Part shown: positions 1 through 64,000 of the stretch, piece by piece | How positions within the stretch are numbered: the first letter of the stretch is position 1 | Layout: every line of letters begins with the position of its first letter | Origin: Pyropia haitanensis | Taxonomy: Eukaryota; Rhodophyta; Bangiophyceae; Bangiales; Bangiaceae | Direction of reading: 5' to 3' | NCBI GenBank assembly: GCA_008729055.1 | Contig: SDUX01000002.1 | Coordinates: 2,383,874-2,447,873, forward strand | Length of the DNA: 64,000 nt | Notes under the pieces: model-generated | Told to the model about the DNA's origin: nothing | What the model saw: the letters and a program-made list of their open reading frames with translations, nothing else | The model's database searches: none | Translations under genes and position numbers: made by a program

Positions 1-2
1 GG

Positions 3-236
3 CACCCTCCAGTCGCGGCTGCCGCCACGCCGACCGAGTGGATGTCGGTGGCGCCAGGCTGGAGCGCGGTCGCCGTGGCAAATGCCGGGCTGCCGCCAGC
101 TACGATTCCGCTGCTGCCGGGCGCGTTTGCCGCGCCACCGCCCGCGTACGCAAGGACCCTCGGTGCGTATGCGATGCCAGTGTCCGAAGCGCCCCTTAGC
201 CCGAGCGCTCCATTGCCACCAGGGGGTCTTCACTGA
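3..236 (+). CDS. 3' end of an unidentified protein (truncated by window start)
   Basis: The reading frame is open from the first bases of the window to a TGA at 234-236, giving about 77 residues rich in Ala, Pro, Val and Gly (for example APGWSAVAVANAGLPPATIP). An internal ATG lies at 42, but the frame continues upstream of it, so it is more likely a C-terminal fragment whose start is outside the window. Third codon positions are mostly but not entirely G/C. No domain is recognised and no function can be given. It could also be chance ORF in GC-rich DNA. Confidence 0.4.
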   Translation, partial: HPPVAAAATPTEWMSVAPGWSAVAVANAGLPPATIPLLPGAFAAPPPAYARTLGAYAMPVSEAPLSPSAPLPPGGLH

Positions 237-659
237 GCATGAGCGGTGCAGGGGGATAGAGCGACGGGTCTTCAGTGCACGAGTTGTCTACATCAAGAGA
301 GGGAGCGTCAGTGCTCAATGGTGTACCGTATAGGGCTTTAGGTTCGGTCCTTCTTGCGCGTACGGCCTAGGAAGTGTAACTGTTTATCAGCATATGCAGA
401 CGCAACTTGCCTTGTCCTTCCCTGCTTATTGTGCTTTCCTCCTTTCTCGGTCCATGCCACCTATCGTGCACAGTCTGACGCGTCGTGAAGTTTTTCTCAG
501 TACTACGCAGAATCAACTTGTACATGACAGCATGGTCGTGCTCTTGGCGCGGCACCAGCCGGTGGCTGCAGCCACCTGGCATGCCCACCTCAGCAAGATA
601 GTAATGCCTCCCACATGTACGTGTATATCATAATGCAAGATTCCGCGCTGCCGACCGAA
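237..659. other. Intergenic stretch before the tRNA
   Basis: About 420 bases of mixed base composition, richer in A+T than the coding blocks. Only short ORFs without recognisable domains occur on either strand. It separates the partial upstream gene from the tRNA and may hold the 3' UTR of the former. I see no TATA box or repeat. Confidence 0.4.
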
Positions 660-763
660 GCCCGGGTAGCGTAATGGATACAACCCACCAAACGCGCTCG
701 CCTCCTACTGCAGGTCAGCACGACGACAGCGAGAGATTGCGGGTTCGAGTCCCGCCCTGGGTG
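660..763 (+). tRNA. tRNA-Arg(CCT) with anticodon-loop intron and apparent D-loop intron
   Basis: A full cloverleaf can be drawn. Acceptor 660-666 pairs with 756-762 (two G-T pairs) with discriminator G763. D stem 669-672 pairs with 692-695. Anticodon stem 697-701 pairs with 729-733. T stem 739-743 pairs with 751-755 around a TTCGAGT loop. The A box TAGCGTAATGG (667-677) and B box GGTTCGAGTCC (742-752) are intact. The anticodon loop starts C-T-CCT-A at 702-707 and is followed by about 20 extra bases (708-727) at the canonical 37/38 site; AGG at 712-714 can pair with the anticodon, as in normal intron-containing pre-tRNAs. The D loop (673-691) is 19 nt, about 11 more than usual; 681-691 looks like a second, ectopic intron. 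Mature size would be 73 nt. The sequence resembles eukaryotic tRNA-Arg(CCU). Confidence 0.88.
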
Positions 764-1404
764 TCGATCCGTACCATTTTGCACATTTTGACGAGGCTGA
801 CAGCAGAAATTTGAACTCCAGTCCCTGCGGTCCCACCCAGCTGTGTACGGCTGGCGACTCCAAACTTGACCGCCGCCCGCGTGCCAACGGAGGGGGGGGT
901 AGGTGGACCACCCACTCCCACGCCAGCGCGGCCCTCACCCCCCGGCAGTGGCGTGGCGGCCACCACGGAACGAAAAGAGAAAAAAAGAGGAAGGCGGGCC
1001 ATCGTCGCGCCCGCCCGGCCGCGCGCGTCCGCCGCCCGCCAACCGCCCCCGCCCGCGGGCCGGTCCGTCGGCTCGGCCACCCGCGCGGTGGGGAGTGGTC
1101 GGGTGGGCACCGGCACGCCCATCCCCTCCGCCGCCCTCTCCCCCCCCCCATCCTCCCCCGCTCCCCGCTGCTGCTCCCTGCACCGCCGCCGCCGCCGCGG
1201 CCGTGACCATCTCCACCCCGCGACGTCCGGCGCGGCGACCTCCCCCCCCCCCCTCCCCGCCGTCGCTGAGGTGCTGTCCTTGTCCCTCCTTTCCTCGCTT
1301 CCCCCTCCATCCACACCCACGGTGGTCGGCCGCACCCCCCCCCCCCCCGCCGCGCGAGCGGGTCCCCGCGGCCGCGCCGGCGACGGCGGCGGCGGCTGGG
1401 GGCC
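764..1404. other. Spacer and 5' region of the MED12-like gene
   Basis: Starts with the tRNA trailer, then becomes C-rich with many short C runs. Several long ORFs overlap here on both strands but are low-complexity shadows. It probably contains the promoter and 5' UTR of the next gene; no TATA box is seen. Confidence 0.35.
777..780 (+). terminator. RNA polymerase III T-run terminator
   Basis: TTTT fourteen bases after the tRNA 3' end, the standard Pol III stop; a second TTTT follows at 786-789. Confidence 0.6.
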
Positions 1405-3404
1405 ATGGACGCGGGCCGCCACCGGCGGCGGCCGCCCCTCGGGGGCCCCCCGCGGCCGCCCACCCCCCCGCTCGGCAGCACCCGCCGTCACGCGGGCAGC
1501 CCGGCGGCGGCAGCGGTGGGGGCGGCGGCGGGCGGCGGAAGCTCCGCCGGCGGGACCACCACCGCCGCTCCCCCCGCGCCCGGCGGCAGCGGCGGCGTGA
1601 CGCCGGCGGCGGCGGCGGCGGCCGCTGCGGGGGCCCACGCGGCCGGGTCGGCGGCGGCGGCGGCGGCGGCGGCGGCGTCCCCTCTCCCCGACGATGCGGG
1701 TGCGGACGCGTCCGCGACGCCGCGGTGGGTGCCCGCCCCCGCCGGCGGCGGCCCCCCCGCCGGCGTCTACCCGCTGTCGCCCGGCGTGCGGCACACGGCG
1801 GGCGGGCGGGTGCCGCCCGAGCTGCGCCTCGACCGGGGGGCCGTCGCGGGCGGCTATGCCGACCGCAAGGTGCCGTGGGAGTGGGCGACGTGTGTGGCGG
1901 GGGGGGGGCGGGGGGGGCGGCTGCGGGGGGGGGCGCCGGCGGGGGTGGTGGGGGGAGTGGTGGGGGGGGGACTGGGGGGACCGGGGGGGGGGGGGGCGTC
2001 GGTTCGCGCCCGCCGCCGCCGCTGCACCCGCCCATGCCGGCGGTGGTGGCCAAGGAGGAAGGGGGGGAGGGGGGGGGGGGGGCGGCGCCGGCGGCGCCGC
2101 TGACGGGTCGGGCGGGGTGGCGCACGCCAAGGCGGGCGGCGGGGCGGTGCCGCCGCCGCCGCCGACGGGGCCGGCGGGCGTGATGGCGCCGCCAATGCCC
2201 GTTGGCCACTGGGCGGCGGCGCCCGCGGGGGCGGTGCTCACCGCCGAGGCGCTGACCAAGGTGCGGTCGGGGTTGGGCGTCCTCCGCCGCAGCCGGCCGA
2301 CCAAGGTGCAGCGCATCCAGCTGCGGTGGGAGGAGGTGGGGGGGGGCGGGGGGCACCCGGCCCAGCTGGGAGCGCCCGCGCCCGCCGCCGCCGCGGGTGG
2401 TGACGGCGGCGGCGGCGGTGGCGGCGGCGTCGCCGACGGGCGGCTGCCGTTCCCGCTGCAGCGGCCGTCGGGCCCCGCCGCCCTAGACGCGTGGCTGGAC
2501 CGGCTAGGAACCCCCCCCCTCCCCCCCCCCGCGAGCCTTGTCGGCGGCGTGCCGCTCGGCCCCGCCATCATCCGCGCGGCGGGCGCGCTGCTCGGGCGGC
2601 TAGCGGCGCGGGCGGTGCCGCCGCCCGCGGCGGCGTGGTACCTCCGCGTGGCGGTGCTCAACGAGGCGGCCAAGCAGGTGCCCCGCCGCGACGGGCGGCC
2701 GCCGCTCGGGCCCGCCGAGTACTGGGTGGTGCAGCTGGCCGAGCTGCTGCGCGCGGAGCTGGGCGCCCTCCGCCGCCGCCGCGTGCCGCCGGGCGCGGCG
2801 CTCGCGGGCCGCCTCGGCCACTGGGCGTACGTGCTGCGGCTGGCGCGGTGGCAGGCGGACGAGGGGCTGCTGGGGGAGGGGTGGGGCGGACGCGTCGTCG
2901 GCGTGGGGGGGGTGGTCGCGCGGGAGCTCGCCGCGGCGGGGGGGGGGCTCGCCGCCGCCGCCGCCGCCGCCCGCGGTGGGGGGGGCGGCGGTGGGGGGGG
3001 TGGCGGCGGCGAAGCCGTCGCCGCGGCCTCCGCGCCGGCCGCGGCGGGCGGCACGCCCGGTGCGGCCGCCGCGGCCAGGGCGGCGGATGCCCCCGCCGGC
3101 GCGGCGGCGGCGGCGGCGGTGACGGCCGCCGCTGACGACGCCGACCCGACCGACGCGGACGACGTGGCGCTCGCGGCGGCGGTGCTGGCGCTGGACGTGG
3201 CGGCCACGTTTGTGCACGAGGCCACCGCGGGCGGGCACCCGCGGGCGGCGGCGTTTGTTGCGGCGCTCGCGACCGCGGTGGCGGCCGCGGTGTACGGTTC
3301 ACCGGGGGGGGGGGGGGGGCGTCCGTTGCGGGGGGGGGGGGGACGGGCCCGCGGGGGATGAAGACGACGACGCGGCTGCCGTTGGCGGTGGGGGCGGCGG
3401 CGGC

Positions 3405-3436
<32 letters not shown>

Positions 3437-3651
3437 GGGTGGCGGCGGCGGCGGTGGCAGTGGGGGGCGCCCGCCATTAGGCACCCGCCGACCCGCGGGC
3501 GCGGCGGGCCGCGCGCGGCTGCCCCCCCCCGGCATGGCGCGGACGGTGGTGGCCAAGGCGCTGCCGCTCCTCGCGGCGGGCCTGGCGGCGCTTGGTCCGC
3601 CCCCGCCGGGCGGCCTGCCCGTCGTTGCACCCCCGCCCGAGAACGGCAGTG

Positions 3652-3689
<38 letters not shown>

Positions 3690-4370
3690 GGCGGCGGTGG
3701 GGGCACCTCCCCCGTCTCTCTGTCGGCGGCGGTAGCGCTCTTGTCGGCCGCCGTGCCGGCGTTGGCGGCGGCCGCCGCGCGGCTGCCGCCGCCGCCGCCG
3801 TCGCGAGCGGCCGACGGGGACGCCGGCGCGTCGGCGGCCGCCACAGCTACCGCCGTGTCTCCGCTGAGGGGGGGGGGGGCGCCGCCGCCGCTTCGGCGGC
3901 GGGGGGGGCGGCGGCCACCGCGGATGCGGAGGAGGGCGACGCCGCGGCGGCCGCCGCGGCGGTGGCCGCCGCGCGCGCCGCGCTAATGGCGGCGGGGGTG
4001 GTGCCGCCGCCGCCGCCGCCGCCACCGCCGGGCAGCCCCGACGAAGGGGGGGACTGGCGCGCCGCGTTTGGGGCGTTTGGGGGAGCCGCCGCGGTCGGCG
4101 TAGGCGGCGGCGCCGCCGCCGACGCGGACGCGGCGACGGCAGCGGGTGGCGGTGACGTTGGCGGCAGTGGCGGCGGTGCCGACGCCGCCGCCGCCGCGGC
4201 GGATGCGGCCCTGTTTGTGACCGACGCGGCCGCGGTGGCCGCGGCGGCCGAGCTGCCGCCGGGCGTTTCCGCCGTTGCCGCTGCCTCGGCACCCGCGTTT
4301 GGCGCGCCCCCGCCGGGCCTGGCGGCTGCGTTTGGCGCCGACGCGGGGGGAGCCGGCGGCGGTGGCGGCA

Positions 4371-4410
<40 letters not shown>

Positions 4411-7400
4411 CCTCTCTCCCGATGCGGTGCAGGCGGCTGTGGCCACGTTCTTGGGCGGCCTCCCCACCCACGGCGACGTGCCGCTGGTGGTGCGGCGGCT
4501 GCTGGTCGCGACGGGGGGGTCGACGCGGTCGGCAGCGCGGGCGGTGATGCTGTGGGCGGCCACGGAGGCGGCGGCACCGGGGGGGGCGCCCGGCGGCGCC
4601 GAAGACGTGGTGGTGGCCGCCGCGGTGGCCGCCCTGGGCGGCCTCTCGGCGGTGCTGGCCGCGCGCACCGCCGCCGCTGCGACGGCCGCGGCAGCCGCGG
4701 CAGCGGCGGAGGCGCCGCCCGGGGATGCGCCAGGGGTGGCCACGGCGGCAGAGGCGCCGCCGCCGCCGCCACAGGCGCCCACGGCGGCGTCTGCTGGCGT
4801 GGCGGACGGCGCGGCAGCCACCCCAGCGGCGGCGGCAGCGCCGCCGGCGGGGGCGGCCGCGTCCGCTCCCGCCGCCGCTGTACCCCCCCCCCCCCCCCCC
4901 CCCCGGCCGCGGGCGGCCTCCCCCCCTTTCACCGGGACATTGTGCAGGTGGCCACCGCCGACGCGGTGACGGCGGTCGCGACGCCCGCGCGGCTGGCGGC
5001 GCTGCTGGCTGCCGCCGCCGCGGCGGGCCACGTCTCCCTCTCCGTCCTCCTACGGACCCCCCCTCGGGGCGGCGGCGGCGGCGCCGCGCCGGCCGCCGCG
5101 CCGGCCGCGGCAGCCGCCCTCGCCGCCGCCCTCCCCACCGCCACCGACCGCGGCGCGGCCGACGCACGCCGCGCGGCGCTCCGCCGCGCCCGCGCCACCG
5201 TCGATGATAGTGGCCGGCCGGCGGCGGTGGCGGCCGAGGCGGCGCGCCTGCTACCGCCGGGGGGGGGTGGGGTCGCGCCGGCCGGCGCGGCGGGCGCCAC
5301 GTGGGCCGCCTCGGCGCCGCCAACGGCGTGGCGGCTGGGGGTGGTGGCGGCGGTGGCGGCACATGGGCGGGGGGGGGCGGCTGGCGGCGGCGGCGGCGGC
5401 GGCAGTGGCAGCGTCGGCGGTAGCGCCGACGGTGGTGGTGGGAGTGGCAGTGGCTGTGGCGCCGCCGCCGCGGCCGCGTTTTTAGAGGCCGCGGGCTCAC
5501 CCGTGGCGGCCGTTGGGGTGGTCATCGCCACCCTGACGGCCGCGGCCGCGGCCGGGGCGGCCGCGTCGGCGGCGACGCCGCCACCGCCGCCTGCCGGCGG
5601 CGTGACGCCCGCCGACGCGGCGGCCGCCGCGCGCGCGGCGGGCCGCCTCGGCACGCCCGCCGCGGCGGCGGGCCGCCTGTCAGAGCTGCTCGCCTGCCTT
5701 GCCGCGGCGGCGGCAGCCGACACGGTGGCGGGGCGGCCCGTCGCGGCGGCCGTGGCCGCGGCAGTCGCGGCGCTCGGCCGTCGCTTTGGGGGGAGGGGGG
5801 GGGGCGGGCGCCGGTCCGCCTGGTGGGGGGCCCTCTGCCGGCGCGCGGGGGTGGCGGCGCTGATGCCGCCGCCGCCGACGACGACGACGCCGTCGCCGCT
5901 GGCGCTGGATGCAGACGGCCGGGGGGGGGCGGCCGGCGCACCCACCCCGGTGGCGGCCGCGGCCGTTGCCTCCGCCGCCGCGGCGGCCACGTCGGCCGAG
6001 CGGGCGCTGGTGGCGCTCGCGGCGACGCTTGCACCGGGCGGTGGTGGCGGTGGCAGTGGTGGCGGCAGCGGCGGCAGCGGCGGCGTCGGCGGCGGCGCAC
6101 CGTCTGCGCTGTCGCCCGAGGCGGCGGCGGGCGTAGAAGCGGTCGCGCCCGTCCTCGCCGCCGCGACCGCCGTGGCGGCCGGCGGCGGGCCCGCCGCGGC
6201 CGCCACCGCGGTCGCCCTCACCGCCGCGGCGGGGGTGTCGTGGGCACTCGCGGCCGCCGAGACGGCCGACGCGCTGTCGCTGCTCGCGGCGGTCGCGGCA
6301 TGCCGCCCGTCCACCGGCGGCTCCGCGTCGACCGCGGCGGCGGCGGGCGCGCCGGTGGGGGCGGCACCGCGGTCGCCGCTCGCGGCGCTGGTGCAGCAGC
6401 CGTGGCTCGCCGCCGCCGTCGGCCGCGGCGCGACGGTGGCTACCGCCGCCACCCTGCGCGACGCGATCGCGGCGCGGCTCGCCGCCGCGCCGGCGGCCGG
6501 CGGCCGCGGCGGCGGCGGCACCGCCGCCGCCCCTGCCGCCGCAGCCGCCGCCTCCACCGCCGCCGCCCTCACCGCCGTGTGCCTGTCGGCACTGCTGTCA
6601 CCGCGGCCGCCGCCTCCCCCTACCGCGGCAGCCGCCGCCACCACCACCACCACCTCCACCACCGCCACCACCGCCACCACCGCCACCACCGCGGCGTCGC
6701 CCGAGGCGGCGGCGGTCGCGGCGGTGGCCCCCCTCGGCGGCGGCTCCGCCGCCGCGGCGGCCATGGCCGCCGCGCGTGTTGCCGCAGCGCCCGCGGCGGC
6801 GCCGCCCCGCCTCGCCGCCGCCGCCGTCGCCGCCGCCGCGCGCACGCCGACGTCGGTGGCGGCGGCGGCGGCGGCGGCGGGTGGGGGGGGGGCGGGGGGG
6901 GGGTGGCGGCGGGCGGCCGCCTCGCGGCGCTGCTGCGGACGGTGGACGCGGCGGCGGCGGCGGCGGCTGGCGGCGGCGGAGGGGGTGGTGTGGGGAGGGT
7001 CGCTGCCGCCACCGCGGCCGCGGCGGTGGCCGCGCTGGGCGGCGCGCTCCTGCCGGCCGCGGCGGGGGGGGGGGGTGGGGGGGGGGCGGGCGAGGCGGGC
7101 GTCGCCGCCCTCGCCGCGGGGTGCCTGGCGCCCCCGCGCGGCGGCGACGGCGGCGGCGGCAGTGGCGCCACCGTCGGCACGCTTGTGCCGGCCGCGCCGG
7201 CGGCGGCCGCCGCCGCCGCGGCCGACGCGCTGCGGGGCCAGGTGCGGCGGCTGGCCGCGGCGGCGACAGCAACGCCGCCGCCCACGGCGGCCGTCGCGGC
7301 CGCGCTGCGCCGCTCCGCCGCGCTGCGCGTGGCGGTGCTCGCCACCGCGGCGGGGAGCGACGGCGCGGGCGGCCGGGGCGATGGCGGCGGCGCGCCCGCG

Positions 7401-7483
7401 CCCTTCCTCTCCCCTGCCGACGCGGCGGCGGCGGCGGTGGCGGTGGGCGCGCCCTGGGCGCCCCTGCGCCCGTCTGGCGGCGA

Positions 7484-7514
<31 letters not shown>

Positions 7515-7745
7515 GACGCGGCGTGGGCGGTCGGCGCCGTCGCGGCGGCCGGCGGCGGCGACGTGGACCCGTGGCTGCTGCTCGAGGGGTACGGCGGCGG
7601 CGAGGACGAGCTGCCGGCGCTGCCGCCCGCCGCGTGGGGCGCGCAGGGGGGGGGGTGGCGGCGGGGGGGGGGTGGCCGCCGGGGGGGGGGGGGGGCCGTC
7701 CGCCTCAAGCGCACGTACCGCGCGTACGCGTGCCTGCTGCGGTGA
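1405..7745 (+). CDS. MED12: MED12-like subunit of the Mediator kinase module
   Basis: MED12 links Cyclin C/CDK8 to core Mediator in the nucleus. The span encodes about 2,000 residues in one direction, but the frame changes near G or C runs around 1890-2000, 3304-3315, 3860-3960, 4880-4902 and 6885-6905. Family resemblance is seen in order: an N-terminal block with YPLSPG...ELRLDRGAVAGGY (about 1765-1855); PTKVQRIQLRWEE (2296-2335) leading into the Med12 domain with LDAWLDRLGTP, PPAAAWYLRVAVLNEAAK and WAYVLRLARWQADEGLL (2480-2880); FHRDIVQVATADAV in the middle (4927 on); and a plant-like C-terminus VDPWLLLEGYGG...AVRLKRTYRAY just before TGA at 7743-7745. The start is ATG 1405 in a GCCATGG context. 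Large Ala-rich stretches carry almost no recognisable sequence. Frame breaks may be sequencing indels or unannotated short introns. Assignment rests on recalled family motifs. Confidence 0.72.
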
Positions 7746-9871
7746 GCGTACGTCTTGTTCCTGGGTGGGGGGGGGGTGGGGGGACGGCGTGGGGGGGGCT
7801 GGGGGGGGTGACCTGTTTGTTTCGCGTCTTGACCTTGTTGGGTTTTCTGTCTGGCGTTCTTGTTGCTCGCTGCTTGTCCTTGGGTGGCGGCGGCGTCGTG
7901 GCGCGACGCTCGCTCTGGGTCAGGGGTGTGGGGGGGAGTGCCGCGGCCGCCGCCCGGCCGCGATGCACGCGCCCGCGCCGTGCCACCCCCTCGACGCCCA
8001 CCCACCGGGTCACGCCCCGTACCGCCGCCCAGTCGGCGACGCCGCGGGCCGACGCGCCGCCAGGCGGGGCGGCCGCGCACTCGCTGACGACCAGCCGGTG
8101 GCTCCCCCCCCCCACCCCAGCCACAGCGGCCACCCACCCGCCGTGACGACTCTCCCCCAACGTCCCCCGCGGCCGGCGGCAGCGGCGCGTCGGCTGCCAG
8201 CCCGCGTGGCCCCGGCACGGCGGCGGTCTGGCAGCGCCACCCGGCGGCGGCCGCGTCGCCCGCGGCGGTGGTGGACGCCCGACGCGGACGCGGCTCGACG
8301 CGCGCGCCGCCGGTCCCGCCGTGCCCCGATGGGGCGGCGGCGGCGGGAGGGAGCGGCGGTGGTGGTGGCGGCGGCGGGCGGTCAGCTGCGGCTGTGCGCC
8401 TGTCGGCGTCGGGTGGGGGCGGCGTCTCCCCGCCAGGGCGGAGCGCTCGGCCGGTGCACCCGCGGCGGGCGTGTCCACCGACCGGACGGGGCCGTCGGCA
8501 CGATGCGTCGTCGTGGGAGTGCACCTTGGCCCTGCTGTTCTCGACCCGTTTCCCGTCCCCTTGCCCCTCTGTTTCTCTCGCACCGCTGCGTCTGTAGGGG
8601 AGACGCCACCCCGCGGGGTCCCCGCCAGCCTCTGCCCGTCGGCGCCGCCGGCTCGCGACGGGGGGCGTCCGTGCCGCCTGGCGGGCGGCCACAGGCAAAA
8701 AACGCTCGGGTTTTGAACAAAGAGATCATGAAATGCTGACCACAAAAAAAAACTCACCGCATATGAACTACAGTATTTGCCGGTCGATGGTCGATTTTGC
8801 ATCGGTGTAGTGACCATTCCCGTGTTGGTCGCCCCGTCATTGTCAGCCGCTGTTCCGCGATCCAACTCCCAGCCGCGTCTGTTTCTTCTTCCCAGCAGCG
8901 CGCGCTGCGCTGCGCGTCGTCTGCGCGTCTGTATACGAGCAAACGGCTGCCCACGGTGCGGAGCACAACAGGCGCCCCCAATCCCCCCTTATTTTCCCCC
9001 CCCCCCTTGGACGGGCCATAGGCGAGGCGGCCAACGTCTTGTCCGCCTCGCCAAGCGCCTCCCCTGCCGCCGCCGCCCCCCCCCCCGTCCTCACCGCTGA
9101 CAATCCCCGTGGCCGCGGCGCGCGGCCGCCACGGCCGCCGCCGCGCCGCCCCTCCCCCCCCCTTGCTCGTCGCCCCGCGCGCCGCTCGGACCGCTGCCGC
9201 CTCGTGCCTCTGCTGCCTCCGTTGCGCGCGTAGGGCGGCGGGGAGGGGTGATGGGGGGGGGGGGGAGGTGGGGGGCGGGGGGGGGGGGGGGCTGCTGGTG
9301 GAGGGAGCGAGGGTGGGGGGGGGAGCGCCGGGGGTGGACGGCTCGCCGCGTGCGCGCCGCGTTGCACCGGCTGTGCCGCGCGGCTCGACGCGCTCCCTGG
9401 GGCGCCGCTGAGGGTGGACGCGGCGCCCGCCGTGCGCACCGCCGCGGGCCACGACGGCCGCTTGATGGCGTACGCGGTGGGCCGGGCGACCGGCCACCGC
9501 GGCGGCGGCGGCCGCCGCGGGGGGGGGGGGGGGGCGCCGCCCCGCGCGGCGCACGCCGCGCTTGAGGGGAGCGCCGTTGGGGACCCGCGCCCACCGTGAC
9601 GGCGCGCCGCCGCGACGGGCGGCCTGGTCGTGGCGTCGACGGCCGCTGTCTGGCGGGGGGGGGGGGGGGCGCCGGCCGCCGCCGCCAGTCCGTTTGGTGG
9701 TTGCCGTCCCGGCCGACCCGCTCGCCCACCCGCCGGGTCGTCTGCTTGCCCTCCCGCCCGCCCGCCCGCCCGCCCGTCCGCCCGCCCGCCCGCCGGCTCG
9801 CCGGCCGCCTACCGACGCCACCCCTCCACTCGGACTTCCACCCACGGCGACGGCGCCACTCGGCGCTGACC
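7746..9871. other. GC-rich spacer, possibly part of an unresolved gene
   Basis: No gene can be defined here. It holds the 3' UTR of the MED12-like gene, an A-run at 8743-8750 and a CCCG-type repeat at 9751-9800. One stretch, 9414-9590 on the + strand, has almost pure G/C third positions in frame 3 (VRTAAGHDGRLMAYAVGRATG) and may be an exon of the following gene or a separate one. Downstream of it every frame is broken by G runs, so I do not call it. Confidence 0.35.
9751..9800. repeat. CCCG/CCGC tetranucleotide-type simple repeat
   Basis: About eleven tandem copies of a cccg/ccgt unit, with one or two substitutions. It gives Pro/Ala/Arg repeats in all frames and is not informative for coding. 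Confidence 0.7.
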
Positions 9872-10372
9872 ATGGCGTTGACCGGCTACCCCCCCCCCCC
9901 CCCCCTCACGCCGGCGCCCCCCCCCGCCCCTCCCCCCTACGCCACACCTCCTCCCCCTCCCCCCCACCCCCCTACCCCCGGCGACCCCCCCCCCCCGGCC
10001 GGCCGCCGCTGGTGCCGACCGAGTTTGTCTACGTGGCGGCCCCCCCCGGCGCGGCCGCCGTTGCCGTCGTCGGCGACTGGACGGGCTGGACACCCCTGCC
10101 GATGCGGCGGCGCCGGTCGGCCGCTGCCGGCGGCGGCGGCGCGGGCGTGGCCTACTGGGCGCTCACGACGGGCGTGCCGGCGGGGCGGGTCGAGTACTGC
10201 TGGCTCGTCGATGGGGTGCACCTCGTGTCGTGGGCGCACCCAAAGTCGTGGGACGGCCGCACCAACTGCCGGGTGGTGGTGCCGCCGCCGCCGCTGGGGG
10301 GGGGGGGGGGGGGCGCCGTGACACCCGCCTGGCGCTCGGTGACCGGCCCCTCTGGGGGGGGCGTACCCCGCC

Positions 10373-10403
<31 letters not shown>

Positions 10404-10856
10404 ACGCGGACGCCGCCGCTGCCGCCGCTGCGGTCGATGCGGCTGCTGTCGTGGCGGCCGCTCGCGGCGGCCGCCGCGGCGGCCATTGAGCGCGCGGCGC
10501 TCGCCGCCGCCACGCTCACGGTCGTGCCCGCCCGCACGTCGCCGCCGCCGCTGCTGCCGCCGCCCCGGTCTGCCGGTCGTGGGCGGCGGCGGGCGGCGGC
10601 GGTGGCGGTGGCGGGCGCTGCTGGCGGTGGCACGGCGGCGGCGGCTGGTGTGGTGGCGGGCGGCGTGCGGGGGTGGCCGCTCGGCGGCGGCGGTGGTGGT
10701 GGTGGTGGCGGCGGCGGGGGGGGGGGGGGGGAGCACCTCAGCCAGGGCGGCACGGTGGCGCTGTTTTGGTCGCCGCTGGTTATGCTCACCGCGCTGCTGG
10801 TGGTGGTGGGGTGTGGGGGGTGGGGGGTGGCGGCGGCGGTCGGCGCGTGGGCCTAA
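9872..10856 (+). CDS. CBM48-type glycogen/starch-binding protein with C-terminal membrane anchor
   Basis: The start is ATG 9872 in a strong ACCATGG context, followed by a Pro-rich leader. From 10021 the protein reads EFVYVAAPPGAAAVAVVGDWTGWTPLPM, then GRVEYCWLVDGVHLVSWAHP and GRTNCRVVV (to about 10280). This is the AMPK-beta/isoamylase-type CBM48 pattern: beta strand, V-GDW-W-PLPM, a GRVEY-W-VDG strand pair and a closing N-R-VVV. The family binds glycogen or starch, and red algae store floridean starch in the cytosol. The frame moves at a C run (9890-9995) and again at the G run 10298-10312. The last frame ends FWSPLVMLTALLVVVGCGGWGVAAAVGAWA, one hydrophobic helix directly before TAA 10854-10856, so a tail anchor is inferred. 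No kinase-interaction (ASC) domain of an AMPK beta subunit is seen. Confidence 0.6.
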
Positions 10857-11171
10857 GGGCCGCTGCGCACGGGGTGCGGGGGAGGGGCGGACGGTGGGGG
10901 GGGGCGGGGGGGGGGGGGGGGGGTGCTCGCCGCGCCAGAGGTGCGGCTGGTCTCCCAGCTACCGTTTCTCGTTTGTATTACCATTGCCGACTGCCGCCCG
11001 CGCCAGTCGCGGCGGGCGGCCGCGCACGCGGCTCGGACCGCCGCCGTCGACGGCGCAAGCCGCCACGCCTCCACCCCCCCTCCCCCCCCTTCCCCCCAAG
11101 CGCCACCCGGCCGCGGCTCTGCTGGCCCGCCGCAGCCCACAGTGCGCACCGCAGGGAGCCCCCTCCAACCC
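10857..11171. other. Convergent intergenic spacer
   Basis: Lies between the 3' ends of the CBM48 gene (+) and the esterase gene (-). G-rich at the left end (run at 10900-10924) and C-rich at the right. No gene or structured RNA is recognised. Confidence 0.4.
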
Positions 11172-12634
11172 TTACGCGGTCGCACCCCCCCCCTCCCCCC
11201 CCCCCCCCCACCCCTCCACCAGGTCGTCGACGAGCAGCTCCACCGCCGGCCGCCCCGGCGCGTTGAGCCACGCCTGCAGCCGGTTCCGGTTGAGCGCGAT
11301 GATCCGGTTGTGCGCGATGGGCAGCGGCATCCCAAAGTCCACCACCGTCACCGCCCAGCCGAGGCCGCGGAGCCGCGCCGCCATCAGCCGCTCCTCGGCG
11401 CGGGCGCCGACGGGGGGGGCGACGCCTGGGGGGGAGGGGCGGGGGGGGGCGGGGGAGGCGCCCGCCACGGACCCGGCTGTGCGCGTCGGGGACACCGCGG
11501 CGGCGGCGGCGACCGCGTCGGCCGCCGCGACCGCGGCGGTCGCGACGGCGCCGTGGCCAGCGGCGGTGGCGGGCGCCGCCGCGTCTGGCGGCGCCCGCCG
11601 GATGGCGTCGCCGACGGTCAGCGGTGGGGGTGCTGCCGCCGCCGCCGCTACCGCCGCGGCTGGTGACGCGGGCAGCGCCGGCGCGGCCGTGGCGGCGGCG
11701 CCCGCGCCATTGCCGCCGCCGCCGCTGCCGCCGCCAGCGGCGGCACCCCTCCCCCCCCCCCCTCTTCTACCGGTGGGTAGGAGAAAGAGAACCAGGGGCG
11801 CCCGCCAAACGCGTCCTTGCGCGTGTGGATAAACGTCGCGCTCGGCGGCGGCTCGTACGTGCCGAGCGGGAAGAGCCGGCAGACGGCGGTCTCGAGGGTG
11901 GCCGTGCCAAACGCGACCATCGCGTCGTTGGAAAAGTTGGCAAACAGCGCCCGCCGGCCAAACGCGCGGAGCGCGGACAGGAAGGGGAGCTCCATGTCCG
12001 CGCCGCCGCCGCCGCCGTCCACGCCACCGGCGGGACCGCTTCCCCCGCCTCCTCCCCCGCCCCCACCGCCACCACCGCCGCTGCCGCCGCCGCCGCCACG
12101 GTCGGTGGTCATGGCGAGGAGGGTCGGGAGCCCCCCCCCCCCCCGGCGGTCCTGCAGCATCAGCTCCGCGCCGGTCGCCCCAAACAGCACCGTCGCGCCC
12201 GCCTGCAGAAACGCCGGCAGGAAGCGCATCAGCCCAAAGCAGCGGACGCCAAGCATCGGCGACGCGACCGCCACAAACGTGTGCGGCACCAGCCGCCCCG
12301 CCGCCAGCCGCCCCGACCGCGGGTCGTACAGCGCCGCGACCGCGTGGCGGGCGTAGAGGCCGCCGAGCGAAAAGCCCACCACCGACAGGTGCGTCAGCGA
12401 CGGGTGCGCCGCGGCGAGCGCGCACACGTCCGCCGCGACGCGGCGGCCGCCGGCCGCAACGCCGTCGGCGGTGCGCCGGTGGTTGACGCGCGTCGCGTGG
12501 ACGAGGGGGGGGGGGGCGCCGGGGGGGGCCCCACGCCGGGGGCGGCTGCCGAGGCACCCGACGAGCGCGTCAAAGTCTTCGGGCGTGCCGTGGAGGCCGT
12601 GCACCAGCAGCAGCAGGTGCGTGGGGGGGGCGTG

Positions 12635-12683
<49 letters not shown>

Positions 12684-12797
12684 TTGCCGCCGCCGCCGCC
12701 GCCGCCGCCGGCCGACGGGTCCGCCGCGGGTACGTGCGCGTCGACATAGTCGCCCGTCGACACCTCGCCAGCCTCACTAGCCGGCGGGGTGCCATTG

Positions 12798-12828
<31 letters not shown>

Positions 12829-12859
12829 CCGCCGATGGCAATGGCGACGGGGACGCCAT
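11172..12859 (-). CDS. DUF676-family serine esterase/lipase
   Basis: An alpha/beta-hydrolase of the DUF676 (FAM135/ROG1-like) family, expected to hydrolyse acyl esters in lipids. Reading leftward from ATG 12859, a Gly-rich leader precedes THLLLLVHGLHGTPEDFDALVG (strand plus oxyanion HGL), then LTHLSVVGFSLGGLYARHAV with the nucleophile Ser in GFSLGG. These are followed by FVAVASPMLGVR, FLPAFLQAGATVLFGATG, and FANFSNDAMVAFGTATLE, which holds the likely catalytic Asp. The C-terminal GWAVTVVDFGMPLPIAHNRIIAL carries the candidate His and matches plant DUF676 proteins. The frame shifts once at the C run 11753-11764, so the last 190 residues are in another frame, ending at TAA 11172-11174. The start is not certain: the frame is open further upstream but low-complexity. 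The N-terminal CCA/GGT repeat at 12888-12928 lies just outside. Confidence 0.75.
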
Positions 12860-13231
12860 TCGCCGGCTGCCGCCGCCGCCGCCGCCACCACCACCACCAC
12901 CACCACCACCACCACCACCACCACCGGCGGCAACCACCCCCCCGCCACCAACCGCCGCCGCCGCGACGCGCGGCGGCCGGCCACCCCCCCCCCCCCCCCC
13001 GGCGGCACGACGCGCCCCCCCCCCCGCGACGCCCCAGCGGCGGCGACAGCAACGGCCGCGGCCGTGGCGGCGGCGACGGCGGCGGGGGTGACGGCGGTGA
13101 CGGCGGCACGGGCGACCGACGGCCGCCGCCGGCGGCTGGCGGGGGGGGGGGGGGCGGCAAACGCCGCGGCGGGGCGGGCAGCCCGTGGGGCCGCCGCGGT
13201 CGCGGCGGGTGCGGCAGCGGCGGGAGCGGCA

Positions 13232-13277
<46 letters not shown>

Positions 13278-14279
13278 GGCGGCTGGCGGCGGCGGCGGCG
13301 GCCGAGGGAGGAGCGGCGGGCACCGGCCTGCCGGCGCGGCCGCCACGCATCCGCGGCGGCAAGATTGGCAGGGGCGGAGGAGGGGGGTGGCGGGGCGGAG
13401 GAGGGCAGGCGTGTCCCCGCCGGCCCACCGGCGCTCGGAAACACCCGGTTTTGCGGGGAGGAGCGGCAGAGGCAACGGGGGGCAGGGGAGGGGGGGTGGC
13501 CGCGCCGACGGGGTGGGCGGGGCGCGCCGACGGCGGCGCGGGGGTGGCGGGTCGGCCCGCGCACGGGGTGCGCGCACCGGGCGGGTGTTGCCACGCGGCT
13601 GGCACGGGCGGTCGGGCCGGGGGTGGGACGCGGCGGCCGGCGGCGCCGCGGCGCCGCGGCCCGCGCGGGCCCCGCGGGTGCCAGCACGGTGCCCCCACGG
13701 GGCGCGCCACGCCGCCGCCGCCGCCGCGTCGCCGTGGCCCGCCGCGGGCCGCTGCCCGATTGGGCCCGGCCCTCGCCCGAGGGCGGCGTGCCCAAGAACA
13801 ACAAAAAGCGACACGTCAACGCCACGGCCATGCCAACACGATGCATGCCCCCTACAAGGCGGGCGATGCCTGGCGGTGCGCCGCCGCTGCCGCCGCGGCG
13901 GTCGCTCCCGTGCGGCGGCGCGCGCCGATGGACTCTGCCGCGGCGGTCGGCGGCACGGCCGGCCGCCACGCCACCCCCTCCACCCCGCCCGGCTCGTCCA
14001 AACGAAAAAAAAAAAAAAAAAAAGGACACCGCACACGCGCGGCCGTCGCGGTGGCGCCCCCGCTCCCCCCGCCCCCCTCCGCGCGGCACCAGTGCACCCC
14101 TCCGCGCCCCCCTCGCCGCCCCCCCCCCCCCCCCCCGCCATCATCGCACAGCGGACCTCGACCCCGCCATCCGCGCACAGAGGAACCTCGACCCATCCCC
14201 CCCCCCCGCCCCCCCCCCCCCCCCCCCCCCCGCCCCCCACGTCCCCTTCCCCCGCGCCGTTCGCCCCCCCCCTCCCCCC
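12860..14279. other. Divergent-looking GC-rich spacer with ACC and A-run repeats
   Basis: Contains an (ACC)n tract at about 12886-12926, many (GCC)n runs and a pure A19 run at 14005-14023. Long ORFs in both directions are low-complexity. It should hold the promoter of the esterase gene and the 3' UTR of the next - strand gene. No conserved domain was seen. Confidence 0.35.
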
Positions 14280-14391
14280 TCACACCACCGACCAGTTCCA
14301 CTTGGCGCCGTCCCCGTCCCGCCGTGCGGACGGCAGCCCCGAGCGGATGTCAAACCCCCACTTGGCGGCAAAGTCCTCTGCCGGCGACGCG

Positions 14392-14432
<41 letters not shown>

Positions 14433-15325
14433 GTCCGCGTCGGCGCCCGCCGCGGCTGCGGTCGTTGCCGCGGCCGCCGCGGCGGCCGCCGCGGCTGGTG
14501 TCGACGCCGTTGGGGGGGGGGGGGGGGCGGTACGGATGCGGCCGTCGCCGCCCCCCCGGTGGGGTGGGGGGGGGGGGGGGGGGGGATGGCCGCTCCGCCG
14601 CCGCGGCGACCTGCACGCCCAGCCGTGCCAGGCGTGAGACGGACGCCGCGCTGCGGCGGGGGCGGCGGGTGCGGCGGCGGCCGCCGCCGTTGCCGCCGCG
14701 GCTGTCGCCGCCGCCGTCGCCACGCGCCGCCGCCGCGGCGGCGGCCTCCCCAGCCGGGCACGCCGCCGCCATGGACAGCGGCGGCGGCACCGCGGGCGTC
14801 GCGGCCCCGTCTGGGGCGGCCGCCCCACCGGCGGCCGCCACGCCGGCCGCGGCGTCGGCGCCGACGCCGCCGTTGGGGTGCGCGTCACCGCCCGCGGCGG
14901 GCGCGCCGTCCGCGGCGACCGGCGGCGGCACCGCGACGGGGGTGGCGAGCGTGGCGAGCGCCACGCGGCTGGCGGCGTCGCCGTCGTCATCACTCCACGC
15001 GCCGACGCCACCGACGGCGGCCTGCGGGGAAAAGCCGCCCCTGCCGAGCGCGTCGTCAAAGCGGGGCGTCAGGTTGGAGCACAGGCCGCCCAGCGCGTCC
15101 CGCCGGCGGCGGCCGCCGCCGCCGCCGCCCCCACCGCCACCCCCACCGCCACCGCCGCCGCCACCACCACCGCCACCGCCGCCGCCGCCACCCCCACCCG
15201 CGCCGCGGCCGTCGCCACCACCGCCGCCGCCACCACCACCGCCGCCGCCGCCGCCTCGTCGCGTGGTGCCGGCGCCGCCCACGGCGGCATCCCCGCCGCC
15301 GCCGCCGCCGCGCCCGCCGTCGGGC

Positions 15326-15359
<34 letters not shown>

Positions 15360-15371
15360 TGCCGCCGCCGT

Positions 15372-15403
<32 letters not shown>

Positions 15404-15578
15404 CCGCTGTGGGCGGCCGCGACCGCCGCCGCGACGCCGACGCGGGTGCCCGGCGCGCGGCGTTTGGCGGGCGTCGCGCACGCAGAGGGCGGGGAGAGCG
15501 ACGCGTCGGCCGAGCGGAGGAGCCGCAGCCGCGGGGGAGGGGGGCCGACAGGGGGCCCGACGACCGGCTGGTGCTCAT
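14280..15578 (-). CDS. KRP/ICK-like cyclin-dependent kinase inhibitor (candidate)
   Basis: The diagnostic part is the extreme C-terminus, AAKWGFDIRSGLP...KWNWSVV before TGA 14280-14282. Plant KRP/ICK CDK inhibitors end with F-x2-KYNFD-x5-PL-x-GR-(F/Y)-EW, the CDK/cyclin-binding segment, and this matches in spacing and aromatic residues. Upstream in a neighbouring frame lie LGGLCSNLTPRFDDALGRGG (about 15100-15040), a basic block RRRTRRPRRSAASVSRLARLG and an N-terminal ATPAKRRAPGTRVGV (about 15480-15435), which recalls the basic N-terminus of KRPs. Third positions are strongly G/C in these stretches. The frame changes at C/G runs 14510-14583 and near 15540. The best start is ATG 15578 (GGATGAG), which needs one indel. 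If correct, it acts in the nucleus to restrain CDK-cyclin complexes. Confidence 0.48.
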
Positions 15579-18500
15579 CCTGGGTGACCGAGGGGGGAGA
15601 CGCGCACGGGAGGAGGCGGGCGGGGCGGGGAAAGAGCGGGGAGGGAGGGAGGGAGGTTGGGAGGGCGCGGAAGGGCGTCGGAGGGGCTGGAAGGCTGTGG
15701 GAACTTGGGCTTGGCAGAGGGCGGGAGGGCGGGGGGGGGGGGGGGGGGTCAGGTACAAGGTCGCCTGGATGGGAGCGAGGCCCGTCACCAGCCGAGTGCG
15801 GCTATACGGCAGATAAAGGGGGGGATGAGGGGATGGGAAGCAGGCACGGGTGGCGAGTCGCCACCAACGTCGATGCAGGCGGCGGCGGCTGTCCAAGAGG
15901 GTGGCGGCAGACGGATGGCGCACCGAGCCTGTCTGCGACCGGGACAATGACGGCGAGGGCGACGTAGACAGCTTCCGTGCAAGGTGAGGACGCTCGCGCC
16001 GCGGCACAGCGGGGAGCGCCGCTGCACGGCCGCGTTTCGGGGGGGACGGCGGATGCGGCGGGGGAGGCGGCCGTGCCACCCACCGCGGGCGGTGTGGAAG
16101 CCGCGGACGGGGGTGTGGGGGAGGCACGCCACCGCTGCTGGGAACCGGCAGCCGACGCGCGCAGCCGACCGCCGGCGGTGGTGGCGCGCGGCGGCGGGGC
16201 GCCCAAGACCCCGCCGCGGCGGCCAGCGGGCGACCGCCGACAGCGGTGTGGCACACCCCCCCCCCCCCCCCCCCCCGCCTGCACGGCCAGGGCGGTCGCG
16301 TCGCGTCGCCGGCCGCCGCTGCGCTGGGGTCCCGCAGCGGTCGCCGCGCCCGCCGTCCACCCACACGGGCAATGGCCGGGCGCCGCCGCCGGCGGCGGGA
16401 CGCCCACCCCCCCAACTTCCTCCCCCCCCCCCCCCACCCCGGCCGTGGCCACCTCCCGTCGAGGGGGGACGGTGCGGCGTGCGGCCGGGCGGCCGCCCAC
16501 CACCGCCGCCGCCCGGCCGCCAGCCGCCGCGCCGCGGGTGGCGCCCCCTCCCCACGCCGCCAGCCCGCGGCGGGGCGCGGGCAACCCCTCGCCCCCCCCC
16601 CCCCCCCCCCCGCCGCGGCCGCTGCGCGGCCGCCCCCGCGACGCCGTCGCGGACCCACCGCGGCCGCAGCGTGGCGGCACACCCCCCGCCGCGCGCCGCG
16701 GCCGCCATTGCCGCCGCGCAGCGGCCGCGGCGGCCGCCGCCGCGGGGGTGGGTCATGGCCGCCGCGGGCGGCGTCCCCTTCCCCCCCGGGCGGCGCTTTT
16801 TTTCCCCGCGGTGCGGACGCGCTGCTGCCCCGTCTACCGCCGCGCTCGACCGCCGCCGCCGCGGTTGCGGTGTGGCACTTGGCCGTACGCGACCCTTTTC
16901 CGGTAGGGGCTGGGGGGGGGGGGGGGGGGGGGTAGGGGCAAGTGCCCGACGCGATGCATTGAGGAAAGGGGCGCAGCGAGGCCGCCGCGACTACGAGAGG
17001 GGGGACCGTCCCAGCGTGGGTGTGGAGGGAGTGCGGGAGAGGGGGGGTGCGGGGAGGAAGGGGGGAGGGGGGGGGGGGGGGGGGGGGTGTGGCTGCTGCG
17101 TTTGGCGGCCCCCCCGCGTCGACGCGCGCTGCGCGACCGCCAGGAGAGGGGTGCGGCGGGCAGGACCGCTCGCGGCGGCCGCGCGCTGCCCCCAGCGGCG
17201 AGGGCGGCGCGACGACGGCCCGCCGCGGCAGACGATGCCCCCCCCCTCCCAACGCACGCCCCCGACGGGACGCCCGCCCACCCGCCCCCCCACCCCCCAC
17301 CCCCCCGCCCCCCCCCCGTCCAGGCCGAGCACGGCGCGGCCGCACCGGCGCCCCCCCCCCCCCCCCCCCCCCCCGCGCGCCGCCGCCGCGGCGGTGCGTC
17401 GGCCCCAACCAAAAAAAAGAAAAAAAAAAAAAAAATTTTTTTTCCGCCGCCGCCCCGCCGCGCGACGCGCGGCCGCTCCCCCCCCAAACCGCCGTCGCGG
17501 CGCGTCGCGCGCCGGCGGTGCGCGCGGCCGACGCGGCGGGCGGCGTGGTGGGGGGGCGCGGGTTGTGGCGCTGGGGGGCGCGCTGGCGGGTGGGGTGGGG
17601 TGGGGGGGGGGGGGGGGGGGGGGGGGTGCCGTGGTGGAGGCCGAGGCGGGGGTGGGGCGAGCGTCGGTCCTCTCGGGGCGGCGGGTAGCGGCAAGGGAGA
17701 GACTGGGTGGGGGGGAGCCAAACCGACGGGAAACAAAAAAAAAAAAAAAAAAAAAAAAGGCGGAACCAAAGCGGGGACCCTGCCCACGCGCGTCGTCGGC
17801 CGGCCGGTGGGGGCCGCCCGCCGGCTGCCGCGATGGGGGGAGGGGAGAGGCGAGCAATTCAACGGCGGGACGGCCGGTGGGTGGTAGATGGGCTGCCCGC
17901 GGGGCGGCCGGCGCGGGACGCCCGGCCAGCCTCCCACGCGCTCTCCCCCCCTCGGCCGCGGCGGGGCTCAAGGCGGCGCCTTGCGCCACAGCGCCCCAGA
18001 AGTTTACCCGACGGGGTAGCCAAATACATATTCCCGAAAGTCTATTCCTTGAGTCGAAAGCACACTTCTTCTGTGTAGACGTTTGTGATCTAGAATTTAA
18101 AGCTGAGCATGTGTCGTGAGTGGGTAGTCGTGACTATGCATGAAGAATACTGTTTGGCATGGACAATGCGGGTACATGCACGCAAGTACACTTCGGATCC
18201 TGTGTATCAAACGTCTTTCATGGTTTTTTCGTGCGAGATGTGCTTTATTGCTATCTGCAGCATCGCCCTGCCCTCCCCGACCGCCAAGCACATCTGGTGC
18301 AACAAAAGAAAATGGAAGCAGACGAACACGGCAAGGTGACAACAGCAGCGAGACCAAGATGGAGCGAGCATACATCCAAGCGACGCGAGAGGGACGGACA
18401 AGGTCAGTCAGTGTCATCACAGCATCTCAGCACAGAGGATGCTCGCAGCATGAGCAAGTACGCACACCCCGCATCGCCGGCGGTGCGGCGACCGTTACAC

Positions 18501-19835
18501 CGAGCGCCCACCCTCTCCCCCCCGATGGCCGCCCGCCCCTCCCGCGGCATTCCCCCCTCGCTGTCCTACCCCTTCCGCTAGCGTCCGCGAGGAGACCTGG
18601 GCCCACGCACCTCTCGCGGCGTGGGCTGCAGACCAGTCGGGCACGCCGCCACAGCCGCTGCCGCCGCCACTGCCGCAGCCGCCACCGATGTCTCTGCGGC
18701 CGCCGCTGCAGGTGAAGACCACCACCGCCGCCTTGCGGGTGCACTTGCGCGGGACAATCAATCCCCTTTTGCGGGACGACAATGACCCACAACCCAGAGG
18801 TCGGCCAGAGGGAGGCGGCAGCGGTGGCACGTAGACGACGCCCGAGACAAGGGAATGGGGAAGGGCGGAAGTGAGAGCGGGGTACGCGCCGAGGTGGGTG
18901 AGAGGGTAGTGTGAAGAATGAGGTGCGGCGGGGTCCAGAGAGGGGGAGGAGGGGAAAGGGAGGGGGTGAGAAGGGTGGGATGGGGAGGGCGCGGGACAGG
19001 GAGGGGTGTGAAGAGGAGAAGAGACAGGGAAAGTGGGCCCGCAGGACCCATAAGACACGCAAGGCTCGAAGTAGGCGTCAGTATCATGGCCGCGTCGCAT
19101 GTCCGCAGGCGCCCCCACACGGGGAGCCGCGCTCCACAGAGACGCGGAGTGGGCTCGCGGCGGCGGTGCAAGCAGCGGCAACGGAAGCAGAGGCGGAGAC
19201 GATGGCGACAGTGGCGGCAGAGACACCGGCGGTGGTGAGACGCGAGAGGATAGTACACCTCGCCCGTCCCTGCACCTTCCCTCCTGGCCCTTGCCCCATC
19301 CTGCCTCCTTCCCCTCTCCCACTCCCCCTCCGTCCCACCCCAGCTTACCGCCAAGAGTGGCCTCGCCAAGTGAACGGCCCACGTCATGCACCGCTGCCTT
19401 CGATCCCGCCGCACGCGTCCAGGCGGGACGGACAGTGCAGCGCACAAAGCAGAGGGAGGGGTGAAGTAGAAGGGTGGGAGTGGTGGGACAGAGCCCGTGG
19501 CGAGCAGGCGAGGGAAAGGCAGTGGAGAGGCGCACGAGAGGGGGTGGGAGGCGGGGGGGCAGGATGGCAAGGGCGGGATGGGGGAGGATTCGGGGCGGTC
19601 GGCTTGCACTGGGACGACCCAAGGTGGGGAGAGACGTGCAAGCGACCACTTGCACCGCTGCATTCTCGATTCTCACGAAATGAGGGGTGCCAATTATTGA
19701 GTGCGACGCAACGTGCTGACCACCAACCGGCGACAGCGTGTGGTACCGGTGATGGAGTGGAATCTATCGTGTGAAGAGGAAAAAGCGTCGTAACACAATC
19801 CTATGGTGGTATATTTGTGAAAACCATGTATTCTT
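15579..19835. other. 4.2-kb stretch with no supportable gene
   Basis: 15.6-17.9 kb is very GC-rich, with C runs (16256-16275, 17350-17373) and three A-rich tracts: A8-G-A16-T8 at 17411-17443 and A24 at 17735-17758. 18.0-19.8 kb is markedly richer in A+T. Long ORFs exist (15977-16906 +, 15802-16680 -, 18495-19676 -, 18911-19774 +), but none shows a domain, a consistent codon signature or a good start. 18495-19676 (-) is the longest clean one in the AT-richer part and may deserve an RNA-seq check. Confidence 0.35.
17411..17443. repeat. A-run/T-run junction
   Basis: A8-G-A16 directly followed by T8 in otherwise GC-rich DNA. Similar pure A runs lie at 14005-14023 (19 nt) and 17735-17758 (24 nt). 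They may be poly(A) relics of retroposed copies or replication-slippage tracts. Confidence 0.8.
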
Positions 19836-19902
19836 TTACCCCGCTAGTTTCGAAACGGGGTGCTGTGGCGGCCGGCGGTTGCCTGGCGGCGCCGCCCCCA
19901 CC

Positions 19903-19940
<38 letters not shown>

Positions 19941-20158
19941 CGCCGCGGCGGCCATGGCGGCAAGGTTGGCGTGGAGGGCGCGCAGCTGCGCCTCGAGCGC
20001 CGCCACCCGCTCGTCACGGCCGCGGAGGGCGGCGCGCAGCGCCGCCGCGTCGCTGCTAGGGGCCGCCGCGTGGCCGCCGCCGCCGCCGCCGCCACCACCA
20101 CCCACAGCCCCACTCCAACCACCGTTGCTGCCGCTGCCGCCGCTGCTGCTGTCGCCCA

Positions 20159-20200
<42 letters not shown>

Positions 20201-22531
20201 TGCCGCCGCTGCCGCTGCCGCCGCCGTTGCCAGGGGCGCCGCCGGCGGCGGCGCGCGCGGCGGCGGCGGCCGCCGAGCGGAGGCCCGACCCCCACGGCGC
20301 CTCTGCCGCCGCCGCCGCGTGGCCGTCACGAGCCGCCACCGCGGCGGGCACGCCCATGGCCGCCGCGGCCGCCGCGGCGGCGGCGGCCGGCGTCCCCCGC
20401 GGCGGCCGGCCGCCCGCCGCCGCGCGCGTCGCGGCGGCGGCCTTGATCCGCCGCGCGAGGTGCCAAAACCGCACCTGGTCCTCGGCAATGTTGATGGCGC
20501 GCACCCACAGCCGCGCCGCCTCGACGCCCCGGTGGACGGCGAGCACGTCTGGGTGCTCGGCGAGCGTCGCGAGCACCGCCTCCCGCGACACCGCCGCGAT
20601 CTCACAGTACGTCCCGCAGACGGCCTGCATCGAGCGGGGGCGCTGGAAGAGCAGCTCGTCCTCCCCAAACACGTCCCCGACGCGCAGCCGCACCACCGCG
20701 TCGGAGCGGCCGGCGGGGGCGCCACCCCCACCGTCGGCACCGCCACCGCCGCCACCGCCGCCGCCGACGCCACCACCGCCGACGCCACCGCCCATGCCGC
20801 CGCCACCGTCGACGCTGTCGATGGACGAAAAGGGGCTCAGCCGGCTGGTGCCACCGCTGTTGCCGCCGCCGCCCAGGGCAAGTGAGTTGCCAAACGCCGC
20901 CAGGCCACCCGTCGCACTCCCGCCCGACCGGTCGCGGTCGGTCTCGTTGTCGGGCGCCTCGAGGGTGGCCTCCCCGTGCATCAGCACGTAGAGCGCGTCG
21001 GGGGTGTCCCCCGCGCGGTAGACGAGCTCGTCGGGCCGGAAAAATAGCTCCTGCGCCTGCGAGCACACGTGCGCGAGCGCGGCGGGCGGCAGGTCCCGCA
21101 GCAGCGTCGCTCGGGACAGCGCCTTGCCATACGTGTACGCCATGACCTGCGCGCGGAGGTCGGGGCTCATCGCGTCGAGTAGCTGCTTCTCGTTTGCAAT
21201 CCGCAGCCGCTCGTAGCGGTGCTGAAAGTAGCGGCGGATGTCAAAGGCGAGCGAGGAGGGCAGCTTCCGCAGCCGCGCATAGTCGCTCAGCTGGTCCATC
21301 TGCGTCCGGTGGTACATGCTGTTGACCGACAGCTCCGACACCAGCGACGCCACATTGGTGATGACAAAGGCAAAGCACGCGGCGCCCATGAACATCACAA
21401 TGACCGTGTAGCAGCGCTCCCGCGTGTTGCGCGGTGTGATGTCACCGTACCCAATCGTCGTGACGGTGGCTATTGGTAGGCAGAGGAATGCGGGAGAGAC
21501 GTACGCAAAAGGACTCGCACGGGAGGGCACGAACGAGTCAGGGCAGCAACGCCACAGGCCAACAGCAGGACCACAAACACGGCACGCCAGCAAAGCAAAG
21601 CAGCACGTCAGTACTCACCGTCACTGCCCAGCCAACAGGCCCCCGCCCAGCGCCGCAAGCACGCCGACCACGACGGAGAGACACCAGCAGGTCCAGAAAA
21701 AACGGCTGGCGACACGGTACGCCCCCCCCCCCCCCCCCCAACGCACCTGCGGAGAAGAACACCGACGCGACCCACCGGCCAAACAGGTCGTCTGGGATGT
21801 CATCCTGGAGCAGCCACGAGTCCTCCCCCGGCTGCGCGAGGCTGCCGATAAAGTAAAACAGGCAGCCGATCCAGTGTGCCAGCAGCAGCACCATGGCGAG
21901 GAGGTAGAGCATACGCAGGTACGCGTACTTGATGTGCATCCGCACCTCCACGCGCGTGAACGAGTTGCGCATCCGCGCCCGCCGGAAGAGGCTGACGAGC
22001 TTGGACAGCCGCAGCAGGCGGAGGAAGCGGAGGAGCTTGAAGAGGACGCTCGACTCGGCCGAGAACGCCAGGCTCAGCACGTCCCAGGGAAAGGTCGAGA
22101 GGACGTCGGGGAGCAGCCACGTCCGCGCGTACCGCGTCGCGATGACCCGCCCGCGGGTCTCCATGACGCGGTCGTGGCGGATGTAGCCCGTGACAAAGCA
22201 GAGCAGGATGTCGGTGGCAAAGGCGAGGTCCATCAGCCGCTCCACCCAGAAGAAAAACGACGACGGCGTCAGCCGCGGGTAAAAGCAGTAGACAAAGACA
22301 GAAAAGGTGGCCACGTACAGCAGCAGCACGCACAGCACCGAGTCCCACACCCGCCGGAAGCCGCCCGTCGGGTCAAAGTAGAGCCCGCACCAGCCGCTCG
22401 CCGCCGCCGACGCGGACCGCGGGCGCAGCGCGTAGCCGCCATGCTTCTTCTCCGCCACCGCCTGCAGCGCCGTGTTGACCTGGTCCTTGACCCGCAGCAC
22501 CGCGTCGCTGCTCGTGTCGGTACCGCCACCC

Positions 22532-22585
<54 letters not shown>

Positions 22586-23877
22586 TTGGCGGCAGACCCT
22601 CTCGACACGCCCCCCGCGCCGCTGGCCGCCCCCGACAGCGTCCCCGACGAGTCGCCCGTGGACAGCAGGGCACCCTCGGAGCGCGCCCGCACGTGCCGGC
22701 GGCCGCCGACGCCACCGTCGGGGCGCGCGCGCGCGTCCGCCTCCCGGTCGGGGGTGCTGCCCGCCGCGGCAAAGGCGCCCGCCGCGGTGCCGCCCGCCGC
22801 CGACGCCCCGCCAGCCGCCGACAGCCCCGCGAGGTGCTCGGGGTAGGACGCCGTGGCGGCGCCGCCGCTGAGGCCGCCACCGCCGCCGCCGGCGCGCCCG
22901 CGGCGGGCGGCACGCGCCGCGCGCGACACCACCCGCCCCGAGCTCTTGGGCGTCAGCGACGGCGGGGCGCCCCCGCCGCCGCCGCCACCGCCGCTGCCGC
23001 CGCCGCCACCGCCGCCGCCACCGCCACTGCCGCCGCCACCGGTCGCTTCGTCGCCGCTCCACAAGTCGAGGGAGCCCATCTCGAGCGACCGGTGCCGTTC
23101 GCCGAGGTGCCGCTTGTACATGCGGCTCAGCTCCCGCACGTCGACGCCGGGGAGGGGGTGCCCCGCCCCCCCCCGCCGGCGGGCGGGAGGGTGGCACCGC
23201 TCCCCCCGCCCCCCCCCGCCCCCCCCGCCAACACAGATGGCAGCGGCGGCAGCAGCCCCCCCCCCCCTGTGTCGCCATCAAGCGCCAGCGGGGGCAGCCC
23301 GCCGTCGCCACTGCGGCGGGCGTGCTCGCCCCCCCCCCCCAACACCAGTGGCGGCACCGGCGGCAGGCTCAGCGACCCCGGCCCGAGGCCCGCGGGCTCC
23401 ACCAGCGGCGCCAGCGGGAGCAGCCCCACCCCGCCGCCGCCGCCGCCGCCGCCCTCAACCGTCGCCGCCGCGGGGTGTACGTCGGCCCAGCGCTCCCGCT
23501 CCGACCGGCCGGGCCGCTCGTACGGCGCCTGCACGTGGGCGGCGCCGAGCAGGGCCGCCTCCGCCGCCGCCACCCCCCCCCCCCACCGCCCCCCCGGGTA
23601 CGGGCGTGGCGGCCGAGAAGGGGGCGGCGGCGGTGGCGGCGGCGGCGGGCGTGTCGACCCCGCCGCCGCGGCCGTCGCCGCCCGCCGCGGCGGCGGGCGG
23701 CAGCCAGCCCCCCTCGGGCGGCGCGTACACCGCCGCCGACCCGTGGGCGGGCGCCGGCGGCGTCGTCGGGCGGCCGGCGGCGGGAGAGGCCGCGGCGGGA
23801 GGGCGCCGCCCGTCGCGGTAGGTAGCGTTGGCGACCGCCGCGTCGCGGAGCGTCGCGCGGAGGGTGCCGCCGTCCAT
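19836..23877 (-). CDS. Cyclic-nucleotide-gated / HCN-like voltage-gated cation channel
   Basis: A plasma-membrane channel of the CNG/HCN/plant-Shaker superfamily, about 1,250 residues. The start is ATG 23877 (GTGCCATGGAC). A low-complexity cytosolic N-terminus of about 460 residues runs to YFDPTGGFRRVWDSVL. S1-S4 follow (CVLLLYVATFSVFVYCF; LMDLAFATDILLCFVTGY; VLFKLLRFLRLLRLSKLV with the arginine-rich S4), then S5 (LYLLAMVLLLAHWIGCLFYF). The pore reads FFSA|ATVTTIGYGDITP across the intron; GYGD predicts K+ selectivity. S6, the C-linker (YFQHRYERLR) and a cNMP-binding domain follow, with GDTPDALYVLMHGEA and GDVFGEDELLFQRPRSMQAV; a Gly/Ser-rich insert of about 70 residues splits the domain. The tail is Ala-rich with a short coiled-coil-like segment. 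Two frame breaks at C runs (23570-23590, 23155-23230) affect only the N-terminus. Stop TAA 19836-19838. Confidence 0.88.
21470..21746 (-). other. GT-AG intron in the channel gene (277 nt)
   Basis: The donor is CCGCAG|GTGCGT with the intron starting at 21746; the acceptor is ACCAATAG|CCACCG with the intron ending at 21470. Removing it joins the exons in phase and restores the pore signature SVFFSA-ATVTTIGYGD exactly as in the family, which fixes both splice sites. Confidence 0.9.
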
Positions 23878-25288
23878 GGCACAGTTGGGGGGGGGGGTGG
23901 GAAAGGCGGGAAGGGAAAAGGGGGGGGGGGGCAGGCAGGAAGCGAAAAGTGGGGGGGGGGGAGAGATAGAGGAGAGATGGAGAGAGTGAGTGGGAGTGCA
24001 AGAGAGCGGCGGCGGGCGCGGCTGGGGAGAGGGGACGTGGGCGGGGAAGGGGGAGGGGGAAGCCCGCAGGCAACGGCGGCGACGGCTGCGACGGGCGCAG
24101 CCGGGGCGGAGCAGAACAAAGGGGTAAGCGCGCCCAGGTGTATGTACACGTGCGGCCAAAAGCAATGACGGCGCGGCCGCCGCCGCGGCCGTGACGCACG
24201 GTACGCGGGCTGAATAGGGGGGGGGGGCCACGGCGGCTCGCTCCCGGCCGCCCCGCCCGCCGCCACGCGCAACGCCGGGTGGCGGCGGCGGCGGCGCGGC
24301 GCGGCGGGGCCGGCGCGCCGCCTCGCGCGCACGGGGCGCGGCCCAGGCCCTGCCAGAGGGGGGGTGGCGGGAGGGGGATCGGGACCAGCTGGCCGGCGCG
24401 GGCAACGGCGTGGGCCAGCGGCCCGCGGCCACCCGCCGCGGTCGACAGAGCGGCGGTGGCCGGGAGGAGGCGGCCCGGCGGCGGCGTCCTCCCACTGGTG
24501 GAAATTGAATCCCAGACGCATGTGCGATGGGCGGCGCGCCGCCGTCGCGCCACCCGCGCGCCCCACCACTGGCGGGCCCCGCGCGGGGGTGTGCCCGCCA
24601 CCGTGTGCCGTCCGGGATGCGAGTAGTCAAGGGGAGCGGCTGCGAGCACCGCTGCTCGACACTGTGAGGTGGTTTTTTTTGTTCTATTTCTTGGCGCCTC
24701 GTTCTCTCCGCCTGTGTTCTTCCTCCTCTTGTGTCCTTTGCAAACGCGCGCGCATTGGCGGCGGCGGCCGCCGCCACCGACACCCCCACAGCGCGTGACG
24801 TCGATGCGCTTGCCATCGGGGGGGGGTGCGGCCACCCCTTCCTTTCTCCTCACCTCCGAAGCACGAAACAGAAGAGGTGGGGGCGGAGAGTGCGGGCAAC
24901 GTAAACCGGCAGGGGTGCATATCGTAAAGGCCTGATTGGGGCGCACCTGGCTGGGGTGGGTCGGCTACTGGCCGAACGTGGACACGGACAAGAAGGCCAG
25001 CATCGACGAGGACGTCGAGACATGCTCTCCATGCGACGGGCGGCGATGCGCTGCGGGCGTGACGGCAACCCATTGGCTCCAGCCCATCTCCATTCATCTC
25101 CCGCCCACCCATGAGCCACCAAGTCAATGCAGCGACTTCGGTCAAGAAAGATTTGTAAGCGCACGCATTTGTCCAATGCAGTTATCCACGCATATTTGGA
25201 TCACAATTTATTGAAACTACAAAGAACTACTTCGTGCGGCGCGGTGGAGGGCGTTCGATCACGTGTGATCCTACCCTCCCTCAGAGGT
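23878..25288. other. Intergenic, upstream of the channel gene
   Basis: The first 300 bases are G/purine-rich on the + strand, so C/T-rich on the transcribed strand, probably the channel's 5' UTR and promoter. From about 24.6 kb the DNA becomes richer in A+T. No RNA gene or domain-bearing ORF is recognised. Confidence 0.4.
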
Positions 25289-25296
25289 ACTGTGGG
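25289..25296 (+). repeat. Target-site duplication, left (ACTGTGGG)
   Basis: Eight-base direct repeat immediately before the left terminal inverted repeat of the hAT element; an identical copy sits after the right end. Confidence 0.9.
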
Positions 25297-26138
25297 CAGG
25301 GTTGGCAACTTAAGAATCAATCAAACCAAATCAAGGTTTAATTGGCTTTGAATTCAATGAAGGTCGGCAGAGGGCAGGTTGAATTCAACACGAAACGTGG
25401 CGCAACGTGGCGGGCTTGCTACGCAGATCCAGTCAAGGACTAGTTGCGGGCACCGCGCGGCGCGGCAGCAATCATGAGCACTGGCTGCTCGTCGGAAGCG
25501 GGCCCACTCAACGTGCGTCGCCCGTCGACTTCAGACAACACGCAGCAAACGCGACGCGGAATCAGTGGGGGTAGCTCCGGAAGATGAGCTTTACTGTGAG
25601 AGTCGTTCCTTTTGCTGACTTGTACCCTCTATTTATCTTCTCGGAAGTAACTTCAGCTATTATCTACGATCGTCACGTTGAGGTAGGTCACGTTGGAAGT
25701 CTTTTCTATTTTGCACGAGGAGCAGACGCCACGCTTGCGGTCAGAGCACACGGTCGCATACTATCACACCGGGTCGGGCATGATGACAAATACAGAAAGC
25801 CGAGGACGAGCGACACTGTGAAGCACCTCACTGAGCGTGTGGCGGAGATCGGTCTGCGTCGACAACGGCCAGTGCGCGAACTTACTGAGCCGTTCCGAGT
25901 CACAGCTGCTGCAGCACTTGTGGCTTTCCGCCAAGCCATTGACGCAGCACCTGGCTGTTGGCGGGTCACGGTCAAGTGGCAGGAAGTGGCGGGAGCACAC
26001 CCGACAGTCCGCCAATCCATGCGACAGTTACATAACATGGATCGTATAAGTATTCAACCATTCAACGTTGTTCAATTCATTGAATTGGTATTGAATTCAA
26101 TCGTCCAGAAGAGATCGGCATTGAATCTGCCAACCCTG
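25297..26138. mobile_element. Non-autonomous hAT-superfamily DNA transposon (842 bp)
   Basis: The ends are inverted copies of CAGGGTTGGCA (25297-25307 and 26128-26138), the classic hAT terminus, flanked by perfect 8-bp duplications ACTGTGGG. Palindromic TTGAATTCAA motifs lie near both ends (25348-25357, 25379-25388, 26091-26100) and are plausible transposase-binding sites. The interior has a 247-codon ORF (25584-26327, +) that runs past the right end and a Cys-rich ORF on the - strand, but no hAT transposase motif is seen. Base composition is much richer in A+T than the host genes. The intact duplication suggests a recent insertion. Confidence 0.9.
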
Positions 26139-26146
26139 ACTGTGGG
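26139..26146 (+). repeat. Target-site duplication, right (ACTGTGGG)
   Basis: Perfect match to 25289-25296, directly after the right end of the hAT element. Confidence 0.9.
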
Positions 26147-27977
26147 GGGCTCGATCACTTCCAGCAGTTCGAGAACTCACCCACCTGTTATGAAACCCTC
26201 ACCTCCCCACCCCCCGACGCTTTCCATCCGGCCTCCCCCCCCTCCCCTCCTAACTAGTGCTGTCTTGTTTACCGCCACGTATGGAAAAATACAGGAAATA
26301 TCTCTCTTGCACGCACAGAGGCCGTGAACGCTGTTTTCTTGAAAGAGATCTTTCCTTTCATTTCCATCGCGGGAACCGCCACGTGGTACTGCCCACGCCC
26401 TCCTATTGGCAGATACATGAAGCGGACCTCATATCTTTCTCCGATTGCAAATCTTCTTGTGTGTAAGGACGCTTCTCCTGCGCGGCATTCGCCAGCGGTC
26501 TGCCTTGAGAGCCGCTGCTGGCGCCGCCGCCCATTCGACAGAGAATGGCCTGACTGACCTTCCCGTAAATCCCCTTCATCGCGATCTTTCCCCAGAAAGG
26601 AGGACATCTCTATCCCCTCCCCCCCCCGATTCGCTATCACAAAAAAGACGCCACCGCCACCTCCGTGAGCCGGCGCTACCAGTCCGAATATTGTACTAAG
26701 AAGTACACGTGGCACAGAATTGGGCATGCTGTTCGCACTCCAGTCACGTGCAAGCCACGTGCCTACGAGAGTTTACACGTGATCGGCTCGCCACAGTCAC
26801 AACAACATTGTGCAGCTGCGTGTCTCGTTGGCCAGTGACCAATCCACAGGGTGTCGAAGATTGAAAACATTGAATAATGTTTCAGTTGTCCTTTTCGCTT
26901 TCTGTGCCCGACTTGTTCGACTTCGCGGAACACTGCAACGGATGCCGCTATCGGTAGGGGCGGTGCCGGTACTGCACCCGTCTCTTGCCTTGCCACCGGT
27001 GCACCGGCTCACCACCGCTGCTGGGGCCGCCGCCCGTATGTCCGCACCGCCACCACCCTCCAAGATCTTGCAAGTTTACCCTACAATCCACCGCTCCCCC
27101 TCCCTTCCCCCGCCACTTTCCCTTCGTCCCCCAAGTGCTGCTGCCATTGCTCCGGTGTCCAATGTTGTACAGGCAAAGCAGTCGGCCAACGCGCGCTACC
27201 GGCACGGCGTGGCAGTCTGCCAAAGTGTTCGGACGGCGGTGCACGGGCAGCAGCGGCCCAACCGACCGGTCCGCGGCTGTCATCGCGCAACGGCGACCGT
27301 GGGCGGCCGACTGCTTGGATCATAGGCGGTGGCTACCAAACAGGCGGGCGGGCAGTCTTAAGGTGGCGTGTGGGAGGCAGAAGCGGTGCCGCTGAGAACT
27401 GGAGCGGAGGAGGGAGAGCATGAGGAGACAGAAGTACAGACGCTTGCGACGACAAAGTCGGCGCCGCTCGCCTGCTCGGGTGGCCACCCCCGCCGCCCAC
27501 AATGACGTCCTGAGGAGCCAAAATACGACTGTTTTGGCTTCTTTCAAAAGTTTCGGCCAATACACACGGCATTTATTGGAAACTTGACGTGCAAAGCCCC
27601 CCGAGACAGAACCGCCACCTGCACGTGGTGAGCCCAGATGAGAGAGGAGTGTGGGGTGGCCGCCCACGCCTCGGCTGCACCTGGTCCACGAGGACCGCGC
27701 GGGCAACTGGTACTGACCTCTGGGCCGCCGGCGTGTGTTGCCCGCGCCGTCGCGCGCTTGGTCGTCCTCGCCGCCCGCCTACCGTGCGTTTGCGTCGGCA
27801 TCCTTTGCCGCACCGCGTGAGGCGCACCCCCCCTCCCCACCCCCCCGCTCTGCCCCCCGCCCGCTGCCCCCGTCCCCGCGCCCTTTCCTATTCCCCCCAA
27901 CCTTCCCCCCTTCCCGGCAGCCGCCCCTCTTGGTCAAGCTGCGGCTGGTCGGCGCCGCCCCCCCTTGCCCGGCGCCC
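26147..27977. other. Intergenic and 5' region of the kinase gene
   Basis: A+T-richer DNA up to about 27.6 kb, with several CACGTG-type motifs (for example 26390-26395, 26747-26760). The last 250 bases are C-rich, and ...TTCCCGGCAG at 27911-27920 looks like a splice acceptor, so an upstream non-coding or short coding exon is possible. No domain-bearing ORF is seen. Confidence 0.35.
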
Positions 27978-30792
27978 ATGGGCGTCCGCCGCGTCACCGC
28001 GTCGCGGGGCCTCGTCGACGCCCTCCCTGCCACGTCGCTGCGGGACCATCGGGGGCGACCGCCCGAAGGGCTTGTGAGTGACGATGAGGACGCGACCTCG
28101 TCCGACACCCTCCGCGTCACCGCGCGGCTGCCCTTCCCCCGCCACATTTGGCTGGACCGGCCGCGGCCGGGCGCGAGCATAGACACGCTTGGTGTGTCCA
28201 TGTGTGCCGCCGCATCGCCGGCGGGCTCCTTCCCGTCTGTTGGAGACCGCGGGGAGGCGAGCAACTCGTCGGCGCCACCCGGCGGGCTGCGGCTGCCCGG
28301 CGAGGCGGGGTCGTCGGCCAGCTCGCGCGCGTCGCGGCCGGCGCCACTGTCGCCCGTGCCGCCATCGCCCGCGCCGCCGTCGCCCGTGCCGCCGTCGTCC
28401 GCGCCGCCGTCGCCCGCGCCGCCGTCGCCGGCGCCGCCGTCGCCGGCGCCGCGGGCGCCCGAGTCGCCGTCGGCGGGACGCCCATCGGCGGCGCCCGCGG
28501 CGCACCAGCCGCCACGGCATCGCCGCCCTGCGGCGGAGGTGGGGGGCGGCAGCGGCGCGCTGGCCGCCGCCGTTGCTGCCGTTGCCGCCGCCGCCGATCG
28601 GCCCGCCGCGTGGGCGCCCACCCGCTACAGCCGCAGCTCGGATGCGATTCCAAAGCTGGGCGACGAGACCGTCCCGGTCATGGGCCTCTCGGAGATTGAG
28701 TACCTCCGCAACATCTTTAATGAGGTGGAGGCGGCGGGGCGGGGGTGGGTGGATCTGGAACAGTTTTGCGACTTGTGCAACCTCCTCCTCGTCCGCGGCG
28801 CGTCCTCCACCGCAGCTGCCGTCGCGACGGGCACGCCCGACCTGGCGGCGGAGCCGGTGGACGACTCGTTTGACCGGCTCACCCTGGACTTTCTGTTTCG
28901 GCTGGTGGACTCGGGCCGCCAAGGGCGCGTCACGCTCCGCGACTGGATCCGCGCGTCGGCCGTGTTTTGCTATGGCCGCCTGCCCCACAAGCTGCCCTTT
29001 GTGTTTCGCTTTGCCGCCGACGCAGACCCCGAGACGTCTGAGCTGCTGATCTCCGAGCAGGCTGTGCGGATGCTCATCCGGGCGGTCTTTGAGGTGGTCT
29101 GCATACCGCCGGGCCACACGTGGGGCATTGCGCGCACGCCGCCGCCACCCGGGCGGTGGCCAGAGACGTACCACGCGTCGGGGGCGCTTTCCAACGAGCA
29201 CAACCCCGACACGCTGTGGGCGACGGCGCAGCAGCTGATGCAGTCTGATGGGCGTATGACGTACGCCGCCTATCTGACGTGGGCGGAGCGCGAGCCCGCC
29301 TTCTCTGAGTGGGTCGGCTGGGTGGGCTCCCGCGGCCTCCGCGCCATCAACGTGGTGCAGTCGGCGCGGGAGCGGGCGCAGTTTGTGGCAACGATGGAGG
29401 CGATTGGGTTTGCGAAGGACGAGCTCGCAGCGCTGCCCGCACCGGTACAGGGCGTCAATTGGTCGTATGGGAAGCACTCGTCACCGGCGCAGAGCCCCCA
29501 CAACTCGGCGGGGCAGTCGTCCGCGCTGTTGTCGTCGTTTGAGATTGATTTCAAGGCGCTGTCGGTATGCTTGTGTGCGGGGGTACAGGCCTCAGGTGAG
29601 CTCTGTTTTTATGTTTTTGTGTGTGACTTTGGTGTGTTCATGTGGGTCTGCACCGCTTGGGTCCTCATGCTAACTCCTTTTGTCTCTCTCTTGGGCTTTC
29701 CTCCCCCCCCCCCGATATCCTCCTTCGCAGCTGGAGCGCCTTGTTGGGGAAGGTACTTTTGCTGAGGTGTGGTCGGGGCGGTGGCTCGAGGCGCCCGTCG
29801 CGGTCAAGATCTTCAAAGACCGCTCTTCCGCGGTGGCCATGTACCAGTTGCGCAAGCAGCAGAACCAGCAGGGCGGCCAAGGGGCCCTCCCTGACGGTTC
29901 ATCTGACTGCACGCCCGCGGACGGGGATGCCGACGACGCGCGGGCCGACGTTGAGCGCAGCTTGGCACCGTCAGGTGGCGCGGGTAACTCGACGTTTGAG
30001 AGCCTGGCCGGCTCAGAGTCGTCGCCTCGGTCGGCAGGGCAGAGCACCTTTTTTCTGCGCGAGGTGGAGCTGCTCAGCAACCTTCGCCACCCCAACGTGC
30101 TGCTCTACATGGGTGCCTGCGTCAAGAATACATCGCCCCTGTGCATTGTGTCGGAGCTGGTCACGGGGGGCTCCCTCCACGACGCGATCCACAGCAACAG
30201 GAGGTTGAACTTTACCCCGCTGTTGAAGATGCGGATATCCCTGGACGTGGCGCGCGGCATGCTCTACCTCCACTCACTGGTGCCTGTGCTGCTCCACCGG
30301 GATCTCAAGTCGTCCAACATTTTGGTAGACACGGGGACGCCTGCGGACGCGTCGGTGGAAGGGAGTTCCCCCTCCCGTGTGCGTGCGGTGTTGTGTGACT
30401 TTGGCCTGTCGCGCCAAGACGCGACGGGCACCCACCAGAGTGCATCGGGCCAGCCCACGGCGTTGGTGGGCACCCTCCTGACGATGGCGCCGGAGATTGT
30501 CCGCTCTGAGCGCTACACGTCGGCTGCGGATGTGTTCAGCTTTGGCATGGTGCTGTGGGAGTTGTGGACGGGGCAGGTGCCGTACCGGGGGCTGATGCCC
30601 GCGCAGCTGATGTTTGAGGTGGCCATCAAGGGCGCGCGGCCCAACTTGGGGCCCTCCTCTGGGGTGCCCCCCTCCGTCGCCGCCGTCATCCGCATGTGCT
30701 GGCAAGGGGAGCAGACCCAGCGGCCGCGCTTCCTGGAGATCGTGCGACGGCTACAAAAGATTGCGCGCGAGGAGATGGGCGTGACCGTTTGA
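27978..30792 (+). CDS. Raf-like (TKL) protein kinase with N-terminal EF-hand-like domain
   Basis: About 882 residues in two exons (27978-29564, 29731-30792). ATG 27978 is the first in-frame ATG. Residues 1-210 are Pro/Ser-rich with (AP)PSP repeats. Residues 230-430 form an EF-hand-like helical region: EIEYLRNIFNEVEAAGRGWVDLEQF and FLFRLVDSGRQGRVTLRDW resemble EF-hand pairs, and QSDGRMTYAAYLTW another. Loop residues are mostly degenerate, so Ca2+ binding is uncertain. The kinase starts with FEIDFKALSLERLVGEGTFAEVW, where E-I-D-F-K is typical of Raf-like kinases. It carries VAVKIF (Lys), LREVELLSNLRHPNVLLYMGAC, HRDLKSSNILV, CDFGLS and MAPEIVRSERYTSAADVFSFGMVLWEL, so all catalytic residues are present. 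An insert of about 70 residues separates VAVK from helix C. The activation segment has GTLLTMAPE rather than GTPxWMAPE. It is probably a cytosolic Ser/Thr kinase. Confidence 0.9.
29565..29730 (+). other. GT-AG intron in the kinase gene (166 nt)
   Basis: Donor CTGTCG|GTATGC and acceptor CCTTCGCAG|CTGGAG. Splicing is in phase 0 and joins FKALS to LERLVGEG, giving the expected start of a Raf-like kinase domain. Confidence 0.92.
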
Positions 30793-32388
30793 GGTGGACC
30801 CGTGGTGGGGCGGGTCAGAAGGTGGGGGGGCGGAGGGAGGTGGCGAGTGGCAGTTTGGCAGCGTTTCCGAAGCTGTGTGATGCAATGGTTTCCCATTGTG
30901 GACGCTTCCGCTCATTGACGTTGGACTTGTCCTGCCGCGCCCGCCGTTGCGGTCAGCCCGGATGGCTCCCCGTGGAGGGCGGGATGGACTAACCGTCGGC
31001 GTGCTGTTGGGCCTGTCCGGTCGTGTTTCGCGGTGTGTTTTTTTCTCTCTGTTTTCGCGGCGCCTGGTGACTGGCCATACTGTGGGCATGCGCCACTCGG
31101 AAGCCGTTTTCCTTCTCTCTCTCTTTCTTCTTCTTTTTGTTCCTCTGTTTTTCTGACCCCGCGGGATGTACCGCGACTGGCCTACACCCGTTGACCCAGT
31201 GTGGCTCGCCTGAAGGCCGGCGTGCGGCGTGTTAGCCGCCGTGGCGCGGCCCTGCTGCGGGGACGCGATGGTGGTGCACGCCGCCAGCTGTTGCCAGCGC
31301 CTTCGCCTTCTCCACTGTGTTCGTACGTCCGCCGTCGCTCCTCCCACCAGCACCATGCGCCAGCGCGGGCGAGGTGGGCACACTGGCAGAGGCCCTAAAC
31401 GAGTGTGCTGCCAGATACACAGCGAGTGGATGCGATGCGCGCCGTCTCGACCCATACCCCCAGTTCGGCTGCCCCCCTTTTGCGATCTCGCTCTTGCCTG
31501 CGGAACGGTTCGTCGACGGCGCTCGCGGCCATAGTCTTTGGGGGCAACAAGAAGTAGTACCTTTCGTCGTCTGTTGGTGGGCTTCCTGGAGCACCCACGC
31601 TATGGCGCGGTCGAGCGTGTTTCCTCTGTCTGTTTGTTGTCTCGGATATTCCGACACCTTCGACACCGACCAACACTGACGGTGACCCTGAGACACCTGC
31701 TTGTATGCCTGTTGGGTATCCAATGCAATGTGGCCTTGAGAGAAAAGTCCCAGCGCTGGGCAACCACCGTTGGACTTGGGCAGTCGACAACGGCCACGGG
31801 ACCAGGCAACGCTTGGGTGCGGAAGAGCCCACTGATGCAAGGATGAAGAATGTCGTATCACCACGTGAACATCCGGAAAACGCAGGCCACACACAAGAAC
31901 ACAACATATAAAAGGGGGATCCCATACAGGTACACCCCTCTCCCCCACCCTACCCCCTCTTCCTTCGCGGAAAATCAGGACGGGAACCACACCAACCTCA
32001 ACGTGTCGGGGAAGGGGGGGAGGTGGGAGGCGGGGGGTGGGGGGGTGGGGAACGGCGGGGGGTGGGGGGACGGGGGGTGGGGGCGGGGGGGGGTTGCGTG
32101 GGGTGCGGGGGGGTGGGGGGGGGGAATAACATGTTATCAATCCAACTGCGGGGCTTTTTTGATTCCCATGTGACGCGGCCCCCCCCCCCCCCCCCCCCCC
32201 CCCCCACCGCCCCCACTCCACGCAACCCCGCTCCCCCCCCCCCCCAACCCCCACTCCCCACCCCCCGCCGTCCCCACCTCCCCCACCCCCCCCCGCACCC
32301 CCCCCCCCCCCCCCACCCCCCCCCCCCCCCCCACCCCCACTGCCCCCACCCCCCGCCGTTCCCCACCTCCCCCCACCCCCCCCCTCCA
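30793..32388. other. 3' region of the kinase gene and spacer up to the gap
   Basis: Begins with the probable 3' UTR (T-rich at 31030-31155). No gene is recognised. From 32000 the sequence is a G-rich block, a short unique core and a C-rich block that is roughly its reverse complement. Confidence 0.35.
31907..31914 (+). promoter_or_regulatory. Possible TATA box (TATAAAAG)
   Basis: A good TATA match in moderately A+T-rich DNA, pointing toward the gap. No transcription unit can be attached to it, because the downstream sequence is simple repeat and N. Confidence 0.35.
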
Positions 32389-32788
32389 NNNNNNNNNNNN
32401 NNNNNNNNNNNNNNNNNNNNNNNNNNNNNNNNNNNNNNNNNNNNNNNNNNNNNNNNNNNNNNNNNNNNNNNNNNNNNNNNNNNNNNNNNNNNNNNNNNNN
32501 NNNNNNNNNNNNNNNNNNNNNNNNNNNNNNNNNNNNNNNNNNNNNNNNNNNNNNNNNNNNNNNNNNNNNNNNNNNNNNNNNNNNNNNNNNNNNNNNNNNN
32601 NNNNNNNNNNNNNNNNNNNNNNNNNNNNNNNNNNNNNNNNNNNNNNNNNNNNNNNNNNNNNNNNNNNNNNNNNNNNNNNNNNNNNNNNNNNNNNNNNNNN
32701 NNNNNNNNNNNNNNNNNNNNNNNNNNNNNNNNNNNNNNNNNNNNNNNNNNNNNNNNNNNNNNNNNNNNNNNNNNNNNNNNNNNNNNNN
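32389..32788. other. Assembly gap (400 N)
   Basis: Exactly 400 N between C-rich simple sequence on both sides. Reading frames spanning it are artefacts. The flanking G-rich/C-rich near-inverted repeat is the probable reason assembly failed. Confidence 1.
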
Positions 32789-33105
32789 CTGCCCCCCTCC
32801 CCCCTCCCCCCGCTCCGGCCCCCCCCTTCCCCCCCGCCCAGCCGTGGGTGGCACCCGGAAGGGCTGGGTGCCACCCGCGGCAACGCCGCACCAAACAAGG
32901 GGCGGTCCGCCGACCCCCGTGGCTGCGGGCTGGCCGCGCGTCGGCAGGCAGTGGTTGAGGCCGGCGGTTGCCTTTATTAGGCGGCCGCCTGTGCTCTGGT
33001 TGAGCACACACCTCTGCAGCCAACGACCACCTCACCGGCCGCCCCCCCCCCCGCCCCCCCAACCCCCCCCCCCCTCCCCGCCCTGCTTCCGTCGCCTCCC
33101 TCCCC

Positions 33106-33140
<35 letters not shown>

Positions 33141-33183
33141 ACCCCCTCCCCCAACCCCCCCCCCCCCAACCCCCTGGCCCATC

Positions 33184-33749
33184 GATGTTGGTGGCGGCGG
33201 CGGGGGGTGCCACCAGCCGCCGACGGCGGCGCCTTGTCTGTGGAGCGGGCGGCGGCGCTCGAGGCGGCCGTCGCGGCCGCGCGGGAGGCGGTCGCGGATC
33301 GCGCCGCCGCGGCGGTGGCGGGCAGGGTGTGGTGGCGTGCGGGCGTGGCCGACGGCAGTGACGTCGGTGGCGGCGGCGACGGTGGCGGCGGCGGCGGCCG
33401 CCGCGGCGGCGGCGGCGGCGGCGACGGTGGCGGGGGTGGTGACGACGGCGGTGGCGGCGGCGGCGACGGCGGCGACGGCGGCGGCGGGCGGCGGTGGGAC
33501 GATGGACTGACGTCCGCCCCTGCCACGCGGCACGCGCCGGCCGCCGCGTGGGTCACCGCCCCTGCCGCGAGCGGCGCGGCCGGCACGCGCGGCGGCCCGT
33601 CGGCGCTCATCCCCGCCGTGCAGCAGCTGTTTGCGGCGATAGGGGATGGGGGAGGCGCCGGCGGCGACGGCGGCGGTGGGCCGCTCGGTGGCCGCTACGC
33701 CCCCGCGCCGCTACCCGTGGCCGCTGGCGGCGGCGGCGGCGGCAGCGGC

Positions 33750-33781
<32 letters not shown>

Positions 33782-34065
33782 TGGCGGCGGTGGCGGCGAC
33801 GGCGGCGGCAGCGCGGCGGCGGCCCCCCCCCGGCGGCGGCCCGTGTGGGGTGGTGGACCTGACGGGTGCCAACGTGGCCGACGCGGACGTTGGGCGGCTG
33901 CTCGACACGGCGGCGCGGGCGGCCACGCCGCTGCGCGTGCTGCGGCTAGCCGCCAACGTGCGGCTGACGGACGCGACGGCGGCGCGGCCGGTGTCCGCCG
34001 CCTCCGCGTGCGCTGCCGCCGCGCGACGGGGGGAAGGGGGGGGGGGGGGGGGGGGGCGTTGGTGA
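33184..34065 (+). CDS. Leucine-rich-repeat-like protein (partial, frame-broken)
   Basis: From ATG 33184 (needs one indel in the following G run) a helical Ala-rich segment LSVERAAALEAAVAAAREAVADRAAAAVAGRVWW leads into a Gly/Asp-rich linker. Next come RRWDDGLTSAPATRHAPAAAWVT and SALIPAVQQLFAAIG, then, in another frame, CGVVDLTGANVADADVGRLLDTAARAATPLRVLRLAANVRLTDATAA (33843-33985). The last part fits one and a half AMN1/F-box-type LRRs (V-DL-G-x-V-D-DV-LL...L-VL-LA-N-LTDA). Only this short part supports the call. The ORF then enters a G run (34028-34056) and a TGA at 34063-34065 that may not be the true stop; a GDGDG-repeat segment follows at 34150-34260. Function unknown; LRRs of this type usually bind proteins. 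Confidence 0.4.
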
Positions 34066-35106
34066 AGGGGTGGCGGCTTTGGCGTGGGCGGTACCGGCCT
34101 GGGCGGTGGTGCTGGTGGTGGTGGCAATGGTGGTGCTGGTGCTGCTGGCAGCGACGGCGACGGCACCGGCGACGGCGACGGTGACGGCGACGGTGACGGC
34201 GACGGTGAAGGCGACGGCGCCGGCGACGGCACCGGCGACGTCCTCGGCGACGACGGCACCGGCGGCGGCGGCGCGGCCGGCGGGGGGGGGGGGGGTATCC
34301 ACACGTGCACGCAGGCTGGCGCTGTGGAGGGGGGCGGGGGGGGGAGAGGGGGAGAGGCGGCGGCCCCCCCCGCGGCCGCCGCGCACCCCGCTGCTGCTGC
34401 TGCTGCTGCTGCCACCGCCGCCGCGGCGGCCGCGGGGGTAGAGCCAGTCCCGCCGCCACCGCCGCTGCTCGCGGCTGCGGCGGCGGCGGCGGCGGCGGCC
34501 GCGGCGGCGGCGGTTGCCGCCACCGGCGCGCCGCGTCGGCGGCGGGCGGCCGCGGCGGCGGCGGCGGGTGACCTCGCGCACCTCCGGGCGGCCGCGCGGC
34601 GGCGGCCGCGCGGCGGCGGCGGCGGGCGCCCCACGTGGGTCGGGGGTGTGGCCAGCGCGGGGCGGCGACGGATCCGCCGCGTCGGCGGCGTCCGTCCCCC
34701 TCCCACGCTTCCCCCCCGCCCCTCCCGGCGCGGCCGCCCTCTCGCCACCCCCCGTGGCCGTGCCACGCCGTGTGCCGCGGTTGATCCTTTGGCCGCGGCG
34801 CCCGTCTTGCCCTGCCGCCCCTCGCCCCACACCCCCCGCATCTCCACTTGGCCGTCCTCCCCGCCTCCCTCCCTCTCCCCTCCCCCCCACTCTCCCCTCG
34901 TCCCCCCCCCTCCTCCCCCCCACCCTCCCTCCCCCTCCCCCCCACTCTCTCCTCGTCCTCCCCCTCCTCCCTCCCTCCCTCGCTCTCTCTTCCTCCCCCC
35001 TCTCCCCCCCCCCCCCCCCCCACCTCACCCCCCGGGACCGTTACGGGGACCGTTACGGGCAACCGCCGCGACGGGGCGGCGCACGATGCCCCCCCCCCCC
35101 CCCCCC
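34066..35106. other. GC-rich stretch, possibly the rest of the LRR gene, then spacer
   Basis: 34084-34720 has G/C-rich third positions in frame 1 (GDGDGDG repeats, then AAGDLAHLRAAARRRP) and could continue the LRR gene after a frame break. 34720-35106 is C/T-rich (CTCC repeats) and looks like promoter or 5' UTR DNA of the following kinesin-like gene. Confidence 0.3.
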
Positions 35107-35593
35107 ATGGCGGTCACCGCCGTCGTGCGGGTGCACCCCCACCCGCACCCCGCCGACCCACCGCTGCGCATTGAGCGCCCCCCCCCAACGGCGGCGCGCC
35201 GGTGGTGTGGCTGCCGCCGCCCCCCCCCCCCTCAGGCCCACCGCCACCGGTCTCGGCGGCCGCGTCGCGGCGGCGGCGGCGGCGGCGGCGGCGGCCGCCG
35301 CGGCGGGCCGCCGCCACGCCGTCGACGCGGTCATTACGGGCGGCACGGCGGCGCTGTACGCGGCGGCGGGTGCGCCGGCGGTGGCGGCTGTTGCGGGGGG
35401 GGCCGACGCGACGGTGCTGGCGGTGGGGGCGAGCGGGTCGGGCAAGACGACCGCGTTGATGGGGGGGTGGGGGGGGGGGGGACGGGGAGGATGGGGGTGG
35501 CGGTGCCACCAACGGGGGGCTCGTGGGGGGGGGTCATCAAGGGGCTTTTTGCGGCCGCCGCGACGGCGGCGGCTGCCGACGAGCTCCTCCTGA
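35107..35593 (+). pseudogene. Truncated kinesin motor domain (N-terminal fragment)
   Basis: ATG 35107 opens MAVTAVVRVHPHPHPADPPLRIE, like the first strand of kinesins (V-VVVRVRP). After a C run comes HAVDAVITGGTAALYAAAGAPAVAAVAGGADATVLAVGASGSGKTTALMGG. It contains the kinesin pattern N-A-T-V-x-A-Y-G-x-T-G-S-G-K-T with the P-loop GASGSGKT at about 35430-35453. It continues VIKGLFAAAATAAAADELLL (about 35530-35592), like G-(L/I)-I-P-R-x-x-x-x-(L/I)-F. Then the sequence changes abruptly to A+T-rich DNA at 35594, with no splice donor at the junction. Switch I, switch II and the rest of the motor are absent. It is either broken by an insertion or rearrangement, or misassembled. Confidence 0.6.
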
Positions 35594-35844
35594 AAACCTC
35601 CAATCATGTCAAATTTTCAACCCTGAAATTACCATACCGTGTCAATGTTGAACAACCAACTACATCTGTTCGATCTGTTCTTTGGAACAATGAGGCAGAA
35701 CCATGGAATGGTGATGACGGAAGTCATTGGGTACTCGAAACTGATAAAGCCACGCATAGAAGATGAAAAGAGTTACAAATATTCATGTATTGGCCCGGTA
35801 GGCGGACAAACGGCGCCGAGGAAGGCAAGGAAAAATTTTTTTCG

Positions 35845-35853
35845 TATAAAAAA
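35845..35853 (+). promoter_or_regulatory. TATA box of the nuclease ORF (TATAAAAAA)
   Basis: TATA-type sequence about 170 bases before the ATG at 36021, in an A+T-rich block that contrasts with the pyrimidine-rich leader after it. Confidence 0.45.
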
Positions 35854-36020
35854 GGCGCTTGCCGCCCCCCCAGACCCCCACCACTGAGTCGGCAACCGTC
35901 CACAGCTCCCACCACGGCCTCCCCACCACCCCAGTACCTCCCCTTTTACCTCTGGATCCACCCACGACCTGCTCCGCCCCCCACCCCCCGCCCTATACCC
36001 CGCCACACGCCGACGCCATT

Positions 36021-36902
36021 ATGGGCAAGAAGCTGAACCTGACGCCGGAGGAGAAGCTGGCTCGGCGCCGTGAGCAGGTTCGTCGGAATATGGCGGCCAT
36101 GCGCTCCCGGCGGACGACTGATGCGGACGCCGGCGGCCGCGCTACGGAGGGGTCGCACGCCATCGACGAGGAGGCGTCGTTGGCTGCAGCCGTGGCGGCG
36201 GCGGTGGCCCTCTGTGGCGCGCCCGCCACGGTCGCCCGCACCGCGCCCGACGCCGGGGCGGTCGCGGCTCACCAAGAGGCCATCCGGACGGGGGCTGAGC
36301 GCTGTACTCAGTGCCCCCGGCGCTACAAGGGCCGATCCGCGCGGATGACGCACGAGCGCGAAGCCCACGGGTTGGTTTTCAAGAATGGCTTCGAGGTCAA
36401 GGTAAAATCGTTTTTGGAGTCGGCGGGGTGGCGGCCCATGACTTCGTGGACCGGCCACCCCGAAGTTGGGACTTACCGAGCCCAATGGTCGTTCCAGGAG
36501 CGTGGGGGGGCTTTGCGTGCGGATTTTGTGTTGGCTGTTCGGGGGGGTTGGTTTATTTTGGAGGTGGACGAATCAGCTCACCGTCTGTATCCACGTGAGT
36601 CTGAGATCTCCAGGGAGGTGGTGATGCGAGCCTCATTTGAGAACTACGCTAAGCCGGCGTTGCGCTTGATTAGGTTTAACCCAGACGCCTTTGTGGTTGG
36701 GACGACGTACGTCCCTCCGGCGTTTGAGTCTCGGGCCAATCATTTGGCTAGATGGCTGTGGGAGCACCGTTTGGAGGGGGGGCGGGAGTTTTCTACTGAT
36801 TATTGGTATTACGATAGGGTGAGTCGAGAGAGCGAGGGGCCGACGGTAAGGACTAACCCCCAGGGGCGTCCTGGCTGGGGTGAGGAGCTCATCTCGTGGT
36901 AG
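36021..36902 (+). CDS. C2H2-finger/PD-(D/E)XK endonuclease-like protein, probably mobile
   Basis: 293 residues from ATG 36021 to TAG 36900-36902 in one clean frame. The N-terminus is basic (KLNLTPEEKLARRREQVRRNMAAMRSRR). A C2H2-type finger follows at residues 95-116 (CTQC...HEREAH). The C-terminal half (about 125-235) has FEVKVKSFLESAGWRP, RADFVLAVRGGWFILEVDE, AHRLYPRESEISREVVMRASFE and ALRLIRFNPDAF. This is the D...E-x-D-E...H...E...R...R-(F/Y)-NPD layout of PD-(D/E)XK nucleases found in giant viruses and algal mobile genes. Catalytic candidates are Asp near 168 and Glu/Asp near 181-183. Codon usage has many T and A third positions, unlike every neighbour, which points to foreign or mobile origin. 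It sits between a cut kinesin and other gene fragments. It could be a homing endonuclease or the nuclease of an uncharacterised element. Confidence 0.7.
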   Translation: MGKKLNLTPEEKLARRREQVRRNMAAMRSRRTTDADAGGRATEGSHAIDEEASLAAAVAAAVALCGAPATVARTAPDAGAVAAHQEAIRTGAERCTQCPRRYKGRSARMTHEREAHGLVFKNGFEVKVKSFLESAGWRPMTSWTGHPEVGTYRAQWSFQERGGALRADFVLAVRGGWFILEVDESAHRLYPRESEISREVVMRASFENYAKPALRLIRFNPDAFVVGTTYVPPAFESRANHLARWLWEHRLEGGREFSTDYWYYDRVSRESEGPTVRTNPQGRPGWGEELISW

Positions 36903-37249
36903 TATGTAGGAGGGATCGGCCTCTAGGTAGATTGATCATATTTTCGTTTGTGCCTCACTTCGATGGGAGTACGAGTGAACGACACCGATGGCCGGCGAGA
37001 GTGTCCACCATCCCCCCCCGCACCCCACCCCCCCCCCCCCCCCCGCCCCCCCCCCCCCCCCCCCCCCGACCCCGCGCCCCCCCCCCCCTACCCCGCCCCC
37101 CCCTTTCCCCTCGTTTTCATCACGTGGAGGCTGCGCTTTTTTCCTGTGGTAGTAGGCTGCAAGACGTGCTTCGACGGGCGTGACGCTGGCGTCGGCCTGC
37201 CGTGCTCTCCGAAGGCACCAACCCCCCCCCCCCCCCCCCCCCCCCCCCG
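36903..37249. other. Spacer with long C runs
   Basis: Short A+T-rich trailer of the nuclease ORF, then C-rich sequence including a 27-base C run at 37222-37248. The right edge of the inserted DNA must lie here, but no terminal repeat or target-site duplication was found. Confidence 0.4.
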
Positions 37250-37441
37250 ACGCCCGGCGGTCCAAGACCATCACCGCTGGCGGGCCTCGTCATTGGCGGC
37301 GCGTCGCTACTGCTTGGGCTCACCCGGCCGGCGGTGACCGCGTCTTTCCTCGTCGTCCAGACGCTGCTGTCCATCTACGTCTCCTTTTTGTACGTGTTTG
37401 TGCAGCCGGCGGTGCGGGCGTCGGCAGCAGCCGCTTGCTGA
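37250..37441 (+). CDS. C-terminal fragment of a membrane protein
   Basis: The frame has almost pure G/C third positions, ending at TGA 37439-37441. The protein reads SPLAGLVIGGASLLLGLTRPA, then VTASFLVVQTLLSIYVSFLYVFVQP, then VRASAAAAC: two hydrophobic segments separated by a short polar turn, consistent with a pair of transmembrane helices. Upstream is the 27-base C run and then foreign DNA, so the 5' part is missing or unresolved. Not recognised. Confidence 0.4.
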   Translation, partial: TPGGPRPSPLAGLVIGGASLLLGLTRPAVTASFLVVQTLLSIYVSFLYVFVQPAVRASAAAAC

Positions 37442-37444
37442 TTT

Positions 37445-37744
37445 CTATGGGGTAGGCCGCCGCGTCAGGGGGGGGGGGGGGGAGCAGCCGCAGCAGGTCC
37501 CCGACGGTGGGCGCGGCGGCGCCGCCGGGGCTCCAGCAGCGGCGGCCGCCCACGCCCAGCGGGTGCGGCCGCACCCGCACGCCGCCTCGCACGGCACGCC
37601 CGCGAGCGCGCAGCGGCAGCGGTCGGGCGTGCACGGCCCCGCGTGGCCGCACGGCACAAACGGGCGGCGGCGGGTGCGACTGCCGGGGGGCACGCGGGCC
37701 GACGCGCCCGGCCGCGGCGCCGCGCGGCCGTCCACGTCGCGGCC

Positions 37745-37782
<38 letters not shown>

Positions 37783-38583
37783 CGCCGCCGCCGCCGCCGT
37801 CGCTGCCGCTGCTGTCTCTGCCGCTGCTGTCGCCGCCGCCGCCGTCGGCCCGCGGCGGCACGCGGTTGAAGAAGCGGGGCGTCGGCGGCGGCGCGTCGGC
37901 GGCGACGGCGGCCGCGCCCAGCCAGCGGCGGAGGACGGCCGCGACGACCCCGCAGCAGAGGCCCGGCCCGAGGAGCAGCGCCAGCCGGCACGCGTCGGCG
38001 CCGACCAGGTCCACCGCCGTCGGCAGGCCCGCGTTTTCCCAGCTGCCCCACTCGCCGGGGCGGGCGGCGACGGCGGCGGCGACGGCGGCCGCGTCGGCCC
38101 GCCGCAGGCGGCAGGGCGAGCACCAGTCGGGCGGCTCGGTGCGGCCGCCGCCGCGGCGGGACGGGTCGGGGATGGGCGCCGACGGGAATGCAGACGCGGC
38201 GGCGGCGGCCGCCGCCGCCGCGCTCGCACCCGCCGCCGCGCCGTGCCGCGCGCACCCGTACACCCCACACGGGCGGCAGTAGGCGCGCGCGAGCGGGTCG
38301 GCCACCCACCAGCCCGCCGCCGCCCGCTCGGCGGGCCAGTCGTACGCGGGCGGCGGGAGCGCCTCGGTGGCGGCGGCCGCGGCAGCGGCGGCGGCGGCCG
38401 CCGCCGCCGCCGCCGACCGCCGGACGACGGTGCGGGCGGCGGCGGTGGCGGCGGCGGGGGTGGTGCCGAGCGCCGCCGCCACCGCCGGCGCGACGGCGAC
38501 GAGCGTGGCCGCCGCGGGAACGGCGCCGCGGGCGGCGGCAGCGGCGGCGGCGGCGGCGGCGGCGGCCGCCGCCGTCGCCGCCG

Positions 38584-38614
<31 letters not shown>

Positions 38615-39232
38615 GCGGCCGGCGGGAGCGGCCGCCGCGGCCGCCTCCACCGCCGCCGCCGCCGCCACCACCGCCGCCCGCAGCGCGGAGCGGCGGCGGC
38701 GCGCGCAGAGGCGGCGGAACGCCGGGTTGGTCCGCCCGCCCGCCGGCAGCAGCCGCGGCAGGTCCGGATCGTCGGACGAGTCGGTGGTGCCGCCGCCGTC
38801 GGCTGCAGCGGCCGCCGCCGCGGCGGTGCGCGCCGCGGCGCCGCCGGCGTCGCGGCGGCCCTGGCACGCCGCCCGCTCGATGCGCTCGGCAAACGACCGC
38901 ATGACGTCGACCGCGGCGGGCCCGTCGCCCCGGTAGGGCACGTAGCTGTCGGGCGGGGCCTCCTCCGGCTGCGCGACGGGGTGGCGGTACCAGGGCGTGC
39001 CGACAATGGTGTAGTGCTTGTAGGGTGGCACGGGGCGGACCGCCTGCAGGGGCACCTCTGTGCCGCCGGGGAAGAGGGACACGCCGGGCATGGGCGGCAC
39101 GCCGCGGGGGTCCCCGGCGCACGTGGGGGGCGCGCCGTGGGGGAAGGGGATGTAGGGGGACGCCCCAACCGCCGCCCCCGCCGCTGCCGCCGCGGGCGGC
39201 GACGGGTTGCGCGACGCCCGGCGGGAGCCCGC

Positions 39233-39263
<31 letters not shown>

Positions 39264-39749
39264 TCGCCGCCAGGGAACAAAACCGGGTCCCGCCCGCCGC
39301 CGCCGTCGCTGTCGTCGCCGCCCCCGTCGGCGGGCCCCACCCCCGTCGCCCGGGACAGCCCGTCCGCGTCGGACCCCCCCCTTGGGGGCCCCACCGACTG
39401 GCTGCGGGAGCCGCGGCGGGTGCGGCGGAGCCACCCCCCCTCCGCCGCCCGCCCCCCCCCCAGCGGGTCCGCCGCGGCTGGCGGGTCGGCCGCCGCCGCC
39501 ACGCGCGCGGCGCCGCGGCCCTTTGGGTTCCACACCGCCTCCGGGCGGTCGGCGGCGGACCAGGGCGCGTCGTCGGCATCGTCGGCGGGCTCATCGCCGG
39601 GCTCCTCGTCCATCTCGTCCGCGTCGCTGTCGGTCGAGTCGTCCGTGGTGCTGTCGTCCCTGTCGTCGCTGTCGTCGCTGTCGTCGCTGCCGTCGCTGCC
39701 GCCGCTGCTGTCATCCGTGGTGTCATCGGTGGGGATGGTGACGGTGGCA

Positions 39750-39791
<42 letters not shown>

Positions 39792-39881
39792 GACGTTGCC
39801 GACGGCGACCGCCGGCGGCCGGCAACGGACTTGGTCGCCCGCGCCGGCCGCGGCCGCGGCCGCGGCGGCACCCGCGCCGGT

Positions 39882-39936
<55 letters not shown>

Positions 39937-40259
39937 GCACCGACGCGGACCGCCGCGGCGGCCGCCGCCGGGCCGCCACCGGCGTTGGCGGCGCCGCGCG
40001 CGCGGCGGCCGCGCGCGCCGCGGGCAGCGCGTCGTAGGGCGACGGCGGCACGGCCGCCGCGGGCAGCGGCGGCCGTGGCCGCCGCGGCAGCCGCGGCGGC
40101 GGCGGCGTGGCGGCGGCGGCACGGGCGGCGGCGACGGCGGTGGCGGCCGCGGTGGCGGTGGCTGCCAGGTGCGCCGCCGCGCCGGCGCGGGCGGCGGTGG
40201 TGGCGGCGGCGAAGAGGGGGGAGGGGAGGGGGGGGGGGGGGAGCATGGGCGTCGGCCAT
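37445..40259 (-). CDS. Enhancer-of-zeste (PRC2 methyltransferase) homologue lacking the SET domain
   Basis: About 930 residues on the - strand. E(z)-type proteins methylate histone H3 Lys27 in the nucleus. Visible parts: an acidic stretch (TDDSTDSDADEMDEEPGDE); VPPYKHYTIVGTPWYRHPV; NPAFRRLCARRRRSALRA; RAYCRPCGVYGCARHG, matching the MCSS motif (CRRC-x-x-YDC-x-x-H); WENAGLPTAVDLVGADACRLALLLGPGLCCGVV, matching SANT2 (D-x-C-x-I-A...L...C-V); and VPCGHAGPCTPDRCRCALAGVPCEAACGCG, the first part of the CXC domain (37570-37668). After that the frame runs into low-complexity sequence and stops at TAG 37445-37447, so the rest of CXC and the whole SET domain are missing. The start is ATG 40259 (GACATGGCC, needs one indel) or ATG 40246 (in frame). 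The truncation faces the mobile-DNA zone. Confidence 0.68.
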
Positions 40260-40318
40260 GTCGGGGGAGGAAAGGGGGGGGGGGAGTGGGGGGGGGGGGA
40301 GGGGGAAGGGGGGGGGGG

Positions 40319-40602
40319 GCGGGGAAGGGTGGGGGGGGGGCGGGGGAAGGGTGGGTGGGGCGGGAGAAGGGTGGGTGGGGCGGGAGAAGGGTGGGGGGGG
40401 CGGGGAAGGGTGGGGGGGGCGGGGAAGGGTGGGGGGGGCGGGGAAAGGGTGGGGGGGCGGGGAAAGGGTGGGGGGGGCGGGGAAAGGGTGGGGGGGGCGG
40501 GGAAAGGGTGGGGGGGGCGGGGAAAGGGTGGGGGGGGCGGGGAAAGGGTGGGGGGGGCGGGGAAAGGGTGGGGGGGGCGGGGAAAGGGTGGGGGGGGCGG
40601 GG
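40319..40602. repeat. 20-bp G-rich minisatellite
   Basis: Seven perfect tandem copies of GGAAAGGGTGGGGGGGGCGG at 40461-40600, preceded by about seven imperfect copies. It lies 60 bases upstream of the E(z)-like start codon. G tracts in each unit could form G-quadruplexes on the + strand. Confidence 0.95.
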
Positions 40603-41542
40603 AGGTACAATGAGGACAGGGGGGGGGGAGGGGGAAGAGAAGGAGTGGAGGAGGGGGGGGGGGGTGGGAGAGGCGGAAGGGGTGGGGGGTCGGTGGGCGC
40701 CCTGCGAACGCGGGCAAGTGGCGGGGGAGCGGGACGAGCGGGTGGCGGATCAAGTCAAGGCCTCGGCGTGTTGCCAAGGGGGCCCCACGGACACGCGGCG
40801 GCTGGCCAGCGCCAGCCGCCGTACGGCGGTCTGCGCAACGAGCGTCTTTGTCGCGGCGTAACGGCGCCCATGACGGGGGTGCGACGGGGGCTGCCCACAG
40901 GCGCTGTCCTTTACTTTCCTAGCTAGGTCCACGCCGCCACGCCAAACACCAGGCGTGTCGACAATCCCGGGATGAGCACCACGTCACGCACCGGTGGGGC
41001 GGCTCTGGCGGCGACGTGGTCGTGGCGCCGCGTGCCCATCCCGCCCCCCAGACGGCGCGCGCGCGAGCGCCGGGCCAGCGTGGCGCCGCCGCCGCGGTGC
41101 TCGTTGCGGGTCCGTTTTGTTGTTTCCCCCCCGCCGCCATGGGAGTGGCCGCCGCGCCGGGCGGGCGGTTTGTTGGCTCGGCGCTCCGCGGCGTTGCGGC
41201 GGCGACGGCGGCGGCGGTGGCGCCACCGCCGACGGCGACGACGGCGGCAGGCACCCTGCCCCTTGGTTGGGCTGCCCGTGTGGCGTGCGTCCGTTTCTTG
41301 CCGCCCGCACCAGACCCCGCCGCGCGTGGCGAGGTGTGTGGCAGGAGGCGCGCGTGGCCGGGGGCAAAGGCAGGGGTAATGAGGAAAAAAAAAGGGGGAG
41401 GGGGGGGGCGTGTGCCCGCTACCCTGTGTGCCCGGCGGCGCGGCCGCGGCCGCCCCTATTGCTCTCGGAGGGTGGCGGGGTGGGGCGCGGGGGTGAGGAA
41501 GGACGCCGGGCCCTGCCGCCGCCGCCGCCCCTGCCACCACCG
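40603..41542. other. Spacer between E(z)-like and NCBP3-like genes
   Basis: Upstream DNA of the E(z)-like gene and 3' side of the next - strand gene. Several overlapping GC-rich ORFs, none with a domain. An A9 run at 41384-41392 lies near the 3' end of the NCBP3-like gene. Confidence 0.35.
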
Positions 41543-41716
41543 CTACGGCCCCGCGGACGCGGCCGTAGCGGCGGCAGCGGCCGCGGCGGGCGCCCCCCCT
41601 CGGTTGAGGCTGTCCTTAAAGAGACACGCCTTGCACACCGCCTGGCTCGTCACAAAGCCGCACCGGGTGCAGCTGCGGGGTGCCGCCGCCGCCGCGTCGG
41701 CCACCACCGCCGCTGT

Positions 41717-41748
<32 letters not shown>

Positions 41749-42488
41749 CCGCCCCACCGCCGCCGCCGCTGCCATTCACGGCTGCCTGCCGCCGCCGCCG
41801 CCGACGGCCGGGGCCACGGGGCTGGGCGCCGCCCGTCCCGGCTGTAGCGGCAGCGGCGCCGCCGCCGCCGCCGCCGACGCCGCCGCCACCGCCGCCGCCA
41901 CCGCGGGCCGGGGCGTCAGCGGTGGCGGCACGCGTGGCGGCGGCCGCCGCCGCCGTTTCCGCCGCCGCCGTTTCCGCCGCCGCCGTTTCCGCCGCCGCCG
42001 TTTCCGCCGCCGCCGTTTCCGCCGCCCCCGTCGTTGATCCACTCGACGCCCGCGCGGCGGCGGCCGCGGCCGCCGCCACCGTCCGCCGCCGCCCCCGCCG
42101 CCGTGTCCCGCGCGCCGTAGGGCGCAAAGTGCGCGACGACCTCCCGCGTGGACAGCACGTCGACGCCCCACACGACGAGGCGGCCCGGCAGGGGCGCCTC
42201 GCCCGCCGCGGCGTCGCGCCGTGGCTCGAGCGCGCCCAGCCGGTGCGGCGGCGCGGTTGCCGCCACCGCCGCGGCGCCGCCGCCGGCGGGCGTCGCCGGC
42301 GGGAACCGCCGCGCGCGCGCCAGCAGCCGCGCCTGCTCCCCATCATCATCCGTAATGGGCGGCGGCGACGGCGGCGCGTCGTCGCCGCCGCCGCCGACGC
42401 CGCCCAGCGGGCGGGGCTCCCCGAGCACGGGCAGCGGCCGGGCGGCGCCGAGGACGGGCAGCCGCCGCGGGCGGGACGGGCGCGGCCG

Positions 42489-42527
<39 letters not shown>

Positions 42528-42986
42528 CGCACCGCCGCCGCGGCCGCCACGGCCGCCGTCGCCACCGCCGCTGGCGTCGCCCAGGGCGCGGAAGAGGCCG
42601 GCCGGCAGCCCCCGGCCGCCGCCGCCGCCGCCGCCGCCGTCGCCGCCGCCGCCGCCGCCGCGGGATGGCGAGCCCGTGCCGAGCGCACGGTCGAGCCCCG
42701 GCGGCGTGAAGCCGCCGCCAAAGCGGGCCGCCCGCCGTGCCGCCGCGGCCGCCGCGTCGTCGGCGGGGAGCGGGGCGCCAAAGCGGACGGCCCGCCGGGA
42801 GCGCGGGGAAGAGGGGGGGGGCGGCACCGCCGCAGCCGTGGCGCCCGCGGCCGTGGCGCCAGCGGCGGCAGCGAGCTCTGCGCCGACGGGCGGCGCGGCG
42901 GCGGCGGCCGCCGTCGGCGCAATGGCGGGCGGCGGCGGCGGGGTGGTGGTGTCCATCGCGTCGCCCGACCCGTCGGGGGTGGCCAT
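41543..42986 (-). CDS. NCBP3-like cap-binding protein followed by a CTU1-type zinc tail
   Basis: The start is ATG 42986 (MATPDGSGDAMDTTTPPPPP). A Gly/Ala-rich N-terminus contains RRAVRFGAPLPADD and AARRAARFGGGFTPPGLDRALG. The recognisable domain is RLVVWGVDVLSTREVVAHFAPYGA...AGVEWINDG (42190-42030). It matches the RRM-like core of NCBP3 (C17orf85), where L-x-GVD-MST-x-DV-x-x-YF...IEWI-D-x-SCN binds the mRNA cap. Instead of the next strand there are five 15-bp repeats coding GGNGG (41953-42027). The frame then shifts, and after 120 low-complexity residues the protein ends with SCTRCGFVTSQAVCKACLFK-DSLNRG (41672-41601). That double CxxC unit resembles the C-terminus of the tRNA thiolation enzyme CTU1/NCS6; its PP-loop ATPase domain is not present. 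The stop is TAG 41543-41545. Confidence 0.55.
41953..42027. repeat. 15-bp coding minisatellite (5 copies)
   Basis: Five tandem copies of gccgccgccgtttcc; on the - strand they code GGNGG units and interrupt the NCBP3-like domain exactly where its next beta strand is expected. Confidence 0.95.
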
Positions 42987-43002
42987 GCTGGCCGCCGCCG
43001 CG

Positions 43003-43033
<31 letters not shown>

Positions 43034-43070
43034 CGCTGCCGCGCGGGACGGACCGCCGCCTGCGCGCGCG

Positions 43071-43103
<33 letters not shown>

Positions 43104-43838
43104 CAAGGGCAACCGTCTGTTGGACAAGGGCAGGGGGGGAGAGGGAAGGGGGAGAAGAAAGGGAACGCGACCACAAAGGCGGATGGGGTGGCGAAGGTGT
43201 GGAGGAGGGGGGGGGTGCGAAAGGAGCGGGTGAGACCGGGGGAGGCGCGGGGGAAGGGGGGGGGAGGGCGGACGCGAGCACGAGCGGTGGCGAGGGGGGA
43301 CGCGAGCACGAGCGGTGGCGAGGCGGGACGCGGTGTGGCGGCGCGGCGCGGCGCGGCGCGGCGTGGCGCGGCGCGGCGCGGCGCGCGACGCGGCCGCCGC
43401 GGACCGCTGCGAACCCGCCGCGCGATAGAGCGGCACACGGGGAAGCGGGGGAGCACCGCAGAGGGGAGGGAGGGAAGGGAGGCGGCGCGCGGCAGAGCGG
43501 CGGGGGGGGGGGGGGTGGTGAGGCGGCGCGCGGCAGAGCGGCGGGGGGGGGGGGGGGGCCGACGCGGCGCGCGGCAGAGCGGTGGGGGGGGGGGTGGGGG
43601 GGGCGACGCGACACCATCCGCGGTGCGAACGGTTGCTGCGGTGCGCTGCCGGCCGGCGGTGGTCGGGTGCGGGGACCGCCTCCCGCCCACGTGGCCCCGT
43701 ACAACGACCGGTCGTGGCGGCCCGTCTCGGTCGACCGTTCCGCTCGGCACCGCGCGCTCCGCGTCACCGCGACCGCTGCATTGCCGACCCGCCACGTTGC
43801 ACGACGCACCACGCCGTTGGCGAGCCGCCCCCGCAACA
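42987..43838. other. Repeat-rich upstream region of the NCBP3-like gene
   Basis: Contains a (CA)n microsatellite, a 27-bp direct repeat pair (about 43268-43325), a GCGGC pentamer array (about 43336-43390) and three copies of a roughly 45-bp unit built on gcggcgcgcggcagagcgg (43478-43590). No gene is recognised. Confidence 0.5.
43071..43102. repeat. (CA)n microsatellite
   Basis: About 15 uninterrupted CA dinucleotides, 85 bases upstream of the NCBP3-like start codon. Confidence 0.95.
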
Positions 43839-44578
43839 GCGCAGTGGGGTCTAACCCGTGAACCTCTGGCGGCAGTGCGTGCGCCCAAAACAGCCGTTTC
43901 GGGCGCACTCCGACCCCCCAGGAGTGCAAAAATCTGAGCGCACTCGGAGTGCGACCGCCCGATGCACTGGGAGCACTGCTCGCACGCGGCGCAAGCCGTC
44001 TTCGGAATTAGTGGGCGTCCAGCCGCAGTTTCGGCGAAGCACACGACAAGCCCCGAGGTGTGGCACTGTCAGTCGGTTGGATTCACACCTACGAAGGCTC
44101 CTAGCCAATGATATTCTGTCAGGAGATGGAGACATAGTATTTTCGAGTGGGGAACGAGGACATCATTCGCCGTCAATCCCCACGGCCTTGCACGGTCGGC
44201 TCCAATTCGTCGGCTGCCCGGATGCACACGGCGCATGTCAGCCGGACGCACTCGTCGCACTCGGGCTGCGCGTCGACGACCATTTGCACTGCGAATGCGT
44301 CCTTGCGTCCTACAACGTGCTGCAGGTGTGGCGAGAACATCCTCGAGCACGTAGAGGTGCACCAGTATGCCGACCATGACCAGGAAAAGACAGCACGCTC
44401 CGGAACGACGCCAGACTCGTTTAAACGGGCTTTGTGCGCCCTGTGCAGCCAGTGCGAAAAAAAAAACCGCCCTACGGTGTCAAATTCGGCGATTCCGCGG
44501 ACCCGTTGCTCGGCGTGCACGCCCCGCAAGGCCCGATTTTTGATCCTCGCACGGGCCACGGGTTAGACCCCACTGCGC
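43839..44578. mobile_element. 740-bp element with 22-bp perfect terminal inverted repeats
   Basis: The left end 43839-43860 and right end 44557-44578 are exact reverse complements; the core is CAGTGGGGTCTAACCCGTG. The left subterminal region has a hairpin (TGCGCCCAAAAC...GTTTCGGGCGCA, 43882-43910) and repeated GGAGTGC-type motifs. The interior is moderately A+T-rich, with Cys-rich short ORFs on both strands but no recognised transposase. No target-site duplication was found, so superfamily assignment is open; the CAGTG start is compatible with hAT. It is probably a non-autonomous DNA transposon. Confidence 0.75.
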
Positions 44579-44816
44579 AGTGGGGGCCGGCACACGATCG
44601 TTTCGTCATGCCGGGACGTGTACAGTACAGGCGGGGCGCGCGCGGCGGGGGATGGGAGGAGGTCCGTCCACCGCTCGCCGCCAACGCCCGCGTGGGCGGC
44701 TGCTTCTACCAGCGCGGGGGACACGCTCGGCGGACGGCACCGCTTTGACCAGACCTGTGCCCCGGTTGGGCTCACGGCGGTCGCCGCGGCGTCTGCGCGC
44801 CGCCCGTCCGCCGCAG

Positions 44817-44921
44817 TACGTGTACAAGTCAGAGGTGTCGGGCACGGTCGTGGCGGTGTGCCTCGAGGACGGGGACGCGGTCGAGTACGGGCAGAAGCTG
44901 ATGGCCATCCGGCCTGATTAA
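44817..44921 (+). CDS. Second half of a biotinyl/lipoyl carrier domain (gene fragment or last exon)
   Basis: After a splice-acceptor-like CGTCCGCCGCAG (ending 44816), the frame reads YVYKSEVSGTVVAVCLEDGD then AVEYGQKLMAIRPD and TAA 44919-44921. This is the C-terminal half of a biotin carboxyl carrier protein, which normally follows the biotinylated Lys (AMKxMNEIE-A-x-VSG-x-V-x-x-I-x-V-x-D-G-x-P-V-E-Y-G-Q-x-L-x-x-I-x-P-D). BCCP carries CO2 on biotin for fatty-acid synthesis in plastids. The first half with the MKM motif is not found. 44656-44748 has a faint resemblance (RPPLAANARVGGCFYQRGG), and immediately upstream is an inverted-repeat element. It is either the last exon of a gene disrupted by that element, or a relic. 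Confidence 0.55.
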   Translation, partial: YVYKSEVSGTVVAVCLEDGDAVEYGQKLMAIRPD

Positions 44922-47900
44922 CGCCCCGCGCCGCGGCTGAGTACCATCTTGGTGGGAGGCGAGGGCGGGTGAGGGGGAGGGGGGTGCGGACGCTGCACGG
45001 TGCGCGTCTGGTGCGGTGTTTGAGGTGGCGCATTGCTTGCCGAGTGTGCAATTCCGTCTAGCTCTGCGCCTGTTTGCGTGCGCACAAGGCGCATGACCGG
45101 TGCAAACAACCGCGGCTGCCCGTATTTCGTCACGGCAGGTCGCGCGGTGCCGCAAGGACCGCCCACCCCGACCGGTCTGGTGGCGACCGCCTGCGTCACC
45201 CCAAAGGGTGGCGGCTGTGGTACCCCCCCCTCCCCCCACCGCTTGCGCGGTGCCGCGGCGGCCCGCACCTGTACTACCGCAACATCCCCCCGTGGCGCCT
45301 GACATCGTGCTGTGCCGCGGCGGCACCGGTACGTCCTCCCCCGACCGGATTCCGTCCTCTGCCCGACAGCGTCCGTTGACAAGCTCGGCCGGAAGCGAGA
45401 GAAGCGAGCAGGCAGTGCCTCGCGCTGGGCGCTGCAACCCCCGCGCGCTGTCGCCGCGGCTGCTCGCGCCGCCAGCTCCGCCGACACCTGACGCGCCGCC
45501 CGCCACCCGCCGCCGCGGGCGCCACTGGGCGAGCAGCACGGGCGCCGCTGAGCGAACAGCACGGGGCAAACAAGGCAGCAACAGCGGCGGCGTGCGGGAG
45601 GAGAGGGCAGCCCCCACACGTGGATGCCTGTCTGGGAAGGTGAGAAGGGTGGCACTTCCACAGCTGCCGCCGCCGCCTGGGGTCGACCGCCCCGCCGGCG
45701 GAGGCGGATGCCTGTAACGGGCGGCTCGTGCGTGCAGGCGCGGCGGGGGAGGCGTGCCCCACCGTTCGAGTGGGAGATGGGCGGTGGGCTGGGGCAGATG
45801 GCGGATCTTTTATCCGCCGTCGTCGCCGCCGCTGCCTGGAGTAGACGACCGCCGGCCATGGGAGGCGCCGCACGGCGGCTGAATACAAGCGCCACCAATG
45901 AGGAGGACGTGTCCTCAGGAGCACCTCGGCACCCTGTCGCGACCACTCCACTCTCAAACAGTTGGTTCACGGGAGCCGCCGAGGATTCACCCCCCCGCCG
46001 AGGGTGGCGCGTGCCATGGCGGAGGGTGGGGCGGCGGCGAACAGTGGCCGTGGCGGGTGGTGCGCCCACCTGCGCAAGGAGACACTCGGCTCCACGCAGC
46101 CTGTCGGGTGGCGCCGCAATGTTGCTGGATACGAACGCCTGCACTCCCGAGCAGACATGGAGTTGGACGCGTGTTATGGTCTTGTAGACATAGCGCTGCG
46201 GCCGGAGGCTTCGCTAGGCCGCCCAGATGAGACTATCTTGGCTGCCTCGCGTCCGCGGGTCCTGTCAGCCAGTCACCCACCATGGTAGCAGTTGGCAACT
46301 TCTCCAGCCTTAAAGCACTCTTTTTCGGCGCTCTGTGGGAGAGTGTCAGGAGCACTTGCACCCGCGCGAGGTTGAACCACCACACGTGACCCACTTCCTG
46401 CGGTGCCCCACCGCAGAAGGCTGTCCAGTCTGCTCCCTCACCTGCCATCTCGCCCACTACCCTGCATCCTTTCGGGCGTGATGCGACACTTCCCCGTTAT
46501 GAAAGGGTGTGCATACTTGGCACAACCCAACTGAGATGAGTAGGCGCGCGCTCGGCTCTTGGAATCGCGATGCGAGAGATCTCGTCCAGTCTACCGCACT
46601 TCTCGACTCATGGAGCTGCGGCCGGAAGATGCAGCGAGATACAGCAATTTACACACCTGCGTTTTCTCGGAGGCGCCGCACTACCGGCAGTGAATGCTCC
46701 GGCAACGGCAAGGGGCTGTCTGGGTGACGCCCCAGGCTGCAGTCACGCGGCCCCGAGGCGATACGTCACTCGTCGACGGCGCGCTTTGGGGTCCCCGCCC
46801 ACGAGGGTGCCCCCATGAATCAGGCGCTGGTCGCCAAACCAATTGGGACACTGCGAACGGTCCTGACAGTTGGGAGATAATCCTGACACTTGGGGCTAGA
46901 GGGGGAGGGTGCCTGGGTAGAGTCGGGTCATGCGTCAACGACCTGGCCCGTAGCAGTGGACCGCCTGCACGTTAAGGAGTATTGGACAGCCTGCTCCAAC
47001 CGCCCTCAAACAGACGTGGCACTGCAGTCCCCTGTGGCCCAATGGGCGCGCCCACTGCCAGCACGGCTCTCTCTCTCCCGGTGCGTGGCAGGCTGGCCGC
47101 GCAGCCAGCCTGCCCCTGTCTACGCTCGACAGGGACCCCCGCACGAGTGCCACGCAGGACGACGAGGCGCCAGCCGAAGTCGAGCGGACGCGCGAACACG
47201 AGCCGGTAGCCCCAATCTGACCAGCCCGATCACCCAGGCGGCGTGGCGCGCCGCAGTTCGTGCTGGCCATCCGCCGGCGCGGGCCCCATTCCCCGCCGGA
47301 GGCCGTGGCGTGTTCGTGGTGCCGCGCCGGAGAGCGTCAGCCGCACCCCCGCCGCCCATCTGAGGGTCTCTACCCGGCGCGAGTCCTTGTTGGGTCTTCC
47401 CGCATCCACGGTGGAGCTCCGGCAATCTTGCACGCACTGGCGCGAATCCCGTCTTGGTCAGACCGGTCGCCCGTCGAGGGCTCGTGCCCGTTGCGCAAGC
47501 GGCGGGCGGTGCGCCGCGTCGGATCACGGCCACGGCCGTTTCGCGATGGGGATCAGGCGGCCGAGGTTCGGCGCCGTAGCAACCTCCTCCTGCAAGGCAA
47601 ATCACGGCTCTCTCTCTGCCCTCCCTCGCCCCCCCCCACCGTACCACACAGGTGAAGCCGGTGTACCGGCAATGGAAGGTGCCTGGGGGACTGGAGGCGG
47701 ATTGAAAGAGTGATGATGGAGCCCTCCAGGGCGGGGGGGTGGCTATGGCCCACGCATACAGAGTGATGAGGAGAGGTTGAGCAACTACGGCGCTAGGGCG
47801 CAGAGGACGCACCTCGTCGCGGACCCTCCCCCAGGCGGGACCCAGACTGGCCCACCAGGTGCCGGCAGTGTCTGTCCCGCCGCCGCCACCGAAGTGGCCC

Positions 47901-48451
47901 GGCCGGCAGGGTGCCGCCGCTGATGACAAGTGCCAACCGCACACTGGCCATCGGGTCGGGTCGGGGCTGGCCCCGAGTCCTTCCCCGCCCTTCCCCGCCC
48001 CTCTCTCCCCAGCCACGTGCTCTGCAGCAGCCAGCCGCAGCTAGCATAGAGGCGGCTTTGATTGGCGTGGCGGGCAAGCCCAGCGCGCGGACAGCGCCAG
48101 ACGTGCGGCTGCCCCCCCTCCCCACCCCCCCCCCTCTCCCCACGAAGCCATTTCGGCAGGCAAATAGCGTGTTGCTACGCTCGGCACGAAGACCGCCAAG
48201 ACGCTCCCGCCGTCCCCCCCCCCTCTGGCAGTGCGTGCTGACGTGCGCTGCCCGGCTCGGGGCCCAGATTGGCGGGGAGGCGCGGGGGGGGGCGTGGGCC
48301 TTGTACACATGCGCGGTGGCCATGGAGGCGGGTCGAGCCGACTGCCAGTGGCATCCCGACTGGACTGGGTCGCAGCAGCGGGTTGGTCTGTGCGGCCACG
48401 GGGGCAGCCATCGCCCCAGGTTCTCCCCCCCTCCGCACCCCCCCCACCGCC
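44922..48451. other. 3.5-kb gene-poor region
   Basis: Mixed base composition, richer in A+T than the coding blocks, with many short ORFs in all frames and no domain or consistent codon pattern. The ORF at 47120-48016 (-, 298 codons) is the longest but looks random. No inverted-repeat ends, tRNA boxes or tandem repeats stood out. It may be decayed transposon sequence. Confidence 0.35.
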
Positions 48452-48458
48452 TATAAAT
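48452..48458 (+). promoter_or_regulatory. TATA box of the C2H2 gene (TATAAAT)
   Basis: TATAAAT directly after a C-rich block, 313 bases before the ATG at 48771, with a C/T-rich leader between. It is the clearest core promoter in the window. Confidence 0.6.
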
Positions 48459-48770
48459 GCTACATTGCGCCGCCACGGGGACGCACCAGAAGCCCATCAC
48501 GTATCCGCTGAGAGCCACCAGGGAAGGTCGACCGACGTCGAGCGCCGTTACGCTGCCCACTTCCTGAGCTCCCCCCCAACCCCACCTCACGCACACACCT
48601 GTACCGTTGCAGCCCGCCGCAGTTCACCGACGCGCTCATCTGCTGCCCCCACTCCTCTCCCCTTCACTCCGCCTTGTATCTCCTGCCAAAGAGGACCCGC
48701 TCATCGCCGCGCCTGCCCTCTGCGCAGCTCCTCCAAGAGACCATCGCCAGTGTGCTGCTTCGACGCGACG

Positions 48771-49578
48771 ATGGACCTCCTCCTCGACGCCGTGCCGCTC
48801 TCCCTCTACGACGACGAGCTGCTAGCCGGGTTTGAGCACGCCGGCGACGACCCCCTCGGGGGCGCCGCCCTTCCCCGCTCCCCGTCGCTGTCGCCGCCGC
48901 CGTCCTCTGAGCCGCCGCCCACCGTCGTCGGTGTGGCCGGCCCGGCCGCCGACGACCGCGCCGGCTGCGACACGGCGTCACCAGAGGCGGCGGCCGGCCT
49001 TGCCGCCGACGTGAAGTTGGCGCTTGCCCACCTGAGCGCCACCGTGCCGCCGCCGCCGCCCGTCGACTGCTTCTTTGCGGCCGGCCCGCCGCCAAAGGTG
49101 CCAGCCGTGGCGGCGGCGGCGACGGTGGCGGCGGTCGCACCCCCTCCGCCCGCCATCGCCGAAGCCGCCGTCGCGTGGGCCGCGTCTGCCCGCGCTGACG
49201 CCGCCGCCGCCACGGGAGTGGCACCCCCCCCCCCGGCGTGGCCGCCGGCGGCGTCCGCTTCTTCTGCTGCCGTCGTCGCCGCCGCTGCCGAGGCGACCCG
49301 CCAGCCGTGGGTGGTGGCTTCCCCACCGCCGCCCGCTGCACTGGAACGACCTGCCGCGCCGTGGACAGTGCCAGTAGCGGTACCGCCGGCATCAGCGGGC
49401 ACCTGTGCAGACGCGGGGATTGTCTACGCGGGATCACCTGACGGCAGCCGCAGCGACTGGGCGGCGGCGGCCGCCGCGTCACCCCGCAGCCCGACGAGCG
49501 TCTTTTACGGCGGCCTGGGCGGCACGCCGAGCACCGCCACGACGCCAACGGCGCCAGCAACAACATCAACGGCGGCCA

Positions 49579-49620
<42 letters not shown>

Positions 49621-50225
49621 CTGGCGGGCCCGCCTTCCCCGCTGTCTCCCCCCCCACCCCCTCCTTCACTTCGGCCATCACGGCGGCGGCGTCTTCCCCG
49701 TCGGCAGTGGACCCCGCGCTGGGCGCCACCGCCAGCGGCGGGGCCGCCACCACGACGGCCGCGTCGGTCCCCCCCCCCCGGCGGTACCCGTGCCACCTGT
49801 GCGCGCGCTCCTTTACCGAAAACTCCAACCGCAAGAAGCACGTCGCGACCGTCCACCTCAACCTCCGCGGCTACGCGTGCGCCCGCTGCGACGCGGCGTT
49901 TGCGGCGCGGTGCAACCTCGCCAAGCACGTCGCGACTGTCCACCAGCGCTGCCGCCCGCACGCGTGTGGCGTGTGTGGGAGCGCGTTTGGGGAGCGCAAC
50001 AAGCGGGACAAGCACCTGCGGACGGTGCACGGGGGGGAGAAGCCGCACCCGTGTGGCTCATGCGGGCGGCCGTTCGGCCAAAAGTCCGACCTGCTGCGCC
50101 ACGTCCGCGTCGTGCACGAGGCGCACCGGCCGCACGCGTGTGGGGTGTGTGGCAAGGGATTCGGGCGCCGCGGCTCGCTGGTGCACCACATGGCGCAGGC
50201 GCACCCGCCGCCGCCGGCCACCTGA
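48771..50225 (+). CDS. Five-finger C2H2 zinc-finger protein
   Basis: 484 residues, uninterrupted, from ATG 48771 (GACGATGG) to TGA 50223-50225. The N-terminus MDLLLDAVPLSLYDDELLAGFEHAG is acidic and hydrophobic, like a short activation-type segment. Residues 60-335 are Ala/Pro-rich and probably disordered. Five consecutive fingers fill 340-478: YPCHLCARSFTENSNRKKH-ATVH, YACARCDAAFAARCNLAKH-ATVH, HACGVCGSAFGERNKRDKH-RTVH, HPCGSCGRPFGQKSDLLRH-RVVH and HACGVCGKGFGRRGSLVHH-AQAH. Each has C-x2-C-x12-H-x3-H spacing and short H-link-like joins, so sequence-specific DNA binding in the nucleus is expected. Target genes cannot be predicted. There are no introns; a T12 run at 50303-50314 lies in the 3' region. 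Confidence 0.92.
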
Positions 50226-50984
50226 CGCACACCGCCACGACGGAGGGGGGGGGGACGAGCGGCGACGGGCGGCGGGTGTTTTTTTGGGCGGCCGTTCGTG
50301 TGTTTTTTTTTTTTCGTGTCGTGGCTGGCTTTGGGGGTGGGTGGGCGAGTGGCGGCGACCCGCCACGCGGGGGGTGGCGCGCCGCCTTGGGCGGCGGCGA
50401 CCGCTGCCGCCGCCGCCGCCGTGAGCGCCAAACGTTGCTAACTGACGATGAGGACGCAGTCGAGGCCAGAAACGGGGGGTCGGTATGGAGTGCGGCACCT
50501 CCACGCCGCTCATCCTTCTCCTCCGCTCCCCCCCCCCCCAGCCTGCACGTGCAGGCACACCCGCGGGCCGAGGCGAGCAACCAAACAACAAAAACAAAAG
50601 AGGCAGACTCAGGGTGAAGGGCAGCGGGACGGCGCGCCCCGTAGCCGCGTCCGTGCACCCCGAGCCCTCCGCCGACCCACATCCGCCTCGCTCCCCTCTG
50701 CGCCGCCGTCCACCCTCCCCACATATGTACAAGCACCCGACGGACGAGCACGAAAGCGGCGGGGGCAGCCACGGCTGGCAGCCGCAGCGGTTGCCGTTTG
50801 CTGGCGCTGGCGGCCGAGACCAACGCCCGCCAGCCGCCAGCCGGGGTGGGCAACCATACCCCACAGGCTGGCGGCACACACGCGTCACGTGCGACTGTGT
50901 AGGGGCACAACGCCCGCCCCCCCCCCCTCCGGCACACACCACCGGCTGCACAGCGCAACCCGCAGCGGCAGCCCCCCGCGCGCC
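50226..50984. other. Convergent spacer after the C2H2 gene
   Basis: 3' flanks of the C2H2 gene (+) and the uncharacterised - strand gene. T-runs at 50279-50285 and 50303-50314. No gene recognised. Confidence 0.4.
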
Positions 50985-53483
50985 TCACAGCAGCCGCCGC
51001 GGCCCCGTGGACTGCTGGTTGAGCAGCTCCTTCACCGGCACAACACACACAAACGTGGCGGCCTCGTACAGGTGCGCCTCCGCGGCGGGCACGTCCAGCC
51101 ACAGCCCAACGTCCACCCCCACCGACCGCACAAACGCGCGCGGCGGCGGCGGCGCCTCGCGGGACGTTTCCGTAATCCCCGCCGCCGCGACTGGCGGCGG
51201 CAGCCCGAGTACCGACGCCGCCACGGCGACCGCGTCGGGCAGCGCCGCGGCGGTGCCGCGTGCGGCGGCGGCGGCGGCCGCGCCGCCGTCTGAGCGCAGC
51301 GTCAGGGTGTACCGCCATGGCGCGGCGGCGGTCGGCCCCGCGGCGAGCTCCCACGTCAGCCCCGCTGCGGCGGCGGCGGCGAGCCCCGGCGCCAGCACCA
51401 CCACCGCGCCGCTCGTAAAGCGCGGCACCACCCCAGCCGCCAGCCGCACCTGCAGGACGGGCGGGTAGGGCGTGGCGGCGGCGGCCGGCCGCTCCGCCGC
51501 CCCAGCCGCGCCGGGTGCCCAGCCGCGGGCCGCCGCCGGCAGCGGCGGCGGCGCCGACGCGGCGGCCGCCGCGGCCGCCGCGGCGACCGCCGCGTCGGCA
51601 ACGCCCGCCGCGGTGGCCGCGCGTGGGGCGCCGCCCCACGGCGCGCGCAGCGGCACGCCGCCGACCCTGCCACCCCCCACCGACGACAGCGGCGACGGCG
51701 GCGCGCGCGCGACGCGGCGGGCGGCGGCGGCGGCGCCCGCCGCGCGCCGTGGCGCGCGCCGCGGCGGCGGCGGCGACGCGACGGCCAGCCCGTCCACCCC
51801 CCCCGCCGCCTTGCCAGTCGAGGACCGCCGCTTGGCCACCCCCCCCGACCCGTGCTGCGGGTACCGCAGCGCGCGCATCAGCGCCGCGTGCGGCGTCAGC
51901 AGCAGCGCCGGCGGCACGCCAATCGCCGTAATGACGGGGCGTCCCCCCCCCCCCTCGTCCCCGTCCCCGCCGCCACCGCCGCCGCCGCCGCCGTCCGCGG
52001 CACTCGCAGGCCGTGTGACGAGGCGCACGCCCAGCGCGGCGGCGGCACGCCGGTTGAGCAGCCGCCCGAGCAGCACCTTGTCATCGTCACTAAATGCGGC
52101 CGCCGCCCCCGGCGGCGCCTCGGACGGCGCCCACGCCGGCCGGTCGGGCGCGTCGACGCCCGCCGGCGGTGCCGCCCCGGCCGCGACCGCCCCCCCCGGC
52201 AGCAGCGACACGGCCAGGCGGAGGCGAAAAAAGCGGAGCGAAAAGACGCGGAGGCCGCGGCCGCCCCCCTCTGGGTCCAGCGGCGGGTCGTCCCCTCCCT
52301 CCGCCCCCGCCCCCGCCCCCCCCCCTGGCGGCTCGTCCACGTTGGTGGCGGCGAGGAAGGCGGCGACGGCGGCGGGTGCAAACGCGGCGGTCTGGCCGAC
52401 GGTCGCGACCGCCGCCGCGCGGCGTGTCTCGATGCGCGCCGCCTTTGGCGAGCGGAGGCCAAAGACCGCCCGCGCCCAAAAGCCAATCCGCTTGGCCGCC
52501 ATCGCCGCCACCACCGCCGCCGTCGGCGCGTCGTCGAGGGGGGGAGGGGGGCCGGGCGTACCCGCCGACGGGGCCGCCGCGGCCGCCGAGGGCGCCCCGA
52601 CACTGGGGCGGGGGGTGCCCGCCGCGGCGGTGGAGGTGGTCCCGTCTGGCGCGGACTCGCCGCCGTCACCCCCCTCCCCCTCTCCCCCCCCCGCCGCACC
52701 CTCCTCCTCCCCAGGCACGGCCGGCGCGACCAGCGGCGCCAGCTGCAGCAGCGCATTGTGCACGAGCGAGCGGGGCAGGAAGACTGTCGCCTTGGTCTTG
52801 GCCTCGTCAAAGTCCACCGCCAGCACCGCCCGCGCCAGCAGCCGCAGCCGCGCCTCGGTGTCGAGGGTGGACAGGGCCACGTCCGCCGCCGCGACGGGGC
52901 GGGGGACGCCCGCCACCGCCGCCGTTGGGACGGCCGCGGCGACCGCGGCGGCGACGGCCGCCGACGCTGCCGCGGCAGCGGCGGCGGCGGGGTCCTCCTC
53001 GGTGACGACAGAGTCGGCGGGGGGGGGAGAGGGGGGGCCAGGAGGCGTCCCGCCGTCCGCGGCCGCCACCTCCTCCTCCCCCTCCTCCTCCTCCCCCTCC
53101 TCCTCCTCCTCCTCCTCCTCCTCCCCCTCCTCGCCCTCCTCGCCCTCCTCCTCCCCCTCCTCCCCCCCCTCCCCCTCCTCCCCCCCCTCCCCCTCCCCCC
53201 CCCCCTCCCCCCCTCAACGTCAGTCCCCATTACCGCGGCGCCCCCCCCGCTCCCCCCCCGGCACTCCCCCCCCCCTCCCCCCCTTCAACGTCAGTCCCCA
53301 TTACAGCGGCGCCCCCCCCGCCCCCCCCGCCGGCACTCCCCCCCCCTCGGCACCCCCCTCCCCCGCCGCCGCCGACGCCAACGGCAGCGGCTCATCCGAC
53401 GCGGCCGGCGACGCGCCGTCGGCGGCGGCGGCAACGGCGGCGGCGGCGGCGGCGGCGGCCGCCACCACCGCCGCGCCGTCCAT
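50985..53483 (-). CDS. Uncharacterised protein of about 800 residues
   Basis: 694 codons are open without interruption from about 53069 to TGA 50985-50987. Upstream, the frame can be followed through an acidic Glu/Gly-rich tract (53070-53200), VMGTDVEGG (ATG 53230), and a candidate start ATG 53483 (GCCCATGGAC: MDGAAVVAAAA...PAASDEPLPLASAAAGEGG); indels at C runs are needed. Conserved-looking segments: LDTEARLRLLARAVLAVDFDEAK, KATVFLPRSLVHNALLQLAPLV, AAKRIGFWARAVFGLRSPKAARIE, LRVFSLRFFRLRLAVSLLP, DDDKVLLGRLLNRRAAAALGVRLV, PVITAIGVPPALLLTPHAALMRALRYPQ, YPPVLQVRLAAGVVPRF and the C-terminus AEAHLYEAATFVCVVPVKELLNQ. No signal peptide, membrane helix or catalytic motif is obvious. The non-repetitive stretches argue for a real, folded protein. 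I do not recognise the family. Confidence 0.65.
53216..53350. repeat. Tandem duplication of a roughly 70-bp unit around a start-like ATG
   Basis: CAACGTCAGTCCCCATTAC begins at 53217 and again at about 53286, each followed by (c/a)gcggcg, a C run, ccggcactcc and another C run. The two copies differ by a few substitutions and run lengths. On the - strand each contains ATGGGGACTGACGTTGA. Confidence 0.85.
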
Positions 53484-53863
53484 GGGCGGCGCGCAAGCGG
53501 GGGCTGGGGGGGGCGGGGGGGGGGCAGGGCGGTGGGTGGTCGTGAACAAGAGGGGGGGGGCGGGCGGGCGGACGTGGCGGAGGGAGGGGGGGGGAGGGGG
53601 GGAAGGGGCGGGGGAGCGCCAGGGTGTAGAGGAGGGGGGGGAGCGGAAGCAGAGGGAGCGCGGAGGGGGGGGGGGGGAGTGGGAGCCAGCGGGGGGGGGG
53701 AGAGGGGGCGGACGCGCGGAACAGAGCCGCGCGGCGTCGGTGGGGGCGGCGTCGGTTTTGGCGGGCTGCTGGTCACCACGCCCAGCCAAGGAAGGACATC
53801 TGGGTCAGAACGGATGCATCTTATTGGTTAAAAAAACCCCACCACACCCGACAGACAGCGCAG

Positions 53864-54847
53864 TAGTGTTGTGCAATCTGTCTGACGGAAATTGTTTCTC
53901 CTGTCATTCCTGTCGCTTTCCAAGACAGAGGGGAAAGAGAGCAGGTTGGAGAGGGCGTCAGGCCTCCACTGTCAAGAACTACCAGCAGCGTTCGAGAGAA
54001 CTTTTGGAGTATTTTCGTCTGATCGCCGGCTCTCACGGCGGTGGCTGAGTCGGGGACGTCCGCCCCCCCTCCTTCCATGGCGACGCCCATCCACGGTGCG
54101 CCCCGCCCCCCCCCCCGTCCCTCCCCGGTGGTGATCTGACTTCACCCACATGCCCGGTGCCTGCCTCCTCACCCGTCCCCCTCCCCCCCCCTCGTCCGAC
54201 GCCCCGCGGTCGCATGCGGCCCCCACGGGTATCCTCTGCGCCACCCCCGCAACCCCCTTCACCCCACCCCCGCCCACCCCCCGCCCCACCCTCCCCTCCA
54301 GGGATTGCCCGCCGGTCGAGCCAGATGCACACGACCTCCCGATCGCCGCCAGCATGTCCGGAAACTGAGATAATGCATGCTCGCAATGGCGTAGGTGGCC
54401 CTCCATACGAGTGATGTTGTCATAAAGGGAGTACACGCACGCGTCAGCACCGCAGGTCAGAGTCCTCCGGCCATCTCGAACGATCACCTTCACAAAGCGG
54501 TACACCGGTCGCTGCTGTCGGGGTGCTCGTACAGGATGAGGGGTCACGTTGACGTCAGCTTTGCCGTCGTGGGCGGCTCCTCGCAGGCGTGGGCAGCCTC
54601 TGCGAGAAGCTGGTCGGATGCGGTGCGTCCGACCAGCACGGCAAGTCGGCGCCGTTCCGACCAGCGCGCTGGGCGGACTTCGCGTACTGCCGTCGCCTTT
54701 TGAAGGTCATTCCGCGTCAAACGCCACGTGTCGGAAGGAAAGGGAAAGAAAGTAAATGTCAGGAAATCGTGCCTCACGGGGTCGTGCGGAGGGGTGCTTG
54801 ACATGTCAAGGAAATTTCCATACGTGGCGGACAGATGCACAACACTA
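53864..54847. mobile_element. Decayed hAT-type transposon with BED finger
   Basis: Ends are inverted copies of TAGTGTTGTGCATCTGTC (right, 54830-54847; the left copy 53864-53882 has one extra A). TAG(T)G termini are typical of hAT elements. On the - strand the element encodes a BED zinc finger, the usual N-terminus of hAT transposases, but no catalytic RNase H-like region or dimerisation domain is visible. No 8-bp target-site duplication was found (flanks CAGCGCAG and CCCCGTTG), so the element is old or one end is altered. It ends 13 bases before the next inverted-repeat element. Confidence 0.7.
54329..54547 (-). pseudogene. BED zinc-finger remnant of a hAT transposase
   Basis: The frame reads VYRFVKVIVRDGRRTLTCGADACVYSLYDNITRMEGHLRHCEHALSQFPDML. 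The pattern C-x4-C ... N-x-TRM-E-x-HL-x-HC matches BED fingers of hAT transposases, which bind transposon ends. The frame has no ATG (it opens with GTG). After about 73 residues it becomes unrelated GC-rich sequence, so it is a fragment. Confidence 0.6.
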
Positions 54848-54860
54848 CCCCGTTGCCTTC

Positions 54861-55417
54861 GGGCACGTCCACCAATGTCGATATTCGCCGATATTCGTGC
54901 CACGTAGGAAGAACGTGGCGCGTCGGGCCAAACGTGGCACTGATGCGGTCGTTCATCAATGTCAACGAGCTATTCCGGCCTAAAACGAACCCCCCTCAGC
55001 GAATAGACTTGATATAAATGACGACATAACTTCCTCTCCGTACCCTGACGTCTGTTAGCTCCAGAGCTATCGCCGGGCCAAAACAGGGTGTTTTGGCCGA
55101 GCGATAGCCCTGGAGCCAACAGACCTTACCAATTGCCAGGGCGATGATTGGCTGAGAGCGTGCCACGTGTGGGCATCATTTCGACAGTGTGATAGTGGAG
55201 AGTTGTCAACACCAACGGCCTGGAACGAAGACGACGAACGGACCCGTGGTTTGGAAGGTAGCCTGTTGGTAGCCCCCGTCTCCACCGTAAGTCCACTTCA
55301 CGTGCTTCGCCTGATAGCTCGCCGATAGCCCGACCACCCAGACGCTGCCACGTATGTACACGTGGCGTCTTAAAACCACTCATTTAAGACTGATAGCCGA
55401 CATTGGTGGACGTGCCC
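54861..55417. mobile_element. 557-bp MITE-like element with 20-bp terminal inverted repeats
   Basis: GGGCACGTCCACCAATGTCG at 54861-54880 is repeated exactly in reverse complement at 55398-55417. Both ends are flanked by TTC, a possible 3-bp target-site duplication as in PIF/Harbinger elements, though three bases can match by chance. The interior is A+T-rich, has several CCACGT/ACGTGG motifs and a 75-bp near-perfect hairpin, and no coding capacity. Confidence 0.78.
55050..55124 (-). repeat. Near-perfect 35-bp stem hairpin
   Basis: Arms 55050-55084 and 55090-55124 match at 31 of 35 positions, separated by a 5-base loop. In a - strand transcript three of the four mismatches become G-U pairs, leaving one mismatch, so the - strand RNA would fold into an almost continuous stem. 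It could be a small-RNA precursor or a palindromic transposon core. Confidence 0.85.
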
Positions 55418-55978
55418 TTCTGTCCAAAGACAGTATGCGGCACTCGGGACGAGGACGCGGGCTCGTCAATTGGGCGGGGACTGTTCGATCTGCGCTGGCC
55501 CTGATTACATCCGCCCGCGGCCCCCGCCGGCTGGGCCGCCAACCCTTCCGTGCCGCGGGTGGTGCGGCCCCGCGCCGCGCGCGGTGTCCGCGCGGACGCC
55601 TCGGCCGCGCGCCGCGTGCGTCGGCGCGCCAGCCACCACCCGCCCCCATCGCTTTCCCCCCCGCGCCCGCGTCGGTCCCCCCCCCCCCCCCCCACCGCCG
55701 GCCGGGGCGGGACGGAGGGGCGGCTCCCCCCTCGTCCCCTTCCCCCAGCCGTCGCCCCGCTCTTTCCCGTCCCCCTCCCCACGCTACCACCACCCCCGTC
55801 CCCTACCCCGGCCCGTCCTCCTTCTCCCCCCCCCCCCCCCTCCCAGCGTCGCGCGGCAACCGCAACGGCCACCGGCGGCGCGGGCCATGCGCCCGCCGGC
55901 CGCGGCGGCGGGGCACTGGCGGCGGCGGCGGCGGCGGCGGCGGCGACGGGGACGGCCGCGGCGGCGGCGGCGGCTTCC
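55418..55978. other. Upstream region of the DAG lipase gene
   Basis: From about 55.5 kb the DNA is C-rich again, with a C run at 55678-55692 and many C-rich short tracts, typical of the 5' leader of genes in this window. An in-frame ATG at 55887 lies in another frame. No TATA box was found. Confidence 0.35.
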
Positions 55979-56173
55979 ATGGACGCCGCCGACGGCAGGG
56001 CGTGCCCGGCGGGCGGGGCGGCGGCGGCGGCGGTGGCGGCGGCGGCGGTGGGTGTGGAGGGGGAGGGAGGGGGGGGAGGGGGGGCGGGGGGGGGGGCACT
56101 GCCACACCCGCCCACGTCGCTGGGCGTTGGCGCACCTGGCGGTGGCGGCCGCCCCGCCGCTGCGGCAGCGGCA

Positions 56174-56213
<40 letters not shown>

Positions 56214-56536
56214 GCGGCGTCGTCCCCCCTTCCCCCCCACGGCCGTCGTGCGCGGCGTGTGGCGGGGTGGCGGCGGCGGCACCCGCGGCGGCCCCTCCTC
56301 CCGCCCCCCCCGCGCACACCGCCGACGCGGCGGGCGCGGACCTGTACGCCGCCCTCGACGCGGACGACCTGGCGTACGAGCTGACCTGGGGCGCCCGCCT
56401 GCTGCTGGCCGCGGTTACGTGCGGGTGTGGGTGGCCGGGGGGGGGGGGGGTGGGCGCGACGCTGACGCCGACGCTGCGAGTGAGGGGAGCACCTTTGAGG
56501 GGGGGGGCGCACGCGCTCGGGCGGGCGTCGCCGGCG

Positions 56537-56568
<32 letters not shown>

Positions 56569-56688
56569 ACCGCCCGGGGGGTCGGTGGGGGTGAGCGTGG
56601 CGGCCGCGGGCGAGGCGGCGACGGCGTCGGCGGCGGCGGTGGGGAGGGCGGCGGCGGCGGCGGCGGCAGGGGCGGCGGCAGGGGCGGC

Positions 56689-56755
<67 letters not shown>

Positions 56756-58637
56756 ACGCGCGGCTGCTGGCGGTGCGCAAGGCGATGCGCATCGCGGCGG
56801 AGCACGGCCTCGGCGACGCGAGCGCGCGGGATATGCTCCGCGGCGCCATCGTCTACTCGGCGTACATTGACTGGGAGGTGCGGCAGGAGGCGCGCGCCGC
56901 GGCGGCGGCCGCCGCGGCCGCGGCGCCCGCGTCGCCACCCACCGGCGCCGCGGCCGACACGGCGCGGGAGCGGCCGCCAGCGGCCGACGCGCCACCGCAG
57001 GGGGAGGCGTCGGCGTCGGCCGCCGGGGCGGCGGGGGCGGCGGGGGCGGCGGCGGCAGCGGCGGGGGCGGCGGCGGCGGTGCTGCCCGACGCGGTGCGGC
57101 ACCCGCGGCGGCGGCGGCGGCTGCGGCGGGGGGGGGGGAGCCTGCGCCGCTGCCCGCGGCGGGGGGGGGGGTGCTCGCGCCAGACGCGGACGAGCTGCAG
57201 CTCATCCACCACCTGATGCGCCACGCGGTGCGTTTGGGTGCGCCGCGGGGGGGGGGGAGGGAGGGGGAGGGAGGGGTGCGGCGGCGAGGGCGCGGCTGGG
57301 TGCCCTGCGCGCGTGTTCCATGGGGCCGGGGGGGGGGGGGGGGGGGGTTGGGGGGCGGTGGCGGCCATGCTGTCTGCGCCACTCGTGGCCATCCGCGGCC
57401 ATGCTGCTTGCGTCGCCGTGTGACCACCCACCCCCGTCGGCCGCGGCGTGGCCGGGTGGGGGGTGTGTCCGGCGGTGGGACTGACACGGCGCTCTTTGTT
57501 GGTACGGTGCAATGGCTGCGTGTGCGCGGTTTTTTTTATGTGGCGGTTGTGCATGCGGCGCTGCCCTTGTCCGCATCGCAACCCGTCCTTGCCGCCGCCC
57601 TCCCCCCCCTCCCCCTTTCGCTTGCACCCCCAGGAAGCGGTTTATGGCAACCCCATTGCGGCGATTGGCAACCCCCGCGCGGCGATGCTCGGCCTGACCA
57701 GCGAGCGCATCGTGCGGCTGCGCACGGGCGTCGCGGTGGAGGACGTGCGGCTCATCCAGATGCGTAACGAGACGTTCCGCCCGGCCCACTACCTCGCCGT
57801 CGACCACCGCATCCGCTCGATCGTCGTGTGCATCCGGGGGACGAGCAACGTGGCCGACTCGCTCACCGACATTGCCGCGACGCAGGACCCGATGAGCGTC
57901 CGCGCCGCCAGGGTGCGGGCCGAGAGGGGGGGGGCGGGCGCGTGGGGCTCCCCGCGGGACGCAGAGGGGGGGCCAGGTAAGAAGGCCTTTGGGGTGGAGG
58001 GCGCACCCGCCGGGCTGGGGCCGGTTGCCAACGGCCCCACCGTGGGGGTCGGGGCCACCCTGCGCGCGGCCGTCGGCGCCAATGCCAACGACAGCGAGAC
58101 GTTGGTGGGGGGACCCGACGGGGCCCCGTGGCTGCTGCCGCCGCCAATGCCGTCTGCGTCCGCCACGCCGACGGGGCCTGTGGCGGCCGCACCCCCGCCG
58201 CCGCGGGTGTCGCCGCCTCGGCTACCACCCTCGGTGCCAATCGCGGCGGCGGCGGTCGCCGCCTTCGGGCCGCATCCCCCCTTGTCGACGGCACGAGGCG
58301 CCCCCCTCCCTCCCCCCCTCCCCCTCGACGCCCTTCCGGCGGCGGCGGCCTCCCCCCCCTCTCGCCCCCCCCTTCGCCCCCCCTTCCCCCCCCCCCCTCC
58401 CCATTACGCCACGCACCCCTGGCGTTGCCCGCGACCCGCTGCGCGGCCACAGCCTGGCGCCCCCTCCCCGGCGCGTCGGCTCGCGGCTGTGGCGCACCTC
58501 CTCCCTCGACGGCGCCGCGCCGCGGTGGTCGCGCGACCGGCGGCCACGGCCGGCGGCCGCCGCCGCGGCCGCCGCCGCCACCGCCGCCGACGCGGCGTCG
58601 GCGGTCGATGGCGCCGCCGCAAGCGGCCCGCCAGCGC

Positions 58638-58680
<43 letters not shown>

Positions 58681-59267
58681 CAGCGCGGCCGGCGTGGCGG
58701 CAGCGGCGGCGGTGGCGGTGCCGCCTCCACGGGGCGTGCCCCCCTTTTTTGGTGGCGCGGTGAGCTCCCGCTCGTCGGCGCTGCTCGGCGCCGAGACGCT
58801 GCCTGCCGCGGGCTGGGCGGGCCTGCGGCGCAGCCGCCGCCCACCGGCCGGCGTGTCGGGCACGTTGGCCGGTGGGGGGGGCGGCGGCGGCGGCGGCAGC
58901 AGCAGCGTTTGGGGGGGTGACGGCGGGGGGGCGGGCGGCGACCGGATCTCCCCGCCCAGCTTGGCGCCTCGGGGCAGCTCACCCGACGCGCGCTGGCGGT
59001 GGCGGCGGCGGTCAGCGTTTTCCGACGTGTCCGCGGATGACCTGGAGCAGGTGCTCGTGCGGTTGTCCCAGGCGGGCGGTGGCGGCAGCGGGGGCGGGCA
59101 CGGCTGGGGCGGCGGCGGCGGCAGCGGCAACGGCGGTGGCGGCCGGCTGCCGGCGGCGCGCGGCGGCCACGGGTCGGCCGCTCAGCACGGCGGGGGGGGG
59201 GGGGTGGGGGGGCCGCCGCCGCGACCGCGGCCCCCGGCGGCGCCGGCGGCGGCGGCGGTGGCGGTGT

Positions 59268-59311
<44 letters not shown>

Positions 59312-61356
59312 GCGGCGGCGGCGGCGCGCCGGCCGGCGGCGCGTCGTCGCCGCTGCAGCGGCGGCGGAGCGCGTACGTGCCGGCTGGCGGCTGGGCGCCG
59401 CGGTCGCCCGTCGTGTCGCCCTTCCTCACCCTGCCGCTCGCCGAGGGCGGCGGTGCCCCGGAGCGGGGCCGCACCAAGGGGGGGTGTTGGCCGCCGCCGT
59501 CATCGCCGTCGTCGCCGCCCGACGCGCCTGCCGCGGCGGCGGGTGCCGCGGCGCCGCCGTGCATGTGTGGAGGTAGCGAGGCAACAGCGGCGGCGGCGGC
59601 GGCAGCGGCGGCCGCGGCAGGGCGGGCGGAGGCAGGCAGCGCCGCCGGCAGGCCGGGCGACGACGGTTCGGCTGCTGCCGCGGCGGGGGGCCCCGGTTCC
59701 GCCTCCCTCCACGACAGCCGCGACGCGAGCGGCGACGCGGAGGGCGGGCGGGTGCGGGGCTTTGCGCACACGGGCATCGTGCGGTCGGCGCACAACCTGC
59801 TGGGCAGCATCCGCGACGGCCTCGCCGCGGCGGCGGCAGAGCACCCCAGCTACCGGGTGGTGCTGACGGGCCACAGCCTGGGCGGCGCGACCGCCGCGCT
59901 GCTTGCGTTGCTGCTCGCCGACGCGGGCGTCCTGCCCGCCGCCCGGCTCGCCGCCTACGCCATGGGCCCGCCGCCGTGCGTGACCGCCGGCCTCGCCGCG
60001 GTCGCCGACGACACGGTCACGTGCGTCGTCAATGGCTACGATATCGTCCCGCGCGTGTCGGTGGTGACGCTCGCGCGGCTGTTCGCGGCCATCCGGTACG
60101 TCATGGGGCTGAGCCGCGCGGCCAAGGTGGGGGTGGACCTCGGCCTGCGGCGGCTGGCCATCAACTTTCACGCGCTCCGCGACGCCCTCGACGCGTCCGC
60201 GGCGGTCGTCGCGGCGGCCGCACCGCCGCGGTCAACGCCACCGCCGGCCGGCGACAGCGGCGGCGGGGAGGGTGGCGGCGACAGCGGCGGCGGCGGTGGC
60301 AAGGGTGCCGCCGCTGCCGTCCCCCCGACGGCCGCCGCCGAGGGCCTGTGCCTCCCCGGCCGCATCTACTACATCCGCCCCCCCCCGTCGCGCTCTTTTC
60401 CGCCCTGTCTCCCCTGGTCGGTGGCGGTGCCAACGTCGCCGCCGCCGGCGGTCAACCCCGCCGCCGCCGTGGCCGCCACCACTGCTGTGCCGCCTGTGGT
60501 GGGGCGAGCACCGCCGCGGCCGCTGGGGGCGACCTCCTCTTCATCTCTGTCGTCGCTGGGCTCGGCGGCAGCCGGCGACGCGGCGGCCGGCGCGCCCCCC
60601 CCTCGGCGGCCGCGGCGGCCGAGCCGGCGTAGCTCGCCGTCGGGTGGGCGGCCGCACCGGGCCACCGGGCCTGCATCCCCCCCCTGCTGCCACTTGCCCG
60701 ACGGGTGCGCCCACCCGCCGCAGCCGTGCGGTCACGGGCACGGTCACCATCACCACCCCTCGCCACCCCCACCCCCCCCCCCGTCTTTGTGCTCCCCCGC
60801 GAGCATTTCCTCCGCGTCGAGACCCGCCGCGGCCTTTTCCTCTCCCACGCCCCTCACCGGTACCGGGTCAACTTGCGGGGCGCGCTCGCCGCCGCGTCGG
60901 GCGGGGCGGTGCGGCCGATCAGCACTGCCGCGGCGGAGGGGGCGGGGGGGTGGCCGCCACCGCGGGCGCGTGGGCGTGGCAGGGGCTGCGGCGGCTGTCG
61001 TCGGCCGCGACGAGCGCGGCGGGCGGGATCTTGGACGGGTGGGAGGTGGTGGGGGGGGGAGGGGGCACCACGGGTGGCCCGGCGGTCGTGCCTGAGGCGG
61101 AGGACGAAGGCGGGGAGTCACCGAGGGTGGAGGGGGGGGAGGGCGGTGGGGCGCGGCCATCGGCGACGGAGGGGACACGCCCCTGGAGGAGCCTGTGCGG
61201 GGAGAGAGGGAGGGGGAAGGCGCCGCTGCCTCCGTCGCCACGGCGGCGGCGGCGGTGGTGGCGGGAGGGGGGGGTGCCCCTTCGGCGCCAGCCGCCGCTG
61301 CGGCGGCGGCGCCACCGGGAGCGGCAGCTGCGGCGGCAGAGCCGCGGCCCGTGCCT

Positions 61357-61396
<40 letters not shown>

Positions 61397-61518
61397 CCCC
61401 TCCCCATCGCCCCGCCCCGCCGCCGGCCGTCCCCCCCCCCGTGGCGCCGTCGGCCGCCACGCCCGCCACGCTGCCTACCACCACCCCCGCCATACTGCCG
61501 GCGGGGTCGGTGGGGTGA
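55979..61518 (+). CDS. sn1-type diacylglycerol lipase (lipase class 3)
   Basis: Around 1,700 residues in two exons (55979-57227, 57634-61518). The start is ATG 55979 (TTCCATGGAC). Class 3 lipases of the DAGL type release a fatty acid from diacylglycerol at membranes. Before the intron: DARLLAVRKAMRIAAEHGLG and DELQLIHHLMRHA. After it: EAVYGNPIAAIGNPRAAMLG, then RSIVVCIRGTSNVADSLTDIA (family VxxRGTxxxxDxLTD; 57808-57880). A disordered insert of about 600 residues follows, then GFAHTGIVRSAHNLL and YRVVLTGHSLGGATAALLALL (nucleophile Ser in GHSLGG, 59869-59886). Next are VVNGYDIVPRVSV (catalytic Asp), LPGRIYYIRPPP, and FLRVETRRGLFLSHAPHRYRVNL with the candidate His (60800-60880). The tail is Ala-rich. 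Frames change at G/C runs near 56700, 57130, 58385, 59190-59200, 60770, 60945 and 61190. The N-terminal four-helix membrane domain of animal DAGLs is not evident. Confidence 0.8.
57228..57633 (+). other. GT-AG intron in the DAG lipase gene (406 nt)
   Basis: Donor CACGCG|GTGCGT and acceptor TGCACCCCCAG|GAAGCG, phase 0. It joins HLMRHA to EAVYGN, matching the helix that precedes the lipase core in class 3 lipases. Confidence 0.82.
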
Positions 61519-62775
61519 GCGCCCGTCGCCAGGGGGGGGGGGCGGGGGGGAGAGTCGCCGTGACGGTCGGGGCAGAGCGGGAAGAGCGGGAGGGGCGCCG
61601 CGACACCGCGGCGCGTGGGGCTGGGCTGGGGGGGGGCGGTCGCCGCCCGCCGCCGCTGGAAAATACCGGCGCGCCGCGGCGTCATCGCCGCGGCCGCGTG
61701 CGGCCGCGGGACGAGGCGGGGGGCACCGTGAACGGGGCGTCCGCAGCGTCGGCGCAGCTGCTGGGGGGCGGCGCGGGCGCGCGCGGGCTCGCGCGGGCGC
61801 CGCCGCCGCGCTCGCCACCGCGTCGTGGGGGGGGGGGAGGGGGAGCAGTACGCCGACGCCGCCCCGCGGTGCGCCGCGCACCTGGGCGGCCGCACCCGTT
61901 GCGGCCGCGGCCGGACGCCGAGCGATCGCGGCGACCACCGCCAGCGGCCGCTCGCGCACGCCAGCGGCGGCCACCAACGTAGCTGGGCGCGGCATCAACC
62001 ACCTCGGTGTCCCGCCCACCGCAGTGGATCTATCACCCGGTGCCCACAATTCCGGACATAGGGCCGCTACCATCGGCCTTGTTCCGCCTTGCAAGGTCTC
62101 GCCCTGGGGTCCCGTGAGGGCCGATTTCCGTGGAAGAAAGGAGTCGTGGCGACGCTACGTGCTGCGGATGTACGAGTGACGTGTTCTTTCTCGACCATGA
62201 CCGTAACGACAACGAGCTCGTTCTCCTCCTGTAAAAGCGGGAGCTCTCTTGGATGTTCCCAAGGAGATACGTTCTTCCAATCACGAATTTCCACTTTCCC
62301 TGTTTCGCGAAAGGTGCTTGACCCGACAGTTTTGACCCTCACGGTCCCTGCGAGTTCGAATCATGTTTGGCATCGCCTGCGGACAGGTTCTGTTCCACTC
62401 CAGACGCTTGCACAGATGCGAGCACCCCTCGCAGTGTCAACACGTTTGTCAAACCGGTGCGAGCGCAGATGTAGGTCCCAGTCCCAGATGTTACCCCAAA
62501 CCCTTCTCAGGCACTGATCGGGGACCGCGGCCCACAACAGGCGGCCCGCCATGTGCTTCAGACCCACCGCCGGTAGACGAGGCGAAGACGCCAGTCATGA
62601 TGTAGGTCGTGGAGCGTTTGTGGTGGGGCATAGGAGGTGGATGCGGCCAAGGCGGTAGCTCTGGATAGGTCGTCGAAAACTGTTCCGGCCGCACCACAGT
62701 CGAACACGCCGCCACGCCGCTACCCACGTCCAGTACCGGAGTCCTGGGGGTTGGCGGGCGCAGGTGTTGCAGCAC
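61519..62775. other. 3' flank of the lipase gene and spacer
   Basis: GC-rich to about 62.0 kb, then A+T-richer. Only random-looking ORFs (for example 62089-62517, +). No RNA gene; a GTTCGAATC at 62352 is not part of a tRNA fold. Confidence 0.35.
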
Positions 62776-63114
62776 ATGCCGCCTCTCGAGCCGGGTTGGG
62801 ACGGCGCCCCTCTCCCGTGGTGGGGGAGCGCGGGCCAGCCGCCGCCCGCGGCTGCGGTGTCCGCGGTCGCCACCCGCACGGAGGCGGCCGCCGCGATGGC
62901 CCATCTCATCGGCCGCGGCGACCGCGTCGGGTCCCGCTCCACGCCCGCCGGCGGGGCGGCGCAGCGTCCACGGCTGCGCGGGCGGCGCCCAGCGGGCACG
63001 TGCTGCCGACCATGGGTGGGGGTGGGGGCGGGAGGAGACTGCGCATGCGTTGCCTCCGTGCCGTCAGCCGCCACCGCCGCCGCCGCAGCCAGAACCGCCC
63101 CCCCAGCCCTTTGA
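62776..63114 (+). CDS. Possible small hypothetical protein
   Basis: From ATG 62776 the frame has mostly G/C third positions for the first 70 codons (MPPLEPGWDGAPLPWW...AVSAVATRTEAAAAMAHLIGRGDRVGS) and ends at a stop at 63112-63114, 112 residues. There is no domain, signal peptide or membrane helix. The second half has weaker codon bias. It may be a first exon, a real small protein or chance. Confidence 0.25.
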   Translation: MPPLEPGWDGAPLPWWGSAGQPPPAAAVSAVATRTEAAAAMAHLIGRGDRVGSRSTPAGGAAQRPRLRGRRPAGTCCRPWVGVGAGGDCACVASVPSAATAAAAARTAPPAL

Positions 63115-64000
63115 TGGTCCCCGCAGCGCCTCGGACGCAGACGCCGGGACGAGGTTTTTTAAACGCGCCTGCGACGCCGCTGGGGGGTCGGTCTCTCCAC
63201 GGTAGGACGAACTCCCCGCCTGAACCCACGGACAGGACCCCTGTGGCGCAGTCCCTCCCTAGGCACGGCGGGCATGGCCAGCAGCGCGTCCTCTCAGCAG
63301 GCACGCAGGGAGCTGCGACGCACCGCCCGTGGACCATTCGCCCGCCCGCGCGACCGTGAGAGTTGGAGAGGGAGGTTGGGGGGAGGGGGGAAGCCACTCC
63401 TGTCCGACCCGCAGTCACCCTTCTAGCGGTCGGCGCGTCACGCTCGCGGCGCCTCGCGGCCAGCTGCCGTGCGTGGCCGTCGCCGTCGCCGCCGTTATCG
63501 CTGCCATCGGCTGTGGTCTTTCTCCGCCAGCGGCTGATGGGCGCCTCGTCTCTTCTAAATTTAGGCGGGTAAGAAGTAAAGAAAGTTTGGCGCGCGCGTA
63601 ACGGACAGGACAAGGGAGGCAGAACAGAATTTTTGACAGTAGCGGTACGCACGCCCACCCCGCGGAGCGTGGGTGCCGACCTCAACCCGCGTCCGCCCGC
63701 CCGCCCGCCCGCCCGCCTGCCTGCCCGCCCGCCGTGGCACCCACCCTCGTGGCGGCGGCGGAGCAGCCGCGGAGACAGCCGAGACACAGCCAGCCTCACC
63801 CAGTGTCGGTCAACACACCCCGACTCAACCCGCGCTCCCCCCCAGCTCGCCACCTCGTGTGCCAGTCCGCCCACGCCCGCACCCCACAAAATTTGTTATG
63901 AACGGTCCAGCGCCGCTGGTCAGAGCCGGCCGTCGCCACTCCCCCCTCCCTCCGCCGCCGTCACCTGCAGTCACCCACCCCCCACGCCGCCTCTCTGTCG
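63115..64000. other. Window end, no gene called
   Basis: Mixed composition, with a CCCG tetranucleotide repeat at about 63690-63735 and an A+T-rich patch at 63555-63640. ORFs on both strands are unconvincing. Confidence 0.35.

Follow-up and report, generated by a model that had tools for sequence, protein, structure and literature searches.

A two-intron tRNA-Arg(CCT) gene of the red seaweed Pyropia haitanensis with a predicted D-loop mini-intron, one of a genome-wide family at a single ectopic site

Ectopic introns of eukaryotic tRNA genes have been described for the red alga Cyanidioschyzon merolae, for the nucleomorphs of cryptophytes and chlorarachniophytes, and in one case (27/28) for Ostreococcus lucimarinus (PMC3978253, PMC9602550, PMC4090602, PMC4033280, PMC8752119, PMC3594237), and they have been treated as a rarity of a reduced extremophile and of relict nuclei (PMC3978253, PMC4090602). 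In C. merolae, tRNA-Arg(CCT) is encoded by a permuted gene that also carries an ectopic D-loop intron, of 27 nt at 14/15 (Soma et al. 2007, 2013; PMC3978253, PMC9602550), the 37/38 intron is always the last to be removed, and a Sen2-Sen34 dimer has been suggested to serve the ectopic sites (PMC3978253, PMC9602550). The nucleomorph of Guillardia theta has genes with two or three introns each, located in the D and T arms and 3-24 nt long, whose excision was established by RT-PCR (Kawach et al. 2005; PMC4090602).

The present work concerns a tRNA-Arg(CCT) gene with two introns in the nucleus of a free-living seaweed. Comparison of gene copies makes it very likely that the 11-nt segment in its D loop is a real, spliced intron, belonging to a family of mini-introns that occupies a single ectopic site across the genome (after 20/20a, before 21). 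The locus resembles C. merolae in its red-algal host, in the D-loop intron of Arg(CCT), and in the presence of Sen2 and Sen34 (PMC3978253, PMC9602550), but it differs from that system in the use of one shared D-loop site (20/21) by introns of 10-27 nt, in the multi-copy nature of the genes, with D-insert-free twins for some of them, and in an element composed of C-A and a 3-nt spacer instead of the strict hBHBh' motif. The Guillardia nucleomorph is likewise of red-algal lineage and has D- and T-arm introns (PMC4090602), but it is a relict endosymbiont genome in which many introns are without a defined bulge-helix-bulge (BHB; PMC3978253), whereas the seaweed nucleus holds gene families. Crenarchaeal non-canonical tRNA introns also occupy D-arm sites and include relaxed BHB forms (PMC3978253), whereas the genes considered here belong to a eukaryotic nucleus and carry Pol III boxes. 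Canonical eukaryotic 37/38 introns are matched by the second intron of the gene; the D-loop intron is placed elsewhere and has to be recognised through a different geometry. Overall, the evidence supports grouping these introns with the ectopic ones of C. merolae in a single class, the new aspects being the seaweed host, the one preferred site, the many copies, some with intron-free twins, and a fixed-distance element of its own. A literature search over titles and the beginnings of abstracts retrieved no report of such tRNA introns for Bangiales or seaweeds, an earlier mention being possible.

The analysed stretch of DNA, hereafter the window, comprises 64,000 very GC-rich nucleotides on a 7.56-Mb contig of an assembly of 52.9 Mb in 136 contigs. 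The original prediction of a tRNA-Arg(CCT) at 660-763, with all stems paired, intact boxes, pairing between anticodon and anticodon intron, and about 11 surplus D-loop bases at 681-691, was borne out in each of these respects. The Rfam tRNA model spans the gene end to end (47.2 bits against a gathering score of 29, E 5.8e-07 with the whole window searched) and presents the surplus in both the D loop and the anticodon loop as insertions in its alignment. The acceptor (GCCCGGG/CCTGGGT, 7/7 with two G-T pairs), D (GCGT/ACGC, 4/4), anticodon (CTCGC/GCGAG, 5/5), and T (GCGGG/CCCGC, 5/5) stems are complete, and 704-706 are able to pair with 712-714. Because both introns sit between the two boxes, the A box and the B box are both read uninterrupted (Table 1). 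With its cloverleaf, boxes, and terminator, 660-763 has the features of a functional nuclear tRNA gene and would be classified as such. Removal of 11 and 20 nt leaves a mature form with the D loop AATGGATA; for this spliced form, a DNA search that can miss places found one place in the genome. The boundary of the D-loop insert is ambiguous by one base, 680-690 and 681-691 yielding an identical mature RNA; the former was chosen since GGAT precedes and AACGC follows the insert in Arg(TCG) (L028) and most other Arg genes. The minimum-energy fold of the precursor, when unconstrained, is not a cloverleaf.

Table 1. Features of the two-intron tRNA-Arg(CCT) gene in window coordinates.
Feature	Coordinates	Strand	Evidence
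tRNA-Arg(CCT) gene, two introns, 104 nt; mature form 73 nt	660..763	+	Rfam RF00005, 47.2 bits
Acceptor stem 5' strand, pairs with 756-762	660..666	+	sequence, Rfam alignment
A box (positions 8-19), uninterrupted	667..677	+	sequence
D stem 5' strand, pairs with 692-695	669..672	+	sequence
U16-G18-G19, able to pair with intron 685-687	675..677	+	register test; local fold with D stem forced
Predicted ectopic D-loop intron, 11 nt, between 20a and 21	680..690	+	comparison with D-insert-free genes of other isoacceptors, same genome
Intron CCA (-6 to -4), 3 nt ahead of the 3' boundary	685..687	+	motif count
D stem 3' strand	692..695	+	sequence
Anticodon stem 5' strand, pairs with 729-733	697..701	+	sequence
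Anticodon CCT	704..706	+	sequence; ARAGORN on spliced form
Canonical anticodon-loop intron (37/38), 20 nt	708..727	+	anticodon-intron pair C702-G725 (C32 with -3)
B box	742..752	+	sequence; B-box pattern search
TTTT, probable Pol III terminator	777..780	+	sequence

A Pfam search of 16 open reading frames of the window detected C2H2 zinc finger and kinase domains only, in reading frames at 48231-50225 (C2H2 zinc fingers) and 29680-30792 (protein kinase domain).

A D-loop insert at the same site is present in at least 31 genes of the 52.9-Mb genome, covering ten anticodons. Besides the gene in the window, these encode Arg(TCG) (L028), Arg(ACG) (L073, L083, L094, L098, L151), Arg(CCG) (L086, L087, L089, L095, L096), Trp(CCA) (L074, L075, L204), Lys(CTT) (L063, L065, L068), Glu(CTC) (L108, L109, L116, L117, L167), Cys(GCA) (L125, L133), Tyr(GTA) (L172, L181, L203), and His(GTG) (L184, L186, L187). 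The search for further D-loop introns that the original prediction had proposed yielded 30 additional genes, and because of this recurrence the observation exceeds what chance would give. Three pairs (L095/L096, L116/L117, and L186/L187) are identical including 45-nt flanks, leaving 28 unique D introns of 10-27 nt. None of the D-intron genes read here is permuted. A second insert occurs in 14 of the 31 genes, located at 37/38 in ten (the window gene, L094, L098, L151, L116, L117, L125, L172, L181, and L203), in the anticodon stem in the three His genes, and in the T loop in Trp L204.

These counts are a lower bound, derived from four B-box pattern searches among the matches listed (136 stretches examined), supplemented with 4 stretches at DNA matches and 48 Rfam matches. 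The latter came from a genome-wide Rfam tRNA search, which is no census since 63 of 471 candidates were scored and the tRNA of the window was itself missing from the list. Of 140 stretches, 120 were parsed with model R1 and all with a cloverleaf script; manual parsing was used for the His genes, L204, and L205. The counts leave out L090 (an Arg(TCT)-like gene of 160 nt whose acceptor stem is poor) as well as the degenerate L140 and L205, and the census is without Leu, Pro, Phe, Met, and others; no D insert was seen in the other species that were read, e.g., Val, Thr, Asn, Gly, Ser, Ile, and Gln. As a separate observation, L090 (50-209, minus strand) combines a possible D insert with over 60 nt of inserted sequence downstream of the anticodon, its acceptor pairing poorly as judged by eye. 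The B-box searches also encountered a satellite and a candidate repeat. A satellite of approximately 689 bp with a B-box-like GGTTCGACCCC in each unit forms long arrays near contig starts (C2, C3; L044), and Rfam scans of L044 and L057 gave no match. The sequence GGTTCGARTCC occurs 147 times versus 26 for a reversed control, with GGTTCGAATCC in 82 of 100 among the matches listed, and it is perhaps a dispersed repeat because the three loci scanned (L033, L034, L036) had no Rfam match.

The D introns carry a position-specific signal near their 3' boundary. C-A at -5/-4 is found in 19 of the 28 unique introns (2.8 expected; maximum of 10 in 10,000 shuffles), and in 20 of 28 the nucleotide before G18 together with G18 is able to pair with -4/-5 (6.7 expected; maximum of 16 in 10,000 shuffles), although this register had been noticed on 24 introns beforehand and the test was thus run on a pattern already seen. 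Two His introns and that of Trp L204, which were placed later by the same convention, also fit the register. A count of every dinucleotide at 16 positions peaked at 18 of 24 (maximum of 12 in 3,000 shuffles), with the Tyr boundary set one base off its final position. The alternative register (-5/-6) is used in 7 of 28 introns, which taken alone is no more than chance (6.7), and its users are all the Lys and Tyr introns, whose D loop is one base longer, and Cys L125. Both registers together account for 27 of 28 introns (13.5 expected; maximum of 22 in shuffles), Cys L133 fitting neither and Cys L125 the alternative only. In the Lys genes, exon C17 covaries with an intron G at -5. By analogy to the C32-G(-3) pair of anticodon introns, a rule by which A14 would pair with intron -3 was also considered and dropped by eye, -3 being a T in 8 of 24 introns.

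The anticodon introns of the same genome display the counterpart already known for such introns, position -3 being a G that could pair with C32 in 16 of 17 (4.9 expected; maximum of 12 in 5,000 shuffles; exception Ile L149), and the second intron of the window gene qualifies as canonical by both its location and this pair. Two further ectopic sites were encountered. In the His genes, the anticodon stem is interrupted in its 5' strand (28/29) by 24 nt, the removal of which restores TTACG/CGTAA; L184 without both inserts is recognised as tRNA-His by ARAGORN, and the unconstrained minimum-energy fold of the spliced His form is not a cloverleaf. In Trp L204 (109-207; Rfam 40.3 bits), an 11-nt T-loop insert (59/60 or 60/61) breaks the B box, beside the D-loop intron.

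A tRNA-splicing endonuclease is encoded in the genome. The nearest solved relative of the L080 product is Sen34 (E 2.3e-13) and that of the L081 product is Sen2 (E 1.6e-08), and Pfam PF01974 was found in both. Of three matches to the Sen2 protein, a single one is named, from Pyropia vietnamensis, with 68% identity; this identity and the 52.9-Mb assembly place the genome outside the Cyanidiophyceae, and together with the high GC content of the window the identity points to a red alga of the Bangiales. The phenomenon is thereby extended, as the original prediction expected of a two-intron tRNA outside the Cyanidioschyzon group.

Among the alternatives to splicing of the D introns by the Sen endonuclease through a BHB-like element, excision along another route, e.g., by a separate nuclease, survives best, and we regard it as unlikely. 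Neither a strict BHB (3-nt bulges, 4-bp helix) nor hBHBh' was found at the junctions, and the geometry of the D introns, with a helix of 2-4 bp located 3 nt before the 3' cut, corresponds to a relaxed form only, which favours such a route. So does the ensemble probability of G18 pairing anywhere in the intron, which is not above that of shuffles (0.695 versus 0.756), on account of which the signal is taken to lie in the fixed register and not in the strength of pairing. Moreover, a D intron disturbs the tRNA body, from which Sen complexes of the yeast type take their reading (PMC3978253), and the splicing of the 3-nt introns of the Guillardia nucleomorph is described as open (PMC4090602). Against another route stand the position specificity of the motif and its parallel with C32-G(-3) in the anticodon introns, the presence of both Sen2 and Sen34, and the precedent of C. 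merolae, which together point to the Sen endonuclease.

The strongest evidence that the D inserts are introns is provided by the Lys(CTT) genes. All six are identical over their 73-nt exons, while L010 and L011 are free of inserts, L063, L065, and L068 have D-loop inserts of 13, 17, and 23 nt, and L066 has 16 nt at 37/38; their 45-nt flanks reach pairwise scores of at most 20/90 (at most 19 for shuffled flanks). D-insert-free genes of the same isoacceptor, in which the mature D arm is read directly, were also found for Arg(ACG) (L085), Glu (L104/L105), Cys (L019), and Tyr (L202, which fixes the boundary in L172 and L181), so that such twins are known for five isoacceptors. In Arg(ACG), 5 of 6 genes have identical exons, in Glu 4 of 7 with one change in the other three, and Cys L133 has two changes. 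For Arg(CCT), with its one place in the genome, and for Arg(CCG), with an insert in all five places, the DNA search, which can miss places, returned no D-insert-free match, and the same search found three nuclear-type Trp genes carrying the insert, a fourth match (L205) being degenerate. Because no D-insert-free copy was at hand, the boundaries in Arg(CCT), Arg(TCG), Arg(CCG), Trp, and His were set by analogy. Joining of the exons gives a standard tRNA and insert-free homologues exist, the latter for Arg(CCT) being other isoacceptors. The original suggestion of a second, ectopic intron in the window gene is supported by what the related genes show: identical exons with and without insert, one site, inserts of variable sequence and length, and a position-specific motif.

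As for the Trp species, insert-free tRNAs L013 and L018 sit on the short contigs C83 and C76; these, together with a Thr tRNA (L001) on the same short contigs, presumably are bacterial or organellar, and the tRNAs of C76 and C83 are possibly contamination or organelle DNA. The plastid is probably absent from the assembly because the large subunit of RuBisCO had no match in it. The 5' half of the D arm, GCAAAATTGG, is common to Arg(ACG) L073, L083, L085, L094, L098, and L151 and to Trp L074, L075, and L204, and this D arm is left with only two standard D-stem pairs.

Retention of the inserts as long, tolerated D loops is very unlikely. ARAGORN with the intron option, applied to 15 of the 31 genes, named the right isotype for two with the D insert kept (L125 and L204), which would be compatible with tolerance. 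It failed for the remaining 13, named all 15 when spliced and none when unspliced, and for Arg(CCT) made no call on the precursor or on the form with the D insert only, calling tRNA-Arg(cct) once both were removed; with bacterial settings it made no call within the window. In addition, the inserts vary from 10 to 27 nt and have little in common beyond the C-A motif although the exons are identical or nearly so, their removal results in a standard D loop, and the five insert-free isoacceptors show the tRNAs in that form, all of which argues for excision rather than retention.

Still slightly less probable is that these genes are dead or dying pseudogenes with short insertions, as supposed for single-copy D/T-arm insertions elsewhere (PMC4090602): the degenerate L205 and L140 and the atypical L090 indicate that pseudogenes do exist here, and most two-intron copies among the 20 loci scanned fail Rfam at E 0.01, but the exons hardly change, the D-stem pair 13-22 of Arg(CCG) shows a compensatory change between the two sides of the intron (T-A in L087 and L089, A-T in L095 and L096, which are identical, and a mismatched T.T in L086), Arg(CCT), Arg(CCG), and nuclear-type Trp were found as insert-bearing genes only, and terminators are mostly kept. 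Of 29 D-intron genes tested, 26 (all except L109, L116, and L117) have TTTT in the 40 nt downstream and 0 have AAAA; TTTT is found in 3.8% of random window 40-mers, but is also frequent in upstream flanks (12 of 26).

With splicing as the preferred reading, the following course is proposed. Pol III would transcribe the gene from its intact internal boxes, and in the precursor the 3' part of the D intron would pair with U16/17-G18-(G19) to form a relaxed BHB-like element beside the D stem. The Sen2/Sen34 endonuclease may then cut after 20a and before 21, and a ligase would join the halves, after which formation of the elbow would allow the ordinary ruler to remove the 37/38 intron. The D intron is probably removed before the 37/38 intron because its pairing holds G18/G19, which are needed for the mature elbow. 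On balance, we lean slightly towards a broader view, in which site 20/21 in this multicellular red seaweed has been colonised many times by independently arising mini-introns of 10-27 nt, gained or lost between otherwise identical copies and recognised through the intron helix with U16/17-G18(-G19) and the 3-nt spacer; splicing would have to begin with removal of the D intron, leaving the elbow free for the Sen ruler at 37/38, and the His 28/29 and Trp T-loop sites would point to ectopic splicing as a general feature of red algae and not a hot-spring oddity.

Rfam alone recognises few two-intron copies: at E 0.01, one of eight D-intron genes was recognised (L125) among the 20 loci scanned, while L203 (47.2 bits) and L204 (40.3) passed the Rfam cut-off. 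Ordinary tRNA annotation can miss or mislabel such genes, as ARAGORN did with all 15 unspliced forms, and published numbers of red-algal tRNAs may be affected; in one such study, red-algal tRNAs were counted with default tRNAscan-SE, and the word D-loop is absent from its main text (PMC10496412). Finally, with at least 31 genes, some of them with intron-free twins, the seaweed offers a natural laboratory for the gain and loss of tRNA introns, and the set would be useful for the investigation of Sen recognition away from 37/38 and of the order of tRNA splicing.
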